Shown: positions 1-64,000 of the stretch, in pieces
Layout: each line of letters starts with the position of its first letter
Numbering within the stretch: position 1 is the first letter of the stretch
From: Vibrio sinus
GTDB lineage: Bacteria; Pseudomonadota; Gammaproteobacteria; Enterobacterales; Vibrionaceae
DNA length: 64,000 nt
Direction of reading: 5' to 3'
NCBI RefSeq assembly: GCF_023634645.1
Contig: NZ_JAMKMR010000005.1
Location: forward strand, 1-64,000
Notes under the pieces: generated by a model
What the model was told of the DNA's origin: nothing
Seen by the model: the letters and a program-made list of their open reading frames with translations, nothing else
Databases searched by the model: none
Translations under genes and position numbers: made by a program

Positions 1-279
1 TGAGTAGAAATCTTATTGACTACATATATGAATTCGACTCAATTCACTCAGGATAATCATCCCCTTGTTGAATAATGTGCGAAGTCAGAACAAATAGATA
101 AATTCAAAATTTGAATGTGTATTGCTCTAGTTATTGACTATTGAAATCTTTATAAGGCTAAACCCTCATTTTATGTCAATTTACTGTCATAACGACATAA
201 AGTGCGAACTTTTGTGGTAGAAGATGTCTGAAACAAAACTTTGTTGAACCTTTGTAAAAAACAGATAGTAAGAAGAGCT

Positions 280-1074
280 ATGAAAAAAACAGCTATATTT
301 ACTGCATTAGCAGCCGTTGCACTTGCAGGTTGTAGTGCACAAAACTCCGACTTTTCAACAACTCAGAAAGCACAGATTGAAAAGATCGCTAGCCAATACA
401 TCATTCAACACCCAGAAGTGTTGATCAAAGCGACTGAGACGCTAAAGCAGCAGCAACTTGCTGCACAGAACAATGAGCAAGTACAAGCCGTACTTCAACA
501 CACTAAACAGTTGCTTGATGACTCGACAACGCCTTATGTGGGACCTAAAGACGCAAAAGTTAATGTGATTGAGTTCTTCGACTACAACTGCATCTTCTGT
601 TCAAAAATTTCTCCAGTAGTCAGAGACCTGCAAAAAGCAAACCCAGATGTTCGTTTCATCTACAAAGAAACGCCTATCTTTGGCATGCGTTGGGAATCAT
701 CTCGCTACGGAGCGGATATGGGTAACTGGATCTTTGCTCAGAAAGGTAGCAAGGCATACAACACCTTCCACAATGCGGTATACGAGAGTGGAGAAGTTGA
801 AGGTAAGCTAACGAATAAAGAAGTGGACAAAGCTGCCAAGCTTGCTGGCGTGGATGTATCGAAATTTAAGTCTGACAACAGCTTCATGAATAACTTGCAG
901 CTGTTTGGTGAGCTATCTTTCCGTGGCACACCGGCGCTAATCGTTATGCCAACTCAAGGTGCCAACAAAGATAATATTAAGATCATCCGTGGTTACGATC
1001 CTGCTGCACTAAAAGCGGCGATCGCGAGTGTAAAGGCTGGTACTGCTAAAGCACCAACAACGTCTAAATCTTAA
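280..1074 (+). CDS. DsbA-family thiol:disulfide oxidoreductase, lipoprotein
   Basis: Predicted periplasmic thiol-disulfide oxidoreductase of the DsbA/Com1-like type, 264 residues. The N-terminus is a lipoprotein signal with lipobox LAGC (Cys18), so it is probably membrane-anchored. An N-terminal helical region (about 25-85) precedes a thioredoxin fold with the active site CIFC (Cys104/Cys107) after a beta strand ending FFDYN, and a cis-proline loop RGTPA near the C-terminus. I chose the ATG at 280 because the signal peptide begins there; an in-frame TTG at 241 would add 13 residues ahead of the signal. A hairpin terminator follows. Substrates unknown; related proteins form or isomerise disulfides in exported proteins. 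The fold is clear, the exact role is not. Confidence 0.85.
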   Translation: MKKTAIFTALAAVALAGCSAQNSDFSTTQKAQIEKIASQYIIQHPEVLIKATETLKQQQLAAQNNEQVQAVLQHTKQLLDDSTTPYVGPKDAKVNVIEFFDYNCIFCSKISPVVRDLQKANPDVRFIYKETPIFGMRWESSRYGADMGNWIFAQKGSKAYNTFHNAVYESGEVEGKLTNKEVDKAAKLAGVDVSKFKSDNSFMNNLQLFGELSFRGTPALIVMPTQGANKDNIKIIRGYDPAALKAAIASVKAGTAKAPTTSKS

Positions 1075-1095
1075 TTTCCTCTTATCGGTATTTTC

Positions 1096-1122
1096 AAGAG
1101 CGCCTAATTAGGCGCTCTTTTC
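1096..1122 (+). terminator. Rho-independent terminator of the DsbA-like gene
   Basis: Nine-bp perfect stem AAGAGCGCC / GGCGCTCTT with loop TAATTA, continuing into TTTTCATTTTG. The stop codon of the convergent AraC gene (1108-1110 on the plus strand) lies in the loop, so the two genes end inside one hairpin. Confidence 0.85.
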
Positions 1123-1989
1123 ATTTTGTTGGCTGTAACAAAGCCGAAACGCTCTGGGCGTCATTTGTTTGTATTTCTTAAATAAACGATTGAAATTAGA
1201 TAAATTGTGAAAACCAGATTGAGTCGCGACATAGCTTATTGCAAGGTTAGTATCAATTAAAAGAGAGCAGGCCTTTGCGAGTCTAAGATCGGTGATGTAT
1301 TGAATGATTGGTTGTCCCATCAGGCGTTTAAAAAATCGATTTAGGGTGCTTTCACTCATACCGATATCTTGGGCTAGCTGTACGATAGACAGTGGTTGTT
1401 GATATTGTTGATGCACGGTTTCGAGTATACGGTTAAGCTGGCTCTGTTGGCGATATTCGAAACTGGCGTCACAACATTGGCGAGACAAATGCATACTTGA
1501 GTAATCCGTACAGCTCATTAAGCCATCAAGGATCTGCATCAGTAATATCAATCGTTGTCTTGTGGAGGCTTGCTTAAGTTGAATAAATGTTGGGAGCAGG
1601 TTTTGCGCAAGCGATGTTGGAAACTGTATGCCTTGTTGAGCATTCTGGGCTAGGTCTTTAGCACGTTGGAATTCAGGGAAAGTACTTGCCAGCTGAGAAA
1701 GCCACTGATGACTAAACCAAAGCACATAGACTTTATGAGGCTTATCCGGCTCAATCTTGGTACGGGAGTGCCATGTATGTGGGATATTAGGACCAATTAA
1801 CGATAAGTCATAATCTGAGTAAGCTTCAATTTTCGTATCAATATACCTTTCGCCTTGGCTATTTAGGGTTAACGTTAGCTCATATTCAGGATGAAAGTGC
1901 CACTCGAATGGTATTTCTTCTAACTCCCGAATTAGTAATCGCCATGAACAGGCTGAGTCGTTCACGATTTTTTCAAACTGAGCTCTCAT
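1108..1989 (-). CDS. AraC-family transcriptional regulator
   Basis: DNA-binding regulator of 293 residues. The N-terminal half looks like a cupin ligand-binding domain (HFHPEYELTL near residue 33). The last 100 residues contain the two AraC helix-turn-helix units: SIVQLAQDIGMSESTLNRFFK, then AISYVATQSGFHNLSNFNRLFKK followed by TPRAFR. It is divergent from the PhyH-type dioxygenase gene at 2177 with 187 bp between the starts, so that gene is the most likely target. The ligand is not predictable. It ends within the terminator hairpin of the DsbA-like gene. Confidence 0.87.
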   Translation of the reverse strand: MRAQFEKIVNDSACSWRLLIRELEEIPFEWHFHPEYELTLTLNSQGERYIDTKIEAYSDYDLSLIGPNIPHTWHSRTKIEPDKPHKVYVLWFSHQWLSQLASTFPEFQRAKDLAQNAQQGIQFPTSLAQNLLPTFIQLKQASTRQRLILLMQILDGLMSCTDYSSMHLSRQCCDASFEYRQQSQLNRILETVHQQYQQPLSIVQLAQDIGMSESTLNRFFKRLMGQPIIQYITDLRLAKACSLLIDTNLAISYVATQSGFHNLSNFNRLFKKYKQMTPRAFRLCYSQQNEKSA

Positions 1990-2095
1990 CTAATGTTTTA
2001 CCTGTATCTATATGAGGTGATTTGACCAAATAGTATCAGTATTTGCCGAAAACACATCACTCTAAACTGAGATTGTTGGCAGAATATGATGGTGT

Positions 2096-2116
2096 CCTAG
2101 GTCAACACAGCCTAGG
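2096..2116. promoter_or_regulatory. Possible regulator site: paired CCTAGG motifs
   Basis: Two copies of the hexamer CCTAGG start 15 bp apart (2096 and 2111), each followed by a pyrimidine, in the divergent AraC/dioxygenase intergenic region about 60-80 bp before the dioxygenase ATG. The position fits an operator, but AraC half-sites are more often about 21 bp apart, so assignment to the adjacent regulator is speculative. Confidence 0.3.
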
Positions 2117-2176
2117 CCTTTCGAATTGCTTATTTTGAGTGTATTTGGCTATTAACGTGAAGCAAGGAGGAAATAG

Positions 2177-3169
2177 ATGAAAAATAAATATGGCTTTGGT
2201 GACAACGTACCCGGGAATAATAGTGTGGCTAATCAAAATAATGTTCAGCTGCGAGATATCCAAAAAACTATGCCGTTGAGGGTGTTAACACAGCGTCAGT
2301 ACCAAGATTGGCAGACAAAGGGTTACGTGATAATAGAAAATGCAATTATACCTAGCTCGATTGAACGGACAAAAGACTTTCTTTGGGAGTTCCAGGAGAT
2401 GTCTGCCGATGATCCGACAACTTGGTACCAAGAGCAGCGAAAAAGCCACCAAATGATAGAGCTAAATAATTCGGGAATGGTGGAGTGCTACCACAATCAA
2501 GTGCTCTGGGATAATCGTCAGAATCAAAAGGTTTACGATGCATTTGTAGATATATGGGACAGAGAGGATCTTTGGGTAACCATAGATAGAGCGAACTTGA
2601 ACCCGCCGAATAGAGACAACAGGAATTTTGAAGGCTTTATTCACTGGGATGCCGACACTTCGCTTACACCGTTACCAGTTAATGTACAAGGTGTGTTAGC
2701 ACTCACTGATACTGATGTTGAAACAGGCGGTTTTCAATGTGTGCCGGAACTATATGGTCAATTGGAAGCTTGGCGGGACAATCAGCCAAAAGATAGAGAT
2801 CCGTATGTTCCAGACCTATCAGGCTTTGATATCGAGTTTGTACCATTAAAAGCGGGTGATTTGTTGATTTTTAACAGCCTTCTTGCCCATGGCATTAGGC
2901 CAAACCGTTCGGAACGAGTGCGAATGGCGCAATATATTTCTATGGTACCAGCGGAGGAAGAAAATATAGAGATACGTCAATGGAGAATAAACTCATGGCA
3001 AAACAGGCTCCCGCCCGATGGGTTTGCGTTTCCAGGAGATCCTAGAAAGTTGGAGCAAACCTATTACCCAAAAGCGAAGCTGTCTGAACTTGGTTTAAAG
3101 CTTCTTGGTCAATGTACTTGGCGCGAAAAAATAGACACTCAACAACCGATGTCCATTGATCTGACCTAA
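2177..3169 (+). CDS. Phytanoyl-CoA dioxygenase (PhyH)-family Fe(II)/2-oxoglutarate oxygenase
   Basis: Predicted cytoplasmic non-heme iron, 2-oxoglutarate-dependent oxygenase, 330 residues. The facial triad is visible: HWD (His156, Asp158) after FEGFI and a distal His238 in SLLAHGIRPN, followed by an arginine cluster (SERVRM) that would bind the 2-oxoglutarate carboxylate. The family hydroxylates small molecules such as phytanoyl-CoA and ectoine; nothing here fixes the substrate, and there is no ectoine cluster next to it. The start is supported by a strong Shine-Dalgarno AAGGAGG at 2164-2170. Likely controlled by the divergent AraC gene. Confidence 0.8.
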   Translation: MKNKYGFGDNVPGNNSVANQNNVQLRDIQKTMPLRVLTQRQYQDWQTKGYVIIENAIIPSSIERTKDFLWEFQEMSADDPTTWYQEQRKSHQMIELNNSGMVECYHNQVLWDNRQNQKVYDAFVDIWDREDLWVTIDRANLNPPNRDNRNFEGFIHWDADTSLTPLPVNVQGVLALTDTDVETGGFQCVPELYGQLEAWRDNQPKDRDPYVPDLSGFDIEFVPLKAGDLLIFNSLLAHGIRPNRSERVRMAQYISMVPAEEENIEIRQWRINSWQNRLPPDGFAFPGDPRKLEQTYYPKAKLSELGLKLLGQCTWREKIDTQQPMSIDLT

Positions 3170-3256
3170 AGATGAAAGCGACTGATACTGGTCATTCGAA
3201 TCGAGCCGCTTATAGGATTGTAGGAAAGGTGAGCTAAAAGCTATTGCCGATAGTGT

Positions 3257-3586
3257 TTAGAATGCGTAATCGGCAACACGATTCGGCATATTTCTTATCG
3301 TAGTTGTTGGTTTAGCATCTAAAGCAGTCACCTTAACTTGGCTATTCTCTATGCCAAACAATATGACCCTATTGTCTTGCAAGTTTAATTCGTAACTGAC
3401 GGCTTTATTCTTTGGCATATCCGAGGTTTCCGCTTCTTCAGGAGCTGGGCTTTCAGATATTGCTTTGAAGCTGCGAATTTGAGCGGATTGGTAACCATCG
3501 TTTAGGAATATCAAGTGTTCGTTTAAATCGACACTTTTTAATAAGTCTAAACTAATGGCCAATGAATCTATTGTAATTGTTATCAT
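3257..3586 (-). CDS. Hypothetical protein, 109 residues
   Basis: Not recognised. A small acidic protein without signal peptide, membrane segment or cysteine. It starts MITITIDSLAISLDLLK and has a Pro/Glu/Ala-rich middle (PAPEEAETS). The ORF is longer than expected by chance in this AT-rich area, but the ribosome-binding site (GAG about 8 nt before ATG) is weak. It is convergent with the dioxygenase gene (88 bp gap) and borders the large AT-rich gene-free region. It could be a small accessory or a decaying gene. Confidence 0.5.
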   Translation of the reverse strand: MITITIDSLAISLDLLKSVDLNEHLIFLNDGYQSAQIRSFKAISESPAPEEAETSDMPKNKAVSYELNLQDNRVILFGIENSQVKVTALDAKPTTTIRNMPNRVADYAF

Positions 3587-4710
3587 GATAAGTACTCAAC
3601 TTACTAGTATTTATATTCAGTGGATATAATGTGCACTAGCACTTTTGCCACTTTGTTAGAGATACGTCTATTCTTTGCCAACTAATTACTCAAATGACAT
3701 CATTTGAATGATTGCCATTAAGTATCAAAATATCGCGAATAGCGTTCAGAATACTGCCTCAGCCAAATGTCATAATATAAGCAATCATTGTTTAACTTAT
3801 TGTTATTTAGACAAAATATTATCTGATGCGATTCTGGTTGCGCATGATAGCACATCCACTAAGCAATAGCATACATTTCAATGGGTTTAGTAAGGTTCAG
3901 CAATTCTATGGGCAGTGAAGTTAAAGACTTCATTCGTAAGTTGTACTTATTCAAATTGTGAATGAAAATCACATTTGTATTTAATTATAAGAATTTCTTC
4001 TTATAAAAATGTTACCTAATTTACACATTTCATTCGGATGCATAATTCATTCCGCTCTAAATTCCATAGTTGATAGTTTTGTTATTAAAATTCAAAACGA
4101 AAAGTCGAAATAACTACTGTTATAGTGTTTTATACTAAAATTTTCACGTATTTTGTCTGTTGATTCAGTTTTATTTTATTTTATGCTGCCCGAAGCATAA
4201 CTGATACTTATATAACCAACTTTTTGAAAAATTAGTATGCGATACTATATGACTATTTTATGAATATTTTTTGTTTTTTATTTGTTCTATTTTGTTAATA
4301 AATATTAACTTGTTTTTGTTTTGTTGTGGGATGCATATTGTTTGATAATGTATTTTGGGAGGAATGATTACTCTTGCAGTACGATGTATGTTAAATTAAA
4401 GTTTCATTAAATGTTGATCAATATATTTCTTGGCGATAGCATCTTTTCGAACCAAAAATATTTCATATGTGAACACTTATTCTATTTATCACTCAGGATA
4501 TAGACATCCAACACGAGTGGACGGTGGATTCGTTCGAAAATCAAATAAGTGCGCCGTTCTTCATCTATGAATTAATTAAAAATACCAAACTTTAATATGG
4601 TGGTTATTTGCATAAATATTCCAAAATTTAGTTTGGTAATTCGATTTTGCTGCTATCCAAATGAATTTTTATTTGGAAGTGTACTATATTAGTCAGTCAG
4701 GAGTATATAA
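3587..4710. other. AT-rich 1.1 kb intergenic region
   Basis: No convincing coding sequence in either strand. The stretch from about 3960 to 4340 is especially AT-rich, with runs of T and TATA-like words. Near the protease start there is a 9-bp inverted repeat, TACCAAACT (4583-4591) and AGTTTGGTA (4630-4638), separated by 38 nt. The composition resembles DNA bound by H-NS-type silencers upstream of acquired or secreted-factor genes, and a long regulatory leader for the protease is the simplest reading. No RNA gene could be identified. Confidence 0.5.
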
Positions 4711-5970
4711 ATGAGAAAGTCACCGATTACTGTCAGTATTGGTATTGCGTTAACTGTCGCATGCTTTAATACATATGCTGCAGATCAAACAACATCGCAA
4801 TCGAAATCACAATCGGATCAACAATCGTTATTTGCTTATGGTACCTATAAAGAAGTAGATGGCTTGCGTGTGTTTAGCCCAAGCACTAACGAAAGTCAGG
4901 TTACGCCAAAGGCATTAACAGCCAGCAATGCCCCAGCTGAACAAATGGCACACACAAACACTTTATATGTTGCTCCTTTAGCGGGTGCCAATACTTCTAC
5001 TCCACAAGGAGTTAGTCCTAGCAGGCTTCGTACTGTATATCAAATAAACTCTCCGAGTGGAGCGGGGAAGACAATAGCCATCGTTGACGCTTATGACGAC
5101 GTTAACGCGGCTAGTAAATTAAGTCATTATTCGCAAACATTTGGTCTACCAGAAGCAGATTTTCAGGTAGTTTATGCATCAGGCTATAAACCTCAGGCAA
5201 ATGCAGGCTGGGCGGGTGAGGCAGACCTTGATGTTCAAATGGCGCACGCCATGGCACCTGATGCCAAGATTATTTTAGTAGAGGCGGCGTCGGCTAGCTT
5301 CAAAGATATGTTTGATGCGGTTCAAGTTGCAACGCAGTATGTAGAGAAAACAGGCGGTGTTGTGTCTATGAGTTGGAGCGGCTCTGATTCTTATAGTGAT
5401 ACAAGTAATGATAGCTACTTTGATAATCCAGCTGTTTATGTAGCGTCTACTGGAGATGATGGTGGTCAATCTGGCTATCCAGCAACTTCACCAAATGTTA
5501 TTGCGGCTGGTGGTACTAGAATCCAGTCAGACAATAGCCAAATAGCGTGGAGTTACAGTGCGTCTTCTAATTGGGGGGGCAACGGTGGAACCAGCTCTTA
5601 TGAGTACGAGCCTTCTTATCAGAAAAATAATAAATATGCAGACGCAGTTGTCAATGGTATGCGAGGTACACCTGACTTGTCTGCGGATGCCGATCCAGTA
5701 AGTGGTGTTTCGGTATACACGAGCAGTGGTTGGCAGGTAGTTGGCGGTACCAGCGCTGCGGCGCCGATACTGGCAGGTATCATTGCGAATGCAAATGTTC
5801 CTTCGAGCCTAACATCTTTCCAAATGCTTGAGAGAATCTACAATGCTCCTGAATCTAATTGGTACGATGTTACTGAAGGAACAAATAAGCTCAATGAAAA
5901 AGCATCAGCACATTATGACTTAGTCACGGGCCTTGGTGCGCCATTGGGTGTTAAAGGTTTTGAAGGTTAA
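4711..5970 (+). CDS. Secreted sedolisin-type (S53) serine-carboxyl peptidase
   Basis: Predicted exported endopeptidase, 419 residues, with a signal peptide (MRKSPITVSIGIALTVACFNTYA). The sedolisin signature is complete: Glu170 and Asp174 in GEADLDVQMAHAMAP, Asp249 in the ASTGDDGG oxyanion segment and the nucleophile Ser348 in GGTSAAAP. The C-terminal WYDVTEG and HYDLVTGLGAP segments fit the family calcium site. Only about 75-80 residues lie between signal and catalytic domain, much less than the long pro-domain of classical sedolisins. Preceded by GAGT about 8 nt before ATG and by a 1.1 kb AT-rich region; followed by a strong terminator. A subtilisin (S8) is less likely because the Glu-x3-Asp pair replaces the Asp/His arrangement. 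Confidence 0.88.
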   Translation: MRKSPITVSIGIALTVACFNTYAADQTTSQSKSQSDQQSLFAYGTYKEVDGLRVFSPSTNESQVTPKALTASNAPAEQMAHTNTLYVAPLAGANTSTPQGVSPSRLRTVYQINSPSGAGKTIAIVDAYDDVNAASKLSHYSQTFGLPEADFQVVYASGYKPQANAGWAGEADLDVQMAHAMAPDAKIILVEAASASFKDMFDAVQVATQYVEKTGGVVSMSWSGSDSYSDTSNDSYFDNPAVYVASTGDDGGQSGYPATSPNVIAAGGTRIQSDNSQIAWSYSASSNWGGNGGTSSYEYEPSYQKNNKYADAVVNGMRGTPDLSADADPVSGVSVYTSSGWQVVGGTSAAAPILAGIIANANVPSSLTSFQMLERIYNAPESNWYDVTEGTNKLNEKASAHYDLVTGLGAPLGVKGFEG

Positions 5971-6025
5971 TGCTTAACAGCTTAATATAGCGTTAAGTTA
6001 CTGCACTTTAATTGGCTTATAAATG

Positions 6026-6076
6026 CCCAACCATCTAACTTTTATATTTTTAGATTGGTTGGGTATTTTTATTTTT
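6026..6076 (+). terminator. Terminator of the S53 protease gene
   Basis: Stem CCCAACCATCTAA pairing with TAGATTGGTTGGG (one bulge), AT-rich loop, then TATTTTTATTTTT. Lies between convergent genes and may also slow transcription of the LacI gene. Confidence 0.85.
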
Positions 6077-6082
6077 AAAGCG

Positions 6083-7054
6083 CTAGCTTAAGCAGCGTAC
6101 AGAACCTCTATCAATTATCGTCGGTATATTTGTTTTAATCGGCGAGTCGGGAACCACTAACCGACGCGTTGCGTCACGGGCCATAGCATTGATAGGAAAA
6201 TGTAGGCTAGTCAATTTGGGTGTAACAAAGTTAGCCCTTTCACCGCTGTCATAACATATCACTGATATATCATTAGGTACGCGTAAACCATGCTCTGATA
6301 TAGCGAGCAGTGCGCCAACGGCCATTTCTTCGTTGCAACAATAAATAGCGGTTGCTTTCGACTTCAATATTTGACAAGTGAGTTGATAACCACTGGGCAA
6401 ATCATATTCACCCTCTAAGCAATGAGTCGGTATCAAACCTTCATTATCCATGGTGTCGAGAAAACCTTGGCGGCGACGCTGACTTGAGCTGCGTGAAGTG
6501 GGGCCACTGATGCAAGCGATCTTCGTATGACCTTTATCTATGCAGTGGTGTGTCGCGAGTTGGCTTGCATGGTGATGATCAAATGAAATACATTTATTTC
6601 CAATACCTTCTACCAGACGATCGAGCAAGGTAAATTCTCGGCCTTGTGCATCTAACTCAAGAATTTGTTCATCATTGATTGCCCGAACATGCAATATCAA
6701 GCCATCGCAATTCATGTTGTAGAGTTTATGGATGGCATTCAGCTCATTTTCAGCACTGCCGCGACCTTTCATTACCAGCAATTGTTTGTGATGAGATTCG
6801 GCTTCGCTTTGTACATTGTCCATAAGACTGCCAAAAAAGGCGCCTAGGTAAGAAGTTGTCACCAAACCCAGCGTATGACTTTTACTCGATGCAAGGGCCT
6901 TAGCGGCAAGGTTAGGAGTGTACCCTAGATCGGCAATGGCTTTCTCGACCAGTTGCTTGGTTTTCTCTCTGACTTTGCTTTCGCCATTAATGACTCTAGA
7001 AACCGTGGCTCTTGAAACGCCTGCCATAGCAGCAACATCTTCTAAAGTCGCCAT
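6083..7054 (-). CDS. LacI/GalR-family repressor of the beta-glucoside PTS operon
   Basis: Transcriptional repressor, 323 residues. The N-terminal LacI helix-turn-helix and hinge are clear (MATLEDVAAMAGVSRATVSRVING, then LGYTPNLAAKALASS), followed by a periplasmic-binding-protein-like effector domain with GLVTTSYLGAFFGSL and VPNDISVICYD. It is the last gene of the PTS/GH4 block, 91 bp after the GH4 gene, and presumably senses a phosphorylated or free beta-glucoside and binds the palindrome ahead of the IIB gene. It resembles AscG/GalR-type regulators; the exact inducer is not known. Confidence 0.9.
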   Translation of the reverse strand: MATLEDVAAMAGVSRATVSRVINGESKVREKTKQLVEKAIADLGYTPNLAAKALASSKSHTLGLVTTSYLGAFFGSLMDNVQSEAESHHKQLLVMKGRGSAENELNAIHKLYNMNCDGLILHVRAINDEQILELDAQGREFTLLDRLVEGIGNKCISFDHHHASQLATHHCIDKGHTKIACISGPTSRSSSQRRRQGFLDTMDNEGLIPTHCLEGEYDLPSGYQLTCQILKSKATAIYCCNEEMAVGALLAISEHGLRVPNDISVICYDSGERANFVTPKLTSLHFPINAMARDATRRLVVPDSPIKTNIPTIIDRGSVRCLS

Positions 7055-7081
7055 AAATGCACTTCCTTTTGGTTATTGAAT

Positions 7082-7101
7082 TTGAGGGCGGAGGCCCTCA
7101 A
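7082..7101 (-). other. Intergenic hairpin between GH4 and LacI genes
   Basis: Perfect 8-bp stem TTGAGGGC / GCCCTCAA around the loop GGAG. No U-run follows on the minus strand, so it is more likely a processing or stability hairpin, or an attenuator, than a full terminator. Confidence 0.45.
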
Positions 7102-7145
7102 TTCCAGTCTATGCTTACTTAGAAACGTTTATTGATAAACGCTGA

Positions 7146-8453
7146 TTAAGAAAATTGTGGCAAATATACCTTATTTTCCGACAGCACATCCTCTAACAGT
7201 GAAGCCGCAATGTCAGCGTTCCCGATAAGGGGATTGGTGACCAATGCCAGCAACGCCGCTTGTTTATCACCGTGAACGGCTGCTTGGATTGTCAAACGCT
7301 CAAAACTTTTCACTTGAGCTGTTAGCCCATGCATGACTTCAGGTAGATGACCAAATGCAATGGGGTGAGCGCCTTGGCTGTCTACGACACAATCTGTTTC
7401 AATCACTGCGTCGTTTGGTAATCCCGTTATTGTGCCATTATTACAGGTATTAACGGTAAGTCGGCTACCTAAATTGTTACGAATGGCACAAACCAAATCG
7501 ACAGCAACCTGAGAGTAAAACGAGCCGCCTCGAAAGCTAAGCTGCTCAGGCTTTTCGCTAAGTTCAGGATCTTGGTAAATTTTGAATAACTCTTGCTCAA
7601 CTTCCATCACTTGCTCGGCTCGAGTACCGTCGTTCTGCGCTTGTTTTATTTCATCAGCCAGCATGGATTGGGTCTGATAGAAATAGTGGTGATAAGGACA
7701 AGGAATAGCGTTAAGCGCTCTTAGAAAGTTAGGTTCCCAAGGTTCTTCCTTAATATTGTTCATAGTCAGTTCAGCGCCATTGCATAACTTGTCTATTACC
7801 TGCTTAGTAATATCGATACCTTGATGAGTAACCTGGTGCGCCCATACCATATGATTGAGTCCCGCGAATCGCAATTGCAGATCTTGGTAATCGACGTCCA
7901 TCATATTGGCAATCATGTGATGCATTGTGATAGGGACGTTGCAAAGGCCAATGATCTTCGCTTTGGTGTAACGAGATACCGCTTCGGTCACTATGCCTGC
8001 GGGGTTGGTGAAATTGATTATCCATGCATCCGGTGCAAGTTGTTCCACTTTTCGAGCAATGTCTAACATGACTGGTATGGTTCGCAGTGCTTTGGCAAAG
8101 CCGCCAACCCCAGTGGTTTCTTGACCAAGTAGATTGTACTTTAGTCCCAAGCGCTCATCGGCTGCACGCGCAGGAAGTTGTCCAACCCGCAACTGTGTTA
8201 ACACGAAATCAGATCCTATAATCGCATCATCAGGTGTGTAATGGGTGCTGACTTTAACTTGCTCTAAACCAGATTTATCCAGCATCCTTCGGCTTAACGC
8301 TGCAATGGTTTCCAACTTGTATTGGCCTTGTTCGACATCTACCAGTGCAATTTCTTTCAATGGCAACACGTTCCAGCGTTGGATCAATCCCTCTATAAGT
8401 TCTGGTGTATAACTGCTTCCGCCACCAATAATGGCAATTTTAGTTGATGTCAT
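7146..8453 (-). CDS. celF: 6-phospho-beta-glucosidase, glycoside hydrolase family 4
   Basis: Cytoplasmic hydrolase of phosphorylated beta-glucosides delivered by the PTS, 435 residues. GH4 enzymes use NAD+ and a divalent metal in an oxidation-elimination mechanism. The dinucleotide-binding motif is [12 protein letters not shown]; metal ligands Cys171 (GLCNVP) and His201 (GLNHMVW) and the motif [13 protein letters not shown] are present. The ATG overlaps the stop of the IIA gene by 4 bp, indicating coupled translation. The CNVP motif and the partner PTS favour 6-phospho-beta-glucosidase (CelF/LicH-like) over alpha-glucosidase. Called celF by analogy with the E. coli cel/chb operon; substrate could be cellobiose, chitobiose or an aryl-glucoside. 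Confidence 0.9.
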
Positions 8454-8818
8454 TGTATGGCTCCTTGAGTATCTGATGTACGTCGAAATAATTCGATCAT
8501 GTCCAATGCCAGATCTTGGATTAGCATGGCATTCATTAGGTGATCTTGGGCATGGACAAGTATTAGCGTCGTTGGCAGCTTGCCACTTCCTTCGTCCATG
8601 CCAATGAGCTGAGTTTGTATCGTGTGTGCTTGATTCACCGCTTGTTTAGATTCATCGAAATGCTGCTGAGCTTGCTCGAAGTTATTCTTTCGTGCAGCTT
8701 GAATTGCCATTAACGCGCAGCTGCGAGCTTGGCCAGCGTTGACCAGCAATTCCATGATGGTGGATTCTAAATCAATCATTTCTGTATCTGCAGTGGTTTT
8801 GTCGATCAGAGTTTCCAT
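8450..8818 (-). CDS. celC: PTS lactose/cellobiose-family IIA component
   Basis: Phosphocarrier of 122 residues that passes phosphate from HPr to the IIB protein. All-helical lac-family IIA, with the HAQDHLM motif carrying the phosphorylatable histidine (His89, with His93 nearby) and the early helix MELLVNAGQARSCALMAIQAARKN truncated here only in quotation. It lies 26 bp after the IIC gene and overlaps the GH4 gene by 4 bp. Equivalent to E. coli ChbA/CelC. Confidence 0.9.
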   Translation of the reverse strand: METLIDKTTADTEMIDLESTIMELLVNAGQARSCALMAIQAARKNNFEQAQQHFDESKQAVNQAHTIQTQLIGMDEGSGKLPTTLILVHAQDHLMNAMLIQDLALDMIELFRRTSDTQGAIQ

Positions 8819-8844
8819 AGATAAATTCCGTAATATTTATTTGA

Positions 8845-10173
8845 TTAGGCGTTGACTGAAGATGGAGATACGCTTGTTTCCGAGAGCGATTCACTCGATG
8901 CTTCTTCTTTGCAAAGCTGTCGTTCATAGGCTTTGAAAAAGGGGTACCAAATGAGTGTATCTACCACGATAAGAACGAGAACGAGAATGAAGGCTCGATA
9001 GTCCCATGCGGCGGATATCATGGCGCCGATAGGGGCAGGGGTTGTCCAAGGAGCCATTGCTATCATGGTTTCAACTAAGTGGAGATGGAGTGCTGTGTAA
9101 CTGAGTAGCACATTCACGATAGGCACCAACAATAATGGGATAAACATTATCGGGTTCATCACCACCGGAGAGCCAAAAATAAGCGGTTCATTAATATTAA
9201 AGATTGCAGGCACCACGCTGAGCTTGCCAATGGTTTTCAAGTGAACAGACCGGCTTTTCAAATACATAAAGGCAAGAACGAGCGTTGATCCGGAACCACC
9301 AATGCATAAATAAAATGACCAGTAAGGTGCGGTAAGGATGTGTGTGGCTTCTTGACCGTGGGTGATGAGAGCTGCATTGGCAGCAATATTAGCCATGAAA
9401 ATAGGGTTGAGTAGACCAGTGACTATATTGTCACCATGTATCCCAGCAAACCACAGAAGGTTGGCGATGGTGACCGCGATAAGAATAGCAGGTAAGCTAT
9501 CGCCCAAGGCGACAAGAGGCTCAAAGATTTTCATTATCGCCGCTGGCAGCAACATGCTGTATTCACTCTGCAGGAACAGGCTGATGGGGTAAACCGTCAG
9601 CATAATACCGATAACTGGGTATAAGAGTTCGAATGATCGAGCAATCGCAGGTGGCACTTGCTCAGGCATCTTGATAGTAATGTTGTATTTCTGTAGTAGC
9701 CGAATTAATTCCACCGACCATATGGCACAAATAATAGCGGTGAATACGCCTTTGCCACCGAGAAATTCCATTGACATCGCATTATGAACTTGCGGCGCTG
9801 AGGCAAGCAAAAAAGCAGTCAGTGAAAGCATTGCTGCGGTTAGCCCATCGAGTTTATAGTGCTTAGCTAAGCTGTACGCCGTACCGATACTGACAAATAC
9901 ACTCATCAAACCCATTGTCATAAAGTAAGGCATTGTAATGGTGCCCCAATGGTGCTTAGCGAGTCCGACCCACAATTGGCCAAAACTAGAGGTAGTGTGT
10001 GCATCAAATGGAGGGTTGGCGACAATAAGCATAATACTGCCGACAATAAGAAACGGCATTGCAGAGATGAATCCATCGCGAATTGCGATAATGTGTGGCT
10101 GAGTACCAACTTTGGTCGCGATAGGAGCAATGTGATTCTCGACCACGTTCATCATCTTTGAATAAAGACCCAT
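8845..10173 (-). CDS. celB: PTS lactose/cellobiose-family IIC permease
   Basis: Inner-membrane sugar channel, 442 residues and about 10 hydrophobic segments, that imports and phosphorylates the disaccharide together with IIB. Family features include GIHGDNIVTGLLNP and the FNINEPLIFGSPVVMNP motif characteristic of EIIC of the Lac/Cel family. The ATG at 10173 is preferred: it follows GGGAG closely and gives MGLYSKMMNVVENHIAPIA, whereas an upstream start at 10224 adds 17 unlikely residues. Equivalent to ChbC/CelB. The C-terminal tail is Ser-rich and variable. Confidence 0.92.
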   Translation of the reverse strand: MGLYSKMMNVVENHIAPIATKVGTQPHIIAIRDGFISAMPFLIVGSIMLIVANPPFDAHTTSSFGQLWVGLAKHHWGTITMPYFMTMGLMSVFVSIGTAYSLAKHYKLDGLTAAMLSLTAFLLASAPQVHNAMSMEFLGGKGVFTAIICAIWSVELIRLLQKYNITIKMPEQVPPAIARSFELLYPVIGIMLTVYPISLFLQSEYSMLLPAAIMKIFEPLVALGDSLPAILIAVTIANLLWFAGIHGDNIVTGLLNPIFMANIAANAALITHGQEATHILTAPYWSFYLCIGGSGSTLVLAFMYLKSRSVHLKTIGKLSVVPAIFNINEPLIFGSPVVMNPIMFIPLLLVPIVNVLLSYTALHLHLVETMIAMAPWTTPAPIGAMISAAWDYRAFILVLVLIVVDTLIWYPFFKAYERQLCKEEASSESLSETSVSPSSVNA

Positions 10174-10284
10174 GGGAATCTCCCGAACTATAAGGCTGTG
10201 CGGATTGGAATGCGCACAACTCATAAACTAGAGTGAAAGGTGATAGGGTAGGGCCGTTGATGGGCCCTATGTATATTGGAGTTA

Positions 10285-10587
10285 TCAGATTAAAGCGAGT
10301 GCGCTATCAAGCACTTTATCGCCTCGCATAGTGCCGTAATCGAGCATATTAATAACAGAGACCTTTTTATTCAGCGGGGCCGCCAGTTCAGCAATGCGAT
10401 TTTGTTCGTATTTTACCTGTGGGCCAAGTAAAACAACGTCATAGTCTTTAATATGATGTTCAACTTCCGAAACCGAGACGGCGTTAATTTCCACGTCGAG
10501 CTCACGACTTGTCGCTGAGTCATACATTTTTTTTACTAGAATGCTAGTTGACATTCCGGCCGCGCAGCAAAGCAAGATCTTGTTCAT
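10285..10587 (-). CDS. celA: PTS lactose/cellobiose-family IIB component
   Basis: Cytoplasmic phosphotransfer protein of 100 residues; phosphate from IIA is carried on the cysteine of the CAAGMSTS loop (Cys8 by alignment with the E. coli CSAGMSTS loop) and passed to the sugar in IIC. It is the first gene of the operon IIB-IIC-IIA-GH4-LacI, with 111 bp before IIC. The start is supported by AAGGAT about 6 nt upstream. Equivalent to ChbB/CelA. Confidence 0.92.
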   Translation of the reverse strand: MNKILLCCAAGMSTSILVKKMYDSATSRELDVEINAVSVSEVEHHIKDYDVVLLGPQVKYEQNRIAELAAPLNKKVSVINMLDYGTMRGDKVLDSALALI

Positions 10588-10628
10588 AATTCATCCTTTT
10601 CTTTTGTTTCTTGTTGTTATTTGCGTTT

Positions 10629-10644
10629 ATGAGAGCGCTCTCAT
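10629..10644. promoter_or_regulatory. LacI-family operator of the cel operon
   Basis: Perfect 16-bp palindrome ATGAGAGCGCTCTCAT with the central CG typical of LacI/GalR operators, 42 bp ahead of the IIB start codon. The repressor at 6083-7054 is the obvious candidate to bind it. Confidence 0.8.
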
Positions 10645-10665
10645 TAGTGGAAAAAGATAAGTTTA

Positions 10666-10678
10666 TTCGCGACGCGAA
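10666..10678. promoter_or_regulatory. Second palindrome in the cel promoter region
   Basis: TTCGCG-A-CGCGAA, perfect 6-1-6 inverted repeat 21 bp upstream of the LacI-type operator. It may be a site for another regulator or part of the promoter architecture; no family could be assigned. Confidence 0.35.
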
Positions 10679-10730
10679 ATTGAGATCTGTGTAATGTTTG
10701 TAATCAGTCAATAGTCATTGTTAAGCATAT

Positions 10731-10748
10731 TTGTGCTGAGTAACACAA
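10731..10748. promoter_or_regulatory. Possible CRP site for the cel operon
   Basis: TTGTG-CTGAGTAA-CACAA has the TGTG-N8-CACA frame of a CRP site but misses the inner A and T of the two TGTGA/TCACA pentamers. It sits about 145 bp upstream of the IIB start, fitting catabolite control of a PTS operon. Confidence 0.4.
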
Positions 10749-10857
10749 TTTTCAAATAAAGGTACCGTCTGATGTCGGGCAACTGGACTTCGCTTCCTTT
10801 CTCGCCCCTTTCACTCAGCGTAATGGCAAAAGTTACAATAAAAAAACTAATAGGTGG

Positions 10858-10886
10858 TTGACATTCTCCCTTTGGAAGCATATCTT
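10858..10886 (+). promoter_or_regulatory. Candidate sigma-70 promoter upstream of ibpA
   Basis: TTGACA, 17-bp spacer, TATCTT. It points toward ibpA and would give a leader of about 210 nt, in addition to the nearer heat-shock-type promoter. It could equally drive a small untranslated RNA; no terminator was seen before ibpA. Confidence 0.4.
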
Positions 10887-10988
10887 AATTACACGAATCG
10901 CCAATTGGGGTTCTAAGATCGCTCGCTTTGCCAAATCTGGGAAGCGCAGTGCGATAAAATGAACAGCAGGTTATCGCTGATAATACTG

Positions 10989-11020
10989 CTTATGACTAAC
11001 GCGAATCATATGTCCCATTC
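10989..11020 (+). promoter_or_regulatory. Possible sigma-32 (heat-shock) promoter of ibpA
   Basis: CTTATGA at 10989-10995 and TCCCATTC at 11013-11020 with a 17-bp spacer loosely match the CTTGAAA / CCCCATNT elements of RpoH promoters. The predicted start near 11027 would give an 80-nt leader containing both hairpins described at 11060-11101. The -35 match is partial. Confidence 0.4.
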
Positions 11021-11059
11021 AGCCTTCAAGGGTTGATTCGACAGGAGTATGAATTCCAC

Positions 11060-11101
11060 TTCTATACCTTGGTGTAGAACTATTGCTTAACGAAAGGATA
11101 G
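11060..11101 (+). promoter_or_regulatory. ROSE-type RNA thermometer in the ibpA leader
   Basis: Two adjacent hairpins can form. The first (11060-11079) has an 8-bp stem, TTCTATAC with GTGTAGAA (one U-G pair), capped by CUUG. The second (11080-11101) pairs CUAU-U-(G)-CUU with AAG-G-AUAG around AACGA; it sequesters the Shine-Dalgarno AGGA at 11095-11098 with a UUGCU anti-SD and one bulged G at 11085. UUGCU against AGGA just before a small heat-shock gene is the hallmark of ROSE elements, known in the E. coli ibpA leader. The helix should melt on warming and free translation. Confidence 0.82.
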
Positions 11102-11105
11102 TATT

Positions 11106-11525
11106 ATGAGAAATTTCGACTTTTCCCCCCTATATCGTCACGCCATTGGCTTTGACCGTTTGTTTAACTTAGCAGACAGCAATCTCACTAAGTCAACGAA
11201 TGGTTACCCACCCTATAATATTGAACAGAAAGATGAGCATAACTATCGTATAACGATGGCGGTTGCTGGTTTCTCTGAAGATGAAGTAACCCTCACACAA
11301 AATCAAAATACTTTGATCGTCTCTGCCAAACTGAAATCAAATGAAGACAGCAAAAACTACTTGTATCAAGGCATTGCCGAGCGAAACTTTGAACGTAAGT
11401 TTCAGCTAGCGGATTACGTCAACGTAGCTTCGGCAAACATGAAAAATGGTCTTTTGCATATTGAACTTGTACGCGAAGTCCCTGAAGAATCACAGCCGAA
11501 AAAAATCTCGATTAGCAACGAGTAA
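11106..11525 (+). CDS. ibpA: Small heat-shock protein IbpA
   Basis: ATP-independent holdase of 139 residues that binds aggregating proteins and hands them to DnaK/ClpB. The start MRNFDFSPLYRHAIGFDRLF, the alpha-crystallin core containing YRITMAVAGFSEDEV and the segment YLYQGIAERNFERKFQLADYV match enterobacterial IbpA very closely. The C-terminal KKISIS supplies the IxI-type tail that docks neighbouring dimers. It is preceded by the ROSE-type leader and followed 118 bp later by dnaK, making a heat-shock cluster. Confidence 0.96.
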   Translation: MRNFDFSPLYRHAIGFDRLFNLADSNLTKSTNGYPPYNIEQKDEHNYRITMAVAGFSEDEVTLTQNQNTLIVSAKLKSNEDSKNYLYQGIAERNFERKFQLADYVNVASANMKNGLLHIELVREVPEESQPKKISISNE

Positions 11526-11553
11526 AGCCTAACTACAGGCTCGTCAAAATGGT

Positions 11554-11574
11554 GCCAATATGTAGGATATTGGC
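11554..11574 (+). other. Hairpin between ibpA and dnaK
   Basis: Perfect 8-bp stem GCCAATAT / ATATTGGC with loop GTAGG. No U-run follows, so it may be an attenuator, a processing site or an RNA-stability element that sets different ibpA and dnaK levels. Confidence 0.45.
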
Positions 11575-11643
11575 GCTTATATTCCGTTTAATGAATTTTC
11601 TCATTGATTAGAAAAAATAATGAATGAGATGGAGGGTTATATT

Positions 11644-13548
11644 ATGGGTAAAACAATTGGAATCGACTTAGGTACAACTAACTCTTGTGTTGCCGTTCTA
11701 GATGGTGAAAAACCACGCGTCATTGAAAACGCGGAAGGTGAGCGTACCACATCGTCAATTATTGCCTATACAGATGGCGAAACATTGGTTGGTCAGCCTG
11801 CTAAACGTCAAGCAGTTACTAACCCAACGAACACGCTATTTGCAATTAAGCGTCTTATCGGTCGTCGTTTTGAAGACGAAGAAGTACAACGCGACATCGA
11901 AATCATGCCATACAAAATTGTTAAGGCGGACAACGGTGATGCTTGGGTTGAAGCACAAGGCCAACAAATGGCGGCGCCTCAGGTTTCTGCGGAAGTACTG
12001 AAGAAAATGAAAAAGACGGCTGAAGACTTCCTCGGTGAAGAAGTCAGCGGCGCAGTCATCACAGTGCCTGCTTACTTCAACGATGCGCAGCGTCAAGCAA
12101 CGAAAGATGCGGGTCGTATTGCCGGTCTTGAAGTGAAACGTATCATCAACGAACCAACGGCGGCAGCACTGGCTTACGGTCTAGACAAGCAAGGCGGCGA
12201 TCGCACTATCGCAGTATACGACCTTGGTGGTGGTACTTTCGATATCTCAATCATCGAAATCGATGAAGTAGAAGGCGAGAAAACCTTCGAAGTACTGGCA
12301 ACGAACGGTGACACTCACTTAGGTGGTGAAGACTTCGATAACCGTCTAATCAACTACTTAGTTGACGAGTTCAAGTCTGAGCAAGGCATCGATCTGAAGA
12401 ACGATCCTCTTGCGATGCAACGTGTGAAAGAAGCGGCTGAAAAAGCAAAAATCGAACTGTCTTCTACACAACAAACCGACGTTAACCTACCGTACGTAAC
12501 GGCAGATGCGACAGGTCCTAAGCACATGAACGTGAAAGTGACGCGTGCTAAACTAGAATCTTTAGTGGAAGACCTAGTACAACGCTCTCTAGAGCCAATG
12601 AAAGTTGCTCTTGCTGATTCAGACTTGTCTGTGGGTGACGTGACTGACGTTATCCTAGTGGGTGGTCAAACTCGTATGCCTATGGTTCAAGCGAAAGTGG
12701 CGGAGTTCTTTGGTAAAGAAGCGCGCCGCGACGTGAACCCTGATGAAGCGGTTGCTATGGGCGCAGCGGTTCAAGGTGGTGTACTTGCAGGTGACGTGAA
12801 AGACGTACTACTACTTGACGTGACTCCTCTGTCTCTTGGTATCGAGACGATGGGTGGCGTAATGACAAAACTGGTTGAGAAGAACACCACTATCCCAACC
12901 AAAGCGAACCAAGTGTTCTCTACTGCTGAAGACAACCAAAATGCGGTAACGATCCACGTTCTGCAAGGTGAGCGTAAGCAAGCGATGCACAACAAATCTC
13001 TAGGTCAATTTAACCTAGAAGGTATCCAGCCTGCACCACGTGGTATGCCTCAAATCGAAGTGACTTTCGACCTTGATGCGGATGGTATCTTGCACGTTTC
13101 TGCGAAAGATAAGTCAACGGGTAAAGAGCAAAAAATCACTATCCAAGCTTCTGGCGGCCTAAGCGATGATGAAATCGAGAAAATGGTGCAAGAAGCGGAA
13201 GCGAACAAAGAAGCGGACAAGAAGTTCGAAGAGCTAGCGTCTGCTCGTAACCAAGCTGACCAAATGATTCACGGCACTCAAAAGCAAATCGAAGAAGCAG
13301 GTGATGCGCTTCCAGCGGATGAGAAAGAGAAGATTGAAGCGGCGATTAAAGAGCTAGAAGAAGCGAAGAAAGGCGACGACAAAGAAGCCATTGATGCGAA
13401 AGTTCAAGCGCTAATGGAAGCGTCTCAAAAGCTAATGGAAATCGCTCAGAACAAAGCTCAAGCTGAGCCAGATCAAGCTCGTCGAGCAGAAAAAGGACAG
13501 GCAAAAAGCGATGATGTCGTTGATGCCGAATATGAAGAGGTCGATTAA
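11644..13548 (+). CDS. dnaK: Hsp70 chaperone DnaK
   Basis: ATP-driven chaperone, 634 residues. The nucleotide domain (1-385) shows [24 protein letters not shown] phosphate loop ([13 protein letters not shown]) and [11 protein letters not shown]; the substrate domain and helical lid follow, ending in [10 protein letters not shown]. Start at 11644 ([10 protein letters not shown]) because a GGAGG lies 8 nt upstream; an upstream ATG at 11620 would add 8 residues. The tail ends exactly in EEVD. Codon use is strongly biased to preferred codons, unlike the DnaJ-type gene after it. No grpE or zinc-finger DnaJ is next to it, so this may be a second dnaK copy. Confidence 0.95.
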
Positions 13549-13572
13549 TGCGTAAAGCTTAGTTGTTAAATA

Positions 13573-13595
13573 GCGAAGCCTGTTGTAGGCTTCGC
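13573..13595 (+). other. Hairpin after dnaK
   Basis: Perfect 9-bp GC-rich stem GCGAAGCCT / AGGCTTCGC with loop GTTGT, 25 nt after the dnaK stop. It lacks a U-run and may protect the 3' end of dnaK mRNA. Confidence 0.5.
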
Positions 13596-13623
13596 CCTCG
13601 GATTTAAAAATGATGTTATTTTA

Positions 13624-13656
13624 TGGGTGTTTAGAGGGTTCTACCACCCATTTTTT
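13624..13656 (+). terminator. Terminator between dnaK and the J-protein gene
   Basis: Stem TGGGTG / CACCCA with inner TAGA / TCTA pairs, followed by T6. It implies that the J-protein gene is expressed by read-through or from its own promoter, and at a lower level than dnaK. Confidence 0.75.
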
Positions 13657-13679
13657 AGTTAGGAATAAGAGGTATTAGC

Positions 13680-14591
13680 ATGTCAAAACGGGATTATTAC
13701 GCCGTGCTAGGCGTTAGCAAAACTGCCTCAGATAAAGAGATCAAAAAAGCCTACAAAAAATTGGCGATGAAATATCACCCGGATAAAAATCCAGGTGATA
13801 AAGTAGCGGAAGGGAAGTTTAAGGAAATTAAAGAAGCCTATGAGGTGCTGACAGACGAGAATCAACGTCAGCAGTACGATAAATTTGGGCATACTGATTT
13901 TAACGCTCAGGGATTTTCTGGTAGTCAGCAATATTCTCAAGGCGGGTTTGAGGATATTTTTGGTGGTGCGTTTGGTGGGCAAGGCGGAGGATTCAGTGGT
14001 GACTTTGCTGGATTTGACGATATTTTCGCTCATGCAAGAGGCGGTAGGAGTGCTCCACGCCCAGAGCGGGGCCAGGATAAGGAATTTACTTTAAAAATTG
14101 ATTTGCTGGACGCCATTCGAGGCGCTGAGAAAATTGTTGAGCTTCCGCTTAATGGCGTACAAAAAAAGATTAACGTTAAGATCCCGGCGGGAATTAACGA
14201 TGGTGAAAAGATACGTTATTCAGGAAAAGGTTCTGCAGGAACTCATGGAGGACAAGCTGGCGACTTGCTACTGAATATAGAAACTCGTCCCCACGCTTTT
14301 CTTGAAAGAAACGGCAATGATCTGACTTACAATACAAAAATTGACATGGTTAGTGCTGCCTTAGGTGATGAAATTGAAGTGAATGTCATCGACAATCGTT
14401 TCAAGCTCAAAGTTCCAATGGGGACTCAGTCTGGGCGTAAGTTTAAAATTGCCGGGAAAGGAGTGACCGATAGAAAAGGAAGCACTGGGGATCTGTTTGT
14501 GAAAATCAGTGTGGAGACGCCAACCAACTTATCTGAGGAGCAGCGGTCGCTACTTGAGCAGTTTAAAGCGCAACAAACGGTTGCAATGTAA
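13680..14591 (+). CDS. CbpA-type (class B) J-domain co-chaperone
   Basis: Hsp40 partner of DnaK, 303 residues. The J domain (residues 4-70) begins [13 protein letters not shown] and contains the HPD tripeptide (YHPDKNPGD). A Gly/Phe-rich linker follows (about 80-120), then two beta-sandwich substrate domains beginning near [20 protein letters not shown]. There are no cysteines, so the CXXCXGXG zinc finger of true DnaJ is absent; it is a class B J-protein like CbpA. Lying 131 bp after dnaK, it probably stimulates that Hsp70. Often labelled dnaJ in annotations, which would be misleading. Confidence 0.9.
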
Positions 14592-14704
14592 CAGAAATTT
14601 ATACTGAGATATGGGTATATCGTTGTTTTAGTATAAAGTAGGACAGCGTAAGTTGTACTGAAAGTATTTTCTTTCAGGTAGATTGATGTACACAGGGATG
14701 TGGT

Positions 14705-17155
14705 ATGAAAAAAAAAGCGCTCTTTGCCAGTTTAGCTATCTTCATTTTGGTCGTTTTGCTATTAGCGGGTTGGGGATATCTGCATTATATTTTACCCAAC
14801 AAAAATGGAGATATTTCAACTAACGCTGTCACTGCTAAGACTCAGGTCGTCACCGATAAATGGGGCATACCGCATATCGAAGCCCAAAACCCGCATGACG
14901 CTTATTTTGCCTTAGGGTACACCATGGCCCAAGATCGGCTGTTTCAAATGGATTTGCAAAGACGTGTTGCCCAAGGTGAATTATCGGAGATCTTGGGGCC
15001 TTCAGCACTGAAAGTCGACAAGATGTTTCGCACTCTATTGATAAAGCAACAAGCCCAGTTATATCTCGCCAAACATCGCCAGTCAGATAGCAAGGCGCTG
15101 AGTTTTCTTGACGCATTTTTGCAAGGGGTCAATTATTACATCGCCCATGAGCCAGCCCCCATTGAATATACCCTGTTAAATGTGGAGCCTCGTCCTTTTA
15201 CCAGGCTTGACTCAATTGCTGCTATCGGATACGTCGCTTACACCTTTGCTCAAGGGCTTAAACGTGATTCTTTTTACAGCAAGCTGCAGGCACAAATCGG
15301 CGAAAAAGACATGAAGGTGCTGTTCCCCGACTATTTGAATGAAAACCACACCACCATTATGCAGCAGAATGTCGAACTTGAAGCCAACAATAAACCAAGT
15401 GACAAGCAAAGAAGGGTGGCTCTCCCTAGTCAACTTGCTTTGCTTAAGCAATCAATGGAAGACGTGGCGGAGCAGGCTAACCAGATCGTCCCTGCTATTA
15501 CTGGCAGTAACTCGTGGGTGATTGGTCCTTCGCACAGTAAAAGTGGCAGTGCTCTTCTTGCTAATGATCCACATGTGAGTGTATCGAATCCGGGGACTTG
15601 GTACGAAGCGCAGCTGAGTTATCCGGGATACAATAGTTACGGCTACCACCTGCCTATTATGCCTTTTCCACTATTGGGCCAAAGTGATTCTAAAGCTTGG
15701 GCTTTAACCATGTTTGAGAATGATGACATGGACTTGTATGCCGAAGAGTTTAATCCTGACAATCCTAACTTGGTCAAATACAAAGGCAAATGGACTAAAA
15801 TTAACTTCTATCAAGAGTCGATTAAGGTAAAAGGCGAAGAGCCGCAGCCTTTAATCATTCGCGTCACGCCACATGGGCCTATCGTGAGTGATTTTATCAA
15901 AGGGTACAAAGGCAAACCCATCTCATTATTTTGGACTTACCTTCATGTAGAAAACCCCGTATTAGATGTCTTGTATGGTATGAGTTACGCACAAAATATG
16001 GCGAAATTTAAGCAAGCTATCTCTAAACTCGCAGCACCCGGCTTAAATATTTCCTATATCGATAAACAAGGGAATATCGCGTGGTGGGCGGCGGCAAAAT
16101 TGATAGATCGGCCAAAGCATGTAGACGGGAAGCAGATACTAAATGGAAGCTCAGGCAAAGATGACATATTAGGCTATTTACCGTTTTCAAGTAACCCTCA
16201 TTTAGTTAACCCCAAATCCGGCATTATTGTGACCGCGAATAATTTGCCGACGGCTAAGCCCACTCCACCTATAGACTTGATTCCTGGCTACTACGCGCCA
16301 TCAGACCGAGCGGCAAGAATTCATCAACTTTTAAGCCAGAAAAAACGATGGAGTCTTGAAGAGCTCAAATCGGTACAGACAGATATGACAGTGGTTGAAG
16401 CCGAAAAAATGTCACGTTTCATCGTTATGCAATTAAAACCTTTAGAAAGTCAACTCACTGGGACAGAGAAAAAGGCACTTCAAGTGTTATCTCAATGGGA
16501 TGGGAAGTATACCTCAGCCTCTGTTGGCTCGAGCATCTTTGAGTTTACGACCTATCATGTATTGAAAGATTTATTGGCGACGAAACTCGATAAGGAAGAA
16601 ATTCGTCGTTATATAAATTTGTCAGATCATTGGAGTTTTTTAAAGGCTTACTTAAAGCCGGGGCCGAATCGTCAAGCTACAGAGAGTGATTTTCTCAAGC
16701 AACCGAAACAGTCGGTGCTACTGCAAGGCTTTAAACAAGCTATTGAGGAGCTGACTGACAAGAAAGGAGAAAACATAGACGATTGGCAGTGGGGTAACAT
16801 TCAATGGCTAGAGTTTTCCCACCCTTTGGGTAAGGTAAAACCACTTAACTTACTCTTTAATCTTGGCCCTTATCCGGCTCCATCTGGATATCCGGCAATC
16901 AATAAATTTAAGACTCGAAAGGGTAACCATGATTATCGAGTTGTGTCGATACCTTCAACTCGGCGTCTAGTCAGCTTTGCCAAAGATGAACCTTCATGGA
17001 GCATCTTACCCACTGGGAACTCAGGAAATTTCATGAGTAATCACTACTCAGATCAAACCGAGATGTTCTTACATAATCGTTATCGTGAGGTCTTAACCGA
17101 CAAAACAAAAATCGATCAAAACACTGAGGCGACACTGATATTTAGTCCGAATTAG
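14705..17155 (+). CDS. Penicillin-acylase-family Ntn hydrolase
   Basis: Predicted amidase of 816 residues, made as a precursor and autocleaved. It has an N-terminal membrane anchor or signal (FASLAIFILVVLLLAGWGYL). The alpha part contains DKWGIPHIEAQN and GYTMAQDRLFQMDL; the new N-terminal nucleophile would be Ser268 in ITGSNSWVIG, followed by SGSALLANDPHV, all typical of the S45 family. A distal NHDYRVVSIPSTRR segment completes the beta chain. The family includes penicillin G acylase, cephalosporin acylases and acyl-homoserine-lactone acylases; the substrate here is undetermined. It stands alone, 113 bp after the J-protein gene. Confidence 0.9.
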   Translation: MKKKALFASLAIFILVVLLLAGWGYLHYILPNKNGDISTNAVTAKTQVVTDKWGIPHIEAQNPHDAYFALGYTMAQDRLFQMDLQRRVAQGELSEILGPSALKVDKMFRTLLIKQQAQLYLAKHRQSDSKALSFLDAFLQGVNYYIAHEPAPIEYTLLNVEPRPFTRLDSIAAIGYVAYTFAQGLKRDSFYSKLQAQIGEKDMKVLFPDYLNENHTTIMQQNVELEANNKPSDKQRRVALPSQLALLKQSMEDVAEQANQIVPAITGSNSWVIGPSHSKSGSALLANDPHVSVSNPGTWYEAQLSYPGYNSYGYHLPIMPFPLLGQSDSKAWALTMFENDDMDLYAEEFNPDNPNLVKYKGKWTKINFYQESIKVKGEEPQPLIIRVTPHGPIVSDFIKGYKGKPISLFWTYLHVENPVLDVLYGMSYAQNMAKFKQAISKLAAPGLNISYIDKQGNIAWWAAAKLIDRPKHVDGKQILNGSSGKDDILGYLPFSSNPHLVNPKSGIIVTANNLPTAKPTPPIDLIPGYYAPSDRAARIHQLLSQKKRWSLEELKSVQTDMTVVEAEKMSRFIVMQLKPLESQLTGTEKKALQVLSQWDGKYTSASVGSSIFEFTTYHVLKDLLATKLDKEEIRRYINLSDHWSFLKAYLKPGPNRQATESDFLKQPKQSVLLQGFKQAIEELTDKKGENIDDWQWGNIQWLEFSHPLGKVKPLNLLFNLGPYPAPSGYPAINKFKTRKGNHDYRVVSIPSTRRLVSFAKDEPSWSILPTGNSGNFMSNHYSDQTEMFLHNRYREVLTDKTKIDQNTEATLIFSPN

Positions 17156-17276
17156 CCGAATGTTGGATTAAAGCAGATCAAACATGGTTTGGGTATAAAC
17201 GTGGACACCATTCCGCCTCTTAAAATTGTTTGGGTATATAATTTTGTAAATGATCCGATAAGACAGAGAATGGGGC

Positions 17277-18101
17277 ATGGAAAAGCGGTTGCTACGTGAG
17301 TTGGTTGGTGAGCATATTCTAGGTGTACTAGGCACTTATCCGCCTGGTAGAAATGGCATGGATGTGCATGTGTGTGGCGTTAATGTAGTGGAGGATACCA
17401 GACTGCATATCCGTATTCCTTACGGCCATCAGCTACTAGAAAACCAATTGGTTACCATTCATCTTGATAATCGTTCTGGCGACACTCACTATGATGAAGA
17501 ACTCAGTATCTATCGTTTATCCTATAAAGGTGTGGTGACGTATAAAAGTGAATTTGAAGTGGTTGTAGAAGCGGAGGAGTATCAAGTGTTCCACGGCCGC
17601 CAATGTGAAAAAGAATATCACTCACCGATTTATGAGTTCCCTACAGACCATCGCCAGACACAAGTGATTGAGTATTCTCCCCTCACCAAAGTGCCTGTGC
17701 CGGATGTATTGTGCCACGATAATAAAGCGGGTGTGTTACTCACTTATGCGCAAAAGCAGCCGCATACAACGGTACTGGCTTACTTGTCGACTTACGATGA
17801 TGATATTTTTTTCATTACCTTCCCAACGACGTTCAAATCTAATGTGTTAAAGAAAAACAATCAGTGCTACTTCGTTATCGATGGGCGAGCGACGACGCCT
17901 TTGGAATATACCATGGAATGGAACTACAACATTATTCGTGGAGAAGTGTATCTCGTGCCAAAAGATTCCCCTATGTTTGGCCACCTTCAGCAAGTATTCA
18001 TTAGCAAGAACCCTTATGAGATTGAGTTCTTTAATCACCCTGAAGTAGAAATGTACCACTTGATCCCTGACCACATGCTTTCACCGTTAATGGCTTCATA
18101 G
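17277..18101 (+). CDS. Putative FMN-binding split-barrel-like protein
   Basis: Cytoplasmic protein of 274 residues, no signal or membrane segment. The N-terminal part reads like a pyridoxamine-phosphate-oxidase-type split barrel (HILGVLGTYPPGRNGMDVHVCGVNVVEDTR shortened here to its positions 13-42), and a second similar segment starts near residue 155 (KQPHTTVLAYLSTYDDDIFFITFP, positions 160-183), suggesting two related barrels in tandem. Key flavin-binding residues cannot be confirmed by eye. The ATG at 17277 follows AGAGAATGGGG. The following gene is 135 bp away. Function unknown. Confidence 0.6.
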   Translation: MEKRLLRELVGEHILGVLGTYPPGRNGMDVHVCGVNVVEDTRLHIRIPYGHQLLENQLVTIHLDNRSGDTHYDEELSIYRLSYKGVVTYKSEFEVVVEAEEYQVFHGRQCEKEYHSPIYEFPTDHRQTQVIEYSPLTKVPVPDVLCHDNKAGVLLTYAQKQPHTTVLAYLSTYDDDIFFITFPTTFKSNVLKKNNQCYFVIDGRATTPLEYTMEWNYNIIRGEVYLVPKDSPMFGHLQQVFISKNPYEIEFFNHPEVEMYHLIPDHMLSPLMAS

Positions 18102-18236
18102 CGCTATATAAGGGACTTGAATTCGTAACTTGAAGTAATTCGGTCTTATAATGATTAATCTATCAATAACTGGCATTTGTCCTAGTATTAATATGGTTAC
18201 TACTAATGCTAATCGTAGGATGACGTGGGGGATACA

Positions 18237-19352
18237 ATGCCAACAATTGAAGGTAAAACGATTGATGAAGTTCAGGTAAGGCGAAACAAGGCAAAGGTAC
18301 TGGCGAAAATTAATCAAAAACGAAACATGTCTCAAGGCTTTCGCTTGGTTAATGTACAGCAATATCAGAAAAAATTATTGGAGCTAAAACGTAAGCTTGA
18401 ATCCCACGAATACCTGAATGAGGCAAACCGTCGGCAAGATGCGGTCATACTCGATATCATGTCGAATACGGGGAAAATTAATAATTACTTAGAGCAGGAA
18501 ACCAGCCAAAAACTGCAAATGGGTAGCATGGACTTTCGTGCTCGAAATCAATTAGCCAATGCCCAATTAAAAAAGAAGCAACTCTTCTTAATGTTTATGG
18601 AGATCACCGAGGCCCAAGAAGAGCTTAAAGAGTTTTCAGTCACTGTTGCGTCAACAACCAATGGAACAGTAAAGCAGCCTCCCGGTGCTTATTTTGGGGT
18701 GAAAGACTTCCATGGAGCATTGGATAAAATTACCAATCGTAAACGCCACTATGATATTGGTGATCTTAAAGATGCCGCGCGTATGACCATCATATTTGAA
18801 ACTTTGGATGACATGGTTGCCGCGAAAGCGTTAATTAGACTGACTGATGAATTCAAACAGTTACAACACCATCAATCGGCAATGAAAGACCGCTACGGGA
18901 CCAGCACGGGTGATGATGCAAGATTCAATTGTGGGGCGACGGATGCTGGCTATAAAGATATAAAGTTTTTCTTAAAGATGAGTAATGGTCATATTGGTGA
19001 GCTGCAGCTGAACACTCGTAACATGATTGTTGCGAAAAAGAACGGACACATTATTTACGATATCCTGCGTGATGGCGGTTCGCTCGACCAACCTTTTACC
19101 ATCACCAATCACGAAGTGCTTGCGAAAGTCCAGCGTAATATGAGTGAGAAGTGGTTTACCTTCATACGAGAAAGAGTGCCTAAAGCAAAACAAGATTTAC
19201 CTTGCATCATCGCACTCGTGGAACGCATGAATAAAAACATGGCGAATGGCAATCCTTCTTTGGTCGTTTATTTAGAAGAGATTGATGCTTTGTCACGAGT
19301 TAGCTTGTGTATCTATGAACAAGGTGACAATGGGCGAGTACTGCTGGATTAG
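18237..19352 (+). CDS. Stand-alone RelA/SpoT-fold nucleotide synthetase-like protein
   Basis: 371-residue protein; the N-terminal 140 residues are charged and predicted helical or coiled coil. Residues 165-280 resemble the RelA/SpoT synthetase domain: basic patch RKRHY, DLKDAARMTII (Asp176 at the place of the metal-binding Asp), GYKDIKFFLK, GELQLNTRNM (Glu255 at the catalytic Glu) and KNGHIIYDILR. No hydrolase HD, TGS or ACT domain. It could make an alarmone-like nucleotide or modify RNA/nucleotides like toxSAS or Tas1-type effectors. I use the ATG at 18237, preceded by GGGGGA; a GTG at 18225 is possible. No antitoxin-like partner adjoins. Confidence 0.6.
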   Translation: MPTIEGKTIDEVQVRRNKAKVLAKINQKRNMSQGFRLVNVQQYQKKLLELKRKLESHEYLNEANRRQDAVILDIMSNTGKINNYLEQETSQKLQMGSMDFRARNQLANAQLKKKQLFLMFMEITEAQEELKEFSVTVASTTNGTVKQPPGAYFGVKDFHGALDKITNRKRHYDIGDLKDAARMTIIFETLDDMVAAKALIRLTDEFKQLQHHQSAMKDRYGTSTGDDARFNCGATDAGYKDIKFFLKMSNGHIGELQLNTRNMIVAKKNGHIIYDILRDGGSLDQPFTITNHEVLAKVQRNMSEKWFTFIRERVPKAKQDLPCIIALVERMNKNMANGNPSLVVYLEEIDALSRVSLCIYEQGDNGRVLLD

Positions 19353-19354
19353 AT

Positions 19355-19381
19355 AAAAAGGCACATCTTTTAATGTGCCTT
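19355..19381 (-). terminator. Terminator of aspC
   Basis: Nine-bp stem AAGGCACAT / ATGTGCCTT with a 6-nt loop; on the minus strand it is followed by a run of T (plus-strand A5). It lies 32 bp after the aspC stop. Confidence 0.85.
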
Positions 19382-19412
19382 GATGATGTAGGCTAGCACG
19401 TTGCTATTATTT

Positions 19413-20603
19413 CTAGAGTACGGCAGCAATACCTTTACATAGCGGCTGCATGTTTTCTTTGGTCATGCCTGCTACGCTGATGCGTCCGGAGCCAACGATA
19501 TAGATGCCAAATTCATCTTTCAAACGTTGAACCTGATCTTTGCTCAAGCCTGAGAATGAAAACATCCCGTTTTGCTTTTCAATAAAACTAAAGTCCGCTG
19601 TTGCACCTTGCTCTTTTAAGGTGGCCACGAATAACTGGCGCATTTCGTGGATACGATCGCGCATTTCTGCGACTTCTGCTTCCCATTCAGCGCGCAATGT
19701 TTCGTCATTTAAAATATGGGTGACAATGGCACTCCCGTGAGCAGGAGGGTTTGAATAAATTGCGCGAATAATACTTTTGGCTTGAGAAAATGCCTTGCTG
19801 GACACTTCTTCTGATTCTGAAACCAAAGTAAACGCGCCGACCCGTTCGTTGTATAAGCCAAAGTTTTTAGAAAACGAGCTAGCGACTAAGATTTCTTTAT
19901 TGTGTTGAGCAAAAATTCTCAGACCTTCCGCATCTTGTTCAACACCGTTGGCAAAGCCTTGATAGGCGAAATCGAATAACGGCAGCAAGCCTTTGTCAGA
20001 GACGAGTTTTGCCAGTGTTTGCCATTCTTGCTCGGTTGGATCAATACCAGTAGGGTTGTGGCAACAACCGTGTAAAAGAACAATATCACCTGCAGACGCG
20101 TTGTTCAGGTCAGCTATCATTGCGTCGAAATCTTTCGATTTCGTTTCGGCGTTGTAATAGGTGTATTGCTTTGTTTCCAAGCCTGCAGAAGTGAAGACGG
20201 CGACGTGGTTTGCCCAAGTTGGGTTGCTTATCCAAACTTTGACATCACCAAGCTGCCTTTTTACAAATTCCCCAGCGACTCGTAATGCCCCAGTACCGCC
20301 GGGTGCTTGTGCTGTTTTGGCTCGTTTTTGAGCGACAATGTCGGAATTTGCACCGAATAATAGTTTTTGTACGGCTAATCCATATTCCGCAGTACCTTCA
20401 ATCGTAAGGTAAGACTTGGTTTTCTCGGTTTGCAGAATGACTTCTTCTGCTTTTTTTACCGTTTTTAGAACTGGTGTTTCACCGTCTTCATTTTTGTAAA
20501 TGCCTACGCCCAGATTAATTTTACTGTCGCGTGAGTCTTTCTTAAACTCTTCGTTGAGTCCAAGGATGGGGTCTGCGGGGGCGGCAACGATTTTTTCAAA
20601 CAT
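19413..20603 (-). CDS. aspC: Aspartate/aromatic amino acid aminotransferase
   Basis: Pyridoxal-phosphate enzyme of 396 residues that interconverts aspartate and oxaloacetate (and often aromatic amino acids). Start [20 protein letters not shown] and the length match AspC. Visible family motifs: [11 protein letters not shown], the HGCCHNPTG loop, [12 protein letters not shown], and the Schiff-base lysine in [15 protein letters not shown]. Arg near the C-terminus in [10 protein letters not shown] would bind the substrate carboxylate. Monocistronic with its own terminator. Confidence 0.95.
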
Positions 20604-20765
20604 ATTCTGGGTCCATTTCGATTGAAGGGAGTGGTAATTTAACGATCTTTATACCTGCCAATCCATTGGGTGACAACCATCTAGTGCAATTAAAATGAAT
20701 AAAAATTACCTAACGTAGCTAATTACACTTCAAAGCCATGTTTAATATAGCTAGGTTAAGGCACT

Positions 20766-22238
20766 CTATGCGATTTCTTCTTGAGGCACCTCATCTTGAT
20801 GTCGGGCTGCAATATCAATAAAAGAAGTTTCAATAGCCAAAAAAGCGTTGACCACTTGTGGGTCGAAGTGGCTACCTGAACCTTCAAGAATGATACTTCG
20901 TGCTTTTTCGTGACTAAATGCGGGCTTATACACCCGCTTGGTAATGAGCGCATCGTAGACGTCAGCTAAAGCCATCAAACGTCCTGACAGTGGAATAGAT
21001 TCGCCGGAGAGTTGATTTGGGTAGCCACTGCCATCCCACTTTTCGTGGTGGGTGAGGGAGATTTCTTTTGCCACACGTAAGAAAGAGCTGCTGCCTAATT
21101 GTCTTTCCGCAGTTGCCAACGCATCGGCCCCGATTTGCGGGTGCTGCTTCATTGTTTCAAATTCTTCTTTTGTCAATTTACCCGGTTTAAGCAGTACATT
21201 GTCGGGAACGCCGACTTTTCCGATATCATGCAGTGGCGCAGATTTGTGTAATAGCTCGATATATTGTGGAGTAAGTAAGGAGCGATACCTATCGAATTGA
21301 CTCAGGTGCTCTGCAAGTGCTTTAACGTATTCTTGAGTTCGTAAAATATGCGCTCCTGTTTCATTGTCTCGTGACTCGGCAAGCGCAGAAAGGCTAACAA
21401 TGGCAACATCTCGGGTTGTTTGCAACTCATCTTGGGTAGATTGAAGACTAGCGATCATTTCATTAGTCAACACTGCCATTGAGCCTAACTCATCATGGCT
21501 ATATACGGGCAAGCGTTGCTGAATATCACCTTGTGTGACCTGCACAAGAGCATGTTCATGTTCTTGCAATACGTTTTTCATTAGTTTGCGCCACAAATAC
21601 ATGATGGATATGGCGTATCCCGAGAGAACGGCAGAGATATAAATGAACTCTTTGATGATACTAATGCTGCCTGAGCCATCGGCGATTCTGTCAGGATTCA
21701 TCTCGAGCCACGCAAGATCTTTTATAGAGACCATCACTAAAATAACGGTTAAGGTGATAATTAACATCATCACTAAGGCGATCAATTGGTTGACCATAGA
21801 CTGCCGTTCGCCCTGTAAAGAGCGAGTGATATGAGATGGATTGGCTGATGTTTTAAAATTTTTAAGCTTCGAACTGAGTTGAAGAAGTGTACCGGTAAAA
21901 AAGCCAAATAAGGTCATACCGAACACGACTTTGAGGTTGCTGTCTAACGGAAAGTGGTAGTGCAAGTTATAAAATAGCGCGAGTGGGATGCTGGCAAAAA
22001 AGTAAATAGTGGTATCTAACTGGGCAATTTTTTGCTCCGCTAATAGGGAGTGGTGGGACAACAAAAAGTGCCGAAAAAGAAACAGCAGGCCAAACGTGAT
22101 AACAACATGAGCAAAAATTTGGCTAGCAGGTAAAGTGTCTAACATAGGGCAAACGGTACTACCATAAAACCCAAAAAATAGTGCCGCGAGTAGATACAGA
22201 TTAAAGGTTAGCTTTGCGTTGTACTGTGTGTTGTCCAT
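20766..22238 (-). CDS. Membrane HD-GYP cyclic-di-GMP phosphodiesterase with HAMP
   Basis: Predicted c-di-GMP-degrading sensor, 490 residues. The first half holds about five or six membrane helices, then a HAMP-like linker (RLPVYSHDELGSMAVLTNEM), then an HD-GYP domain: HILRTQEYV, HDIGKVGVPDN, HPQIGADAL, LTHHEKWDGSGYP and ALADVYDALI. HD and GYP signatures are intact, so activity is expected. I start at 22238 (MDNTQYNAKL) because GAGTGAGC precedes it and the upstream 30 residues look non-native. It opposes the two diguanylate cyclases further down the window; the input signal is unknown. Confidence 0.92.
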   Translation of the reverse strand: MDNTQYNAKLTFNLYLLAALFFGFYGSTVCPMLDTLPASQIFAHVVITFGLLFLFRHFLLSHHSLLAEQKIAQLDTTIYFFASIPLALFYNLHYHFPLDSNLKVVFGMTLFGFFTGTLLQLSSKLKNFKTSANPSHITRSLQGERQSMVNQLIALVMMLIITLTVILVMVSIKDLAWLEMNPDRIADGSGSISIIKEFIYISAVLSGYAISIMYLWRKLMKNVLQEHEHALVQVTQGDIQQRLPVYSHDELGSMAVLTNEMIASLQSTQDELQTTRDVAIVSLSALAESRDNETGAHILRTQEYVKALAEHLSQFDRYRSLLTPQYIELLHKSAPLHDIGKVGVPDNVLLKPGKLTKEEFETMKQHPQIGADALATAERQLGSSSFLRVAKEISLTHHEKWDGSGYPNQLSGESIPLSGRLMALADVYDALITKRVYKPAFSHEKARSIILEGSGSHFDPQVVNAFLAIETSFIDIAARHQDEVPQEEIA

Positions 22239-22448
22239 AAGCTCACTCTCTGTCCATGACCTGCAGATTGCACTATCCATTTGGTGTATATGCAACAGTG
22301 TCAATCTACTCAGGTATAGTGTAGACAAAGACCGACTTAAGTGAATTTCTATTTCACTCGTATTTTTGGCTCAACGTTTGATAGATGCTCGAAAGCACGT
22401 ATGCATCACATGAGATAGTTATATCTCACATTAAATAAGGCCCAACTT

Positions 22449-22697
22449 TTAGCTTGATGATTTTTTATGAGCCCACTCATTAACATGTTTTAAAATGGCT
22501 TTAATTGCATGCTTCTTATGCGGTTTTTCACCTTGAGATACATCAATTTTTTCAAGGGGTTTAGCGCCTAATGCGTCTTCAGCAATATGCAGCCAATCGG
22601 GGTGCCAATAATACGGCTGCCCATGTGGAGAGGTCCAACTGTGGACACTGTTGCTTTCTCCATGATAATCAATGTGGGTTTCGTCAAAAAGTTTCAT
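22449..22697 (-). CDS. Hypothetical protein, 82 residues
   Basis: Not recognised. A small soluble protein rich in His and Trp in its first half (SWTSPHGQPYYWHPDWL) and basic with lysines toward the end (KPHKKHAIKAILKHV). No signal peptide. A reasonable ribosome-binding site (GGAGTC) precedes the ATG. It lies between the HD-GYP gene and the asnS terminator. The PHGQPYYWHPDW segment could bind metal, but that is a guess. Confidence 0.6.
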   Translation of the reverse strand: MKLFDETHIDYHGESNSVHSWTSPHGQPYYWHPDWLHIAEDALGAKPLEKIDVSQGEKPHKKHAIKAILKHVNEWAHKKSSS

Positions 22698-22758
22698 ATT
22701 AGACTCCGTTTTAATATGTTATTTAAATTTTACCAGTATATAGCTGGATAGTATGTAT

Positions 22759-22783
22759 AAAAAAGCCCTCGCTTAAGAGGGCT
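22759..22783 (-). terminator. Terminator of asnS
   Basis: Stem AGCCCTC / GAGGGCT, loop TTAAGC, then six T residues on the minus strand. It starts 23 bp after the asnS stop. Confidence 0.9.
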
Positions 22784-22805
22784 AGGATAACGTAGACACG
22801 ATGTT

Positions 22806-24206
22806 CTAGAAGTTTGCACTTCTCGGTGTACGTGGGAACGGGATCACGTCACGTACGTTCGCCATACCAGTGACATAAGAGACTAGGCGCTCGAAGCCGA
22901 GACCAAAGCCAGCATGCGGCACTGTGCCATAGCGGCGTAGGTCGCGATACCAACCCATGTCTTCTGGCTCGATATTCATCTCACGCATTCTTGCATCAAG
23001 CACGTCTAAACGCTCTTCACGCTGTGAACCGCCGATGATTTCACCGATGCCCGGTGCTAATACATCCATGGCTGCCACTGTTTTACCGTCATCATTCAAT
23101 CGCATATAGAATGCTTTGATGTCTTTCGGGTAGTTCTTAACGATAACAGGCGCTTTAAAGTGTTCTTCTGCTAGGAAACGTTCGTGCTCAGAAGACATAT
23201 CGATTCCCCACTCAACCGGGAACTCAAATTCACGACCAGACTCTAGCAGTATCTCAATCGCATCGGTGTAATCTACTTGAGCAAAGTCAGAATCGACAAA
23301 CTGTTCAAGACGAGTAATCGCTTCTTTGTTGATGCGCTGCGCGAAGAACTCTAAATCATCACGACGCTCTTCCAATACCGCTTTGAACACGTATTTCAGC
23401 ATATCTTCAGAAAGCTTAGCGACATCATCAAGATCGGCAAACGCTACTTCTGGCTCAACCATCCAGAACTCGGCCAAATGGCGGCTCGTGTTAGAGTTTT
23501 CCGCGCGGAATGTTGGGCCAAATGTATAGACTTTGCTGAGTGCGCAGGCATAAGCCTCCGCGTTTAGCTGACCAGATACAGTAAGGAAGGTTTCTTTACC
23601 AAAAAAGTCTTCGTTGTAATCAACGTTACCTTTGTCATCAAGCGGTAGGTTCGCCATGTCCAGTGTTGATACGCGGAACATTTCACCTGCACCTTCAGCA
23701 TCGGCGGCAGTGATAAGCGGCGCAGACATCCAAAAATACCCTTGTTCGTGGTAGAAACGATGAATGGCTTGAGACAGACAGTTACGAACACGAGCGACAG
23801 CACCAATTACGTTAGTACGTGGACGTAAATGGGCCACTTCACGCAAGTACTCAATAGAATGTCGAGTTTTTGCCATTGGGTAAGTGTCAGCGTCTTCTAC
23901 CCAACCCACCACTTTGACTTGTGTCGCGGCGAGCTCGTAGTCTTGGCCCTTAGCAGGAGACTCTACGATCTGGCCAGTCACTTCAACAGAGCAGCCAGTG
24001 GTCAGCTTAAGCACTTCTTCTTCGTAATTATTTAAATTATTTGGGACCACGGCCTGAATCGGGTCGAAACAAGAGCCGTCGTAAATGGCAAGGAAAGAGA
24101 TTCCAGCTTTGGAATCACGACGCGAGCGGATCCAGCCGCGGACAGTTACTTCACTGTCTACTGCTAGCTTACCGCTAAGTACGTCAGTTACAGGCGCGTA
24201 AGTCAT
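22806..24206 (-). CDS. asnS: Asparaginyl-tRNA synthetase
   Basis: Class II aminoacyl-tRNA synthetase of 466 residues that charges tRNA-Asn. The N-terminal OB-fold anticodon domain ([19 protein letters not shown]) is followed by the catalytic domain with motif 2 ([21 protein letters not shown], residues shown within limit as positions around 220-240) and motif 3 ([12 protein letters not shown]). Length and C-terminal [11 protein letters not shown] match the bacterial enzyme. It has a GGAGAAAA ribosome site and its own terminator. Confidence 0.97.
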
Positions 24207-24573
24207 AATTTATTATTTTCTCCATTAGGGATAAATGACTTTGTTGATATCCATTCTCTGGCTACAACAAAGAAGAAACATTTACTTATCGAAATCTGTC
24301 GATCAAGCCACATATTACCTGTCATATTGTGAGCTTCAACCTTTTATTTGCCTTAAGTGAAGAAATATAGCGAGATGAGCTAAATCTTCCGCTTTTGGCA
24401 GCATAGGGAAGGGGACTATGACAAAATTCGTTGAACATTTTGCGTCTTGTTCTCTATTGTTATGAATATGGATGGATAGAAACTAATATTAATTGTTAGA
24501 AAAGTTTCGCCTAAACTTGTCAGCATGAGGGATTTTCCTTAGTATTGCGTGTCTTTTTTTAAGCCTGAGTAAA
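24207..24573. other. asnS-queD intergenic region
   Basis: 367 bp between divergent starts without a coding sequence. It contains an 8-bp inverted repeat CTTTGTTG (24239-24246) / CAACAAAG (24265-24272) that would form a hairpin in the asnS leader about 33 nt before the start codon. Promoters for both genes must lie here; no clear regulator site was recognised. Confidence 0.4.
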
Positions 24574-24939
24574 ATGATGAAAACAGAATTGTATAAAGAG
24601 TTTATGTTTGAGGCGGCACACCACCTTCCCAACGTACCGGAAGGGCATAAATGTGGACGCTTGCATGGGCACTCATTTCTGGTTCGCGTTTACGTTGAAG
24701 GAGAGATTGATCCTCATACGGGTTGGGTCATTGATTTTGCAGAAATTAAAGACGCGTTCAAACCTCTTTATGATCAATTGGACCACTATTACCTAAATGA
24801 AATAGAAGGGTTAGAGAACCCAACCAGCGAAGTCATTGCAAAGTGGATTTGGAAGCGATTAAAGCCAAGGCTACCATTGCTGAGCAAACTTGAGATCAAA
24901 GAGACCTGCACCGCTGGGTGTGTGTATCGTGGAGAGTAA
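24574..24939 (+). CDS. queD: 6-carboxy-5,6,7,8-tetrahydropterin synthase
   Basis: Queuosine-precursor enzyme of 121 residues that converts dihydroneopterin triphosphate to 6-carboxytetrahydropterin. The zinc-binding histidines (AAHHLP and LHGHSF) and the catalytic cysteine in [11 protein letters not shown] are present, as is [10 protein letters not shown] and the C-terminal [11 protein letters not shown] substrate loop. Starts at ATG 24574 or 24577. No queC or queE is next to it and no preQ1 riboswitch was seen in the leader. Confidence 0.94.
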
Positions 24940-25208
24940 TTCCTTTCTTTAAGTAGATGCAGAGCATAGCTCAGTGGTTAGGCTCTGCTTATCGATTTCC
25001 CCTTTCCCTTAGTGTACTGATTGGATCTGTAGGTAGGGTCAGTACGATTGCTGCGTTTTTTTCGCTTTCTTATCAGCATCTCCTATTCTTAAATGAAATA
25101 TGCACCATATTTAGCTTCTTTATAGAGCATGATTTCTTAAACCATGGACTCATTATTGCCCTATAACAGGCGCTAAATTGAGTTTCAGAGACATCACAAG
25201 GAAGTTAG

Positions 25209-27395
25209 GTGGAGAGCAACATATTTAATGTAGTAGAAATGCAAAACATTATGTGGGTGTTGTTTTCCGCAGGTAGTGTGTTTCTGATGCAGGCTGGATT
25301 TTGTTTTTTAGAAGCGGGTTCAGTTCGATCTAAAAACAGCATCAATGTTGCAGCGAAGAACTTTTGTGATTTCTGCATTGCATCTGCGTTGTTTTGGATT
25401 GTTGGCTTTTCAATTATGTATAGCCCGCCGGGCCAAGTTTTTCAGGACAACTATTTATTTCTGCAAGGCGTAACCGCGCCAACGCTGCTCGCTTTTTTCG
25501 TCTTTCAATTGGTATTTTGCGGCACCGCATCCACCATTATGTCTGGCGCTGTCTCTGAAAGGGCGAGCTTTTCAGCGTATTTGTACATAACGGTTTTCAT
25601 TTCTACCATCATCTATCCACTATTTGGCCGTTGGGCTTGGAATGGAGCGATAGAAGGTCAGAGTTTGGGGTGGCTAAATCAGCAAGGGTTTGTCGATTTT
25701 GCTGGTGGAAGCGTAGTTCACTCGTTAGCAGGGTGGGCTTCTTTAGCCGCTGTGTTAGTTATTGGACCAAGGATTGGCCGTTTTGTAAAAGGTGCGCCAG
25801 CCATACAAGGGCATAATATTCCAATGGCGACGGTAGGCACCATCATTTTATGGTTTGGCTGGTTTGGATTTAATGCAGGGAGCACATTTAAAGTAGACGC
25901 TACCATACCTTTGATTCTTATTAATACGCTCATTGCCCCATGCTTCGGGGCCATTGCCATTCTTTTACTCAGTTTGATTCGAAATCGCAAACCCAACGTC
26001 CTTAGTGTTCTCAATGGTGCAATTGCTGGGTTAGTGAGCATTACGGCGTGCTGTAATTCGGTGACACCAATCCAAGCGGCGGTGATTGGCCTGTTAGGCG
26101 GCTTTTTATTTTTACTTGGTAGCAAAATGCTGGACTATTATCGGATTGATGATGTGGTCAAGGTCGTGCCGGTTCACGGCTTGTGCGGAGCTTGGGGGAC
26201 GTTAAGCGTCGCATTATTTGGCAATTCCGACATACTCAATACTGGACTCAACTTTTCTAGTCAACTATCAGTTCAGGCTTTCGGTGTCTTAATCTGTTTT
26301 TTGTGGGCATTCGTACCCACTTATTTATTCTTGAAGTTATTGAGCCGTTTCATACCGTTACGAGTCAGCCTTGAAGATGAAATCAAAGGGCTAAATATTT
26401 CAGAACACAATGCGAATACTGAAGTCGTCGAACTTCTATCGGCGATGGATCAACATAAAAAAAAAGGTAACTTTGAATCTAGAGTACACGAAGAGCCACA
26501 CACAGAAGTCGGCCAAATAGCGCGCGAGTATAATCGGGTACTGTCTATTGCCGAAGAAGAAATTTCACACCGGGTTAAAGTAAACGAGGAGTTGCAGCGC
26601 TCTTTTAAAACACTGCAAGACACTCAGGCACAGCTAATGGAGTCCGAGAAAATGGCGGCGTTAGGGGGGTTAGTTGCCGGAATCACCCATGAGGTGAAAA
26701 CGCCTCTTGGAGTAAGCCTGACCGCGTCCACATTTATCGAAGACGAGCTAGATACCATTAAGACACTTTATGCTAAAGGTGAGTTGTCGGAAAAAGGCCT
26801 GGAAGATTTCATTGAAACCGTCAAAGAAGGCAGTGGCATTATTCAAATTAATCTAAAAAGAGCGACAGATCTGATTCAAAGTTTTAAAGAAGTCTCAGTT
26901 GATCAGGCCTCTGATAAATATCGACATTTTGATTTAAAACACTATATCGAAGAAATCATAATGAGCATACAACCGCAATTTCGTAAAACGCCTTACTCAA
27001 TCAATTTCTTTTGTCCTGAACAAGTAAATATATATAGCCACCCGGGGGCGTTATCACAAATTGTGTCTAGTTTTTTGATGAACTCACTCAGGCATGGTTT
27101 TGAAGGTCGAGACGAAGGAGCCGTTGAAATCAAAGCGCTGTTTGTCGAAGGACAAGTTCGAATTGAATACAGTGATAATGGTGTGGGGATATCTCCAGCA
27201 AATTTAGCGCGAATTTTCGAGCCTTTTTATACAACGAAACACGGCAAAGGGGGCAGTGGCTTAGGGTTAAATATCGTTCATAATATCGCGACAAAAACCC
27301 TTGGTGGAACGATTGTCTGTGAGAGTGAGGAAGGCCAGTATACTCGGTTTATTGTCACTTTTCCCGTTGAGCTTTCCGATGCAAGTTTAGACTGA
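25209..27395 (+). CDS. Ammonium transporter-histidine kinase fusion sensor
   Basis: 728-residue inner-membrane protein combining an Amt ammonium channel (about 1-385, eleven membrane segments) with a linker and histidine kinase. Amt features include Asp163 in FVDFAGG and the pore histidines His171 and His323. The kinase has its phosphoacceptor His494 (AGITHEVKTPLG) and an ATPase domain with DNGVGI, FEPFYTTK and GGSGLGLNIV. It should sense external ammonium and phosphorylate a response regulator, like Ks-Amt5 of Kuenenia. GTG start at 25209 after AAGGA. No receiver-domain gene is adjacent. Confidence 0.92.
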   Translation: MESNIFNVVEMQNIMWVLFSAGSVFLMQAGFCFLEAGSVRSKNSINVAAKNFCDFCIASALFWIVGFSIMYSPPGQVFQDNYLFLQGVTAPTLLAFFVFQLVFCGTASTIMSGAVSERASFSAYLYITVFISTIIYPLFGRWAWNGAIEGQSLGWLNQQGFVDFAGGSVVHSLAGWASLAAVLVIGPRIGRFVKGAPAIQGHNIPMATVGTIILWFGWFGFNAGSTFKVDATIPLILINTLIAPCFGAIAILLLSLIRNRKPNVLSVLNGAIAGLVSITACCNSVTPIQAAVIGLLGGFLFLLGSKMLDYYRIDDVVKVVPVHGLCGAWGTLSVALFGNSDILNTGLNFSSQLSVQAFGVLICFLWAFVPTYLFLKLLSRFIPLRVSLEDEIKGLNISEHNANTEVVELLSAMDQHKKKGNFESRVHEEPHTEVGQIAREYNRVLSIAEEEISHRVKVNEELQRSFKTLQDTQAQLMESEKMAALGGLVAGITHEVKTPLGVSLTASTFIEDELDTIKTLYAKGELSEKGLEDFIETVKEGSGIIQINLKRATDLIQSFKEVSVDQASDKYRHFDLKHYIEEIIMSIQPQFRKTPYSINFFCPEQVNIYSHPGALSQIVSSFLMNSLRHGFEGRDEGAVEIKALFVEGQVRIEYSDNGVGISPANLARIFEPFYTTKHGKGGSGLGLNIVHNIATKTLGGTIVCESEEGQYTRFIVTFPVELSDASLD

Positions 27396-27583
27396 ATATT
27401 ATGCGCAATCAGAGGTATATGAACACATAAATTAGAGGGTCATGGCTATATTTGGTACAATGACGAGTTTTTTATGATGTCTAAGAGGAGATGACGGTTA
27501 ATTTATTGCCAAATAGCAATATATATAAATAGTAATGTTTTTATATCTATTGAAGTTTCGATAAATTCAAATCTGAATTATTT

Positions 27584-29542
27584 ATGCGAACTAAAATCAA
27601 TACACCTGTATTTGCTTCTTCGTTTCTTACCGCGCTACTGATTGTAGTATTCACTTCTATGTATCCACACTTGAGTGGACAAGAGCTTAAAAGTTTCCAA
27701 CATTGGTTAGTCACAAAAGCTGGCTGGCTTTATATTTTGTCGGTGGCTATCTTTCTAATTTTTATCGTCGTCCTAGCGACCAGTCGATTAGGCCAAATCA
27801 AACTCGGCCCAAACCATTCAGAGCCAGAGTTTGGTAACATCTCTTGGTTTGCGATGTTATTTTCCGCTGGGATGGGGATCGGCTTGATGTTTTTCGGGGT
27901 CGCCGAGCCCGCCCTGCATTACATGGCACCGCCTGTGGGAACGCCAGAAACCGTCTCGGCAGCACAGGAAGCCATGCGAATTACGTTTTTTCACTGGGGC
28001 CTCCACGCTTGGGCAATATACGCGTTAGTTGCCTTGGTGCTCGCGTACTTTAGCTACCGTCATGATCTGCCTCTTTTGCCAAGATCGGCGTTTTATCCAC
28101 TCATTGGCGAAAGAATCTATGGCCCAATTGGTCATATCGCAGATACCTTTGCGGTGTTGGGAACGTTGTTTGGTGTTGCTACCTCTCTTGGCTATGGTGT
28201 TCAGCAATTGAATGCGGGACTGCATTTTTTATTCAATATTCCGCAAAGCAATACGTTACAGTTTGTGTTGATTATTGTCATTACCTTGATGGCGACCTTA
28301 TCAGTTGTCTCGGGGCTTGATAAAGGCATCAAGATTCTTTCTAACGTAAATATTCTTGCCGCGGTTGCATTGTTAATTGGTGTGATTACGTTTGGTCCAA
28401 CACAATTGATACTTAGCTCGTTTGTGCAAAATACGGGGACGTATTTAAGTACTCTAGTGAGCTCGACATTTAATTTATATGCTTATCAGCCGAAAGAGTC
28501 TTGGTTGGGTGGCTGGACACTGCTCTATTGGGGGTGGTGGATTTCTTGGTCGCCGTTTGTGGGCGTGTTTATCGCACGAATTTCAAAAGGCCGCACCATT
28601 CGAGAATTTATTATCGGTGTGTTGTTAATCCCAGCAGGCTTTACATTCTTGTGGATGACAGCGTTTGGCAACACGGCGATTAACGCCATTGCTCAACATG
28701 GCGCAACGCAACTTGTAGATGCAGTGAACCACAACGTGCCTGTGGCATTATTTGTCTTTTTTGAGCATTTTCCGTTTGCTAAAGCATTTTCTCTGCTTTC
28801 TGTTTTTCTTGTGGTGACCTTTTTCATCACCTCTGCAGATTCAGGGGCACTAGTTATTGATAACTTGGCATCAGGTGGTGAAGGACAAACACCGGTTTGG
28901 CAACGCGTTTTTTGGACGTCCCTTATCGGTATCATTGCCGCGACGACCAGTTTTGCTGGAGGTTTGCAAGCGTTGCAAACGCTGACCATAGCAAGTGCAT
29001 TTCCATTTATGTTAGTGATGTTGGTGTTCTGTTATTGCTTAATCAAAGCGTTAAGGGAAGATTATATGCTGCACTATAGCGTGAATAATCACACCAATAT
29101 TGTTCAGTACTCGCAAGTGAACGTCAATTGGAAAGAAAGGTTGGATGCGCTAGTCAGTCACCCTAAGCAAAAAGAAGCGGATAACTTTATTCACTCGGTT
29201 GCGATCCCTGCTTTAGAGAAACTGTCTGCACAGTTCAGGAGTCACGGGTATTCCATTAAAATGGAAGAAAGCCCAGATCAAATCAACATGACAATCAATA
29301 AAGATGGCGCGCCAGACTTTAACTATGCGATTCGATTGATCCAATTCTCTGTGCCGACTTACGCTGAAGAAGAATACAGCAAATATTACCGAGCTGAAGT
29401 GTTTTTACACCAAGGGGGGCAGGATTATGATGTATTGGGTTATACCCAAGAGCAGATCATTGCCGATGCCATCACCCAATATGAAAAGCACTTGCACTTT
29501 ATCCACCTATCGAGCTCCGAACGTTTGACTGAAAACGACTGA
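27584..29542 (+). CDS. BCCT-family betaine/choline/carnitine transporter
   Basis: Secondary transporter of 652 residues for quaternary amines, usually for osmoprotection. About 12 membrane segments; family marks are FSAGMGIGLMFFGVAEP, the substrate-site segment WWISWSPFVGVFIARISKGRTIREF and FFITSADSGALVIDNLASGG. A cytoplasmic C-terminal domain of about 130 residues resembles that of the choline transporter BetT, which also has this length class, so a proton-coupled choline or betaine carrier is likely. No betIBA genes nearby. Its 189-bp upstream gap follows the Amt-kinase gene. Ribosome site is weak. Confidence 0.9.
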   Translation: MRTKINTPVFASSFLTALLIVVFTSMYPHLSGQELKSFQHWLVTKAGWLYILSVAIFLIFIVVLATSRLGQIKLGPNHSEPEFGNISWFAMLFSAGMGIGLMFFGVAEPALHYMAPPVGTPETVSAAQEAMRITFFHWGLHAWAIYALVALVLAYFSYRHDLPLLPRSAFYPLIGERIYGPIGHIADTFAVLGTLFGVATSLGYGVQQLNAGLHFLFNIPQSNTLQFVLIIVITLMATLSVVSGLDKGIKILSNVNILAAVALLIGVITFGPTQLILSSFVQNTGTYLSTLVSSTFNLYAYQPKESWLGGWTLLYWGWWISWSPFVGVFIARISKGRTIREFIIGVLLIPAGFTFLWMTAFGNTAINAIAQHGATQLVDAVNHNVPVALFVFFEHFPFAKAFSLLSVFLVVTFFITSADSGALVIDNLASGGEGQTPVWQRVFWTSLIGIIAATTSFAGGLQALQTLTIASAFPFMLVMLVFCYCLIKALREDYMLHYSVNNHTNIVQYSQVNVNWKERLDALVSHPKQKEADNFIHSVAIPALEKLSAQFRSHGYSIKMEESPDQINMTINKDGAPDFNYAIRLIQFSVPTYAEEEYSKYYRAEVFLHQGGQDYDVLGYTQEQIIADAITQYEKHLHFIHLSSSERLTEND

Positions 29543-29559
29543 CCTTCGTGAGTTTGCAT

Positions 29560-29586
29560 AAAAAAGCCCGACTTCAAGTCGGGCTT
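29560..29586. terminator. Bidirectional terminator between BCCT gene and sdaA
   Basis: Eleven-bp inverted repeat AAGCCCGACTT / AAGTCGGGCTT, with A6 before it (T-run on the minus strand) and CTTCGTCTTC after it. It serves sdaA well and the BCCT gene probably. Confidence 0.9.
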
Positions 29587-29604
29587 CGTCTTCTCAGCGA
29601 AAGC

Positions 29605-30966
29605 TTAACAAACGATTTTCACCGCTAAACCACCTTGAGATGTCTCGCGATATTTCGCGTTCATGTCTTTGCCTGTTTCAAGCATGGTTTCAATGACTTT
29701 ATCCAAAGATACTGTTGGAGAAGATGAGCGTCGCATGGCCATACGAGTCGAGTTAATGGCTTTTACGGCCGCGATGCCATTGCGCTCAATACAAGGAACT
29801 TGAACCAATCCGGCAACAGGGTCACACGTGAGGCCAAGGTTATGCTCCATGGCAATTTCGGCTGCCATACACACTTGTTCTGGATTGGCTCCCATAAGCT
29901 CAGCAAGACCGGCTGCGGCCATAGAGCAAGCCACGCCAACTTCACCTTGGCAACCAACTTCGGCTCCGGAAATGGAGGCATTTCGCTTGTATAGCCCTCC
30001 AATAGCTCCAGAAGCGGCGAAGTAGCGGATGTAATCCTTTTCAGTGACCGGATGAATAAACTTATCGTAATAGGCTAAAACCGCGGGAATGATGCCACAG
30101 GCTCCGTTTGTCGGTGCTGTAACGACACGGCCTCCCGCCGCATTTTCTTCATTGACCGCGAATGCAAACATATTGACCCAGTCGACAACTGACATAGGAT
30201 CATTGCTCGTACGCTCGGAAGTCACCAACTGCCTGCGTAGTGCGAATGCTCGGCGAGGCACACGTAGCGGGCCCGGAAGCAGTCCTTCAGTGCTCATGCC
30301 TCTTTCCATACACTCTTGCATGGTTTTCCAAATATTGGCAAATGCCGCTTTAGACTCGTCTTCCGAAGACAGGGCTTTTTGATTCTCCATCACTAATGCG
30401 CTGACGGATAAGCCATTATCATTGCACTGCTTGACAAGCTGTTCTGCGCTGGTGAAGTCGTAAGGGATGGCGACGGACAGTGCCTCTTCCTTACCAAAGT
30501 TTTCTTCATCAACGATAAACCCACCACCGATGGAATAATAGGTCTTGGAGTAGAGCTGTTTATCACCTGACCAAGCGTGTATTTGTAGGCCGTTCTCATG
30601 CAGCTCTAGGTTGTGTTGGTGGAAAGTCATACCGCCATCTTTTGGAAAGCTTACCGTGTGCTTATCATTATAGATAGTCAGGTGCTCGGTTTCCTCAACT
30701 TGTTTGACGAAGGTGGGAATGGAGTCGATATCGACGCTTTGTGGTTCGTTGCCTGCTAGGCCCATAATAATGGCGATGTCGGTATGATGTCCCTTCCCCG
30801 TGAGGGACAGTGATCCATAAACATCCACAGTTATCTTGCTGACTTGCTCTAATTTGTTCTCTTCAATGAGATCATCAACAAACCGCTTGCCTGCTTTCAT
30901 CGGGCCAACAGTATGTGAGCTCGAAGGGCCAACACCAATTTTGTAGATGTCAAAAACACTGATCAT
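29605..30966 (-). CDS. sdaA: L-serine ammonia-lyase (single-chain, iron-sulfur)
   Basis: Deaminates L-serine to pyruvate and ammonia; 453 residues. It starts MISVFDIYKIGVGPSSSHTVGPMKAG, nearly identical in pattern to E. coli SdaA, with alpha and beta chains fused. Cysteines for the [4Fe-4S] cluster occur in TNGACGIIP, GVACSMAAAG, GLTCDPVAG and QVPCIERN. Next to nudL and pabB, as in E. coli. The 272-bp upstream region carries no recognisable regulator site. Confidence 0.96.
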   Translation of the reverse strand: MISVFDIYKIGVGPSSSHTVGPMKAGKRFVDDLIEENKLEQVSKITVDVYGSLSLTGKGHHTDIAIIMGLAGNEPQSVDIDSIPTFVKQVEETEHLTIYNDKHTVSFPKDGGMTFHQHNLELHENGLQIHAWSGDKQLYSKTYYSIGGGFIVDEENFGKEEALSVAIPYDFTSAEQLVKQCNDNGLSVSALVMENQKALSSEDESKAAFANIWKTMQECMERGMSTEGLLPGPLRVPRRAFALRRQLVTSERTSNDPMSVVDWVNMFAFAVNEENAAGGRVVTAPTNGACGIIPAVLAYYDKFIHPVTEKDYIRYFAASGAIGGLYKRNASISGAEVGCQGEVGVACSMAAAGLAELMGANPEQVCMAAEIAMEHNLGLTCDPVAGLVQVPCIERNGIAAVKAINSTRMAMRRSSSPTVSLDKVIETMLETGKDMNAKYRETSQGGLAVKIVC

Positions 30967-31239
30967 ATTGAATTCCTCAATAGAAACCCCCTAGGTAGGG
31001 TAGGAGGCTTTGCCTTATCGTTTTTTATTATAAAGTGAGCGCCTTTTGCGCTCTATTTAGTAACTTGGGTATTGCTGCGTATATATAACAGAGGTCATGG
31101 CTGTAATGCCACAATTAGCTGTAAAGATTTGGCGCTAGCGTTGAAGTTTTGTCATTTTCCAAGGCTGTGACTCCACTCAGAGCGAAAGTTGGCAAATCGA
31201 ATAGATAGAATTGATGTCAGTGCTTTTTAAAGATACGCC

Positions 31240-31842
31240 TTAATGCATGAGCTGTTTTTGCATCGCTTGTATAATTTGAGCCGTCATTCCCCAAATGAAG
31301 TGCGTTTTATAAGGTATGGCGTATACACGGTGATCTTGCTTGTTCACGCGAAACGTATGGCTGAACATTTTTTCTCTATCAAGAATGTGATTGGCTGGCA
31401 CCTCAAAGACTTCATCGACTTCGTTTTTGTCCATTAAGACCGAGTAGCTAGGGTCAACAATGGCAATTACAGGTGTTACTGAAAAATGGCTTACTGTTAT
31501 CAGCTCGGGCATTTGGCCAATAACATTCACTAAGCTGGGGTTGAGCCCAATTTCTTCATTGGCTTCTCGAATCGCTGTTTCTTTTAACGAAGCGTCCGAT
31601 TCTTCAAACTTTCCTCCAGGAAAGCTGACCTGACCTGGGTGGTGTTTTAAATGTTTCGCCCGTCGGGTGAGGACGATATGCAGCCCTTTTGGCCTTTCGA
31701 CAAAGCCTATCAGGACGGATGCTTTGCGCAGGTTTTTCCCTTTTAAGTGTGACACCCGTTTTGTTGATAGAACATCATATCCAACAGGTTGATTAAATTG
31801 AAAGTTACGTATAATTAAGTTTTTATTCACATGTGATAGCAT
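31240..31842 (-). CDS. nudL: Nudix hydrolase, CoA pyrophosphatase type
   Basis: Predicted CoA/acyl-CoA pyrophosphatase of 200 residues. The Nudix box begins GGKFEESDASLKETAIREANEEIGL across positions around 85-110, with the REANEE metal-binding core, preceded by HLKHHPGQVSFPGG, typical of the YeaB/NudL subgroup. Start placed at 31842 (MLSHVNKN), where GGAGGT sits 4-5 nt upstream; a start at 31878 would add 12 residues. It lies between pabB and sdaA as in E. coli. Confidence 0.88.
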   Translation of the reverse strand: MLSHVNKNLIIRNFQFNQPVGYDVLSTKRVSHLKGKNLRKASVLIGFVERPKGLHIVLTRRAKHLKHHPGQVSFPGGKFEESDASLKETAIREANEEIGLNPSLVNVIGQMPELITVSHFSVTPVIAIVDPSYSVLMDKNEVDEVFEVPANHILDREKMFSHTFRVNKQDHRVYAIPYKTHFIWGMTAQIIQAMQKQLMH

Positions 31843-32081
31843 GGCACCTCCGAGACGAATTAAGAAGACAGGCGACATCTAAGGCACTAAAATTTATACA
31901 CTTTGAGAGTGCTGGGATTGATTATTTGTACCTCAAAAGTTCAGCAGACTCTGGCAGAGCCCTTAAAATCATGTCTATTTTTCATTACTTTACTTAATAA
32001 TAGTAGTTCAAAATATATACAATTACCTTATGTAATCTTGAATTGCAATAAGGCTTTATACTCAGGCTCGGATTTCAAAGA

Positions 32082-33449
32082 CTATAAAACGGGCAGAATT
32101 TTACTCAGCTTATCGAGTGTTTCTTGATACTCGGCATCGCTTTGGCTATCCGACACTAACCCGCCACCAGCCCAGGCGTAAAGTTTGCCTTTTTCGGCAA
32201 TGAGTGTCCTGATCGTGATGCTTGTGTCCATTTTTCCGTGGCGACTGATGTAGCCGATGCTACCACAGTAGGTATGTCGTCTGTGCGGCTCTAACTCTTC
32301 TATGATTTCCATTGCTCGAATTTTAGGTGCGCCAGTAATAGAGCCACCAGGAAAGCTGGCACGCAGCAAGTCGGTGGCTGAAAAAGCAGGATCGAGTTTG
32401 GCTTTAACTGTGCTGACGAGGTGATGAACGGCAGGAAAGCTTTCGATTTCGAATAAGCTTGGCACGTGAACGGAGCCCACTTGAGCCACACGGCCGATGT
32501 CGTTTCTCAGTAGATCAACGATCATGAGGTTCTCAGCTTGGTCTTTTTCCGATTGTTGCAAGGTCTTTTTGTTGACTTCATCAATGCTTTTATCTGTGGA
32601 TCTAGGCATTGTCCCTTTGATAGGTTTAGTTTCAATGTGCTCTTTATCGAGCTGCAAAAATCGTTCAGGTGAGACGCTTAAAATAGTGCTATCGTCAGTG
32701 CGGATAAACGCAGAAAAAGGCGCTAAGTTGAATTTTTCTAAACGCTGATACGCTTGCCATTCGCTGCCTTTATAAGAGGCACAAAAGCGCTGAGCTAGGT
32801 TGATTTGATAGCAGTCTCCTTCAAGAATATAGTTTTGAACCGCATTAAATCTCGCTTTATACCCTTGTATGTCCATGTTTGATTGCCATTCACTACTTAA
32901 AGCGAAGTTGGACTTTTCCAGCGATAGGCTTTGCTGATTTTGTAGCCACTGCCAATGCTCGTCGACATTCAAGCCAACAATACACGCCGAAGCCAGTTTG
33001 TGATCCACAATGACTGCCCAATCATACAAGCCAATCGCCATATCTGGCGTAGCCAGTTCATTCAATGCAAGTTCAGGCATTGACTCAATTTGGCGACCTA
33101 AGTCATATGAAAAGTAACCGAGTGCACCGCCGATAAATGGTAGATCCAAGTCACATTCTAAAGGAGGTAAATACTGAGTTTGCAAAGTATTTAGAAGCTC
33201 AAACGGGTCTTCGCTGGTATCATAGGCGTCATTCTCAGTGATCACATGTGATGAACTACCATGTGTTGTGACCTTAACTCTTGGCTTCGACACTAAGATG
33301 TCAAAGCGGCTGTCGACATGATCGTCGGACGCTGAACGCAACAACATCGACCAAGCAATATGCTCAATGTGGCTAAACAACGAATTAGCTAAGTCGGGAC
33401 AATATTTCAGAGGTTTGACAGTAACAGAGTTGATTTGGTCGTAGTTCAT
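32082..33449 (-). CDS. pabB: Aminodeoxychorismate synthase component I
   Basis: Folate pathway enzyme of 455 residues that, with the PabA glutaminase, turns chorismate into 4-amino-4-deoxychorismate. Chorismate-binding motifs are present: the ADC-synthase signature PIKGTMPRS with its nucleophilic lysine (anthranilate synthases have PIAGT), SEKDQAENLMIVDLLRND, SFPGGSITGAPK and YCGSIGY. The N-terminal part has the usual split lobe. A 239-bp gap separates it from the downstream nudL. No pabA nearby. Confidence 0.93.
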   Translation of the reverse strand: MNYDQINSVTVKPLKYCPDLANSLFSHIEHIAWSMLLRSASDDHVDSRFDILVSKPRVKVTTHGSSSHVITENDAYDTSEDPFELLNTLQTQYLPPLECDLDLPFIGGALGYFSYDLGRQIESMPELALNELATPDMAIGLYDWAVIVDHKLASACIVGLNVDEHWQWLQNQQSLSLEKSNFALSSEWQSNMDIQGYKARFNAVQNYILEGDCYQINLAQRFCASYKGSEWQAYQRLEKFNLAPFSAFIRTDDSTILSVSPERFLQLDKEHIETKPIKGTMPRSTDKSIDEVNKKTLQQSEKDQAENLMIVDLLRNDIGRVAQVGSVHVPSLFEIESFPAVHHLVSTVKAKLDPAFSATDLLRASFPGGSITGAPKIRAMEIIEELEPHRRHTYCGSIGYISRHGKMDTSITIRTLIAEKGKLYAWAGGGLVSDSQSDAEYQETLDKLSKILPVL

Positions 33450-33637
33450 TTTTAAATTGTGACAAAGAATTTGTTCGCCGCATGGCGCGCTAGGGAAAGC
33501 AAGAGTATCATAATTTGAGTATTAAAAAGCGTAAGTTTTGGGTCTATTGAACTTTAAATGGGCAAAGACCCTAGTATCAAAGCATAAATGTGCAATTATT
33601 AAACTTATAAGCACTAACAAAAACACCGAGGCAAGTA

Positions 33638-35152
33638 ATGACTGCAATTCGTAAAGAGGATGTCATCAGCAGTGTCGCTGATGCACTTCAGTATATCTCT
33701 TATTATCATCCTTTAGACTTTGTCCAAGCTCTAGAAAAAGCCTACCATAAAGAAGAAAGCAAAGCGGCGAAAGACGCCATTGCTCAAATTTTAATTAATT
33801 CAAGAATGTCTGCAGAAGGTCATCGACCACTTTGCCAAGATACCGGTATCGTTACCTGTTTCGTCAATATTGGTATGGACGTCAAATGGGATACCGATTT
33901 GACGGTGCAAGAGATGATCGATGAAGGGGTACGCCAAGCTTATACCAACCCAGATAACCCATTGCGTGCTTCAATTCTGGTTGATCCAGCAGGCAAGCGT
34001 ATCAATACAAAAGACAACACACCCGCGGTCGTTCATATCAACATGGTGCCTGGCAATAAGGTTGATATCCAAATTGCAGCGAAAGGCGGTGGTTCGGAAA
34101 ACAAAACCAAAATGGTGATGTTGAACCCATCCGATGATGTCGCCGAATGGGTAGAAAAAACCTTGCCAACCATGGGTGCTGGCTGGTGCCCGCCGGGAAT
34201 GTTAGGCATAGGCATTGGTGGCACAGCGGAAAAAGCGGCTGTGTTGGCTAAAGAATCGCTGATGGAACATATCGATATTCAGGAGTTGATCGATCGTGGT
34301 CCATCGAACGCAGAAGAAGAGCTTCGCTTAGATATCTTCAATCGTGTGAATAAACTCGGCATAGGCGCTCAAGGTTTAGGCGGATTAACGACGGTCGTTG
34401 ATGTGAAAATCAAAACGGCACCCACTCACGCGGCGTCCAAGCCAGTATGCTTGATTCCTAACTGTGCGGCTACTCGTCACGTACATTTCACACTTGATGG
34501 TTCAGGCCCTGCTGAGCTAACACCACCGAAACTAGAAGATTGGCCAAATATTACCTGGGAAGCGGGTGAAAATACGCGTCGTGTAAACCTAGATACAGTC
34601 ACTCCTGAAGATGCCCAAGAGTGGAAATCGGGTGAAACATTATTGTTATCGGGCAAAATTCTCACTGGCCGCGATGCGGCACATAAACGTATTCAGGGCA
34701 TGCTTGAAAGCGGAGAAGGCCTTCCAGATGGTGTTGATCTGAAAGGTAAGTTTATCTACTACGTTGGCCCAGTTGATGCGGTTAGAGATGAAGTGGTTGG
34801 CCCTGCAGGTCCAACGACCTCTACCCGTATGGATAAATTTACCGACATGATGCTAGAAGAAACAGGCATCATGGGGATGATAGGTAAAGCAGAGCGTGGT
34901 CCTGCTACGGTGGAATCGATTAAAAAGCACAAAGCGGTGTATTTGATGGCAGTAGGTGGAGCGGCCTATCTTGTATCCAAGGCTATCAAAAAAGCACGCG
35001 TTGTCGCGTTTGAAGATCTGGGAATGGAAGCCATCTACGAGTTTGAAGTAGAAGATATGCCTGTGACCGTGGCGGTAGATTCAGCGGGTGTTAACGCCCA
35101 CCAAACGGGCCCAGATATCTGGAAAGTAAAAATAGCGGAAGCAGCTAAGTAA
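33638..35152 (+). CDS. fumA: Class I (iron-sulfur) fumarate hydratase
   Basis: TCA-cycle enzyme interconverting fumarate and malate, 504 residues. Oxygen-sensitive class I type: the N-terminal half has LCQDTGIVTCFV and GGGSENKTK, with likely cluster cysteines in QDTGI-flanking LCQ, CLIPNCAATRH and the GWCPPGMLGIG segment. The C-terminal half has TSTRMDKFTDMMLE and the terminal PVTVAVDSAGVNAH. The start has CGAGGCAAGTA upstream. Followed by a strong terminator. fumA versus fumB cannot be distinguished. Confidence 0.92.
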   Translation: MTAIRKEDVISSVADALQYISYYHPLDFVQALEKAYHKEESKAAKDAIAQILINSRMSAEGHRPLCQDTGIVTCFVNIGMDVKWDTDLTVQEMIDEGVRQAYTNPDNPLRASILVDPAGKRINTKDNTPAVVHINMVPGNKVDIQIAAKGGGSENKTKMVMLNPSDDVAEWVEKTLPTMGAGWCPPGMLGIGIGGTAEKAAVLAKESLMEHIDIQELIDRGPSNAEEELRLDIFNRVNKLGIGAQGLGGLTTVVDVKIKTAPTHAASKPVCLIPNCAATRHVHFTLDGSGPAELTPPKLEDWPNITWEAGENTRRVNLDTVTPEDAQEWKSGETLLLSGKILTGRDAAHKRIQGMLESGEGLPDGVDLKGKFIYYVGPVDAVRDEVVGPAGPTTSTRMDKFTDMMLEETGIMGMIGKAERGPATVESIKKHKAVYLMAVGGAAYLVSKAIKKARVVAFEDLGMEAIYEFEVEDMPVTVAVDSAGVNAHQTGPDIWKVKIAEAAK

Positions 35153-35182
35153 CACTTCGTATTTTGCTTTTGTTCTGAGACA

Positions 35183-35211
35183 AGCCCCTGATTATCCATC
35201 AGGGGCTTTTT
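35183..35211 (+). terminator. Terminator of the fumarase gene
   Basis: Ten-bp stem AGCCCCTGAT / ATCAGGGGCT, loop TATCC, then TTTTT. Textbook intrinsic terminator 30 bp after the stop codon. Confidence 0.95.
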
Positions 35212-35281
35212 GTCTTCAGTGTTCATCTGTTATTAATAATTCATCAAGTAATGTGATGATTCCTAGCAACGAGAAGTATGA

Positions 35282-36661
35282 ATGAAAAAAATAAAACAGG
35301 AATTGAACGACTTAATAAGCCGAGGCTTAGACAGCAATGTTAGGATAGCGGTAACGGGTCTTTCACGGGCAGGGAAAACCGCATTTATTACCTCTTTGGT
35401 TAATCAGTTGACATTTGCTTCTACTCACGAGAACAACTTACCCCTATTGTATGCAGCCCGAGATGGGCGGCTAATTGGCGCAAAACGTGTGCCTCAAGCC
35501 AATATGTTAGTGCCAAGATTTGCTTATGATGAAGCTTTGAGTGCTTTACATTGTGAGCCACCAAGATGGCCTGAACCGACCCGAGATGTCAGTGAAGTAA
35601 GGTTGTCTTTGAAATACAAGCCGACCAAACGATACAAAAAGCTTGTGAGTCAGTCTTCGGTTATTGATATTGATATCATTGATTACCCGGGTGAATGGCT
35701 GCTAGATCTTCCACTACTCAACCTGTCTTTTCATGAATGGTCACAAGAGCAGTTGCAAGGGTTGAAAGGTAAACGGCTTGAACTCGCTAAGGACTGGCTA
35801 AGTGCGCTAGAAGCGCTAGATTTGCATGCAGAGCAAAATGAGAATCAACTTAAGCATATCAGCGAGTGCTATACCCAGCATTTGCATCAATGTAAGCAGG
35901 CAGGGTTGCATTACGTGCAACCAGGGCGCTTTGTGTTACCTGGTGAGCTTGAGGGTGCTCCAGTATTACAGTTTTTCCCATGTCAGTTTGATGGCTCTGA
36001 AAAAATGAGTGGCTCCAGTAATTTAGCCATGTTGAAGCGGCGTTATGAAGAGTATCAGCACAAAGTGGTCAAAGTATTCTATAAGCACCATTTTGCAACC
36101 TTTGATCGGCAAATAGTCTTGGTCGATTGCCTGCAACCTCTGAATACCGGTCATGAAGCTTTTCACGACATGAGAAGCGCGCTAGAGCAAGTCATGAAAA
36201 GCTTTCGCTATGGACACAGCAATGTGCTGAAGCGACTGTTTTACCCCAAAATAGACAAAGTGCTTTTTGCCGCTACGAAAGCGGATCACATTACGCCAGA
36301 GCAGCACACAAACCTTGTGTCGTTACTTAGGCAATTGGTTCATCCCGCTTGGCAGACAACATCGTATGAAAATATTGATATGAACTGTATCAGTTTGGCA
36401 TCAATTAAAACCACTCAATCGGGGTTCATTCAAACCAATAATGAAACGAACCCTGCAATTCAAGGAATTAGTCTTGAGGGTGACTCACTGACGGTTTTTC
36501 CTGGAGAAGTGCCCGCTAAGTTACCAAGTGAAGAATATTGGCAAAGGCAGGGGTTTGAGTTTACCTCGTTTCGCCCACGGCCACAGGCCCCTGATACGCC
36601 GCTGGAGCATATCCGAGTTGATAAAGCGTTAGAATATCTTATCGGAGACAAACTAAAATGA
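35282..36661 (+). CDS. ycjX: YcjX-like P-loop nucleotidase (DUF463)
   Basis: Predicted GTP-binding protein, 459 residues. The Walker A loop is GLSRAGKTAF (GxxxxGKT) near residue 32, followed by the DUF463-type segments IDIDIIDYPGEWLLDLPLL and VLVDCLQPLNTGHEAF. It forms a stress-linked pair with ycjF; the ycjF ATG overlaps its stop by 4 bp. The role is not well established; in E. coli these genes lie beside the phage-shock locus and tyrR. Confidence 0.93.
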   Translation: MKKIKQELNDLISRGLDSNVRIAVTGLSRAGKTAFITSLVNQLTFASTHENNLPLLYAARDGRLIGAKRVPQANMLVPRFAYDEALSALHCEPPRWPEPTRDVSEVRLSLKYKPTKRYKKLVSQSSVIDIDIIDYPGEWLLDLPLLNLSFHEWSQEQLQGLKGKRLELAKDWLSALEALDLHAEQNENQLKHISECYTQHLHQCKQAGLHYVQPGRFVLPGELEGAPVLQFFPCQFDGSEKMSGSSNLAMLKRRYEEYQHKVVKVFYKHHFATFDRQIVLVDCLQPLNTGHEAFHDMRSALEQVMKSFRYGHSNVLKRLFYPKIDKVLFAATKADHITPEQHTNLVSLLRQLVHPAWQTTSYENIDMNCISLASIKTTQSGFIQTNNETNPAIQGISLEGDSLTVFPGEVPAKLPSEEYWQRQGFEFTSFRPRPQAPDTPLEHIRVDKALEYLIGDKLK

Positions 36662-37692
36662 GTGATTTTAAAAGCAAAAAGGTCTTCGATGTTCCCTTAG
36701 AAAAGCAACAAGCTGAGCAAGATGATCTTACCGTTCAAAAAATATTTCAAAGTGACGACCACTTTATTCCGCAGCCATCTCAAGATAGCGAAGAGGAGAT
36801 CAAAGCGGAAAAAGACGTTGAATTGATCATTCGCCCTAAAAAGGGCAAAAAATGGTTATTCACGAGTGCGTTAGTCGCTTTTGCAGGTTTGGTGGGCTGG
36901 CAAGCGATTGACTCTTTCATTAGCGCGATTCAGGCAGGAAATTGGCTTGCTTTAGCTTGGGCGGCGTTTATCTCTGCTATTGCTTCTTTTGGGATAGGGG
37001 CTGTCTTTAAAGAATTATTAAAGCTTCGCACACTTCGAGGCCACTTTGATATGCAAGAGCAAGGCGAGCGGTTGCTCAACAGCGATAGCATTGGCAAGGG
37101 ACAAGAGTTTTGCGAAAACATTGTTAAGCACAGCCAAATAAACACTCAATCGGCCAGCTACCAACGTTGGCAAAACAGCGTCAATGCCAATCACAGCGAC
37201 GCCGAAGTTGTGGATATGTTTGACTCTATGGTTATCTGTGAACAAGATAAATTGGCGTCAAAGTTAGTTTCCAAGTATGCGACGGAAGCGGCTGCTCTCG
37301 TCACAGTGAGTCCATTGGCCATTGCTGATATGTTGTTAGTAGCCTGGAGAAATTTTAAAATGATCGATGGGCTTGCGGATATATATGGTGTGGAGCTGGG
37401 GTACTGGTCGCGATTGAAGTTGTTTAAGTCAGTACTGATCAATATGGCTGCGATAGGTGCAACGGATTTAGTCATCGACGCGAGTATGGATTTGATGTCA
37501 ATGGATCTCGCTAAGCGTGTCTCGGCGCGTGCAGGTCAAGGTATTGGCATTGGAATATTGACGGCTCGGTTAGGTATCAAAGCAATGTCTTTATTACGCC
37601 CGATCCCATGGCGCAAAGAAAAAGCGGTCAAACTTAGTACAATTCGCAAACAAATAGCGCAGAAAATTGCATCAATTAGCATTAAGTCATAA
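36658..37692 (+). CDS. ycjF: YcjF-like inner-membrane protein
   Basis: UPF0283/YcjF family membrane protein, 344 residues. An acidic cytoplasmic N-terminus precedes two adjacent membrane helices (about 60-120: KKWLFTSALVAFAGLVGWQ, then LALAWAAFISAIASFGIGAV), with a soluble or membrane-associated C-terminal half with LADIYGVELGYWSRLKLFK. Start overlaps ycjX in an ATGA. It lies upstream of tyrR as in E. coli. Function unknown; the pairing with the YcjX NTPase suggests a membrane receptor for it. Confidence 0.92.
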   Translation: MSDFKSKKVFDVPLEKQQAEQDDLTVQKIFQSDDHFIPQPSQDSEEEIKAEKDVELIIRPKKGKKWLFTSALVAFAGLVGWQAIDSFISAIQAGNWLALAWAAFISAIASFGIGAVFKELLKLRTLRGHFDMQEQGERLLNSDSIGKGQEFCENIVKHSQINTQSASYQRWQNSVNANHSDAEVVDMFDSMVICEQDKLASKLVSKYATEAAALVTVSPLAIADMLLVAWRNFKMIDGLADIYGVELGYWSRLKLFKSVLINMAAIGATDLVIDASMDLMSMDLAKRVSARAGQGIGIGILTARLGIKAMSLLRPIPWRKEKAVKLSTIRKQIAQKIASISIKS

Positions 37693-37779
37693 TTATTGTG
37701 ATATCGGTGGCCTTGACGGCTTGCATCGCTTAGGCGAAACTACTGTCAACTTTTCGTGACACTTTACTAGGAACGAACC

Positions 37780-39324
37780 GTGCGCTTAGAAGTCTTGTGT
37801 GAAGATAGGCTGGGATTAACTCGCGAGCTATTGGATATTCTCGTGTCTCGAAATATTGACCTTCGAGGTATTGAGATAGATGTTACAGGTGTCATTTATC
37901 TCAACTGTCCAGATATCGATTTTGAAACTTTCAGTGCGCTAATGGCAGGAATACGGCTCATCCCCGGCGTCAAAGACGTGAGAAAGATTCAGTTTATGCC
38001 GATGGAGCGCCACAATACGGAATTGATTTCCTTATTAAACAATCTACCAGAGCCTGTGCTTGCCATTGATTTAAAAGGCTCGATTGATATGGCGAATCAT
38101 GCCGCCTTGAGTCTTTTTAATACTACCGAGCAAGAAATACTCGGTGAGCAAATCTCTTTAATATTGCCTGCCACTAACGTGTCGAAATGGACAGATGGAA
38201 AGGCCACAAGGCATAAAGAAGATCTCGTCATTGATGGCCTAGATTATTCGATGGAAGTGACGCCAGTTTACATTCCCGGTGAGTCTAATGAGCCAACGCT
38301 AGCCAGCATGGTGATGATTATTCGCTCCACTCATGGTAAAGGACAATTTCAAGACTCATTGCCGCTTCAGCACAAGTTAGGCTTTGAGCATTTCGTTGGT
38401 ATTTCCAATCGTCATAAAACGCTCATCAGCCAAGCCAAAAAACTGTCTATGCTCGATCAACCACTTTTAATAGAAGGTGAAACCGGGACGGGCAAAGAAA
38501 TGTTGGCCAGGGCATGCCATAATCGCTCGCATCGTGGCTCTTCGCCATTTTTAATACTGAGCTGCGCTTCTATGCCAGATGATGTGGCAGAAACAGAGTT
38601 ATTCGGTCATGCTCCTGGTTCATTTAATCATGAGTCTGGCTATACGGGGATATTCGAACAAGCCAATGGCGGAACCGTATTCCTCGATGAAATCGGTGAA
38701 ATGAGTGCCCATTTGCAAATAAAGCTGCTCAGGTTTCTCCAAGATGGAACGTTTCGCCGAGTTGGTGAAGAGCATGAGGTACATGTCGACGTACGTGTCA
38801 TTGCTTCCACGCGTTATAAGCTCGCAGCGCTGGCAGAGTCTGGTACGTTTAGAGAAGATTTGTTTTATCGCCTAAATGTGCTCACTTTAAGAATCCCCCC
38901 TCTAAGAGATCGACCAAACGATATTGGGCCTTTGCTCGAATTGTTCGTCCACAAATACGTTGATCAGCTTGGTATTGCGAAACCGATTTTTGAGCTTAGC
39001 TTGCTTGAGAAGCTAGCGGATTACCAGTGGCCGGGCAATATGCGCCAGCTAGATAACATGGTGCTCAGGGCCTTGACTGAATTGCAAGACGGTAAGCTAT
39101 CGGTAGAGCAATTCCATCTGCCTCAGTATGAAAATGTCTCCAGTGGAGGATTGAGTGTTAATTTAGATGGTTCACTGGATGACATTATGAAAAGCTATGA
39201 GTCGCAGATTCTCGAACACTTGTACCAATCTTTCCCTTCAAGTCGAAAGTTGGCGAAACGACTCAATGTATCTCATACGTCCATAGCGAATAAACTACGA
39301 GACTACGGAATTAGAAAAAATTGA
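37780..39324 (+). CDS. tyrR: TyrR transcriptional regulator of aromatic amino acid metabolism
   Basis: 514-residue regulator of aromatic amino acid genes: an ACT domain (MRLEVLCEDRLGLTRELLDILV), a PAS domain (about 80-160), a central AAA+ domain with EGETGTGKEMLARACH and FLDEIGEMSAHLQ, and a C-terminal helix-turn-helix (SRKLAKRLNVSHTSIANKLR). The sigma-54 GAFTGA loop is missing (HAPGSFNHES-GYTGIFE instead), as in TyrR, which works with sigma-70. The start is GTG at 37780. The rimJ ATG overlaps the stop by 1 bp. Confidence 0.96.
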   Translation: MRLEVLCEDRLGLTRELLDILVSRNIDLRGIEIDVTGVIYLNCPDIDFETFSALMAGIRLIPGVKDVRKIQFMPMERHNTELISLLNNLPEPVLAIDLKGSIDMANHAALSLFNTTEQEILGEQISLILPATNVSKWTDGKATRHKEDLVIDGLDYSMEVTPVYIPGESNEPTLASMVMIIRSTHGKGQFQDSLPLQHKLGFEHFVGISNRHKTLISQAKKLSMLDQPLLIEGETGTGKEMLARACHNRSHRGSSPFLILSCASMPDDVAETELFGHAPGSFNHESGYTGIFEQANGGTVFLDEIGEMSAHLQIKLLRFLQDGTFRRVGEEHEVHVDVRVIASTRYKLAALAESGTFREDLFYRLNVLTLRIPPLRDRPNDIGPLLELFVHKYVDQLGIAKPIFELSLLEKLADYQWPGNMRQLDNMVLRALTELQDGKLSVEQFHLPQYENVSSGGLSVNLDGSLDDIMKSYESQILEHLYQSFPSSRKLAKRLNVSHTSIANKLRDYGIRKN

Positions 39325-39905
39325 TGAATAAAATCAGTACACCGACTCAAGTATATGAAGTGGATGGAGACATTTTACTCCGCACCGCCCAACCTTTTGA
39401 TGCAGAGAAGATATCTCAATACTTTTCCAATAACCGAACATTTCTGAGACCTTGGGAGCCTAAGCGAGAAGATGTTTTTTATACCGTGGAAGGCTGGACT
39501 AAAAAGCTTATCAAGCTAAGTGAGCTACACAAAATCGCCTTGGGCTTCTACCTACTGATTATTGACTTAAATACGGGCGATGTGATCGGCACGATTTCAT
39601 TTAGTAACTTGTCCCGTTTTCCGATGCATTCATGTACGGTAGGTTATTCTATTTCAGAGCATGTTCAAGGGCAGGGCATTATGTCTCGCGCGATGAAGAT
39701 GGCTGTTAACTACATGTTTTCTATCCAAAACATGCATAGGATAAGTGCAGGATATTTACCAGAGAATGAACGTAGTGCGGCGGTGTTGAAAAAGTTAGGC
39801 TTCAAAAAAGAAGGATATGCCGAAAAGTACCTGCTTATTGATGGTAAATGGCAAGACCATGTGCTGACTTCGCTGGTGAACCCAAATTGGCAAGAGGCCC
39901 AATGA
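39324..39905 (+). CDS. rimJ: RimJ-like ribosomal protein N-acetyltransferase
   Basis: GNAT acetyltransferase of 193 residues. It aligns along its length with E. coli RimJ: FLRPWEPKRED, the acetyl-CoA loop VGYSISEHVQGQGIMSRAM, RISAGYLPENERSAAVLKKLGF and the closing KYLLIDGKWQDHVLTSL. RimJ acetylates the N-terminus of ribosomal protein S5. Start at the ATG overlapping the tyrR stop (TGATG); a TTG 3 bp earlier is unlikely. Translationally coupled to tyrR. Confidence 0.88.
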   Translation: MNKISTPTQVYEVDGDILLRTAQPFDAEKISQYFSNNRTFLRPWEPKREDVFYTVEGWTKKLIKLSELHKIALGFYLLIIDLNTGDVIGTISFSNLSRFPMHSCTVGYSISEHVQGQGIMSRAMKMAVNYMFSIQNMHRISAGYLPENERSAAVLKKLGFKKEGYAEKYLLIDGKWQDHVLTSLVNPNWQEAQ

Positions 39906-40495
39906 TGGATGATCGGCTGAGCAAACAATTTGCGTTGCTACTTGAGCTCGACAAGTTGAAATCTGTCTTGAGACGAACTCGAATCAAACCAGCTGGTGGG
40001 CGATATGAAAACAGCGCGGAGCATAGCTGGCATGTCTGCATGATGGCCATATTACTTCAGGAACATGCAAACGAAGCTGTCGATGTCGCTAAAGTGATAA
40101 AAATGCTGTTGGTGCATGATATCGTAGAGATTGATGCTGGAGATGTCATCGTATACAACACAGCGGTGGCGGCTGAACAACACCAGAAGGAATTAGCGGC
40201 AGCGGATCGCTTATTTGGTATGTTGCCTGATGATCAAGCCGATGAACTAAAAACGGTCTGGTTGGAGTTTGAACAAGCACAAAGCGCAGAGGCAAAATTT
40301 GCCAAAGCATTAGACCGACTATTACCCATGTTTCTCAATAGCCATAATGAAGGGCAATCGTGGCGTGAAAACGATGTAAAGCGCGAACAAGTGTTGTCTG
40401 TAAACCGTAGAATAGAGCAAGGCTCCTCCGTTTTGTGGGAAAAAGCACAAGAGATCATTCAAGACGCCAGCAACAAAGGTTGGCTAAAAGGCTAA
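39902..40495 (+). CDS. HD-domain 5'-nucleotidase-like protein (HDDC2/YfbR type)
   Basis: Metal-dependent HD hydrolase of 197 residues, probably a (deoxy)nucleoside monophosphatase. The HD motifs are AEHSWHV, LLVHDIVEIDAGDVI and the distal KALDRLLP aspartate. The overlap with rimJ (ATGA) marks the start at 39902 or 39905; a longer frame from 39848 would run inside rimJ. The operon context (tyrR, rimJ) says little. YfbR of E. coli hydrolyses dNMPs, and this resembles HDDC2 more in length. Confidence 0.82.
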   Translation: MMDDRLSKQFALLLELDKLKSVLRRTRIKPAGGRYENSAEHSWHVCMMAILLQEHANEAVDVAKVIKMLLVHDIVEIDAGDVIVYNTAVAAEQHQKELAAADRLFGMLPDDQADELKTVWLEFEQAQSAEAKFAKALDRLLPMFLNSHNEGQSWRENDVKREQVLSVNRRIEQGSSVLWEKAQEIIQDASNKGWLKG

Positions 40496-40503
40496 ATTAA
40501 TAG

Positions 40504-40974
40504 ATGTCGTATTTAACATTACAGGAATATTCTAGAAAATGGATATTCACCCACCAGTCCATGCCAATTCCAGACGAAGATCTTGAGTTAATTAAACCCA
40601 TGTCGGCGCAGCGATCTGCACAATTTTGGAAAGAAAACATTAGTCCAACTAGCCCGGACTCAGAGCGGTTAAGTTCGCAGGATTGGCCACAAAAAAAATC
40701 CAATTGGTCTAATGAAGTGAATTGGATGATCAATTGGGAAGACGATGAATTAGGCTTACCTGAAGAGATATTAGAACACCTTGATTGGCAAGATGATGTG
40801 ACTGTGTATTTTTGTTATGAGAAATACAATGTTGTTGAAACCAAGTGGCAGGTGTTTAAAAAACATTGGAAGAATTTTCTTTTTTATGATGACGGCCCTA
40901 TCTTGTTGGCACGAAAGAGAAAACAAGCATTATGGTTTAATTCGGAAGGCATGGTAAAACTGGGCTGTCGTTAA
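40504..40974 (+). CDS. DUF2947-like conserved protein
   Basis: Acidic, tryptophan-rich cytoplasmic protein of 156 residues, without signal or membrane segment. The pattern RKWIFTHQSMPI near the N-terminus and VTVYFCYEKYNVVETKW in the second half match what I recall of DUF2947 proteins of vibrios. Eight bp after the HD gene, so probably the last gene of the ycjX-tyrR-rimJ run. Function unknown. Confidence 0.7.
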   Translation: MSYLTLQEYSRKWIFTHQSMPIPDEDLELIKPMSAQRSAQFWKENISPTSPDSERLSSQDWPQKKSNWSNEVNWMINWEDDELGLPEEILEHLDWQDDVTVYFCYEKYNVVETKWQVFKKHWKNFLFYDDGPILLARKRKQALWFNSEGMVKLGCR

Positions 40975-41346
40975 ACAAGTTATATCGATTTCAGTTTATT
41001 TATAGCTCAAATGTAGTCTTGTCTTACGGCCAATAAATGTAATTGCCTATCTATTTTGTCATTATTTATTGGCTAAACTACTACCGAACCCAGTTCTATT
41101 TAGCGTACAGCTGAAATCGTAATAATCCGTAGTAGTAATATCTGCAAAATAAGTTTGTCACTATAGTTTAATGCCATCCTAAATATTGGCTTTTTATACC
41201 TCGCTCTGAGTTTTTCTAGAAATAATTGGCAATAATTTGTGATTAATACCTTTTCACCTATACTGGTTGTTGTATGAATAGCACAATATGTTACTGTTGA
41301 TACCAATATAACTATTAAGAGTTAAAAATCGCTTTAGGACAAAGCA
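40975..41346. other. AT-rich intergenic region before the 58-residue gene
   Basis: 372 bp with stop codons in all frames. No terminator or RNA gene was recognised. It presumably holds the promoter of the small gene that begins at 41347. Confidence 0.35.
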
Positions 41347-41523
41347 GTGGAAACCCTAGAAATACAACTTAAGAAAGATTTTTATGCGCACATTGACTCT
41401 GCGCAGGCTTACAATCAAAGCCAGTCTTTTCCAACGCTCAACTTGTTAACGCAAGAAGAGCTTCAGGAACTAGAGACGGTTTGGATAGAGCTATGTTTGT
41501 GGCAGAGGCAGCAATCGTATTGA
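41347..41523 (+). CDS. Small hypothetical protein, 58 residues
   Basis: Short gene starting with GTG; AGGA lies about 8 nt upstream. The product begins METLEIQLKKDFYAHIDSA and ends LCLWQRQQSY, acidic overall with a glutamate-rich middle helix (LLTQEELQELETVW). Coding-like codon use over 58 codons, one cysteine, no signal or membrane segment. I do not recognise the family. Located between the DUF2947 gene and ribA. Probably real because an open frame of this length with a ribosome site is unlikely in this AT-rich area. Confidence 0.55.
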   Translation: METLEIQLKKDFYAHIDSAQAYNQSQSFPTLNLLTQEELQELETVWIELCLWQRQQSY

Positions 41524-41580
41524 TGTGAAATGTTAACGCATATCACCTCCGAGTCTGCAACAAATGACATGCATCATCTC

Positions 41581-41598
41581 GGTCAATGAACATTGACC
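41581..41598. promoter_or_regulatory. Palindrome GGTCAATG-AA-CATTGACC
   Basis: Perfect 8-bp inverted repeat with a 2-bp spacer, 58 bp after the small gene and about 43 bp upstream of the Zur box. It has no U-run, so it is more likely a protein-binding site or an RNA hairpin than a terminator. Confidence 0.4.
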
Positions 41599-41640
41599 CA
41601 TAATAAATTGTGGTTATTTGTCTGTTTTCTTTCGTTCTAC

Positions 41641-41661
41641 AATTGTTATAATATAACAATT
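41641..41661. promoter_or_regulatory. Zur box in the ribA promoter
   Basis: Perfect 10-1-10 palindrome; its core TGTTATAATATAACA equals the known gammaproteobacterial Zur consensus (ATGTTATAWTATAACAT). A TATAAT at 41647-41652 lies within it, so bound Zur would block the promoter. It lies about 110 bp before the preferred ribA start. Confidence 0.85.
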
Positions 41662-41772
41662 ACACCATTTGCTCCTACACATTGAAAATCGAATAAATGC
41701 CCCAAGATCGAATCAACAGTATAGAAAGCAGATGTGCCTTTCAGTATCAGTGATATTCAAGTGAGTGAAATT

Positions 41773-42369
41773 ATGGCGGAAGTACGTGCCAGAGTGGACT
41801 TCAAAGTAGGTCCAAAGAGTAACATAGAGGCAGAGCTCCTTTCTTTTAATGGCTTAACTCCGGGAAAAGAACATGTGGCTGTCATATTCAAAAGCGCCGA
41901 TAGTAACAATGAACCCCCATTAGTACGTATGCATTCAGAGTGTTTAACCGGTGATGTTTTCCATTCTTCGCGATGTGATTGTGGGGAGCAACTGGACGAG
42001 ACCATTTTGAAAATGGATAAAAATGGCGGTGTATTGCTTTACCTGCGTCAAGAAGGAAGAGGGATTGGCCTCTATAATAAGATTGATGCATATAAACTGC
42101 AAAGTGAAGGGCTTAACACTTACGAAGCGAATAACCATTTAGGTTTTGGAGATGATCTTCGTGACTTTGCTGACGCGGCCAAAATGCTTAATGCATTAAA
42201 CATCCATAAGATAAGATTGATTACTAACAACCCTAAAAAAATCAATGATCTTAAGGATAAAGGAATTGAAATAACGGAAGTTATCAATACATTAGCACAT
42301 ATAAAATCAGGCAATGAAGATTATTTAAAAGCTAAAATATCTCATGGTAAACACAAGCTTAAGTTGTAA
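41773..42369 (+). CDS. ribA: GTP cyclohydrolase II
   Basis: First enzyme of riboflavin synthesis, converting GTP to diaminohydroxypyrimidine-ribosyl phosphate; 198 residues. Zinc ligands are seen in [17 protein letters not shown] (Cys-x10-Cys-x-Cys) and catalytic segments are [18 protein letters not shown] and TNNPKKI. I prefer ATG 41773 ([10 protein letters not shown], as I recall for Vibrio RibA); a GTG at 41734 would add 13 residues. The Zur box upstream points to zinc-responsive control. It stands alone, without ribB, ribE or ribH; possibly a second copy. Confidence 0.93.
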
Positions 42370-42406
42370 TCAATAAGTCTCTCCCCAGCCTTCAGTATCT
42401 TCGATT

Positions 42407-42433
42407 ATGAGCTGATTTATTCAGTCAGCTCAT
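42407..42433 (+). other. Hairpin after ribA
   Basis: Perfect 9-bp stem ATGAGCTGA / TCAGCTCAT, 9-nt loop. No clear T-run follows (GTCTAATAATATAAAAT), so termination would be weak. Confidence 0.4.
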
Positions 42434-42579
42434 GTCTAATAATATAAAATATCTTACTGATTGATATATTAAATTTTGTATCTAACTTGTTTCATAAATA
42501 GGGTGTAGATCACAAATAAATACGACGGATTCATTTCTCTGCCATACTTAGTTTAATTAGAAGAATATGAATCTGAGTT

Positions 42580-44133
42580 ATGAAGAAAATACTGTCACTC
42601 ATAACAATTTGTTTTTGTGCGATATCGATGCCAGCGATGGCATTGGATCGTTTTGAAAAGTTAAACTGGATTAGCCCAGATTCCTCTGTCATCAATCTCA
42701 TACAGTATCCCGAACTGGTCGAGCGTGTTTATCGAGAAAATAACGATAACCTGATTTGGTTTGATGTAGAGCAAGCATTACGGTTTGAGTTTCAGTTGGA
42801 GCTGATAAAAAGAGCCAGAATCAGCCCGTTATTTACTAGCCAACTTCGATTTTTGCAATTTTATCGTAAAGCAAATCGTTGGTTTGAATACGATCTTCTT
42901 GCTACAGATACTATGTTGCTTTATTTAAGTTATGCCGAACAAGCGCCTATTCATGGCGGGAGCTGGTTTTTTGAAAGGCAGTTTGCAAGCTACTTACCAA
43001 AACCAAGTGAAGGTGCGATATTGGCTCTGTTTATCGCAGTCAATATTAATCAACTCGACGATATAATAAATACCTATACACCGAGTTCGAGAAGTTATAA
43101 GGAGCTGCTTACCTCCTATGAGCAACTGCAACAATACGAGCAGAAAAAGGTCACTTTATACGAGCAAGTAGGCGTCAAAAAAGCGGGCGAGCATCTACCT
43201 AAAAAAGCAGATTTAATTGAGCGATTAAAGTTAGTCGATATAAAAATTGATAAAAGAAGTCTGAAGGGGGATCGTTATGATCGCCACTTAGTTAAATCAG
43301 TCCGAGAATTTCAAAAAACGCACGGTTTAAGGGACGATGGAAATATTGATCAAGTGACAGTGAAATGGCTGAATGTCCCAGTAAAAGAAAGACTGTCTAT
43401 GCTTGCGTTAAATGCTGAAAGGTTAAGACTATGGCCTGAACAAAAAGACAGCTTGATCGTTGTAAATGTACCTGACTTCGAAATGAAATACTGGAGATCG
43501 GGTGTCGAAGTGTTCGAATCTAAGGTGGTCGTGGGCCGAAAAAGTCGAAAAACACCTGTAATGGAAACCAACTTGGATTCATTGGTACTCAATCCAGTAT
43601 GGAATGTACCCTGGAAAATTATGGTGCTTGATATTATTCCCAAAGTGAAAAAAGACATTACTTATCTTAGCGAGAACGGAATAGAGATAGTGCAAGAGTG
43701 GCAAGATTTACAAACCATCGATCCCGCAGAGATTGAGTGGACCTCCGTAAATCCATACAAATTCCCGTATAAAATGCGTCAGCGCTCAGGAAATATTAAC
43801 GCGCTGGGTTTATATAAATTTAATACTCCTAACCCTAGGGCCATCTTTCTTCATGACACGCCTAGTAAAGAGCTGTTTAAAAAAGACACACGAGCGTTTA
43901 GTTCAGGTTGTGTACGTATAGAGAAAGCTGGGCTATTTGCTGACCTACTATTGAAAACTCATGCGGTCAAGCAGAGTGAAAATGAACAGGTTGAAATAGA
44001 AAATCAATCGATTCCTCTGAAGAAAGCGATTCCTGTCCACATTATCTACCAGACGGTATGGTTTGAGTCGGGTAGGGTGCATTATCGAGACGATGTATAC
44101 AATTACGACAGTTTTAGTTATACAAAGGGCTAG
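42580..44133 (+). CDS. ldtD: L,D-transpeptidase (YcbB/LdtD type)
   Basis: Periplasmic enzyme that forms 3-3 crosslinks in peptidoglycan, 517 residues with an N-terminal signal (MKKILSLITICFCAISMPAMA). A peptidoglycan-binding domain (about 215-270, LVKSVREFQKTHGLRDDG) precedes the YkuD domain with VVVGRKSRKTPVM, NPVWNVPWKIM and the catalytic HDTPSKELF...FSSGCVRIE (His, then Ser-x-Gly-Cys). Domain order and N-terminal region fit YcbB. Followed, after about 4.2 kb, by mepK and gloC, its E. coli neighbours. Confidence 0.93.
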   Translation: MKKILSLITICFCAISMPAMALDRFEKLNWISPDSSVINLIQYPELVERVYRENNDNLIWFDVEQALRFEFQLELIKRARISPLFTSQLRFLQFYRKANRWFEYDLLATDTMLLYLSYAEQAPIHGGSWFFERQFASYLPKPSEGAILALFIAVNINQLDDIINTYTPSSRSYKELLTSYEQLQQYEQKKVTLYEQVGVKKAGEHLPKKADLIERLKLVDIKIDKRSLKGDRYDRHLVKSVREFQKTHGLRDDGNIDQVTVKWLNVPVKERLSMLALNAERLRLWPEQKDSLIVVNVPDFEMKYWRSGVEVFESKVVVGRKSRKTPVMETNLDSLVLNPVWNVPWKIMVLDIIPKVKKDITYLSENGIEIVQEWQDLQTIDPAEIEWTSVNPYKFPYKMRQRSGNINALGLYKFNTPNPRAIFLHDTPSKELFKKDTRAFSSGCVRIEKAGLFADLLLKTHAVKQSENEQVEIENQSIPLKKAIPVHIIYQTVWFESGRVHYRDDVYNYDSFSYTKG

Positions 44134-44244
44134 CAAGCCCATAGAATACTTCTAGCTGAATGTTCGCATATATTACATAATCAGACCAACAGCTGTTCGG
44201 TCTCTGACGATCAGGTTGGTATGGAATTCGCGCTAGGAGGCATG

Positions 44245-44772
44245 ATGAAACTAAAAGCAGGTGAGAGATTTCCAAGCATTACTGCTCAACTATTAGATGG
44301 AAAAACCATTACGCTGGGAAAACCCCAAGGTGGCGCAACCTGGCAAGCTATCTTTGTCTATCGTGGACAACATTGTCCTTTGTGTACCAAATACCTCAAT
44401 GAGCTCGAAATTTATCTGCAAGACTTTGCTAGCTCAGGTGTTGATGTCCTAGCGGTATCAGCTGATTCTAGAGAGCAATTGAAGTCTCATTTTGAGAAGC
44501 TTACGGTGAGTTTCCCTATCGCCTATGGCCTTTCAGAAAAGCAGATGAAGTTACTAGGGCTGTATATCTCAACACCAAGATCGGAAAAGGAAACGGATCA
44601 TAATTTTGCCGAGCCGGGACTGTTTATTGTCAATGAAAAAGGTGACCTACATGTCGTTGATATTGCAAACAATCCATTTGTGAGACCTGAATTAGGTGCG
44701 CTGACCCGAGGACTAAGCTGGATTCGAGATCCGAAAAACAACTATCCAATTCGCGGAACATTCCAATATTAA
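44245..44772 (+). CDS. AhpC/TSA-type redoxin with CPLC site
   Basis: Cytoplasmic thioredoxin-fold protein of 175 residues. The peroxiredoxin-like domain has VYRGQHCPLCTKYL (vicinal CxxC where the peroxidatic Thr-x-x-Cys would be) and ends in a DUF899/AhpC-like tail. A reductase or peroxidase of low-molecular-weight substrates is likely. The AGGAGG at 44235-44240 supports the ATG at 44245 (or 44242), not 44221. It begins the block inserted between ldtD and mepK. Confidence 0.8.
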   Translation: MKLKAGERFPSITAQLLDGKTITLGKPQGGATWQAIFVYRGQHCPLCTKYLNELEIYLQDFASSGVDVLAVSADSREQLKSHFEKLTVSFPIAYGLSEKQMKLLGLYISTPRSEKETDHNFAEPGLFIVNEKGDLHVVDIANNPFVRPELGALTRGLSWIRDPKNNYPIRGTFQY

Positions 44773-44863
44773 TATCTTTACTGGCCTCCAGAACTTTCGC
44801 CGCAGTGTTTGCGTCATCATGGAGGTCTTTTAGATTCATCACCATTAGAACTTAGGGTATCGA

Positions 44864-45700
44864 GTGAATATACAACCCTTAGCCAAGCATTTGGGCGCCA
44901 TCGTTGATGGCGTTGATTTACGTAAGATCACGGTGTCAGAATTTGCGCAGCTTCATGCTGCTTACTTGCAATTTAAAGTACTTTTCTTTCGCAACCAAGA
45001 GCTATCGTTACTGGAGCATGTCTCTTTAGCAGAACGCTTTGGTGAAATTGAGCCTCCACATCCTTTTTTTCCATGTGTCGATGAGGATAAGCGGGTTTCG
45101 ATTATCGAAACGAGCAGAGGAAACCCTCCAAGCCAAAGCTATTGGCATACCGATTTGACTTGGCAACAGGTGCCGTCACGATGCTCTATTTTACATGCCA
45201 AGCATTGCCCAGAGTCGGGTGGAGATACGATTTGGACATCAATGGAAGCTGTATGGCAGTCTCTGACAGAGGTCGAAAAATCTTGCCTTCTAGGTTACAC
45301 AGCGACACATGCGCTGCACGCATTTCAAGGCAGTCGTTATGATTCTGTAGACGATGTCGGTCTTAGTCGCGTTGTCGAAATTTCCAAAGCGTTTCCCCCA
45401 GTCGTTCATCCTGTCGTGTCCCGACACCCAGAGACAAATAATAAATCTCTGTTTATCAATGAACAGTTTACACGGCAAATTGACCAGCTTGGTGATATAG
45501 AAAGTAAGGCTATGCTTGAAAAGCTTTTTAAAGTGGCACGAAACGAGGAATATCAGGTTAGGCTGTCATGGGATGCCGGCACTGTCGCTATCTGGGATAA
45601 CTATTGTACTCAGCATTACGCTGTTACCGATTATGCAGATTCACCAAGAAAGTTACACCGAGTCTCAGTGAGAGGCACGCCGATGATCGCGGCTGGGTAA
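44864..45700 (+). CDS. TauD/TfdA-family Fe(II)/2-oxoglutarate dioxygenase
   Basis: 278-residue dioxygenase. The iron ligands are WHTD (His95, Asp97) and the distal His251 in CTQHYAVTDY; Arg266 in RKLHRVSVRG would bind 2-oxoglutarate. Members cleave taurine, alkyl sulfates, 2,4-D or related acids; the substrate here is not clear, and no sulfonate transporter is adjacent. GTG start at 44864 with TTAGGG upstream. Its last codon abuts the end of the convergent MarR gene. Confidence 0.85.
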   Translation: MNIQPLAKHLGAIVDGVDLRKITVSEFAQLHAAYLQFKVLFFRNQELSLLEHVSLAERFGEIEPPHPFFPCVDEDKRVSIIETSRGNPPSQSYWHTDLTWQQVPSRCSILHAKHCPESGGDTIWTSMEAVWQSLTEVEKSCLLGYTATHALHAFQGSRYDSVDDVGLSRVVEISKAFPPVVHPVVSRHPETNNKSLFINEQFTRQIDQLGDIESKAMLEKLFKVARNEEYQVRLSWDAGTVAIWDNYCTQHYAVTDYADSPRKLHRVSVRGTPMIAAG

Positions 45701-46132
45701 CTAAAGGCTTTCTGTCCCTTTTATTAGGCATTTAAGTAATGAAGAGAGGCTTACAATCGCGTCATCCTGCAAATCTTTGAGTAACTTACTTTCTATTAGG
45801 TGTTGCACTTCATAGAGCCTTTCACAGCGACGCTTCCCTTCATGTGTAATGGATAGATAGATATCCCTACCTTCTCTATTTCGGCTAATAAGCCCAATTG
45901 CTTCCAAATGCGTAAGCCATCGAGTAACTAACGATTTAGATTTGTTGAGCTTTTTAACCAAAAAATTCTGATTATAGGTGTTATTTTGATTGCGATACAT
46001 AGACATCAATATACGACATTGCTCATAAGATATGTCGTCAAACTCAGCCTTATAGGCGTTGGACAATTGATTTTTAACTCGATGACTAATGACGTTTAAA
46101 TCATCAACAATGTTGCAATCTGCGTTATTCAT
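45701..46132 (-). CDS. MarR-family regulator of the FUSC efflux operon
   Basis: Winged-helix repressor of 143 residues with the MarR core (KKLNKSKSLVTRWLTHLEAIGLISRNREGRD). Its start overlaps the end of the FUSC gene by 8 bp, making it the third gene of HlyD-FUSC-MarR. By position it should control this operon and release it on binding an aromatic compound. The palindrome before the HlyD gene is the likely operator. Confidence 0.85.
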   Translation of the reverse strand: MNNADCNIVDDLNVISHRVKNQLSNAYKAEFDDISYEQCRILMSMYRNQNNTYNQNFLVKKLNKSKSLVTRWLTHLEAIGLISRNREGRDIYLSITHEGKRRCERLYEVQHLIESKLLKDLQDDAIVSLSSLLKCLIKGTESL

Positions 46133-47168
46133 TTTTTCTGCCTAGATTTAGAATAGATTGTGGATGGTAAAATGTAGCAATCAAAACAATACTAATAACC
46201 AGCCCTAATATTGCTCCAAACGAGCGTTGATAGGCACTAATAAAGATCTCTGATGCCGACCCTGGGGCTAAACCAACGGTTAAAATAACCAATATCATTG
46301 CTGCCCCTTGAGCAAATGCATAGTCGTGACCATGGCCAATCGCTTTGTATGCGAGTGCGAATAACAAAAGAGCGATGATGGGCAGCATCACTAGGAGATC
46401 TGAACATATTCCCTGCAAAAGATACAATAAAATAAAACTTGGGAAAATGAACAGCACACCTCCAAATGTTCTGTTTGAACCATAGCGCAGCCCAGCAGCA
46501 AACTCAGGCCGAAGCAACATTATCATAGGGACTAGAGAATCTCCACTGAGGGGAAGCCCCGATAGTGTGCAAAGCCCTGCTGCTATGATTAGGCTTAGTG
46601 AGAACAAGGTTGATCTTCGTATCTCGCTCATCTTTAGATGCAGTTTAGGGACGACCATATGTGGTCGGTTCATGAGTTTTATGTATTGACGTTTTCTGTT
46701 TTTCGGTTGTGAAAAGGTGACAGCAAATAAAGTTCCGATTGCAGTTTGAACCGATAAGGATGTGATTGCATCCAAAATACCCGCGTTGTCAATAATGCCT
46801 GTCCAGCCAAAAATAAAGAAAAACACACCAAAAATTACTGAAGGGTAGTAAAAGTTATAGGTTTTGCCAAACATGTCTGCGGCTATCACAATGAGTCCGC
46901 CGCCTACAATACAAATAGCGACGTTAGAGTATAAGAGATTTCCGATTAGCAAAAATAATAATCCCGCTAACGCTGTAGTGACAGTCCTCCAAATGGTTAA
47001 ATAATAAACCCTTTCCCACCAACGAATCATCAAATTAAAACATACATAAGCGCTATAATACGGAATCGACAAATGAAAAAGGCAGCTAAATAATAAGGCG
47101 GCTGAGGAAGCCAGAGTCACTCTAATTGAGTGATCTAACCGATATTGAGCTAAAATTCTCTCTTTCAT
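46125..47168 (-). CDS. FUSC-family inner-membrane efflux protein
   Basis: 347-residue membrane protein with about eight to ten hydrophobic helices, resembling the aromatic-acid exporter/FUSC superfamily (AaeB, YccS, YdhK). Features: two blocks of helices separated by a cytoplasmic loop (SQPKNRKRQYIKLMNRP) and RYGSNRTFGGVLFIF in the second block. It is shorter than AaeB (about 655), resembling one membrane half without the usual soluble domain. Coupled to the HlyD gene (4-bp overlap) as the pump partner. Confidence 0.82.
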   Translation of the reverse strand: MKERILAQYRLDHSIRVTLASSAALLFSCLFHLSIPYYSAYVCFNLMIRWWERVYYLTIWRTVTTALAGLLFLLIGNLLYSNVAICIVGGGLIVIAADMFGKTYNFYYPSVIFGVFFFIFGWTGIIDNAGILDAITSLSVQTAIGTLFAVTFSQPKNRKRQYIKLMNRPHMVVPKLHLKMSEIRRSTLFSLSLIIAAGLCTLSGLPLSGDSLVPMIMLLRPEFAAGLRYGSNRTFGGVLFIFPSFILLYLLQGICSDLLVMLPIIALLLFALAYKAIGHGHDYAFAQGAAMILVILTVGLAPGSASEIFISAYQRSFGAILGLVISIVLIATFYHPQSILNLGRKNE

Positions 47169-48049
47169 GATACATACCCAAGATAGCTAGATACTTTAAT
47201 CCAGAACTCGGATATATCATTCATCAGTGGATGATTCCCTTTAACCAACACGGTGGCAGATTCTCCGACGCGCAGTGGGTGGGCAGTCAGCTCGCTCGCA
47301 TCTATTTTTAAATCGACAGGGAATCTTTGGGAGAAGTGCACCCAGTCTATTCCACGTTTTACTACCTTGAGATCACCAGATGTATCTTGGTTACCTATGT
47401 TCACTCCCCAGCCTATATTGGTGACCTTGGCGTGAAATATTTTTCCCGGATACATAGCGAGCGAAACCAAAGCTGGCGAGTTTAAGTGAATACTCCCTAA
47501 ATTGTTTTCTTTAAAATTCGCCACAAGATGCAGGCTTTTGGTATCGATCAAACTCATCACAGGATCATTTTTATTGATGTTTGTGCCTGGTTTTAAATTT
47601 AAGTTAGATACATATCCTGTGACTGGCGAATAAATATTCGCATGCTCAAGGTTAAGCCTTGCGATACCTAGACTCACCTTTAATTCTTTAACTAGACTGA
47701 GTTGGTTATTGTATTTGTCGTTACTAATGTTTCCATTACTTAACAAATGCTTGTACTCATTTAATATTGACGACTCGTATCGGTACTTTTCTTTTGCCAA
47801 TTCCACTAAGTCGCTAAGCTTGGCTTTGTCGAGACTAATGAGCAATTGGCCTTTTTTAACCTTTTGATCATTAACGACATATATCGTATCAACATGACCT
47901 GCTTCCCTTGAGGAGATATGAACCACGTCGGCTTGGATATATGCGTTACTTGTTATTGGTGTCAACCTATCCATGCTGCAGTAGTAGATGACAAATAAGA
48001 CTACGGCGAAGAAACAAAGAATATAGATTCGTTTAAAGGTTAAGTGCAT
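47165..48049 (-). CDS. HlyD-family membrane fusion protein
   Basis: Periplasmic adaptor of 294 residues with one N-terminal membrane anchor (IYILCFFAVVLFVIYYC) and the split biotinyl-lipoyl domains of the EmrA/AaeA type (VYVVNDQKVKKGQLLISLDKAK and IYSPVTGYVSNLNLKPGTNI, with a short coiled hairpin between). It links the FUSC pump to an outer-membrane TolC-like protein encoded elsewhere. Start supported by GAGGAC before the ATG; first gene of the operon. Confidence 0.88.
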   Translation of the reverse strand: MHLTFKRIYILCFFAVVLFVIYYCSMDRLTPITSNAYIQADVVHISSREAGHVDTIYVVNDQKVKKGQLLISLDKAKLSDLVELAKEKYRYESSILNEYKHLLSNGNISNDKYNNQLSLVKELKVSLGIARLNLEHANIYSPVTGYVSNLNLKPGTNINKNDPVMSLIDTKSLHLVANFKENNLGSIHLNSPALVSLAMYPGKIFHAKVTNIGWGVNIGNQDTSGDLKVVKRGIDWVHFSQRFPVDLKIDASELTAHPLRVGESATVLVKGNHPLMNDISEFWIKVSSYLGYVS

Positions 48050-48110
48050 GTGTCCTCACTCAATCAAAATGAACACTTATTAATTTTGCAATAGATGCTA
48101 CAGTGAACTG

Positions 48111-48123
48111 TTTACTAAGTAAA
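48111..48123. promoter_or_regulatory. Candidate MarR operator before the HlyD-FUSC-MarR operon
   Basis: Perfect 6-1-6 palindrome TTTACT-A-AGTAAA, about 62 bp upstream of the HlyD start codon, in a region where GTGAACTG and GTGAACAG also flank it. It fits a MarR dimer site. Confidence 0.5.
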
Positions 48124-48314
48124 GTGTTTATGTGGTGAACAGTCTGATAATCGAAATTCGCATCCTATACAACAGGGAAAATCTCAATGTGTTCAAACAG
48201 TAACCACTGGATTATATGATTTAGACTTGATTAATATGCAACTGAGACAATTGACCAATATTTATACGGTGTGTATCTTCGCGCCTTGTTTGTTTTTTAT
48301 CCAAAGGTTGTACA

Positions 48315-48878
48315 TTGGCTTTTTCTAGACGTGAATTTTTGAAGTGGTCTGTTGGTGGAGCGATTCTTGCGACGGGCTTACCGCGATTGGCTAACGCTAA
48401 TGTACTGCCTGTTGGGACATGCCCAAATGATCCTCGTTCACTCTCGTTTTATAATCTGCACACATCAGAAAGGCTGTCCTGTCGCTATTTCGATGGCAAA
48501 GAATATGTGGACAATGTTCTCGTTGAGCTTAACCACTTCTGTCGTGATTTTCGTCGAAATGAAGTGCATGTGATGGATAGAAAGTTGTTTGATTTGCTCT
48601 ATCAAATTAAATTGCTTCTCGCGACTGATGCGGAAGTGGAACTGGTTTCTGGCTATCGCTCTATTGCGACCAACAATGCGCTGCGTCGCCATTCTTCCGG
48701 AGTGGCGAAACACAGTTATCACACTAAGGGCCAAGCGATAGATTTTCGCCTTAAAGGCGTCGCATTGAGTGATGTTCATGCTGCAGCACTCGCGCTGGAA
48801 CAGGGTGGGGTAGGTTACTATCCGCGAAGTAACTTTGTTCATATTGATACGGGGCCAGTACGACATTGGTCGCAGTAG
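48315..48878 (+). CDS. mepK: Murein DD-endopeptidase-like MepK (YcbK, DUF882)
   Basis: Peptidoglycan endopeptidase family M15-like, 187 residues. The twin-arginine signal is visible (SRREFLKWSVGGAILATGL, ending ANA near residue 28), as in E. coli YcbK. The catalytic metal site is SYHTKGQAIDF plus FVHIDTGPVRHW. Starts at TTG 48315 after AAAGG; no in-frame ATG gives the Tat motif. MepK cleaves 3-3 crosslinks made by LdtD, whose gene is 4.2 kb upstream here. Confidence 0.93.
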   Translation: MAFSRREFLKWSVGGAILATGLPRLANANVLPVGTCPNDPRSLSFYNLHTSERLSCRYFDGKEYVDNVLVELNHFCRDFRRNEVHVMDRKLFDLLYQIKLLLATDAEVELVSGYRSIATNNALRRHSSGVAKHSYHTKGQAIDFRLKGVALSDVHAAALALEQGGVGYYPRSNFVHIDTGPVRHWSQ

Positions 48879-48948
48879 TTGGTTCAGTTGTAAAAATTGG
48901 ATAGGGATGTCATAGTTCCCCAAAATAAAAAGTTAGCAAGAGTGTTAT

Positions 48949-49605
48949 ATGTCGCTTAAATATCAAGTTGTTCCGGTTACTTCCTTTGCGCAGAACTGTT
49001 CCATTGTCTGGTGTGACGAAACCATGCAAGGGATCGTTGTAGATCCGGGCGGTGATGTTGAGGTGTTGAAGCAAACGATTGATCGTTTAAATATTGAGAT
49101 TGTTAAGCTTGTTTTGACTCATGGTCATCTCGATCATGTTGGTGGGACACAGTCATTAGCCGCGCTTCTCGGTCACACAGAAATTATTGGCCCTCATCAA
49201 GAAGACCACTTTTGGCTACAGAGCTTAAGTGGACAAAGTCAGATGTTTGGTTTCCCTCATACCGAAGCGTTTGAGCCAAACGAGTGGTTAAATGATGGTG
49301 ACAAAGTGACGTTTGGTAATCAAGTGTTGGATGTGCTTCATACGCCAGGACACACACCAGGTCACGTTGTGTTGTTCAGTGAGTCTGCACAGCTAGCCTT
49401 CGTTGGAGACGTTTTGTTTAGTGGAGGAATTGGTCGTACCGATTTTCCTAAAGGGGACTTTGATACGTTGGTGAAATCCATCAAAACAAAATTGTGGCCG
49501 TTAGGCGGTGATGTGAGATTTGTGCCGGGTCACGGCCCTGAATCGACCTTCGGCCAGGAAAGAGCAACGAACCCATTTGTTGCGGATCAGATGCCGCTTT
49601 ACTGA
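48949..49605 (+). CDS. gloC: Metallo-beta-lactamase-fold hydrolase, type II glyoxalase (YcbL)
   Basis: 218-residue metal-dependent hydrolase that acts on S-lactoylglutathione-type thioesters. The metal motif THGHLDHVGG, HTPGHTPGHVVL, GDVLFSGGIGRTDFP and FVPGHGPESTF are all present and match YcbL/GloC. A ribosome-binding site (AGCAAGAG) precedes it. Follows mepK as in E. coli. Confidence 0.93.
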   Translation: MSLKYQVVPVTSFAQNCSIVWCDETMQGIVVDPGGDVEVLKQTIDRLNIEIVKLVLTHGHLDHVGGTQSLAALLGHTEIIGPHQEDHFWLQSLSGQSQMFGFPHTEAFEPNEWLNDGDKVTFGNQVLDVLHTPGHTPGHVVLFSESAQLAFVGDVLFSGGIGRTDFPKGDFDTLVKSIKTKLWPLGGDVRFVPGHGPESTFGQERATNPFVADQMPLY

Positions 49606-49612
49606 TTCCCCT

Positions 49613-50296
49613 CTACGTGTCTGGCTCTGCTGCTGCTAGGTAGCGCCGAGTTAGCCCGACAAACTCTTCGGCACTTCTGTCCAAATCTGACACGGCGATA
49701 AAAATATCGTAGTCGTGAAACTCACGTTGATGAGACATTCTATTGGCGAGCATGGCCAAAAGACCATGATAATCTTGCCCATTCTCGCCTTTGAATGTGT
49801 CTGAATCTAATACAATATCCTCAAATACCCTCTCATTGCCATGTTGCTTTGCACCAAGGTAAAGTAGGGAGCGTTGGGTCATCAGTATTTCTGTGATGAT
49901 ACGAGGGCAAATACTTTCTAAATAGGGAGAGTAACGTTTTAGCTTAATACCAATCCAAGGAAGAGGCTCAACCCAGCCATCTTGGTCATAGGTACAAAGG
50001 CCGATGCTACTGATATTATTCCATTTTACGACCCATCCCCCTTTGAATAAATGTTGCTGGAAATGGGATGAAGTTAAGGTGTAAGACACTTTACTTTTTA
50101 AAAGCACATAATACCCATAACCACTGAGAACTGCGACAACAAGCACCGATAGCACCGCTTGCTGAGGCCCAGGGGACAAGATAACCAGTGTAATCGCCGA
50201 CAGTGTTGATACCATCACAATCAACCTGCTTGTGTAAGCGCTTAGGTGAAAACTTTGATTGGTAATATGTAGCGTGTCCATTTTGTAAGTAGCCAT
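49613..50296 (-). CDS. DUF2982-like membrane protein
   Basis: About 227 residues; two adjacent membrane helices (about 20-70: TSRLIVMVSTLSAITLVIL and VLSVLVVAVLSGYGYYVLL), then a soluble region with SYTLTSSHFQQHLFKGGWVVKWNNI, recalling bacterial pleckstrin-like folds. Matches my recollection of DUF2982, found in vibrios. I use ATG 50296; a GTG at 50308 would add 4 residues. Convergent with gloC. Confidence 0.7.
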   Translation of the reverse strand: MATYKMDTLHITNQSFHLSAYTSRLIVMVSTLSAITLVILSPGPQQAVLSVLVVAVLSGYGYYVLLKSKVSYTLTSSHFQQHLFKGGWVVKWNNISSIGLCTYDQDGWVEPLPWIGIKLKRYSPYLESICPRIITEILMTQRSLLYLGAKQHGNERVFEDIVLDSDTFKGENGQDYHGLLAMLANRMSHQREFHDYDIFIAVSDLDRSAEEFVGLTRRYLAAAEPDT

Positions 50297-50407
50297 GTCG
50301 ACGTACACCCTTGTTGTTAGAATGGTATCTTTACTTAAGTGTAGTCGCTGGGGAAAAATGTGATGTATTCGATATTTTTGTTGGACGCTATCAGTTGAAT
50401 TTTAACC

Positions 50408-50441
50408 AAAAAGTCGAGCAGCTTTGGCTAAGCTGCTCGAC
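50408..50441 (-). terminator. Terminator of the repeat-protein gene
   Basis: Perfect 12-bp stem GTCGAGCAGCTT / AAGCTGCTCGAC with a 5-nt loop; on the minus strand TTTTTGG follows. It ends 26 bp after the stop of the adjacent minus-strand gene. Confidence 0.95.
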
Positions 50442-50466
50442 AATTGAACGAAACGCTAAAGGTGAA

Positions 50467-51090
50467 TTAGAAGCGAGCGTTGATAATTGGGAAGACTGGT
50501 ACGTCTTTGCTAACAAATGTCCCTGACTTGTCGAAGTTGATAAGTCCTATTTGCACACCTTCATCAATGCGGTTTGTTGCGTTGACAAGGCCGAACTGTA
50601 AACCCGTTAGATTACCAGCATAGTTTGCGAAACCAAATTGAGCACCAATCATAGGGCCTTTATTAAAGTTGACCAAGCCCAATTGAGCACCTGTATATGT
50701 CCCGCCTGTGTAGTTCACCAAACCGATGCTGGCACCGGTCGCGGTGTTGTCGTTCCAGTTAACAAGACCAAACTGGGCACCTTGCATATCGACTCGGTTA
50801 CGGTTTACACCAAAGAAACCAAGCTCGGCACCTTTAAATTCGTTCACGTCAGACAAGCCAAATAGAGTAAGGTTGGCACCTGTGACTTTATCCGTGCGCC
50901 CGTAGAAGAGTGCGACCCGTCCGCCATTAACATTTCCCTCAGGAACATTCTTGTTTGGTAAAGAGAGCTGGAAAGGGTGTGTTCCCGAAGCGGTATCTGT
51001 ATTGTTCGTTTGTGTTGTTGAGTCTGTTGCCGCCATCGCTGAAGCTGATAGAGACGCTAGAACTAAAGTAAACACTAATCGAAGTTTCAT
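50467..51090 (-). CDS. Exported protein with seven GLVN-type repeats
   Basis: 207 residues with a signal peptide (MKLRLVFTLVLASLSASAMAA). From about residue 75 it consists of about seven imperfect repeats of 15-17 residues with the core GAQ-x-GLVN (e.g. AQFGLVNWND, ASIGLVNYTG, AQLGLVNFNKG, LQFGLVNATN, VQIGLINFDK), suggesting a beta-rich or membrane-spanning structure. I recall a Vibrio family of this kind labelled VC2662-like, but am not certain. Role unknown. Confidence 0.65.
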   Translation of the reverse strand: MKLRLVFTLVLASLSASAMAATDSTTQTNNTDTASGTHPFQLSLPNKNVPEGNVNGGRVALFYGRTDKVTGANLTLFGLSDVNEFKGAELGFFGVNRNRVDMQGAQFGLVNWNDNTATGASIGLVNYTGGTYTGAQLGLVNFNKGPMIGAQFGFANYAGNLTGLQFGLVNATNRIDEGVQIGLINFDKSGTFVSKDVPVFPIINARF

Positions 51091-51286
51091 ATTTTTTTCC
51101 TAATAAGAATAGAGTTGGTTAGCAGTTTGAGCTGAAATCCCAGTTCTATAAATCCTAATGTTGTTTGTGTGGCTAATTAATATCAAAGCCGCAACAGAGT
51201 GGTGCTTAGCAGATGTCAAAAGTCTGTTATTTATATTAGTTCGCTGATAGACTCAGCTCAATTTCCTGCGTTGACGACAAATATAT

Positions 51287-52351
51287 ATGTTCAACAAATC
51301 TTCAAGTGCATTGTTTAAAACTTCTCGGTTTGGTCTTCCTTTACTTGCTTCATTATTTTTGGGCGCGTGTAGCCAGCCTCCCAAAATAGAAAAAGTGTCA
51401 GGCTACGCTGAAGGCACTAGTTATCATGTGAGTTGGTGGTCGAAGACTCCCGTTTCTACTGAAAAAGTCCAACAGCAATTTAATAAAGAGCTCGCTAAAA
51501 TCGATCTCGAGTTTTCAACGTATCGGCCAGACTCTTATATCTCAAAATTTAACCGAAGTACTTCAACTCAATGGCAACCGGCGTCGAAAGATTTTATTGA
51601 TATGCTGCTCCTGGCGAAGAAAATTAACCAAGAGAGTCATGGCTGTTACGATCCGACGATAGAGCCGCTTTTTGCGCTATGGGGATTTCAAAAAGATGTA
51701 CTACATGTGCCGACTCGGAAGCAAATTGCAGCGGTAAAATCGGACTTAGGTATCGATAAAATAGAGATTGACCAAGAGCATATGAGGATTCGCAAACGTA
51801 TTCCCAAACTGCAATTGGATCTTTCATCTATGGGCGAAGGGTACGCTATTTCAAAGCTGAGTGAAATTTTACAGTCGGATGGTGTAAAAAACTATTTGGT
51901 TGAGTTTGGCGGTGATATGAAGATAGAAGGGGAAAAACCGGAGGGCCAAAAATGGCGGGTGGCCATTGAAGACCCAATACCACTGAAAGATGGTGTGCGA
52001 CCTTATAGAATAGTCACCATTAATGACGAAAGTGGTGTGTCATTAAATACTTCGGGTACCTATCATCACTACTTTGATGACAAAGGAAAAGACTACTCCC
52101 ATATTTTAGACCCGCGGACAGGAGCGCCAGTTACTCATGATTTGGTGTCGGCGTCTGTATTTGGCCACAACCCAATAGCTGGAGATGCATGGGCGACAAC
52201 CATGTTATGCTTAGGGCCAATAGAAGGGCTAGAAGTGGCCAAAAAACAAGGCTTAGCGGTATATTTTATACAGGGCAAAGGCGATAAATTTTCTGGCTTC
52301 AAAAGCCCGGCACTTGCATCAACTCAACGAGTGACGTTTGACGGCTCGTAG
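51287..52351 (+). CDS. apbE: FAD:protein FMN transferase ApbE, lipoprotein
   Basis: Flavin transferase of 354 residues attaching FMN to Thr/Ser of exported or membrane proteins such as the Na+-NQR and Rnf subunits. Lipobox LGAC (about residue 28). Motifs: DLSSMGEGYAI, NYLVEFGGDMKIEG, SGTYHHYFDDKG, HILDPRTGAPV and AGDAWATTM. It is not beside nqr genes here, so it may serve another target or act in trans. The start site lacks a strong ribosome signal. Confidence 0.93.
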   Translation: MFNKSSSALFKTSRFGLPLLASLFLGACSQPPKIEKVSGYAEGTSYHVSWWSKTPVSTEKVQQQFNKELAKIDLEFSTYRPDSYISKFNRSTSTQWQPASKDFIDMLLLAKKINQESHGCYDPTIEPLFALWGFQKDVLHVPTRKQIAAVKSDLGIDKIEIDQEHMRIRKRIPKLQLDLSSMGEGYAISKLSEILQSDGVKNYLVEFGGDMKIEGEKPEGQKWRVAIEDPIPLKDGVRPYRIVTINDESGVSLNTSGTYHHYFDDKGKDYSHILDPRTGAPVTHDLVSASVFGHNPIAGDAWATTMLCLGPIEGLEVAKKQGLAVYFIQGKGDKFSGFKSPALASTQRVTFDGS

Positions 52352-52547
52352 GGATAGCGATGTTAGGTTAAGGCACCGTAAATTTTGCTCTTTCTTTTCA
52401 CTCGAAAGAGTAAAAAATTATGCAAATGAATAATAAAACAGTGTTCGTTTTATCAATTTTTGGTCAGGATTGCGCTCATGGGATTCCAATTCTCTGGCGC
52501 AGTTCGTAGACTAAAGCGACTAAATTATCATTAGTAAGATAACGATT

Positions 52548-52784
52548 ATGAAAAAATTGATACTGAGTGCAGTGACGCTAACTCTAAGTGTTGCGTTTGG
52601 CTCTGCAACGGCGAATGCTGCTGTCATTGTCACACCTGTGAAACCTGCACCCAAAGTTGTAGTGGTAGAGCCTGTAAAGCCAGCACCTGTGGTGGTTGTT
52701 AAGCCTAGACCAAGACGTGTGGTCGTCGTGAAAAGGGAACCGACAGTTGTCGTCGTGAAACACAGACGCCATGTGGTGTATTGA
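52548..52784 (+). CDS. Small secreted Pro/Val/Lys/Arg-rich protein
   Basis: 78 residues with a signal peptide (ending ANA near residue 24). The mature part is low-complexity and basic: VVVVEPVKPAP, VVVVKPRPRRVVVVKRE and VVVVKHRRHVVY. Proline-rich extended segments alternate with valine runs, as in cell-wall or DNA/RNA-binding exported peptides. No recognised family. Its transcription stops in the palindromic terminator at 52793. Confidence 0.6.
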   Translation: MKKLILSAVTLTLSVAFGSATANAAVIVTPVKPAPKVVVVEPVKPAPVVVVKPRPRRVVVVKREPTVVVVKHRRHVVY

Positions 52785-52792
52785 TGGATTAA

Positions 52793-52816
52793 AAAACCGC
52801 TTAAGCGGTTTTTTTT
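52793..52816. terminator. Shared terminator of two convergent genes
   Basis: AAAACCGC-TTAA-GCGGTTTT flanked by T8 and A8. It overlaps the stop codon of the minus-strand gene (52801-52803), so both genes end in the same hairpin. Confidence 0.9.
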
Positions 52817-53046
52817 GACAAGACAAGACTAAACTCTTCAGGCCCTTCATCTTTAAAAGTGACGTCGTAGCCTAATTGTTCATAATAGGTCTTCAGTTCA
52901 GATTGTGTTATGGATAAATCACTCTGCGCACTGTTCCCAACTGGGATAGCGATGGTATGTCTGACGATGTCACCGCCCAATGGCCTTTCCTTAAGGCCCC
53001 AGTTAATTTGCTCTTTCCATTCTTCAATATCTTCTTTTATCGACAT
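52801..53046 (-). CDS. Hypothetical protein, 81 residues
   Basis: Small soluble acidic protein. It starts MSIKEDIEEWKEQINWGLKERP and has AIPVGNSAQSDLSITQSELKTYYEQLGYDVTF in its middle (positions 33-64), an alpha/beta pattern. AAGGA precedes the ATG. Family not recognised. The stop codon lies in the shared terminator. Confidence 0.6.
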   Translation of the reverse strand: MSIKEDIEEWKEQINWGLKERPLGGDIVRHTIAIPVGNSAQSDLSITQSELKTYYEQLGYDVTFKDEGPEEFSLVLSKKTA

Positions 53047-53201
53047 AGTGGCTGTCCTTATTTCATAGCATGAGGTTGCCGTGATTATCTCTCAGATTGC
53101 ACAATAACTATAGGACAGATAAACAAATTTTGGCCGTGGTCAATTGATCGTATCATTTTCTGCTAAGGGTGTAGCGTCAGAACTAAGTGCCTGTAGGTAC
53201 G

Positions 53202-53225
53202 AAAAGAGGGCAACTAAGCCCTCTT
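53202..53225 (-). terminator. Terminator of the APC permease gene
   Basis: Eight-bp stem AAGAGGGC / GCCCTCTT, loop AACTAA; on the minus strand the stem ends in TTTTCG. It lies 28 bp after the stop. Confidence 0.75.
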
Positions 53226-53252
53226 GGTATTCGTTAAGTGGTTAGAAAAGTG

Positions 53253-54899
53253 TTACTTAGCGAAGTCTTTTTTCAGTGTTTCTTCTAGCATAGGCGTGAC
53301 CCACGCACTGTTGATTCCCCAGTAGTAGAAGACTAATGACGAAACCGCCACCGCAAACATGCCCCAGCCGTAATGAAGGATATTAATGCCACCAAATTGG
53401 CTGCTACCAATATAAGAGATCAGTGTCATGACGGCGAACATAGCGATGATCCAAATGGATGATCGAATGTGCTTTCCTAAACCATTGAGCCCTTTTTTAA
53501 GTTGAAAGTAGCTAAATATTAGGAAGCCGATCAAAATGACAAACACAACCTTACCAGTCAGTGGCCAAGTGGACCAATAAAATAGCTCCGATGAAATCAC
53601 AAAGCTTAGTGGTGAAATGATATGTCCCCATTTTAGATAAACTGGGCGTTTCAACTCTGGCGCGATTTTGCGCAGTGAGCCAAAAGTCAGTGGACCTACC
53701 ATGAAAGAAATCACGGTTGCGACAGAAATGACCGCAGCCAATTGACCCCAACCACGGAACATATCTAGGAAGATAAGGCCGACGATGAAGTTGATGATCA
53801 TCGCAGTACGTGGCACACCATATTTTTTATCAAGGCTTTTGCAGCTCTTTGGCATATAGCCATTTTCACTCATACCAAATAGCTGACGAGATACCGTTCC
53901 CATGTAACCGATACCTGTACCTGATGGCGAGATAAATGCGTCAATAAACAGTAAAAGTGTCAGCGCGTGCAGGCCTAAAATTAACGCCAGTTCCGCAAAC
54001 GGAGAGCTAAAGTTTAGGTGCCAGCCATGCAGTGCAATATTGTCTGGATTTACACCACCAATGAACGCGATTTGCAGTCCCACGTACAACACCGCGCAAA
54101 AGACAATCGAGTAAATGAGTGCTTTCGGAATACTCTTGGATGGATTTACCGCTTCGCCCGAGAAGAACAAGCTGGCTTGAAATCCATTATAGGCGAAAAC
54201 AATACCCGAAATGGCAACAGCGGTGAGCACGCTAGACCATCCATATGGCGCGATGGTGTGGTGAACGGCTTCAAAGTTACCTGGGTGAAATCCCGCATAG
54301 ACGATCATCAAAACAGTTAATACAGGAACAACAAGCTTGTACGTTGTAATGGCGTTTACGCTTTTGGTAAAGAGATTGATACTCCAAAAGTTCAAAAAGA
54401 AATAGACCAGCATGAGTACCACGGCAATACTCAGTCCAATCCACGTCAACGAACCACTCGAGGGGTCAAAAAGTTGTGAGGTTAGAGGTTTAACCCACTC
54501 CCACGGCCAAGACGCCATATACTGTACCGAAGCTTCAGCTTCTACAGGAATAACGCTAACAAAAGACAGCCAAATAGCCCAAGACGCAAGAAACCCAACG
54601 ACAGAGCCATGCGTTTTTTCAAGGTATTTGACGGGGCCTCCCGGTACCGGCAGAGCAGTAGCAACCTCCATAAATGTAAGAGCGGTTAAAAGAACAGCAA
54701 CCGCGCCGATGATCCAAGCAAAAATAGCCGCTGGTCCTGCAATTTCGCTAGCTCGGTAAGCGCCAAAGAGCCAACCTGAGCCAACCATTGAGCCAACGGC
54801 GATCATCGTTAAGCTGGTTACACCAATCATCCGTTTGGGTGAGTTAGTTGTTTGTTTCGAAGTAGAAGACTTCGTCGTGTTCGCAGATAAAGTGGTCAT
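53253..54899 (-). CDS. APC-family amino acid permease
   Basis: Inner-membrane transporter, 548 residues, about 12-14 membrane segments. The APC first-helix motif is VGSMVGSGWLFG and the second ATALPVPGGPVKY; SGTGIGYMGTVSRQLFGMSENG is typical of amino acid permeases. I start at 54899 (MTTLSANT), where GGGAAG lies 5 nt upstream. The substrate (basic, acidic or branched amino acids) cannot be told. Downstream is a terminator; upstream a region with direct repeats. Confidence 0.88.
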   Translation of the reverse strand: MTTLSANTTKSSTSKQTTNSPKRMIGVTSLTMIAVGSMVGSGWLFGAYRASEIAGPAAIFAWIIGAVAVLLTALTFMEVATALPVPGGPVKYLEKTHGSVVGFLASWAIWLSFVSVIPVEAEASVQYMASWPWEWVKPLTSQLFDPSSGSLTWIGLSIAVVLMLVYFFLNFWSINLFTKSVNAITTYKLVVPVLTVLMIVYAGFHPGNFEAVHHTIAPYGWSSVLTAVAISGIVFAYNGFQASLFFSGEAVNPSKSIPKALIYSIVFCAVLYVGLQIAFIGGVNPDNIALHGWHLNFSSPFAELALILGLHALTLLLFIDAFISPSGTGIGYMGTVSRQLFGMSENGYMPKSCKSLDKKYGVPRTAMIINFIVGLIFLDMFRGWGQLAAVISVATVISFMVGPLTFGSLRKIAPELKRPVYLKWGHIISPLSFVISSELFYWSTWPLTGKVVFVILIGFLIFSYFQLKKGLNGLGKHIRSSIWIIAMFAVMTLISYIGSSQFGGINILHYGWGMFAVAVSSLVFYYWGINSAWVTPMLEETLKKDFAK

Positions 54900-55536
54900 G
54901 ATACTTCCCAATTATTTAAAATCTAACGCTAAGATGCAGTGTTTTTATTTAATGTTTGCAAAGCGCGATATAAATGACTCCTTACCATTGCGGATATAAA
55001 TGACTTGTTGTGTTTTGAAATGTTGTCACCTATGCAATAAGTTCAATTCCATTTAGAAAGAGCCGCCAAAATCTGTAGATTTTGACGTCCGCAGCAAAAA
55101 CGCTATATTAAATTAACACTTTATTCAATGCGATTTAGCATATTTTATACAGTTCACCATTTTGTATAAAATATGCCTCATGGTGATGAATATTCTTTTT
55201 TATATTCTTATATTTTTTATTACTTTCTGATGATAGGTCATCTAGATTTTTGTTTTTAAAGAAAAAATAAGAATCCCTTGTCGTAGGAGGTGAAGGGTTT
55301 TACTTTGCGTGAGAAGAATTTGGTTCCATTTAAAGAATCACGAAATCATTTCGTTTTGCACTATATTGGTGATAAAAGTGCTCTTAGGCACGGCTCAAGT
55401 TTAGGTATAAATACTCACCAGTACTTATAGCCAAATCATCTTTGAATACTCTTCCCCGAACCCATTTGGTTATAATTGTTTTATTTTCTACTTTTTGAAA
55501 AATAAATTCATCAATTGTGTACCAATATATTGGTTG
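54900..55536. other. AT-rich region upstream of the permease gene
   Basis: About 640 bp without a plausible gene. It contains two 13-bp direct repeats GATATAAATGACT (54967-54979 and 54993-55005, 26 bp apart), about 70-105 bp upstream of the permease start. A perfect palindrome ACCAATATATTGGT sits at 55521-55534, next to the end of the diguanylate cyclase gene. The rest is low-complexity. Confidence 0.45.
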
Positions 55537-57291
55537 CTACGATTTATTATTCGGCGATGCTAACCTTTCAATATTGTCAGACTCGAAACTACCAGTGACT
55601 AAGGCGTCCTGCTTTTTTTGACCAGTAGTAGCGTGTTCATCGACATCTGATGTATGTACTGCTCGGTTTCTACCTTGGGCTTTGGCTTGATATAGGGCCG
55701 TGTCGGCGGCTTTTATGAGAGCTTGTGGTTGAGTAAGTAAATCTGGATAGGTTGCAACACCGATAGATACGCCTAGTTGGCCAAGAGAGAGTCCATTCAA
55801 TTCTAGATGTAAGTCTCGCACTTCTTTCACCAGCTTGTTAGCCAAGGTCATGGACTCTTCAATAGAAGCGTTAGGGCTTATCACGGCGAGCTCTTCTCCA
55901 CCTAATCGGCAAGCGACATGGCTTTCGCCAATGGATCTTTGTAACAAGTTTGATACCTCTTTAAGGACATAATCACCTGCATCGTGGCCATAGTTATCGT
56001 TAAAACGTTTAAAGTGGTCAAGGTCAAGCATTAGGATTGATAAGGGGTGTCCATTGTCTTCTGCTTGCAGCCATTCGTTGTCAAATGCTTCTTCGAAGTA
56101 GCGTCGGTTGAATAGACCTGTTAGTGGATCGCTCATTGCCTGTGAACGTAGTTTTTCTTGTAGATTAAGGTTGGCTAATGCTAGCCCTAAATGTTCCGCG
56201 ATAGTAAAAGCCAACTGTTTAGTTTCGTAGGAGGCCAACTCTACGTTATTGCCAAAAAACAAATGAAACATGCCAACCGTGTTGCCATGTGCAGTTAGAG
56301 GAATACATAAGGTTTGACCTTCCTCCTCACAGCCTATCATGTGCCCGCAGGGTAAATGATGATACTCATCATGAGAGAGGTGATGCCTGCCTTTTCTTAG
56401 TGCCCAGCATTCATGAGGCGCGTAGAGTTTGCTTGCGGGCCATTCTCCGCCCCAGTCTAGCTGCACTTCCAGTTGATTTCGTGATTCGCGTATGATTGAT
56501 ACACATCCATTAATATTACCGAGTATTCGGGGTATGATGTCGGCGACGACGTGTTGTGCTTCTTTTATGCTGTTACAAGCCGCAAGCATGTTAGCCAGCC
56601 GATGCAGCAACTCGATTTCTTTTGTTCTCTGGCGAATCCTCTCATCTTGATAGCTTCTTTCTTCGTCAACAAACTGCATGGTCTTTCTGTGACTGTACCA
56701 TGAAAAGAAGATAAGGATGAGCAATGAACTTACCATCATCGCAATCACGATGACTTGCAAACTACGGGCAAGGGAAGTGACCGCCGTCATAGGTGTTGCG
56801 AGTCGAAGAACATAGTCTTTAGTCGCCCCCGTTTTAGATGGTGGTAGCTTAAGTTTTTTCGCCACATAGAGCATACTTTGACCGATGGTTGCGCTATAAC
56901 GCTCAGAAATGCCTTGGTCGCTATTTAAAGCGTTTACCACTTCTGGTCTATTACTATGATCATCTAGTTTCTTTAGCTCCATCAGATTGACTTGTGAATC
57001 TCCAAGTACTTTTCCTGAGCTATCAATGAGTGTAAATCGGCTTTCGGAATTGGCTTGGGATAGGGAGTCTAGGAACGCATCAATCTCTGAATCAGTCATG
57101 GTGTTAAGATCGAGCTTTTTCTCTTGCAGATCATACGCGACATCATCAACGAGCCCAAGCATGTAACCACTCACGACTTGGGTTATCCATTCGTTGAGTG
57201 CCTTGTTATAAAGATATCCACCAATTAGCATTGATACAATAAAAGCAATAATCGGAAGATATTGAAATTTATATATTTTTCTTTTTTTCAT
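55537..57291 (-). CDS. Membrane diguanylate cyclase with GAF-like domain
   Basis: 584 residues. Two membrane helices flank a periplasmic sensor (about 35-170), then a coil and GAF-like region (about 205-390, HRLANMLAACNSIKEAQHVV, CIPLTAHGNTVGMFHLFFG), then a GGDEF domain with DPLTGLFNRRYFEEA and RLGGEELAVISPNA. GGEEL is the active loop; no RxxD inhibitory site lies at its usual place. Start at ATG 57291 (MKKRKIYKFQYL) rather than a TTG at 57399. Confidence 0.93.
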   Translation of the reverse strand: MKKRKIYKFQYLPIIAFIVSMLIGGYLYNKALNEWITQVVSGYMLGLVDDVAYDLQEKKLDLNTMTDSEIDAFLDSLSQANSESRFTLIDSSGKVLGDSQVNLMELKKLDDHSNRPEVVNALNSDQGISERYSATIGQSMLYVAKKLKLPPSKTGATKDYVLRLATPMTAVTSLARSLQVIVIAMMVSSLLILIFFSWYSHRKTMQFVDEERSYQDERIRQRTKEIELLHRLANMLAACNSIKEAQHVVADIIPRILGNINGCVSIIRESRNQLEVQLDWGGEWPASKLYAPHECWALRKGRHHLSHDEYHHLPCGHMIGCEEEGQTLCIPLTAHGNTVGMFHLFFGNNVELASYETKQLAFTIAEHLGLALANLNLQEKLRSQAMSDPLTGLFNRRYFEEAFDNEWLQAEDNGHPLSILMLDLDHFKRFNDNYGHDAGDYVLKEVSNLLQRSIGESHVACRLGGEELAVISPNASIEESMTLANKLVKEVRDLHLELNGLSLGQLGVSIGVATYPDLLTQPQALIKAADTALYQAKAQGRNRAVHTSDVDEHATTGQKKQDALVTGSFESDNIERLASPNNKS

Positions 57292-57699
57292 CCCTAAAAC
57301 CCAAAAAATACAGTGATATCTCACGCCGTCTATTTGATGATGTTTACGTGGTATCCAAGATACCCACGATGTGCAGCGCAGTATTTCTTCTTGTTTCAAA
57401 AGTTTAATCTATTCTTGGCGTGGGATTTTGTGCAAAACGAATAAACAGTTTATGCGCTGATAGCAATATCAATTTTAGTTATTCATTTTTAATAATTTTA
57501 CTGATCATTTTGTTAATAGTTTTTATTGTGACTTTAGTTCCAATCGGAAGACAGCACACTGGAAGAAAGCCGTTTTTCTTACTGCAACCACATCATAAAG
57601 CGATGACGTATATCCCATGCCTATCGAACTTTAGTCTTAATGAACAATAGGTTGCGATTTATTAAGATGTACTCTAAACGGAGTTAAAAGGCTAACATT
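57292..57699. other. Divergent region between diguanylate cyclase and secreted-protein genes
   Basis: 408 bp of AT-rich DNA. A plus-strand open frame at 57420-57650 with a hydrophobic stretch starts at a GTG without a ribosome site and is not called. Promoters for the two flanking genes must lie here. Nothing else recognised. Confidence 0.35.
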
Positions 57700-58755
57700 A
57701 TGATACGGGACGGGTTCAAAACCATTTTATCGGTTGTGTTACTGTTTGTTTTTCCGGCTTATAGTCAACCATTCGCGAGTGTAATTGTGACCAGTGGTCA
57801 TGGAGGTGATTATCATGCAGGAATGGTATTAAAAGATTGGATACCTAATAGTAAACAAGTGGATGTTGATGCATTCGGCCAGCTCACTCCGGACAACTTA
57901 AAATGTCCGATCATTTTTGGCCAAGGTGCAGCGGACGAATTGCTTGCTTCCAAACGATTTACTCGCTCGTTCAACAAAGAACCGATGGCCATCTACTCTC
58001 ATCTAATAGATAGCAGTATTTTGAACTTTGTTAAGCAACGAGCGGATCAAGGTGAGCACATTAATCTTTTTCTCACCGACTCGCAGCTGGCTAAATTGAA
58101 ACTATCTTCGCCGAATCTGCTGAAAAAACTGCAGTCCAAGGAATCGAATATTCAGATCTATTCAGCGCCAATGGCGGCGTCTTCAATCGTGCAAGACAGC
58201 AACATTCACGTAGAAGCTCCAAAACTAGATAATGTGATATGGTTTGGTGGAAATTACACCAATTCACAAGGCGTGAGAGAGACCTTTACAACTGCACAAT
58301 TTGCCCAGTCGTTGAATCAGATCAAGGGGGAGATTCAGCCAGGAACGTCAATTGGGTTGTTTCTAATGCCGAGGGTTTTCTCTAAGGGAATGACTCGAGA
58401 GCAAAAGAGCGCTCGTGTTCAGGCACTGGTTAAGATGTTTCCTAACAACAAGGTGACCGTGTTTGCAAATAAAAGCTTGCTGTCGCAATTTTCTATTGCT
58501 GCCAATACCCGTGTCCAACCTTCCTATACCATGCTTATGCTAAGTGACTGGGGAAAAACACGCCAATTTGCGTCCGTTGACCAGTACAATCTTTTTTCTG
58601 ATTTAAGACAATATACGCTGACGCCATTTTTTATTAACCCACAAGATGAAGACCAGACTTTATACGCTAAGGCCTATTTAGCTGAGAAAAAAAGTCATGC
58701 CTCATCCCCCACGATTTTACAATTAGTGGCGAAGTATCAATGTAGCAATGGCTGA
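57700..58755 (+). CDS. Exported protein of unknown function, 351 residues
   Basis: Has a cleavable signal (MIRDGFKTILSVVLLFVFPAYS). The mature part has alternating strand/helix segments such as SVIVTSGHGGDYHAGMVLKDWI, PIIFGQGAADELL, NVIWFGGNYTNSQG, GTSIGLFLMPRVF and YTMLMLSDWG, loosely recalling Rossmann/GT-B type folds, with two Cys. No family recognised and no catalytic motif seen. Ribosome site AAAAGG. Divergent from one diguanylate cyclase and convergent with another. Confidence 0.6.
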   Translation: MIRDGFKTILSVVLLFVFPAYSQPFASVIVTSGHGGDYHAGMVLKDWIPNSKQVDVDAFGQLTPDNLKCPIIFGQGAADELLASKRFTRSFNKEPMAIYSHLIDSSILNFVKQRADQGEHINLFLTDSQLAKLKLSSPNLLKKLQSKESNIQIYSAPMAASSIVQDSNIHVEAPKLDNVIWFGGNYTNSQGVRETFTTAQFAQSLNQIKGEIQPGTSIGLFLMPRVFSKGMTREQKSARVQALVKMFPNNKVTVFANKSLLSQFSIAANTRVQPSYTMLMLSDWGKTRQFASVDQYNLFSDLRQYTLTPFFINPQDEDQTLYAKAYLAEKKSHASSPTILQLVAKYQCSNG

Positions 58756-58767
58756 ATCAGTAGGGGA

Positions 58768-59916
58768 CTAGGCAATGTCATCATGTTTTAGTGAGCAATA
58801 GGTCGTGGTGCGGTTTCGGCCATCGGATTTCGATTTATACAGAGCCTCATCTGCTTTGCTAATGTTGCTGTCAACATCGAGGTAGTGTTGATACACGGAA
58901 ACACCGAAACTGGCCGTTGAACTGATGGTGGTTTGTTCATGGGTAATTCTACTATCCGAATAGCGTGTACGTACTTTTTCTGCCAGTTGATAGGCCTGCT
59001 CGATTCCCAAGTTAGGCGCAAAGATGAGAAATTCTTCGCCACCATAGCGAGAAATGATGGCGTTATTTGTATTAATTGAGTCACTTAGAACGGATGCAAA
59101 CTCCTTAATCACATTGTCTCCTGCTTCGTGACCATGAGTGTCATTGATATTTTTGAAGTGATCGATGTCCGCTAGAATAATGGAGGCCGTTTGATTCGCT
59201 TCTTTCTTGTGATTAACCAAAAAGCTGGAAATACTATCGAACAACGCCCTACGATTATAGAGATTTGTCATTGGATCTTTTGTTGCAAGCTCCTCTAAAT
59301 AAGCGTTACTGTCCATTAAATAGCTGGTTAAAATAAAAATACTGATTCCACTTAAAAATGCTGGTAATGGTATGATCTCTAACAACATTTTATTTTCAAT
59401 ATAATATTTGATATCAGAGTAATGACTGGCGGAGGTGATATCCACTGCCATGAAACAAAGATAGCCGATAAGAGTAATAATAAAGCCATAGTCAGAGTTA
59501 TTTGGCCCAGACTCTCTTCGAAATAGCGCCAGAATACAAATGGAAAAATTTAAAGCGAGGAAAATGAAATTGAGGGTATCGACGGTTTGATCAATGACGA
59601 GCAGCAGCAGATAGACAGAAGAAAGTAGATACGTCAGTTTTTCCAGTTTGACTGATTTACAACGAATGCAGATACCGATTGTTAAGGCGGCAACACAAGC
59701 ACCTAATATGGTATCCAATATGACCAAACTGCTTGGATTATCACTGGCGGAGATACTAGAGATAGTAAACAGTAAAAACGCCGATAGAACATAAAACAAC
59801 ACATAAAACGGCTTAGCTTTTCGTTTGTTGTTGGATTCGTTGATGAGTAATGAAGAAAATACTCCAAAAATTGCGACCATCATACTGGTGACAGACAGTG
59901 CGTACTGAGGGGTCAT
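58768..59916 (-). CDS. Membrane diguanylate cyclase
   Basis: 382 residues: about six or seven membrane helices (residues 1-205), then a GGDEF domain with DPMTNLYNRRALFDSI, DIDHFKNINDTHGHEAGD and SRYGGEEFLIFAPN. The intact GGEEF suggests c-di-GMP synthesis; no RxxD inhibitory site is seen. Membrane half has no recognised input family (7TM-like, MASE-type perhaps). No linked effector gene. Confidence 0.92.
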   Translation of the reverse strand: MTPQYALSVTSMMVAIFGVFSSLLINESNNKRKAKPFYVLFYVLSAFLLFTISSISASDNPSSLVILDTILGACVAALTIGICIRCKSVKLEKLTYLLSSVYLLLLVIDQTVDTLNFIFLALNFSICILALFRRESGPNNSDYGFIITLIGYLCFMAVDITSASHYSDIKYYIENKMLLEIIPLPAFLSGISIFILTSYLMDSNAYLEELATKDPMTNLYNRRALFDSISSFLVNHKKEANQTASIILADIDHFKNINDTHGHEAGDNVIKEFASVLSDSINTNNAIISRYGGEEFLIFAPNLGIEQAYQLAEKVRTRYSDSRITHEQTTISSTASFGVSVYQHYLDVDSNISKADEALYKSKSDGRNRTTTYCSLKHDDIA

Positions 59917-60184
59917 TAATATCTACCTAACTTGTTGTGTATTTTATGTTGTTTGTTTTTGTTATACATCCAAAATAACATACATGTTTCATAGTATATG
60001 TTATTCATTTTCATGGCGAATTGCTCGCTCACAGAAAACAAAATGTTACCAAAACATTTCAAATTTATTGACGGATTTATGATTTTTAATATTTCTATAA
60101 TTAAAATTTAATACTTTGCCTATCGCACTTTGCTTATGCTCATGTATACTGCGCCCGAACCCATATCACACTAAAGGATTGAAT

Positions 60185-62260
60185 ATGATAGGCTTTCGTA
60201 CGCTGTTTCCTATAGCTGCAAGCGTCGTTCTTTTACCTACTTTTTCTTACGCTGAGACACCAGTTAGCTTTTCTTGCCCAACCGATAACAGTGTATTTAC
60301 ATCTATTCCAAGCATACAGGGCACAGGCAAGATAAGCCCATATGCGACAATTCCAACCAGTTATGGATACATCAGCCCTGACTATGTTTATGTTAAAGCA
60401 ACCGTTAGTCAGATCGGCCAAAGTTTGAATAAAGGCTTCTATTTACTGGATACTAAAGGCGATGGAAACCCGAATACCTCGGATGGCATCTTTGTTTATC
60501 TTAAGGATGTTCAGTCGAAATACCCTTCATTAAAACCCGGCGCAACAGTTTGTCTGCAGGCCAAAGTTGAAGATTACTATGGCAGCACTCAGCTTGATTT
60601 GGATTATCCAACGCCAAAGCTCACTGTAGTTAGCCAAGGAGAGGTGCCAAAGCCCTACCACTTTAGGGTAGAGCCGAATGAGACGTTAGACCATGCTTTG
60701 CGTCGTTATGAAGGCATGCCAATCATTCTTGATAGAGAAAGTGATCTGAAGGTTACATGTAATTTTAGCTATGACTATGATCGTTACAGAAACAACCTTG
60801 TACTTTCATATCAAGCCCCACTAATGATGCCAACGCAGCTTTATCCGGCAGGCTCTGAGCAAGCTGAGGCATTGCAAAAAGCCAATGCGTCGAATCGTCT
60901 TGTGGTTGAATCAGATTATAAGGCTAAAGCAGGTGTATTGCCGTGGCTTCCCGATTGGGACGCGTCGGAAGGTTATATTCGTATTGGTGATATGCCGATA
61001 AACTTGCAAGGTATGGTAGCGTATAACTTTGATAAATATCGTTTGATCGTCCCTGAAGCTGACACGATCTCTATCGGCGATTTGGTTCGAACATCAGAGA
61101 ATGATCGACAAGCGGCACCACAACGTGCCAAAGGGACAGATGTGAGAATCGGTAGTTTCAACGTATTGAACTTCTTCACCAGCAACCCATCCATTGGGGG
61201 AGCACTCAACATTACCTGCGATGGCGTGTATAGCGATAGCTGCAATAGGGGAGCGAAGAGTGCTTCTGATTTTGCTATGCAACGAGCCAAGATAGTTTCA
61301 GCGATTACTCAGCTCAATGCAGATGTGTTGGCGCTGATGGAGTTAGAAAATAACGGATATGGTGATACCTCATCGATTGCCAACTTAGTCAATGCATTAA
61401 ACAAGGATGAGCCCTACGACAAACGCTACCAATATATTGTATTGCCTAAGCGTAAGCTAACCGATGGAAAGTATTTTGGAACGGATGCGATCAGTGTAGG
61501 GATAATTTACCGCCCTCATGTATTAAGACCTGTTGGATCGGCAAAAATTATTACTATGCCTAACCAGCAATATACGGATAGCGAAGGGCAAAGTAAGTCT
61601 GCTCACCAGAGAAATTCGTTAATGCAGACCTTTAAATTAAGAGGTCAGCGTGGCAAATTTACTTTGGTGGCTAACCACTTAAAATCAAAAGGGTCAGGTT
61701 GTCTTGAAGACACTTACAGCTCAGAAGAGAACGTTCAGGGGCATTGTAATGATTTCCGAGTCAGCGCTGCGAAAGTGCTAGGAGATCGCGTGAGTAAAAT
61801 GCGCGGCAATGTGTTGCTTGTGGGTGATTTCAACTCTTACGCACAAGAAGATCCAATTCGAGTGTTAACCAATTACCAGCCACACTCTGGCGAGCGCCCA
61901 ATTATGTCGGCATCCAAAACTTACATTGGTGACAAATTGTATGAAGAAAAAGGCAGCGAAGTTACACACAGCTACGGGTTCGTTGATCTGAATGCAAAGC
62001 AAAATGGCGCGGCTGCAATCTCATACAGTTATAACGGAGAGCAAGGAACGTTGGATTACGCATTAGCCAACAAGCGGATGGAGAAACATGTGCTTCAAGT
62101 CGCTGATTGGCACATTAACTCGTATGAAAGTGAGTTTTTTGAGTACGGCAGCAAATATACCGGAGACTTGCAAAAATATCCGAACCCTTTCAGTGCTTCA
62201 GATCATGACCCAGTCATCATTGATGTAAAGTTTGCGAAGAAACATCATCATAAGCACTAG
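60185..62260 (+). CDS. ExeM/NucH-type extracellular endonuclease
   Basis: Secreted DNase of 691 residues. A signal (MIGFRTLFPIAASVVLLPTFSYA) is followed by an OB-fold-like region (about 30-150), then the endonuclease/exonuclease/phosphatase domain (about 340-675): RIGSFNVLNFF, ADVLALMELENN, VANHLKSKGSG, VLLVGDFNSYAQED and SASDHDPVIIDV. Resembles Xds of V. cholerae, which degrades extracellular DNA. AAGGA precedes the ATG at 60185; an upstream ATG 60116 would add 23 residues with no signal. Ends in a short His-rich tail. Confidence 0.9.
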   Translation: MIGFRTLFPIAASVVLLPTFSYAETPVSFSCPTDNSVFTSIPSIQGTGKISPYATIPTSYGYISPDYVYVKATVSQIGQSLNKGFYLLDTKGDGNPNTSDGIFVYLKDVQSKYPSLKPGATVCLQAKVEDYYGSTQLDLDYPTPKLTVVSQGEVPKPYHFRVEPNETLDHALRRYEGMPIILDRESDLKVTCNFSYDYDRYRNNLVLSYQAPLMMPTQLYPAGSEQAEALQKANASNRLVVESDYKAKAGVLPWLPDWDASEGYIRIGDMPINLQGMVAYNFDKYRLIVPEADTISIGDLVRTSENDRQAAPQRAKGTDVRIGSFNVLNFFTSNPSIGGALNITCDGVYSDSCNRGAKSASDFAMQRAKIVSAITQLNADVLALMELENNGYGDTSSIANLVNALNKDEPYDKRYQYIVLPKRKLTDGKYFGTDAISVGIIYRPHVLRPVGSAKIITMPNQQYTDSEGQSKSAHQRNSLMQTFKLRGQRGKFTLVANHLKSKGSGCLEDTYSSEENVQGHCNDFRVSAAKVLGDRVSKMRGNVLLVGDFNSYAQEDPIRVLTNYQPHSGERPIMSASKTYIGDKLYEEKGSEVTHSYGFVDLNAKQNGAAAISYSYNGEQGTLDYALANKRMEKHVLQVADWHINSYESEFFEYGSKYTGDLQKYPNPFSASDHDPVIIDVKFAKKHHHKH

Positions 62261-62297
62261 AAAAGTTTGATATAACGATTAAAAAATAATCATATTG

Positions 62298-62326
62298 TTG
62301 ACAACACTGCCCTTGCAATATACTGT
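62298..62326 (+). promoter_or_regulatory. Sigma-70 promoter of the SOS small gene
   Basis: TTGACA (62298-62303), 17 bp, then TACTGT (62321-62326), or TATACT with 15 bp. The -10 element lies in the LexA box, so bound LexA would exclude polymerase. Confidence 0.7.
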
Positions 62327-62340
62327 ATAAAAACACAGTA
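62321..62340. promoter_or_regulatory. LexA (SOS) box
   Basis: TACTGT-N8-ACAGTA: CTGT and ACAG are perfectly spaced with matching outer TA pairs, as in strong gammaproteobacterial LexA sites. The AT-rich spacer is ATAAAAAC. It lies 18 bp ahead of the small gene's ATG. Confidence 0.9.
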
Positions 62341-62358
62341 TATTGCGGAGGGCATTTT

Positions 62359-62583
62359 ATGTTGTGGGATACACTTGAGCGAGTCAATAAATTAAGAAAG
62401 CAGGCCATCACTGATCCGGAGTTTGTTGAGTCTGCAAAGAAGCATGAAACCGCAGTGAAAGAGCAGGTGAATAGAACCGATAGTGAATATGTGCGAGAAA
62501 GAAAAGAGCGTCGTCGTAAAGCGTTTGCACAAGCATATCAAAGTGCTAACTTTGAGCTGTATCCCACGGGACGAAAGCATTAA
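62359..62583 (+). CDS. Small SOS-regulated hypothetical protein, 74 residues
   Basis: Highly charged helical protein. It starts MLWDTLERVNKLRKQAITDPEF, has a mid-region ETAVKEQVNRTDSEYVRERKERRRKAFAQAY (positions 50-79 of the reading, with an Arg/Lys block) and ends PTGRKH. No signal, membrane segment or cysteine. GGAGGG lies 6 nt before the ATG. Not a recognised SOS protein (not DinI, SulA or YebG by sequence). The LexA box upstream indicates induction by DNA damage; the basic patch could bind DNA or a partner protein. Confidence 0.8.
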   Translation: MLWDTLERVNKLRKQAITDPEFVESAKKHETAVKEQVNRTDSEYVRERKERRRKAFAQAYQSANFELYPTGRKH

Positions 62584-62661
62584 TTTTACCTTGCTCTGTC
62601 ATCAAATATATTCAAGCTATTAATCTATGCGCAGTTTTAATGACATAAAATGGAAGTGTAG

Positions 62662-63081
62662 ATGTTGAAATATTTGTTAGCAGTGAGTGCCTTATTGTTT
62701 TCCCAATTGGTTTTAGCCAATACCAATTGTATTGTCACAAGCTATCAAGCCGTGGATCAGCAATCGCCGAGTACCACTGTGGTTAAGGGGGAAGGCAAGA
62801 ACCAAGAGGTCGTGGTGACACAAAGACCACCATTAAGGTGCGCTATGGTAGAGTTTCATACCGAGTATTATCAACCTAGAGTGGCAAATGCGATGAAAGG
62901 TAACTTCATTGCTACTTACGTTAATGGCAAAGAAGTGAGTGCCAGACGATTGTCTTTTCCTGGCGATCAAGTTAAGACGGGTTATATTGACATTGGGCCT
63001 GAAAATCCAGCCAAAGCCTATGTTTGTTTTACCCAGTCTCATGTACCCATTGAATCGGTTGAATGTACTTTAAGACCGTGA
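62662..63081 (+). CDS. Exported hypothetical protein, 139 residues
   Basis: Signal peptide (MLKYLLAVSALLFSQLVLA) followed by about 120 residues with several beta-strand patterns and four cysteines in the mature part (NTNCIV, LRCAMV, YVCFTQ, VECTLRP), suggesting two disulfides. GGAAG lies about 8 nt before the ATG. Family unknown. It follows the SOS gene by 78 bp but has its own start signals. Confidence 0.6.
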   Translation: MLKYLLAVSALLFSQLVLANTNCIVTSYQAVDQQSPSTTVVKGEGKNQEVVVTQRPPLRCAMVEFHTEYYQPRVANAMKGNFIATYVNGKEVSARRLSFPGDQVKTGYIDIGPENPAKAYVCFTQSHVPIESVECTLRP

Positions 63082-63144
63082 TCTAAACTCACCTTGCTAG
63101 AGAGTGATCTCTTAGCTGGCTCCGACATTGGACAGTAGACTTAT

Positions 63145-63918
63145 TTATTCGTAACTCTCAAGAATTTTTTTCAACTGTCCATTTGCTCTCAATTTTGCAA
63201 AACCCTCGTTTAGTATGGCTTTAAGCTGTTGTGCATTTTTGTAGTTTTTAGAAATGAGCATGTAGTTTTTATCTTTTGGAGCGTCTGGAATACTTTTCGT
63301 GATGAGTACGCCTTGCGCTAGATAGTCGATACCTTGTTCAATTTTAAAACCTATCATGATTTCATAGTCGGTAAGAAAGACAGCGCAGCGTCCAGCAATT
63401 GTCTTTTTCACCAATTGATCAAACGATGTTGCAGTGCGGTCAATGCTGCTGCTATTGACCCCAATCCCATCATAGTTGAAGCCATGCACGCCACATAAAT
63501 GGTAGTTTTCCAGATCTTTCGCGTTAGATATTTCCAATCCATTTGGAAACAGTTTTTGTGAATAGACATAAACAGGCGTGAGCGAATAATATTCATCGGT
63601 TAAGATAAAACTTTGACTACGCTCTTCACTGTAGGTTGCACTGACTGCCGCATCAAATAAACCGATCTTTGTCCCTTCGACGCACCGTTTCCAACTCGGC
63701 ATAGCCACTGAAAATTCGATGTTCTTGGGTTTTAATATTGCGTTTAGGACATCAATATCATAACCCACGACCTTATCGCCTTTTTTAAAGGTATAGGGCG
63801 GCCAACCGCCTCCATCACCACAGAATTTAACCGGACCTTCAAGTGGTTCGGAAGCGAGGGTCATTGCTGAAAATAGCAGCACCAAACAAAGTAGCGGCAC
63901 TTTAACTCGAATGTTCAT
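63145..63918 (-). CDS. Periplasmic substrate-binding protein, amino-acid type
   Basis: 257 residues with a signal peptide (ending TLAS near residue 23). A family-3 solute-binding protein (SBP_bac_3): VKFCGDGGGWPPYTFKKGDKVVGYDIDVLN, then CVEGTKIGLFDAAVSATYSEERS and the closing LNEGFAKLRANGQLKKILESY. No permease or ATPase gene is next to it within the window. Many such orphan proteins in vibrios act as sensors rather than transport parts. Ligand not predictable. Confidence 0.85.
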   Translation of the reverse strand: MNIRVKVPLLCLVLLFSAMTLASEPLEGPVKFCGDGGGWPPYTFKKGDKVVGYDIDVLNAILKPKNIEFSVAMPSWKRCVEGTKIGLFDAAVSATYSEERSQSFILTDEYYSLTPVYVYSQKLFPNGLEISNAKDLENYHLCGVHGFNYDGIGVNSSSIDRTATSFDQLVKKTIAGRCAVFLTDYEIMIGFKIEQGIDYLAQGVLITKSIPDAPKDKNYMLISKNYKNAQQLKAILNEGFAKLRANGQLKKILESYE

Positions 63919-64000
63919 AGTGAGCTCGGGGTATAATTGTTACTTATCTGAGTATATTCCAATTTCAAAAATCTGCTGTGTATACCCAGGTTACTTCAAG

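Follow-up and report, generated by a model that had tools for sequence, protein, structure and literature searches.

The GTP cyclohydrolase II gene ribA of Vibrio sinus stands behind a Zur-type palindrome that covers a predicted promoter, an arrangement through which zinc shortage would likely increase an enzyme that itself needs zinc. The gene lies in the window, the 64,000-nucleotide stretch of contig NZ_JAMKMR010000005.1 analysed here. As a whole, the proposed model has a probability of roughly 0.65: Zur would act at an operator over promoter P1, ribA would rise in zinc shortage and compensate by mass, and housekeeping supply would come from a second promoter-like element, P2, or from a NADAR-RibA fusion. 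Its direct basis is the sites, the genes, the zinc ligands and their conservation. What is new is that the boxed RibA is often the sole ligand-bearing enzyme, that P2 is conserved, and that, as judged by sequence, the P2 consensus is lost in the window and in the related genome G176. The features of the region are:

41641..41661, no strand assigned, predicted Zur operator, the perfect 10-1-10 palindrome AATTGTTATAATATAACAATT (21 bases, centre 41651)
41644..41652, + strand, P1, an extended -10 element (TGtTATAAT) inside the operator, read off the sequence, with predicted promoter activity
41682..41708, + strand, P2 remnant in which 15 bases separate TTGAAA (41682-41687) from CAAGAT (41703-41708); in most relatives the spacer is 17 bases long and the second hexamer is CATAGT
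41759..41768, + strand, conserved leader CAAGTGAGTG just 5' of the ATG, a likely ribosome-binding stretch, from the alignment of relatives
41773..42369, + strand, ribA, GTP cyclohydrolase II of 198 amino acids, from the open reading frame, profile matches and the alignment to 2bz0

The start of ribA is probably the ATG at 41773 and not the GTG at 41734 of the first-stage open reading frame, because the conserved leader precedes this ATG; the length of RibA given above follows from this choice. When aligned to the E. coli GTP cyclohydrolase II 2bz0, RibA retains HSECLTGD...RCDCG, RQEGR and TNNPKK, and the three Cys zinc ligands described in the initial annotation are present together with the catalytic motifs of the family. 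Profile searches found PF00925 and placed PRK00393 above its cut-off, and the equivalog cut-off of TIGR00505 was missed (194 bits vs. 205.85). As had also been claimed, the gene stands alone, flanked by a DUF2947 gene (40504-40974) and an L,D-transpeptidase-like gene (42580-44133). An open reading frame of 58 amino acids (41347-41526, + strand) lies upstream of ribA and has relatives at 68 of 81 ribA loci (80 named loci and L259); it has no Pfam match at E 0.01 and encodes an unnamed small protein that is conserved. An Rfam search of 40900-42600 returned no RNA family.

The palindrome reported earlier is indeed perfect, and the TATAAT said to overlap it (41647-41652) lies within it. A TG ahead of TATAAT makes an extended -10 element, and here the TG is found at 41644-41645. 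The -35 element of P1 is poor, consisting of TTTTCT at 41625-41630 with a spacer of 16. A promoter scan that requires two good hexamers listed neither P1 nor P2, its matches lying only elsewhere (2 vs. 4.4 expected). Among the odd palindromes of the window AATTGTTATAATATAACAATT is the second longest, after a GC-rich one centred at 29575. A whole-genome pattern scan located a single perfect occurrence of its core, TGTTATANTATAACA, in the 4,782,621 bases of the genome, compared with an estimated 0.07 expected by base composition. Looser matching is less informative. Within three mismatches of the 17-mer the genome has 44 places, while the reversed control pattern has 78, so only the best sites are meaningful; in the window, a loose setting gave 5 matches where 3.6 were expected.

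V. sinus has one Fur and one Zur, the latter matching PRK11639 with 174.4 bits (cut-off 167). At two mismatches of the 17-mer, the second-best sites of the genome form a group of four, namely the ribA site and three others. One of these is at znuA, where a one-mismatch core lies 90 bases 5' of the likely (signal-peptide) start, though inside the longest possible open reading frame. Another (C3:11068-11084, L006) is between what we take to be a DUF1007-like/nickel-transporter-like pair and an RND-adaptor-like gene, and the last is just before a presumably gyrA-like gene.

The box is also conserved. With up to three mismatches it is found in 74 of 81 ribA upstream regions (80 named relatives and the window). 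Of the controls, 28 of 1620 shuffled regions contain it, and it is absent from all 80 downstream and all 81 gene-internal regions. The upstream region of L078 is masked and was left out of the count, which reduced the seven regions without a box to six readable ones. Conservation in related vibrios, which the initial annotation had proposed as a check, thus holds for 73 of the 79 readable named relatives, although these counts are not independent because the genomes are related. Together with the sole perfect core, this bears out the earlier description of the palindrome as a Zur-type box. G176, which is closest to the window among the genomes of the genus set (79% identity over 770 bases), has a weaker box than the window, with two core mismatches. 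In V. superstes, V. breoganii, V. comitans and V. inusitatus (L091, L094, L097 and L098) ribA lacks the box, and near-perfect cores are present at one or two other places in each genome.

For vibrios, control of ribA by Zur has already been reported, and the impression that it was an unusual find does not hold because it has been published for other members of the genus. A RegPrecise prediction of this control has been cited, ribA (vc1263) is reported as raised in a V. cholerae delta-zur mutant, and for V. cholerae the gene is also included in the table of a review (PMC8248653, PMC6103462). In wild-type V. parahaemolyticus, a table comparing zinc-deficient with zinc-replete cells gives a 2.1-fold increase for ribA (VP_RS09335) and increases of about 8- to 1000-fold for other Zur genes (PMC9817125). 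The gene in the window resembles both of these orthologs, the one raised in delta-zur and the other under zinc limitation, in having a Zur-type box before a monocistronic ribA. Given these data, there is very little probability that the match is an AT-rich coincidence or that the palindrome serves another regulator. The intergenic DNA is AT-rich, and the looser matches are no commoner than those of the reversed control. However, the perfect core occurs once per genome, the box is kept before ribA throughout the genus, the shuffled, downstream and internal controls are clean, and published Zur data exist for orthologs.

The region between the box and the ATG aligns poorly except for two islands, the leader before the ATG and P2, which consists of TTGAAA (or TTGATT), 17 bases and CATAGT. 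Of the 73 upstream regions with a box, this alignment included the 60 in which the gap from box to ATG is at most 145. With up to one mismatch, P2 is found 59 to 131 bases 5' of the ATG at 69 of 80 named loci and in 20 of 1620 shuffles, the motif having been derived from the same related sequences in which it is counted. Mean column identity is 0.94 in P2 and 0.52 in the rest of 40 dereplicated upstream regions, whose choice by the motif inflates the value of 0.94. Columns that the motif leaves free are also high, for instance the CC before CATAGT (0.95 and 0.88). In one clade the box lies 72 to 124 bases farther upstream, and the position of P2 is unchanged. Among the six readable genomes without a box, two (L047 and L100) have P2 with up to one mismatch; the other four, which are related, score two mismatches, a score reached by 259 of 1620 shuffles. 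P2 could provide basal, Zur-free expression of ribA in most relatives. By the same comparison, its consensus is gone in the window and in G176, where the region reads TTGAAA, a spacer of 16 and CATATC; in the scoring round that included G176, 16 of 30 loci lacked a start by the residue pattern and were left unscored.

The search for a second ribA or ribBA in the genome, also proposed initially, yielded both a protein with zinc ligands and one without. Specifically, PF00925 matches three proteins of V. sinus: RibA, a ligand-bearing NADAR-RibA fusion and a RibB-headed protein that lacks the ligands. The fusion is encoded on the same contig as the boxed ribA and scores above the cut-offs of TIGR02464 and PF08719, and no Zur box was found within 400 bases upstream of it, the best match having five mismatches. 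The same three kinds are present by score in G176, whose fusion has the NADAR part. Like COG3236/NADAR-RibA, a riboflavin-intermediate N-glycosidase, the fusion of the window joins NADAR and GTP cyclohydrolase II in one protein, but it differs in being a second ligand-bearing enzyme beside a boxed ribA. The rib operon of this genome, ribD-ribE-ribH, contains no ribBA between its ribE and ribH genes; an FMN riboswitch accompanies ribB. This operon (C2:91500-99500, L155) lacks ribBX, and the divergent RibB-headed protein, without zinc ligands, is encoded alone on C23 (L159, 4463-5533).

Across the genus, the Cys motif is present in the stand-alone RibA at 80 of 80 named loci, and the ligand motif is present in none of 62 distinct long RibB-headed proteins. 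All matches to the PF00925 family were read in 50 of the 80 named genomes. The high Pfam score of RibBA had suggested that this protein is functional in ordinary vibrios, a reading that was rejected because the high-scoring operonic proteins are without ligands. As far as sequence goes, the operonic "RibBA" of vibrios is RibBX-like and lacks the zinc ligands, and for this reason the boxed RibA is not a spare copy, being the one PF00925 protein that bears ligands in 34 of 50 named genomes. The remaining 16 have another ligand-bearing match, which in 15 carries a NADAR-like part (13 close, in one as a separate frame, and two distant) and in one is an extra RibA. RibBX reportedly goes back to work by Brutinel in 2013 (cited in PMC10012899). 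Both the operonic and the stand-alone RibB-headed proteins of vibrios resemble it, in a comparison by sequence, in lacking the ligands. In Aeromonas salmonicida, RibBX is reported to be without cyclohydrolase activity and a delta-ribA mutant to be an auxotroph (PMC10012899).

For V. cholerae itself, published work argues against RibA as the only enzyme. One study used M9 glucose to assay a delta-zur delta-ribA strain, and riboflavin is not mentioned in the section on this assay; if the strain truly grew without riboflavin, another enzyme exists there. A transposon study treated vc2269 and vc1263 as paralogues and noted that the riboflavin genes are dispensable in LB. In V. mimicus (L143), the protein encoded in the operon is RibB-headed and lacks the ligands; PMC5312566 names the operonic V. 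cholerae gene ribA-COG3236.

The inventory bears on the zinc-starvation paralogues with which the initial annotation compared ribA. As a zinc-sparing duplicate, ribA would be a starvation copy that uses less zinc or another metal, with NADAR-RibA as the housekeeping copy. Both enzymes are encoded in the genome of the window and P2 of its ribA is without consensus, but the ligand pattern of RibA is ordinary, with nothing lost or replaced, and 34 of 50 named genomes have no second ligand-bearing copy, which makes such a zinc-sparing role unlikely. The paralogue frame suits the genus badly, and it fits better in the genome of the window because NADAR-RibA is a second ligand-bearing copy there. 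Zur-controlled FolE2 and other zinc-starvation paralogues are similar in that a cofactor-pathway entry enzyme is under Zur. FolE-IB is described as metal-promiscuous (PMC10882993). In contrast, RibA keeps its zinc site and has no ligand-bearing paralogue in 34 of 50 named genomes.

Compensation by amount is the preferred reading. When zinc is plentiful, Zur bound at 41641-41661, over the extended -10 element of P1, would hold ribA down, and in zinc shortage ribA would be made in larger amounts. Zur likely represses P1, and zinc shortage likely raises RibA; Zur binding at this particular site, the activities of P1 and P2, and the compensation itself are predictions. As RibA itself needs zinc, the most sensible gain would be by mass, in that more RibA is made when fewer of its molecules carry zinc, with no swap to a zinc-free enzyme. 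In most vibrios, P2 between the box and the ATG would keep ribA always on, as it would need to be where RibA is the only ligand-bearing GTP cyclohydrolase II. The small increase of ribA in V. parahaemolyticus relative to other Zur genes is what a second, Zur-free promoter predicts, but it may have other causes, and, should the species be like the clade described above, its box is more distant from P2 than that of most vibrios.

An alternative is that zinc-starved cells need more flavin as such, for flavoenzymes or as secreted flavin, and that Zur lifts the first step of its synthesis. For flavins as electron shuttles or signals, a role suggested in the initial annotation, the analysis yielded evidence in neither direction. 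RibA does catalyze the first step of the riboflavin pathway (PMC10012899, PMC5312566). However, only at ribA did the genome pattern scan show a box, the places that it listed including none at the ribD-ribE-ribH, ribB or ribBX regions, and the reported rise of ribA is small. We consider this alternative improbable.

The window differs from the V. cholerae and V. parahaemolyticus systems in that P2, seen in most relatives including V. mimicus, has lost its consensus and in that the NADAR-RibA fusion is present. Under the compensation model, NADAR-RibA, which has no upstream Zur box, could carry the housekeeping load in this lineage. Since the P2 consensus is lost and the fusion could do this work, ribA would depend more tightly on Zur. 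Among the 50 genomes, the idea that P2 is lost where a second ligand-bearing enzyme exists was not supported, P2 being retained in 13 of 16 genomes with such an enzyme and in 27 of 34 without (p = 1). The hand-over proposed for the lineage of the window thus rests on two related genomes. Likewise, no support was obtained for a loss of the box in genomes whose sole enzyme is RibA, as 27 of 33 readable genomes of this class retain it. All six genomes without a box belong to this class, and none of the 16 with a further enzyme lacks it, but the difference has p = 0.16 and four of these six genomes seem to form one clade. A more specific scenario is offered only tentatively. Vibrios would place their only zinc-dependent flavin entry enzyme on an always-on P2 and a Zur-gated P1, so that shortage brings more of the zinc enzyme and no replacement for it; in the lineage of the window, P2 would have died after NADAR-RibA took over housekeeping, leaving ribA as a pure zinc-starvation gene.

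As far as V. mimicus represents V. cholerae, these results would correct the redundancy of ribA and the operonic ribBA in V. cholerae, where the transposon study treated them as redundant. Overall, the usual account of Zur targets comprises uptake, release from storage and a swap to zinc-free proteins. If the model is true, the target raised through Zur would instead be a zinc-requiring enzyme, and many vibrios have no other enzyme of this kind. This poses the testable question of whether a cell may meet a metal shortage by overproducing the metal enzyme.
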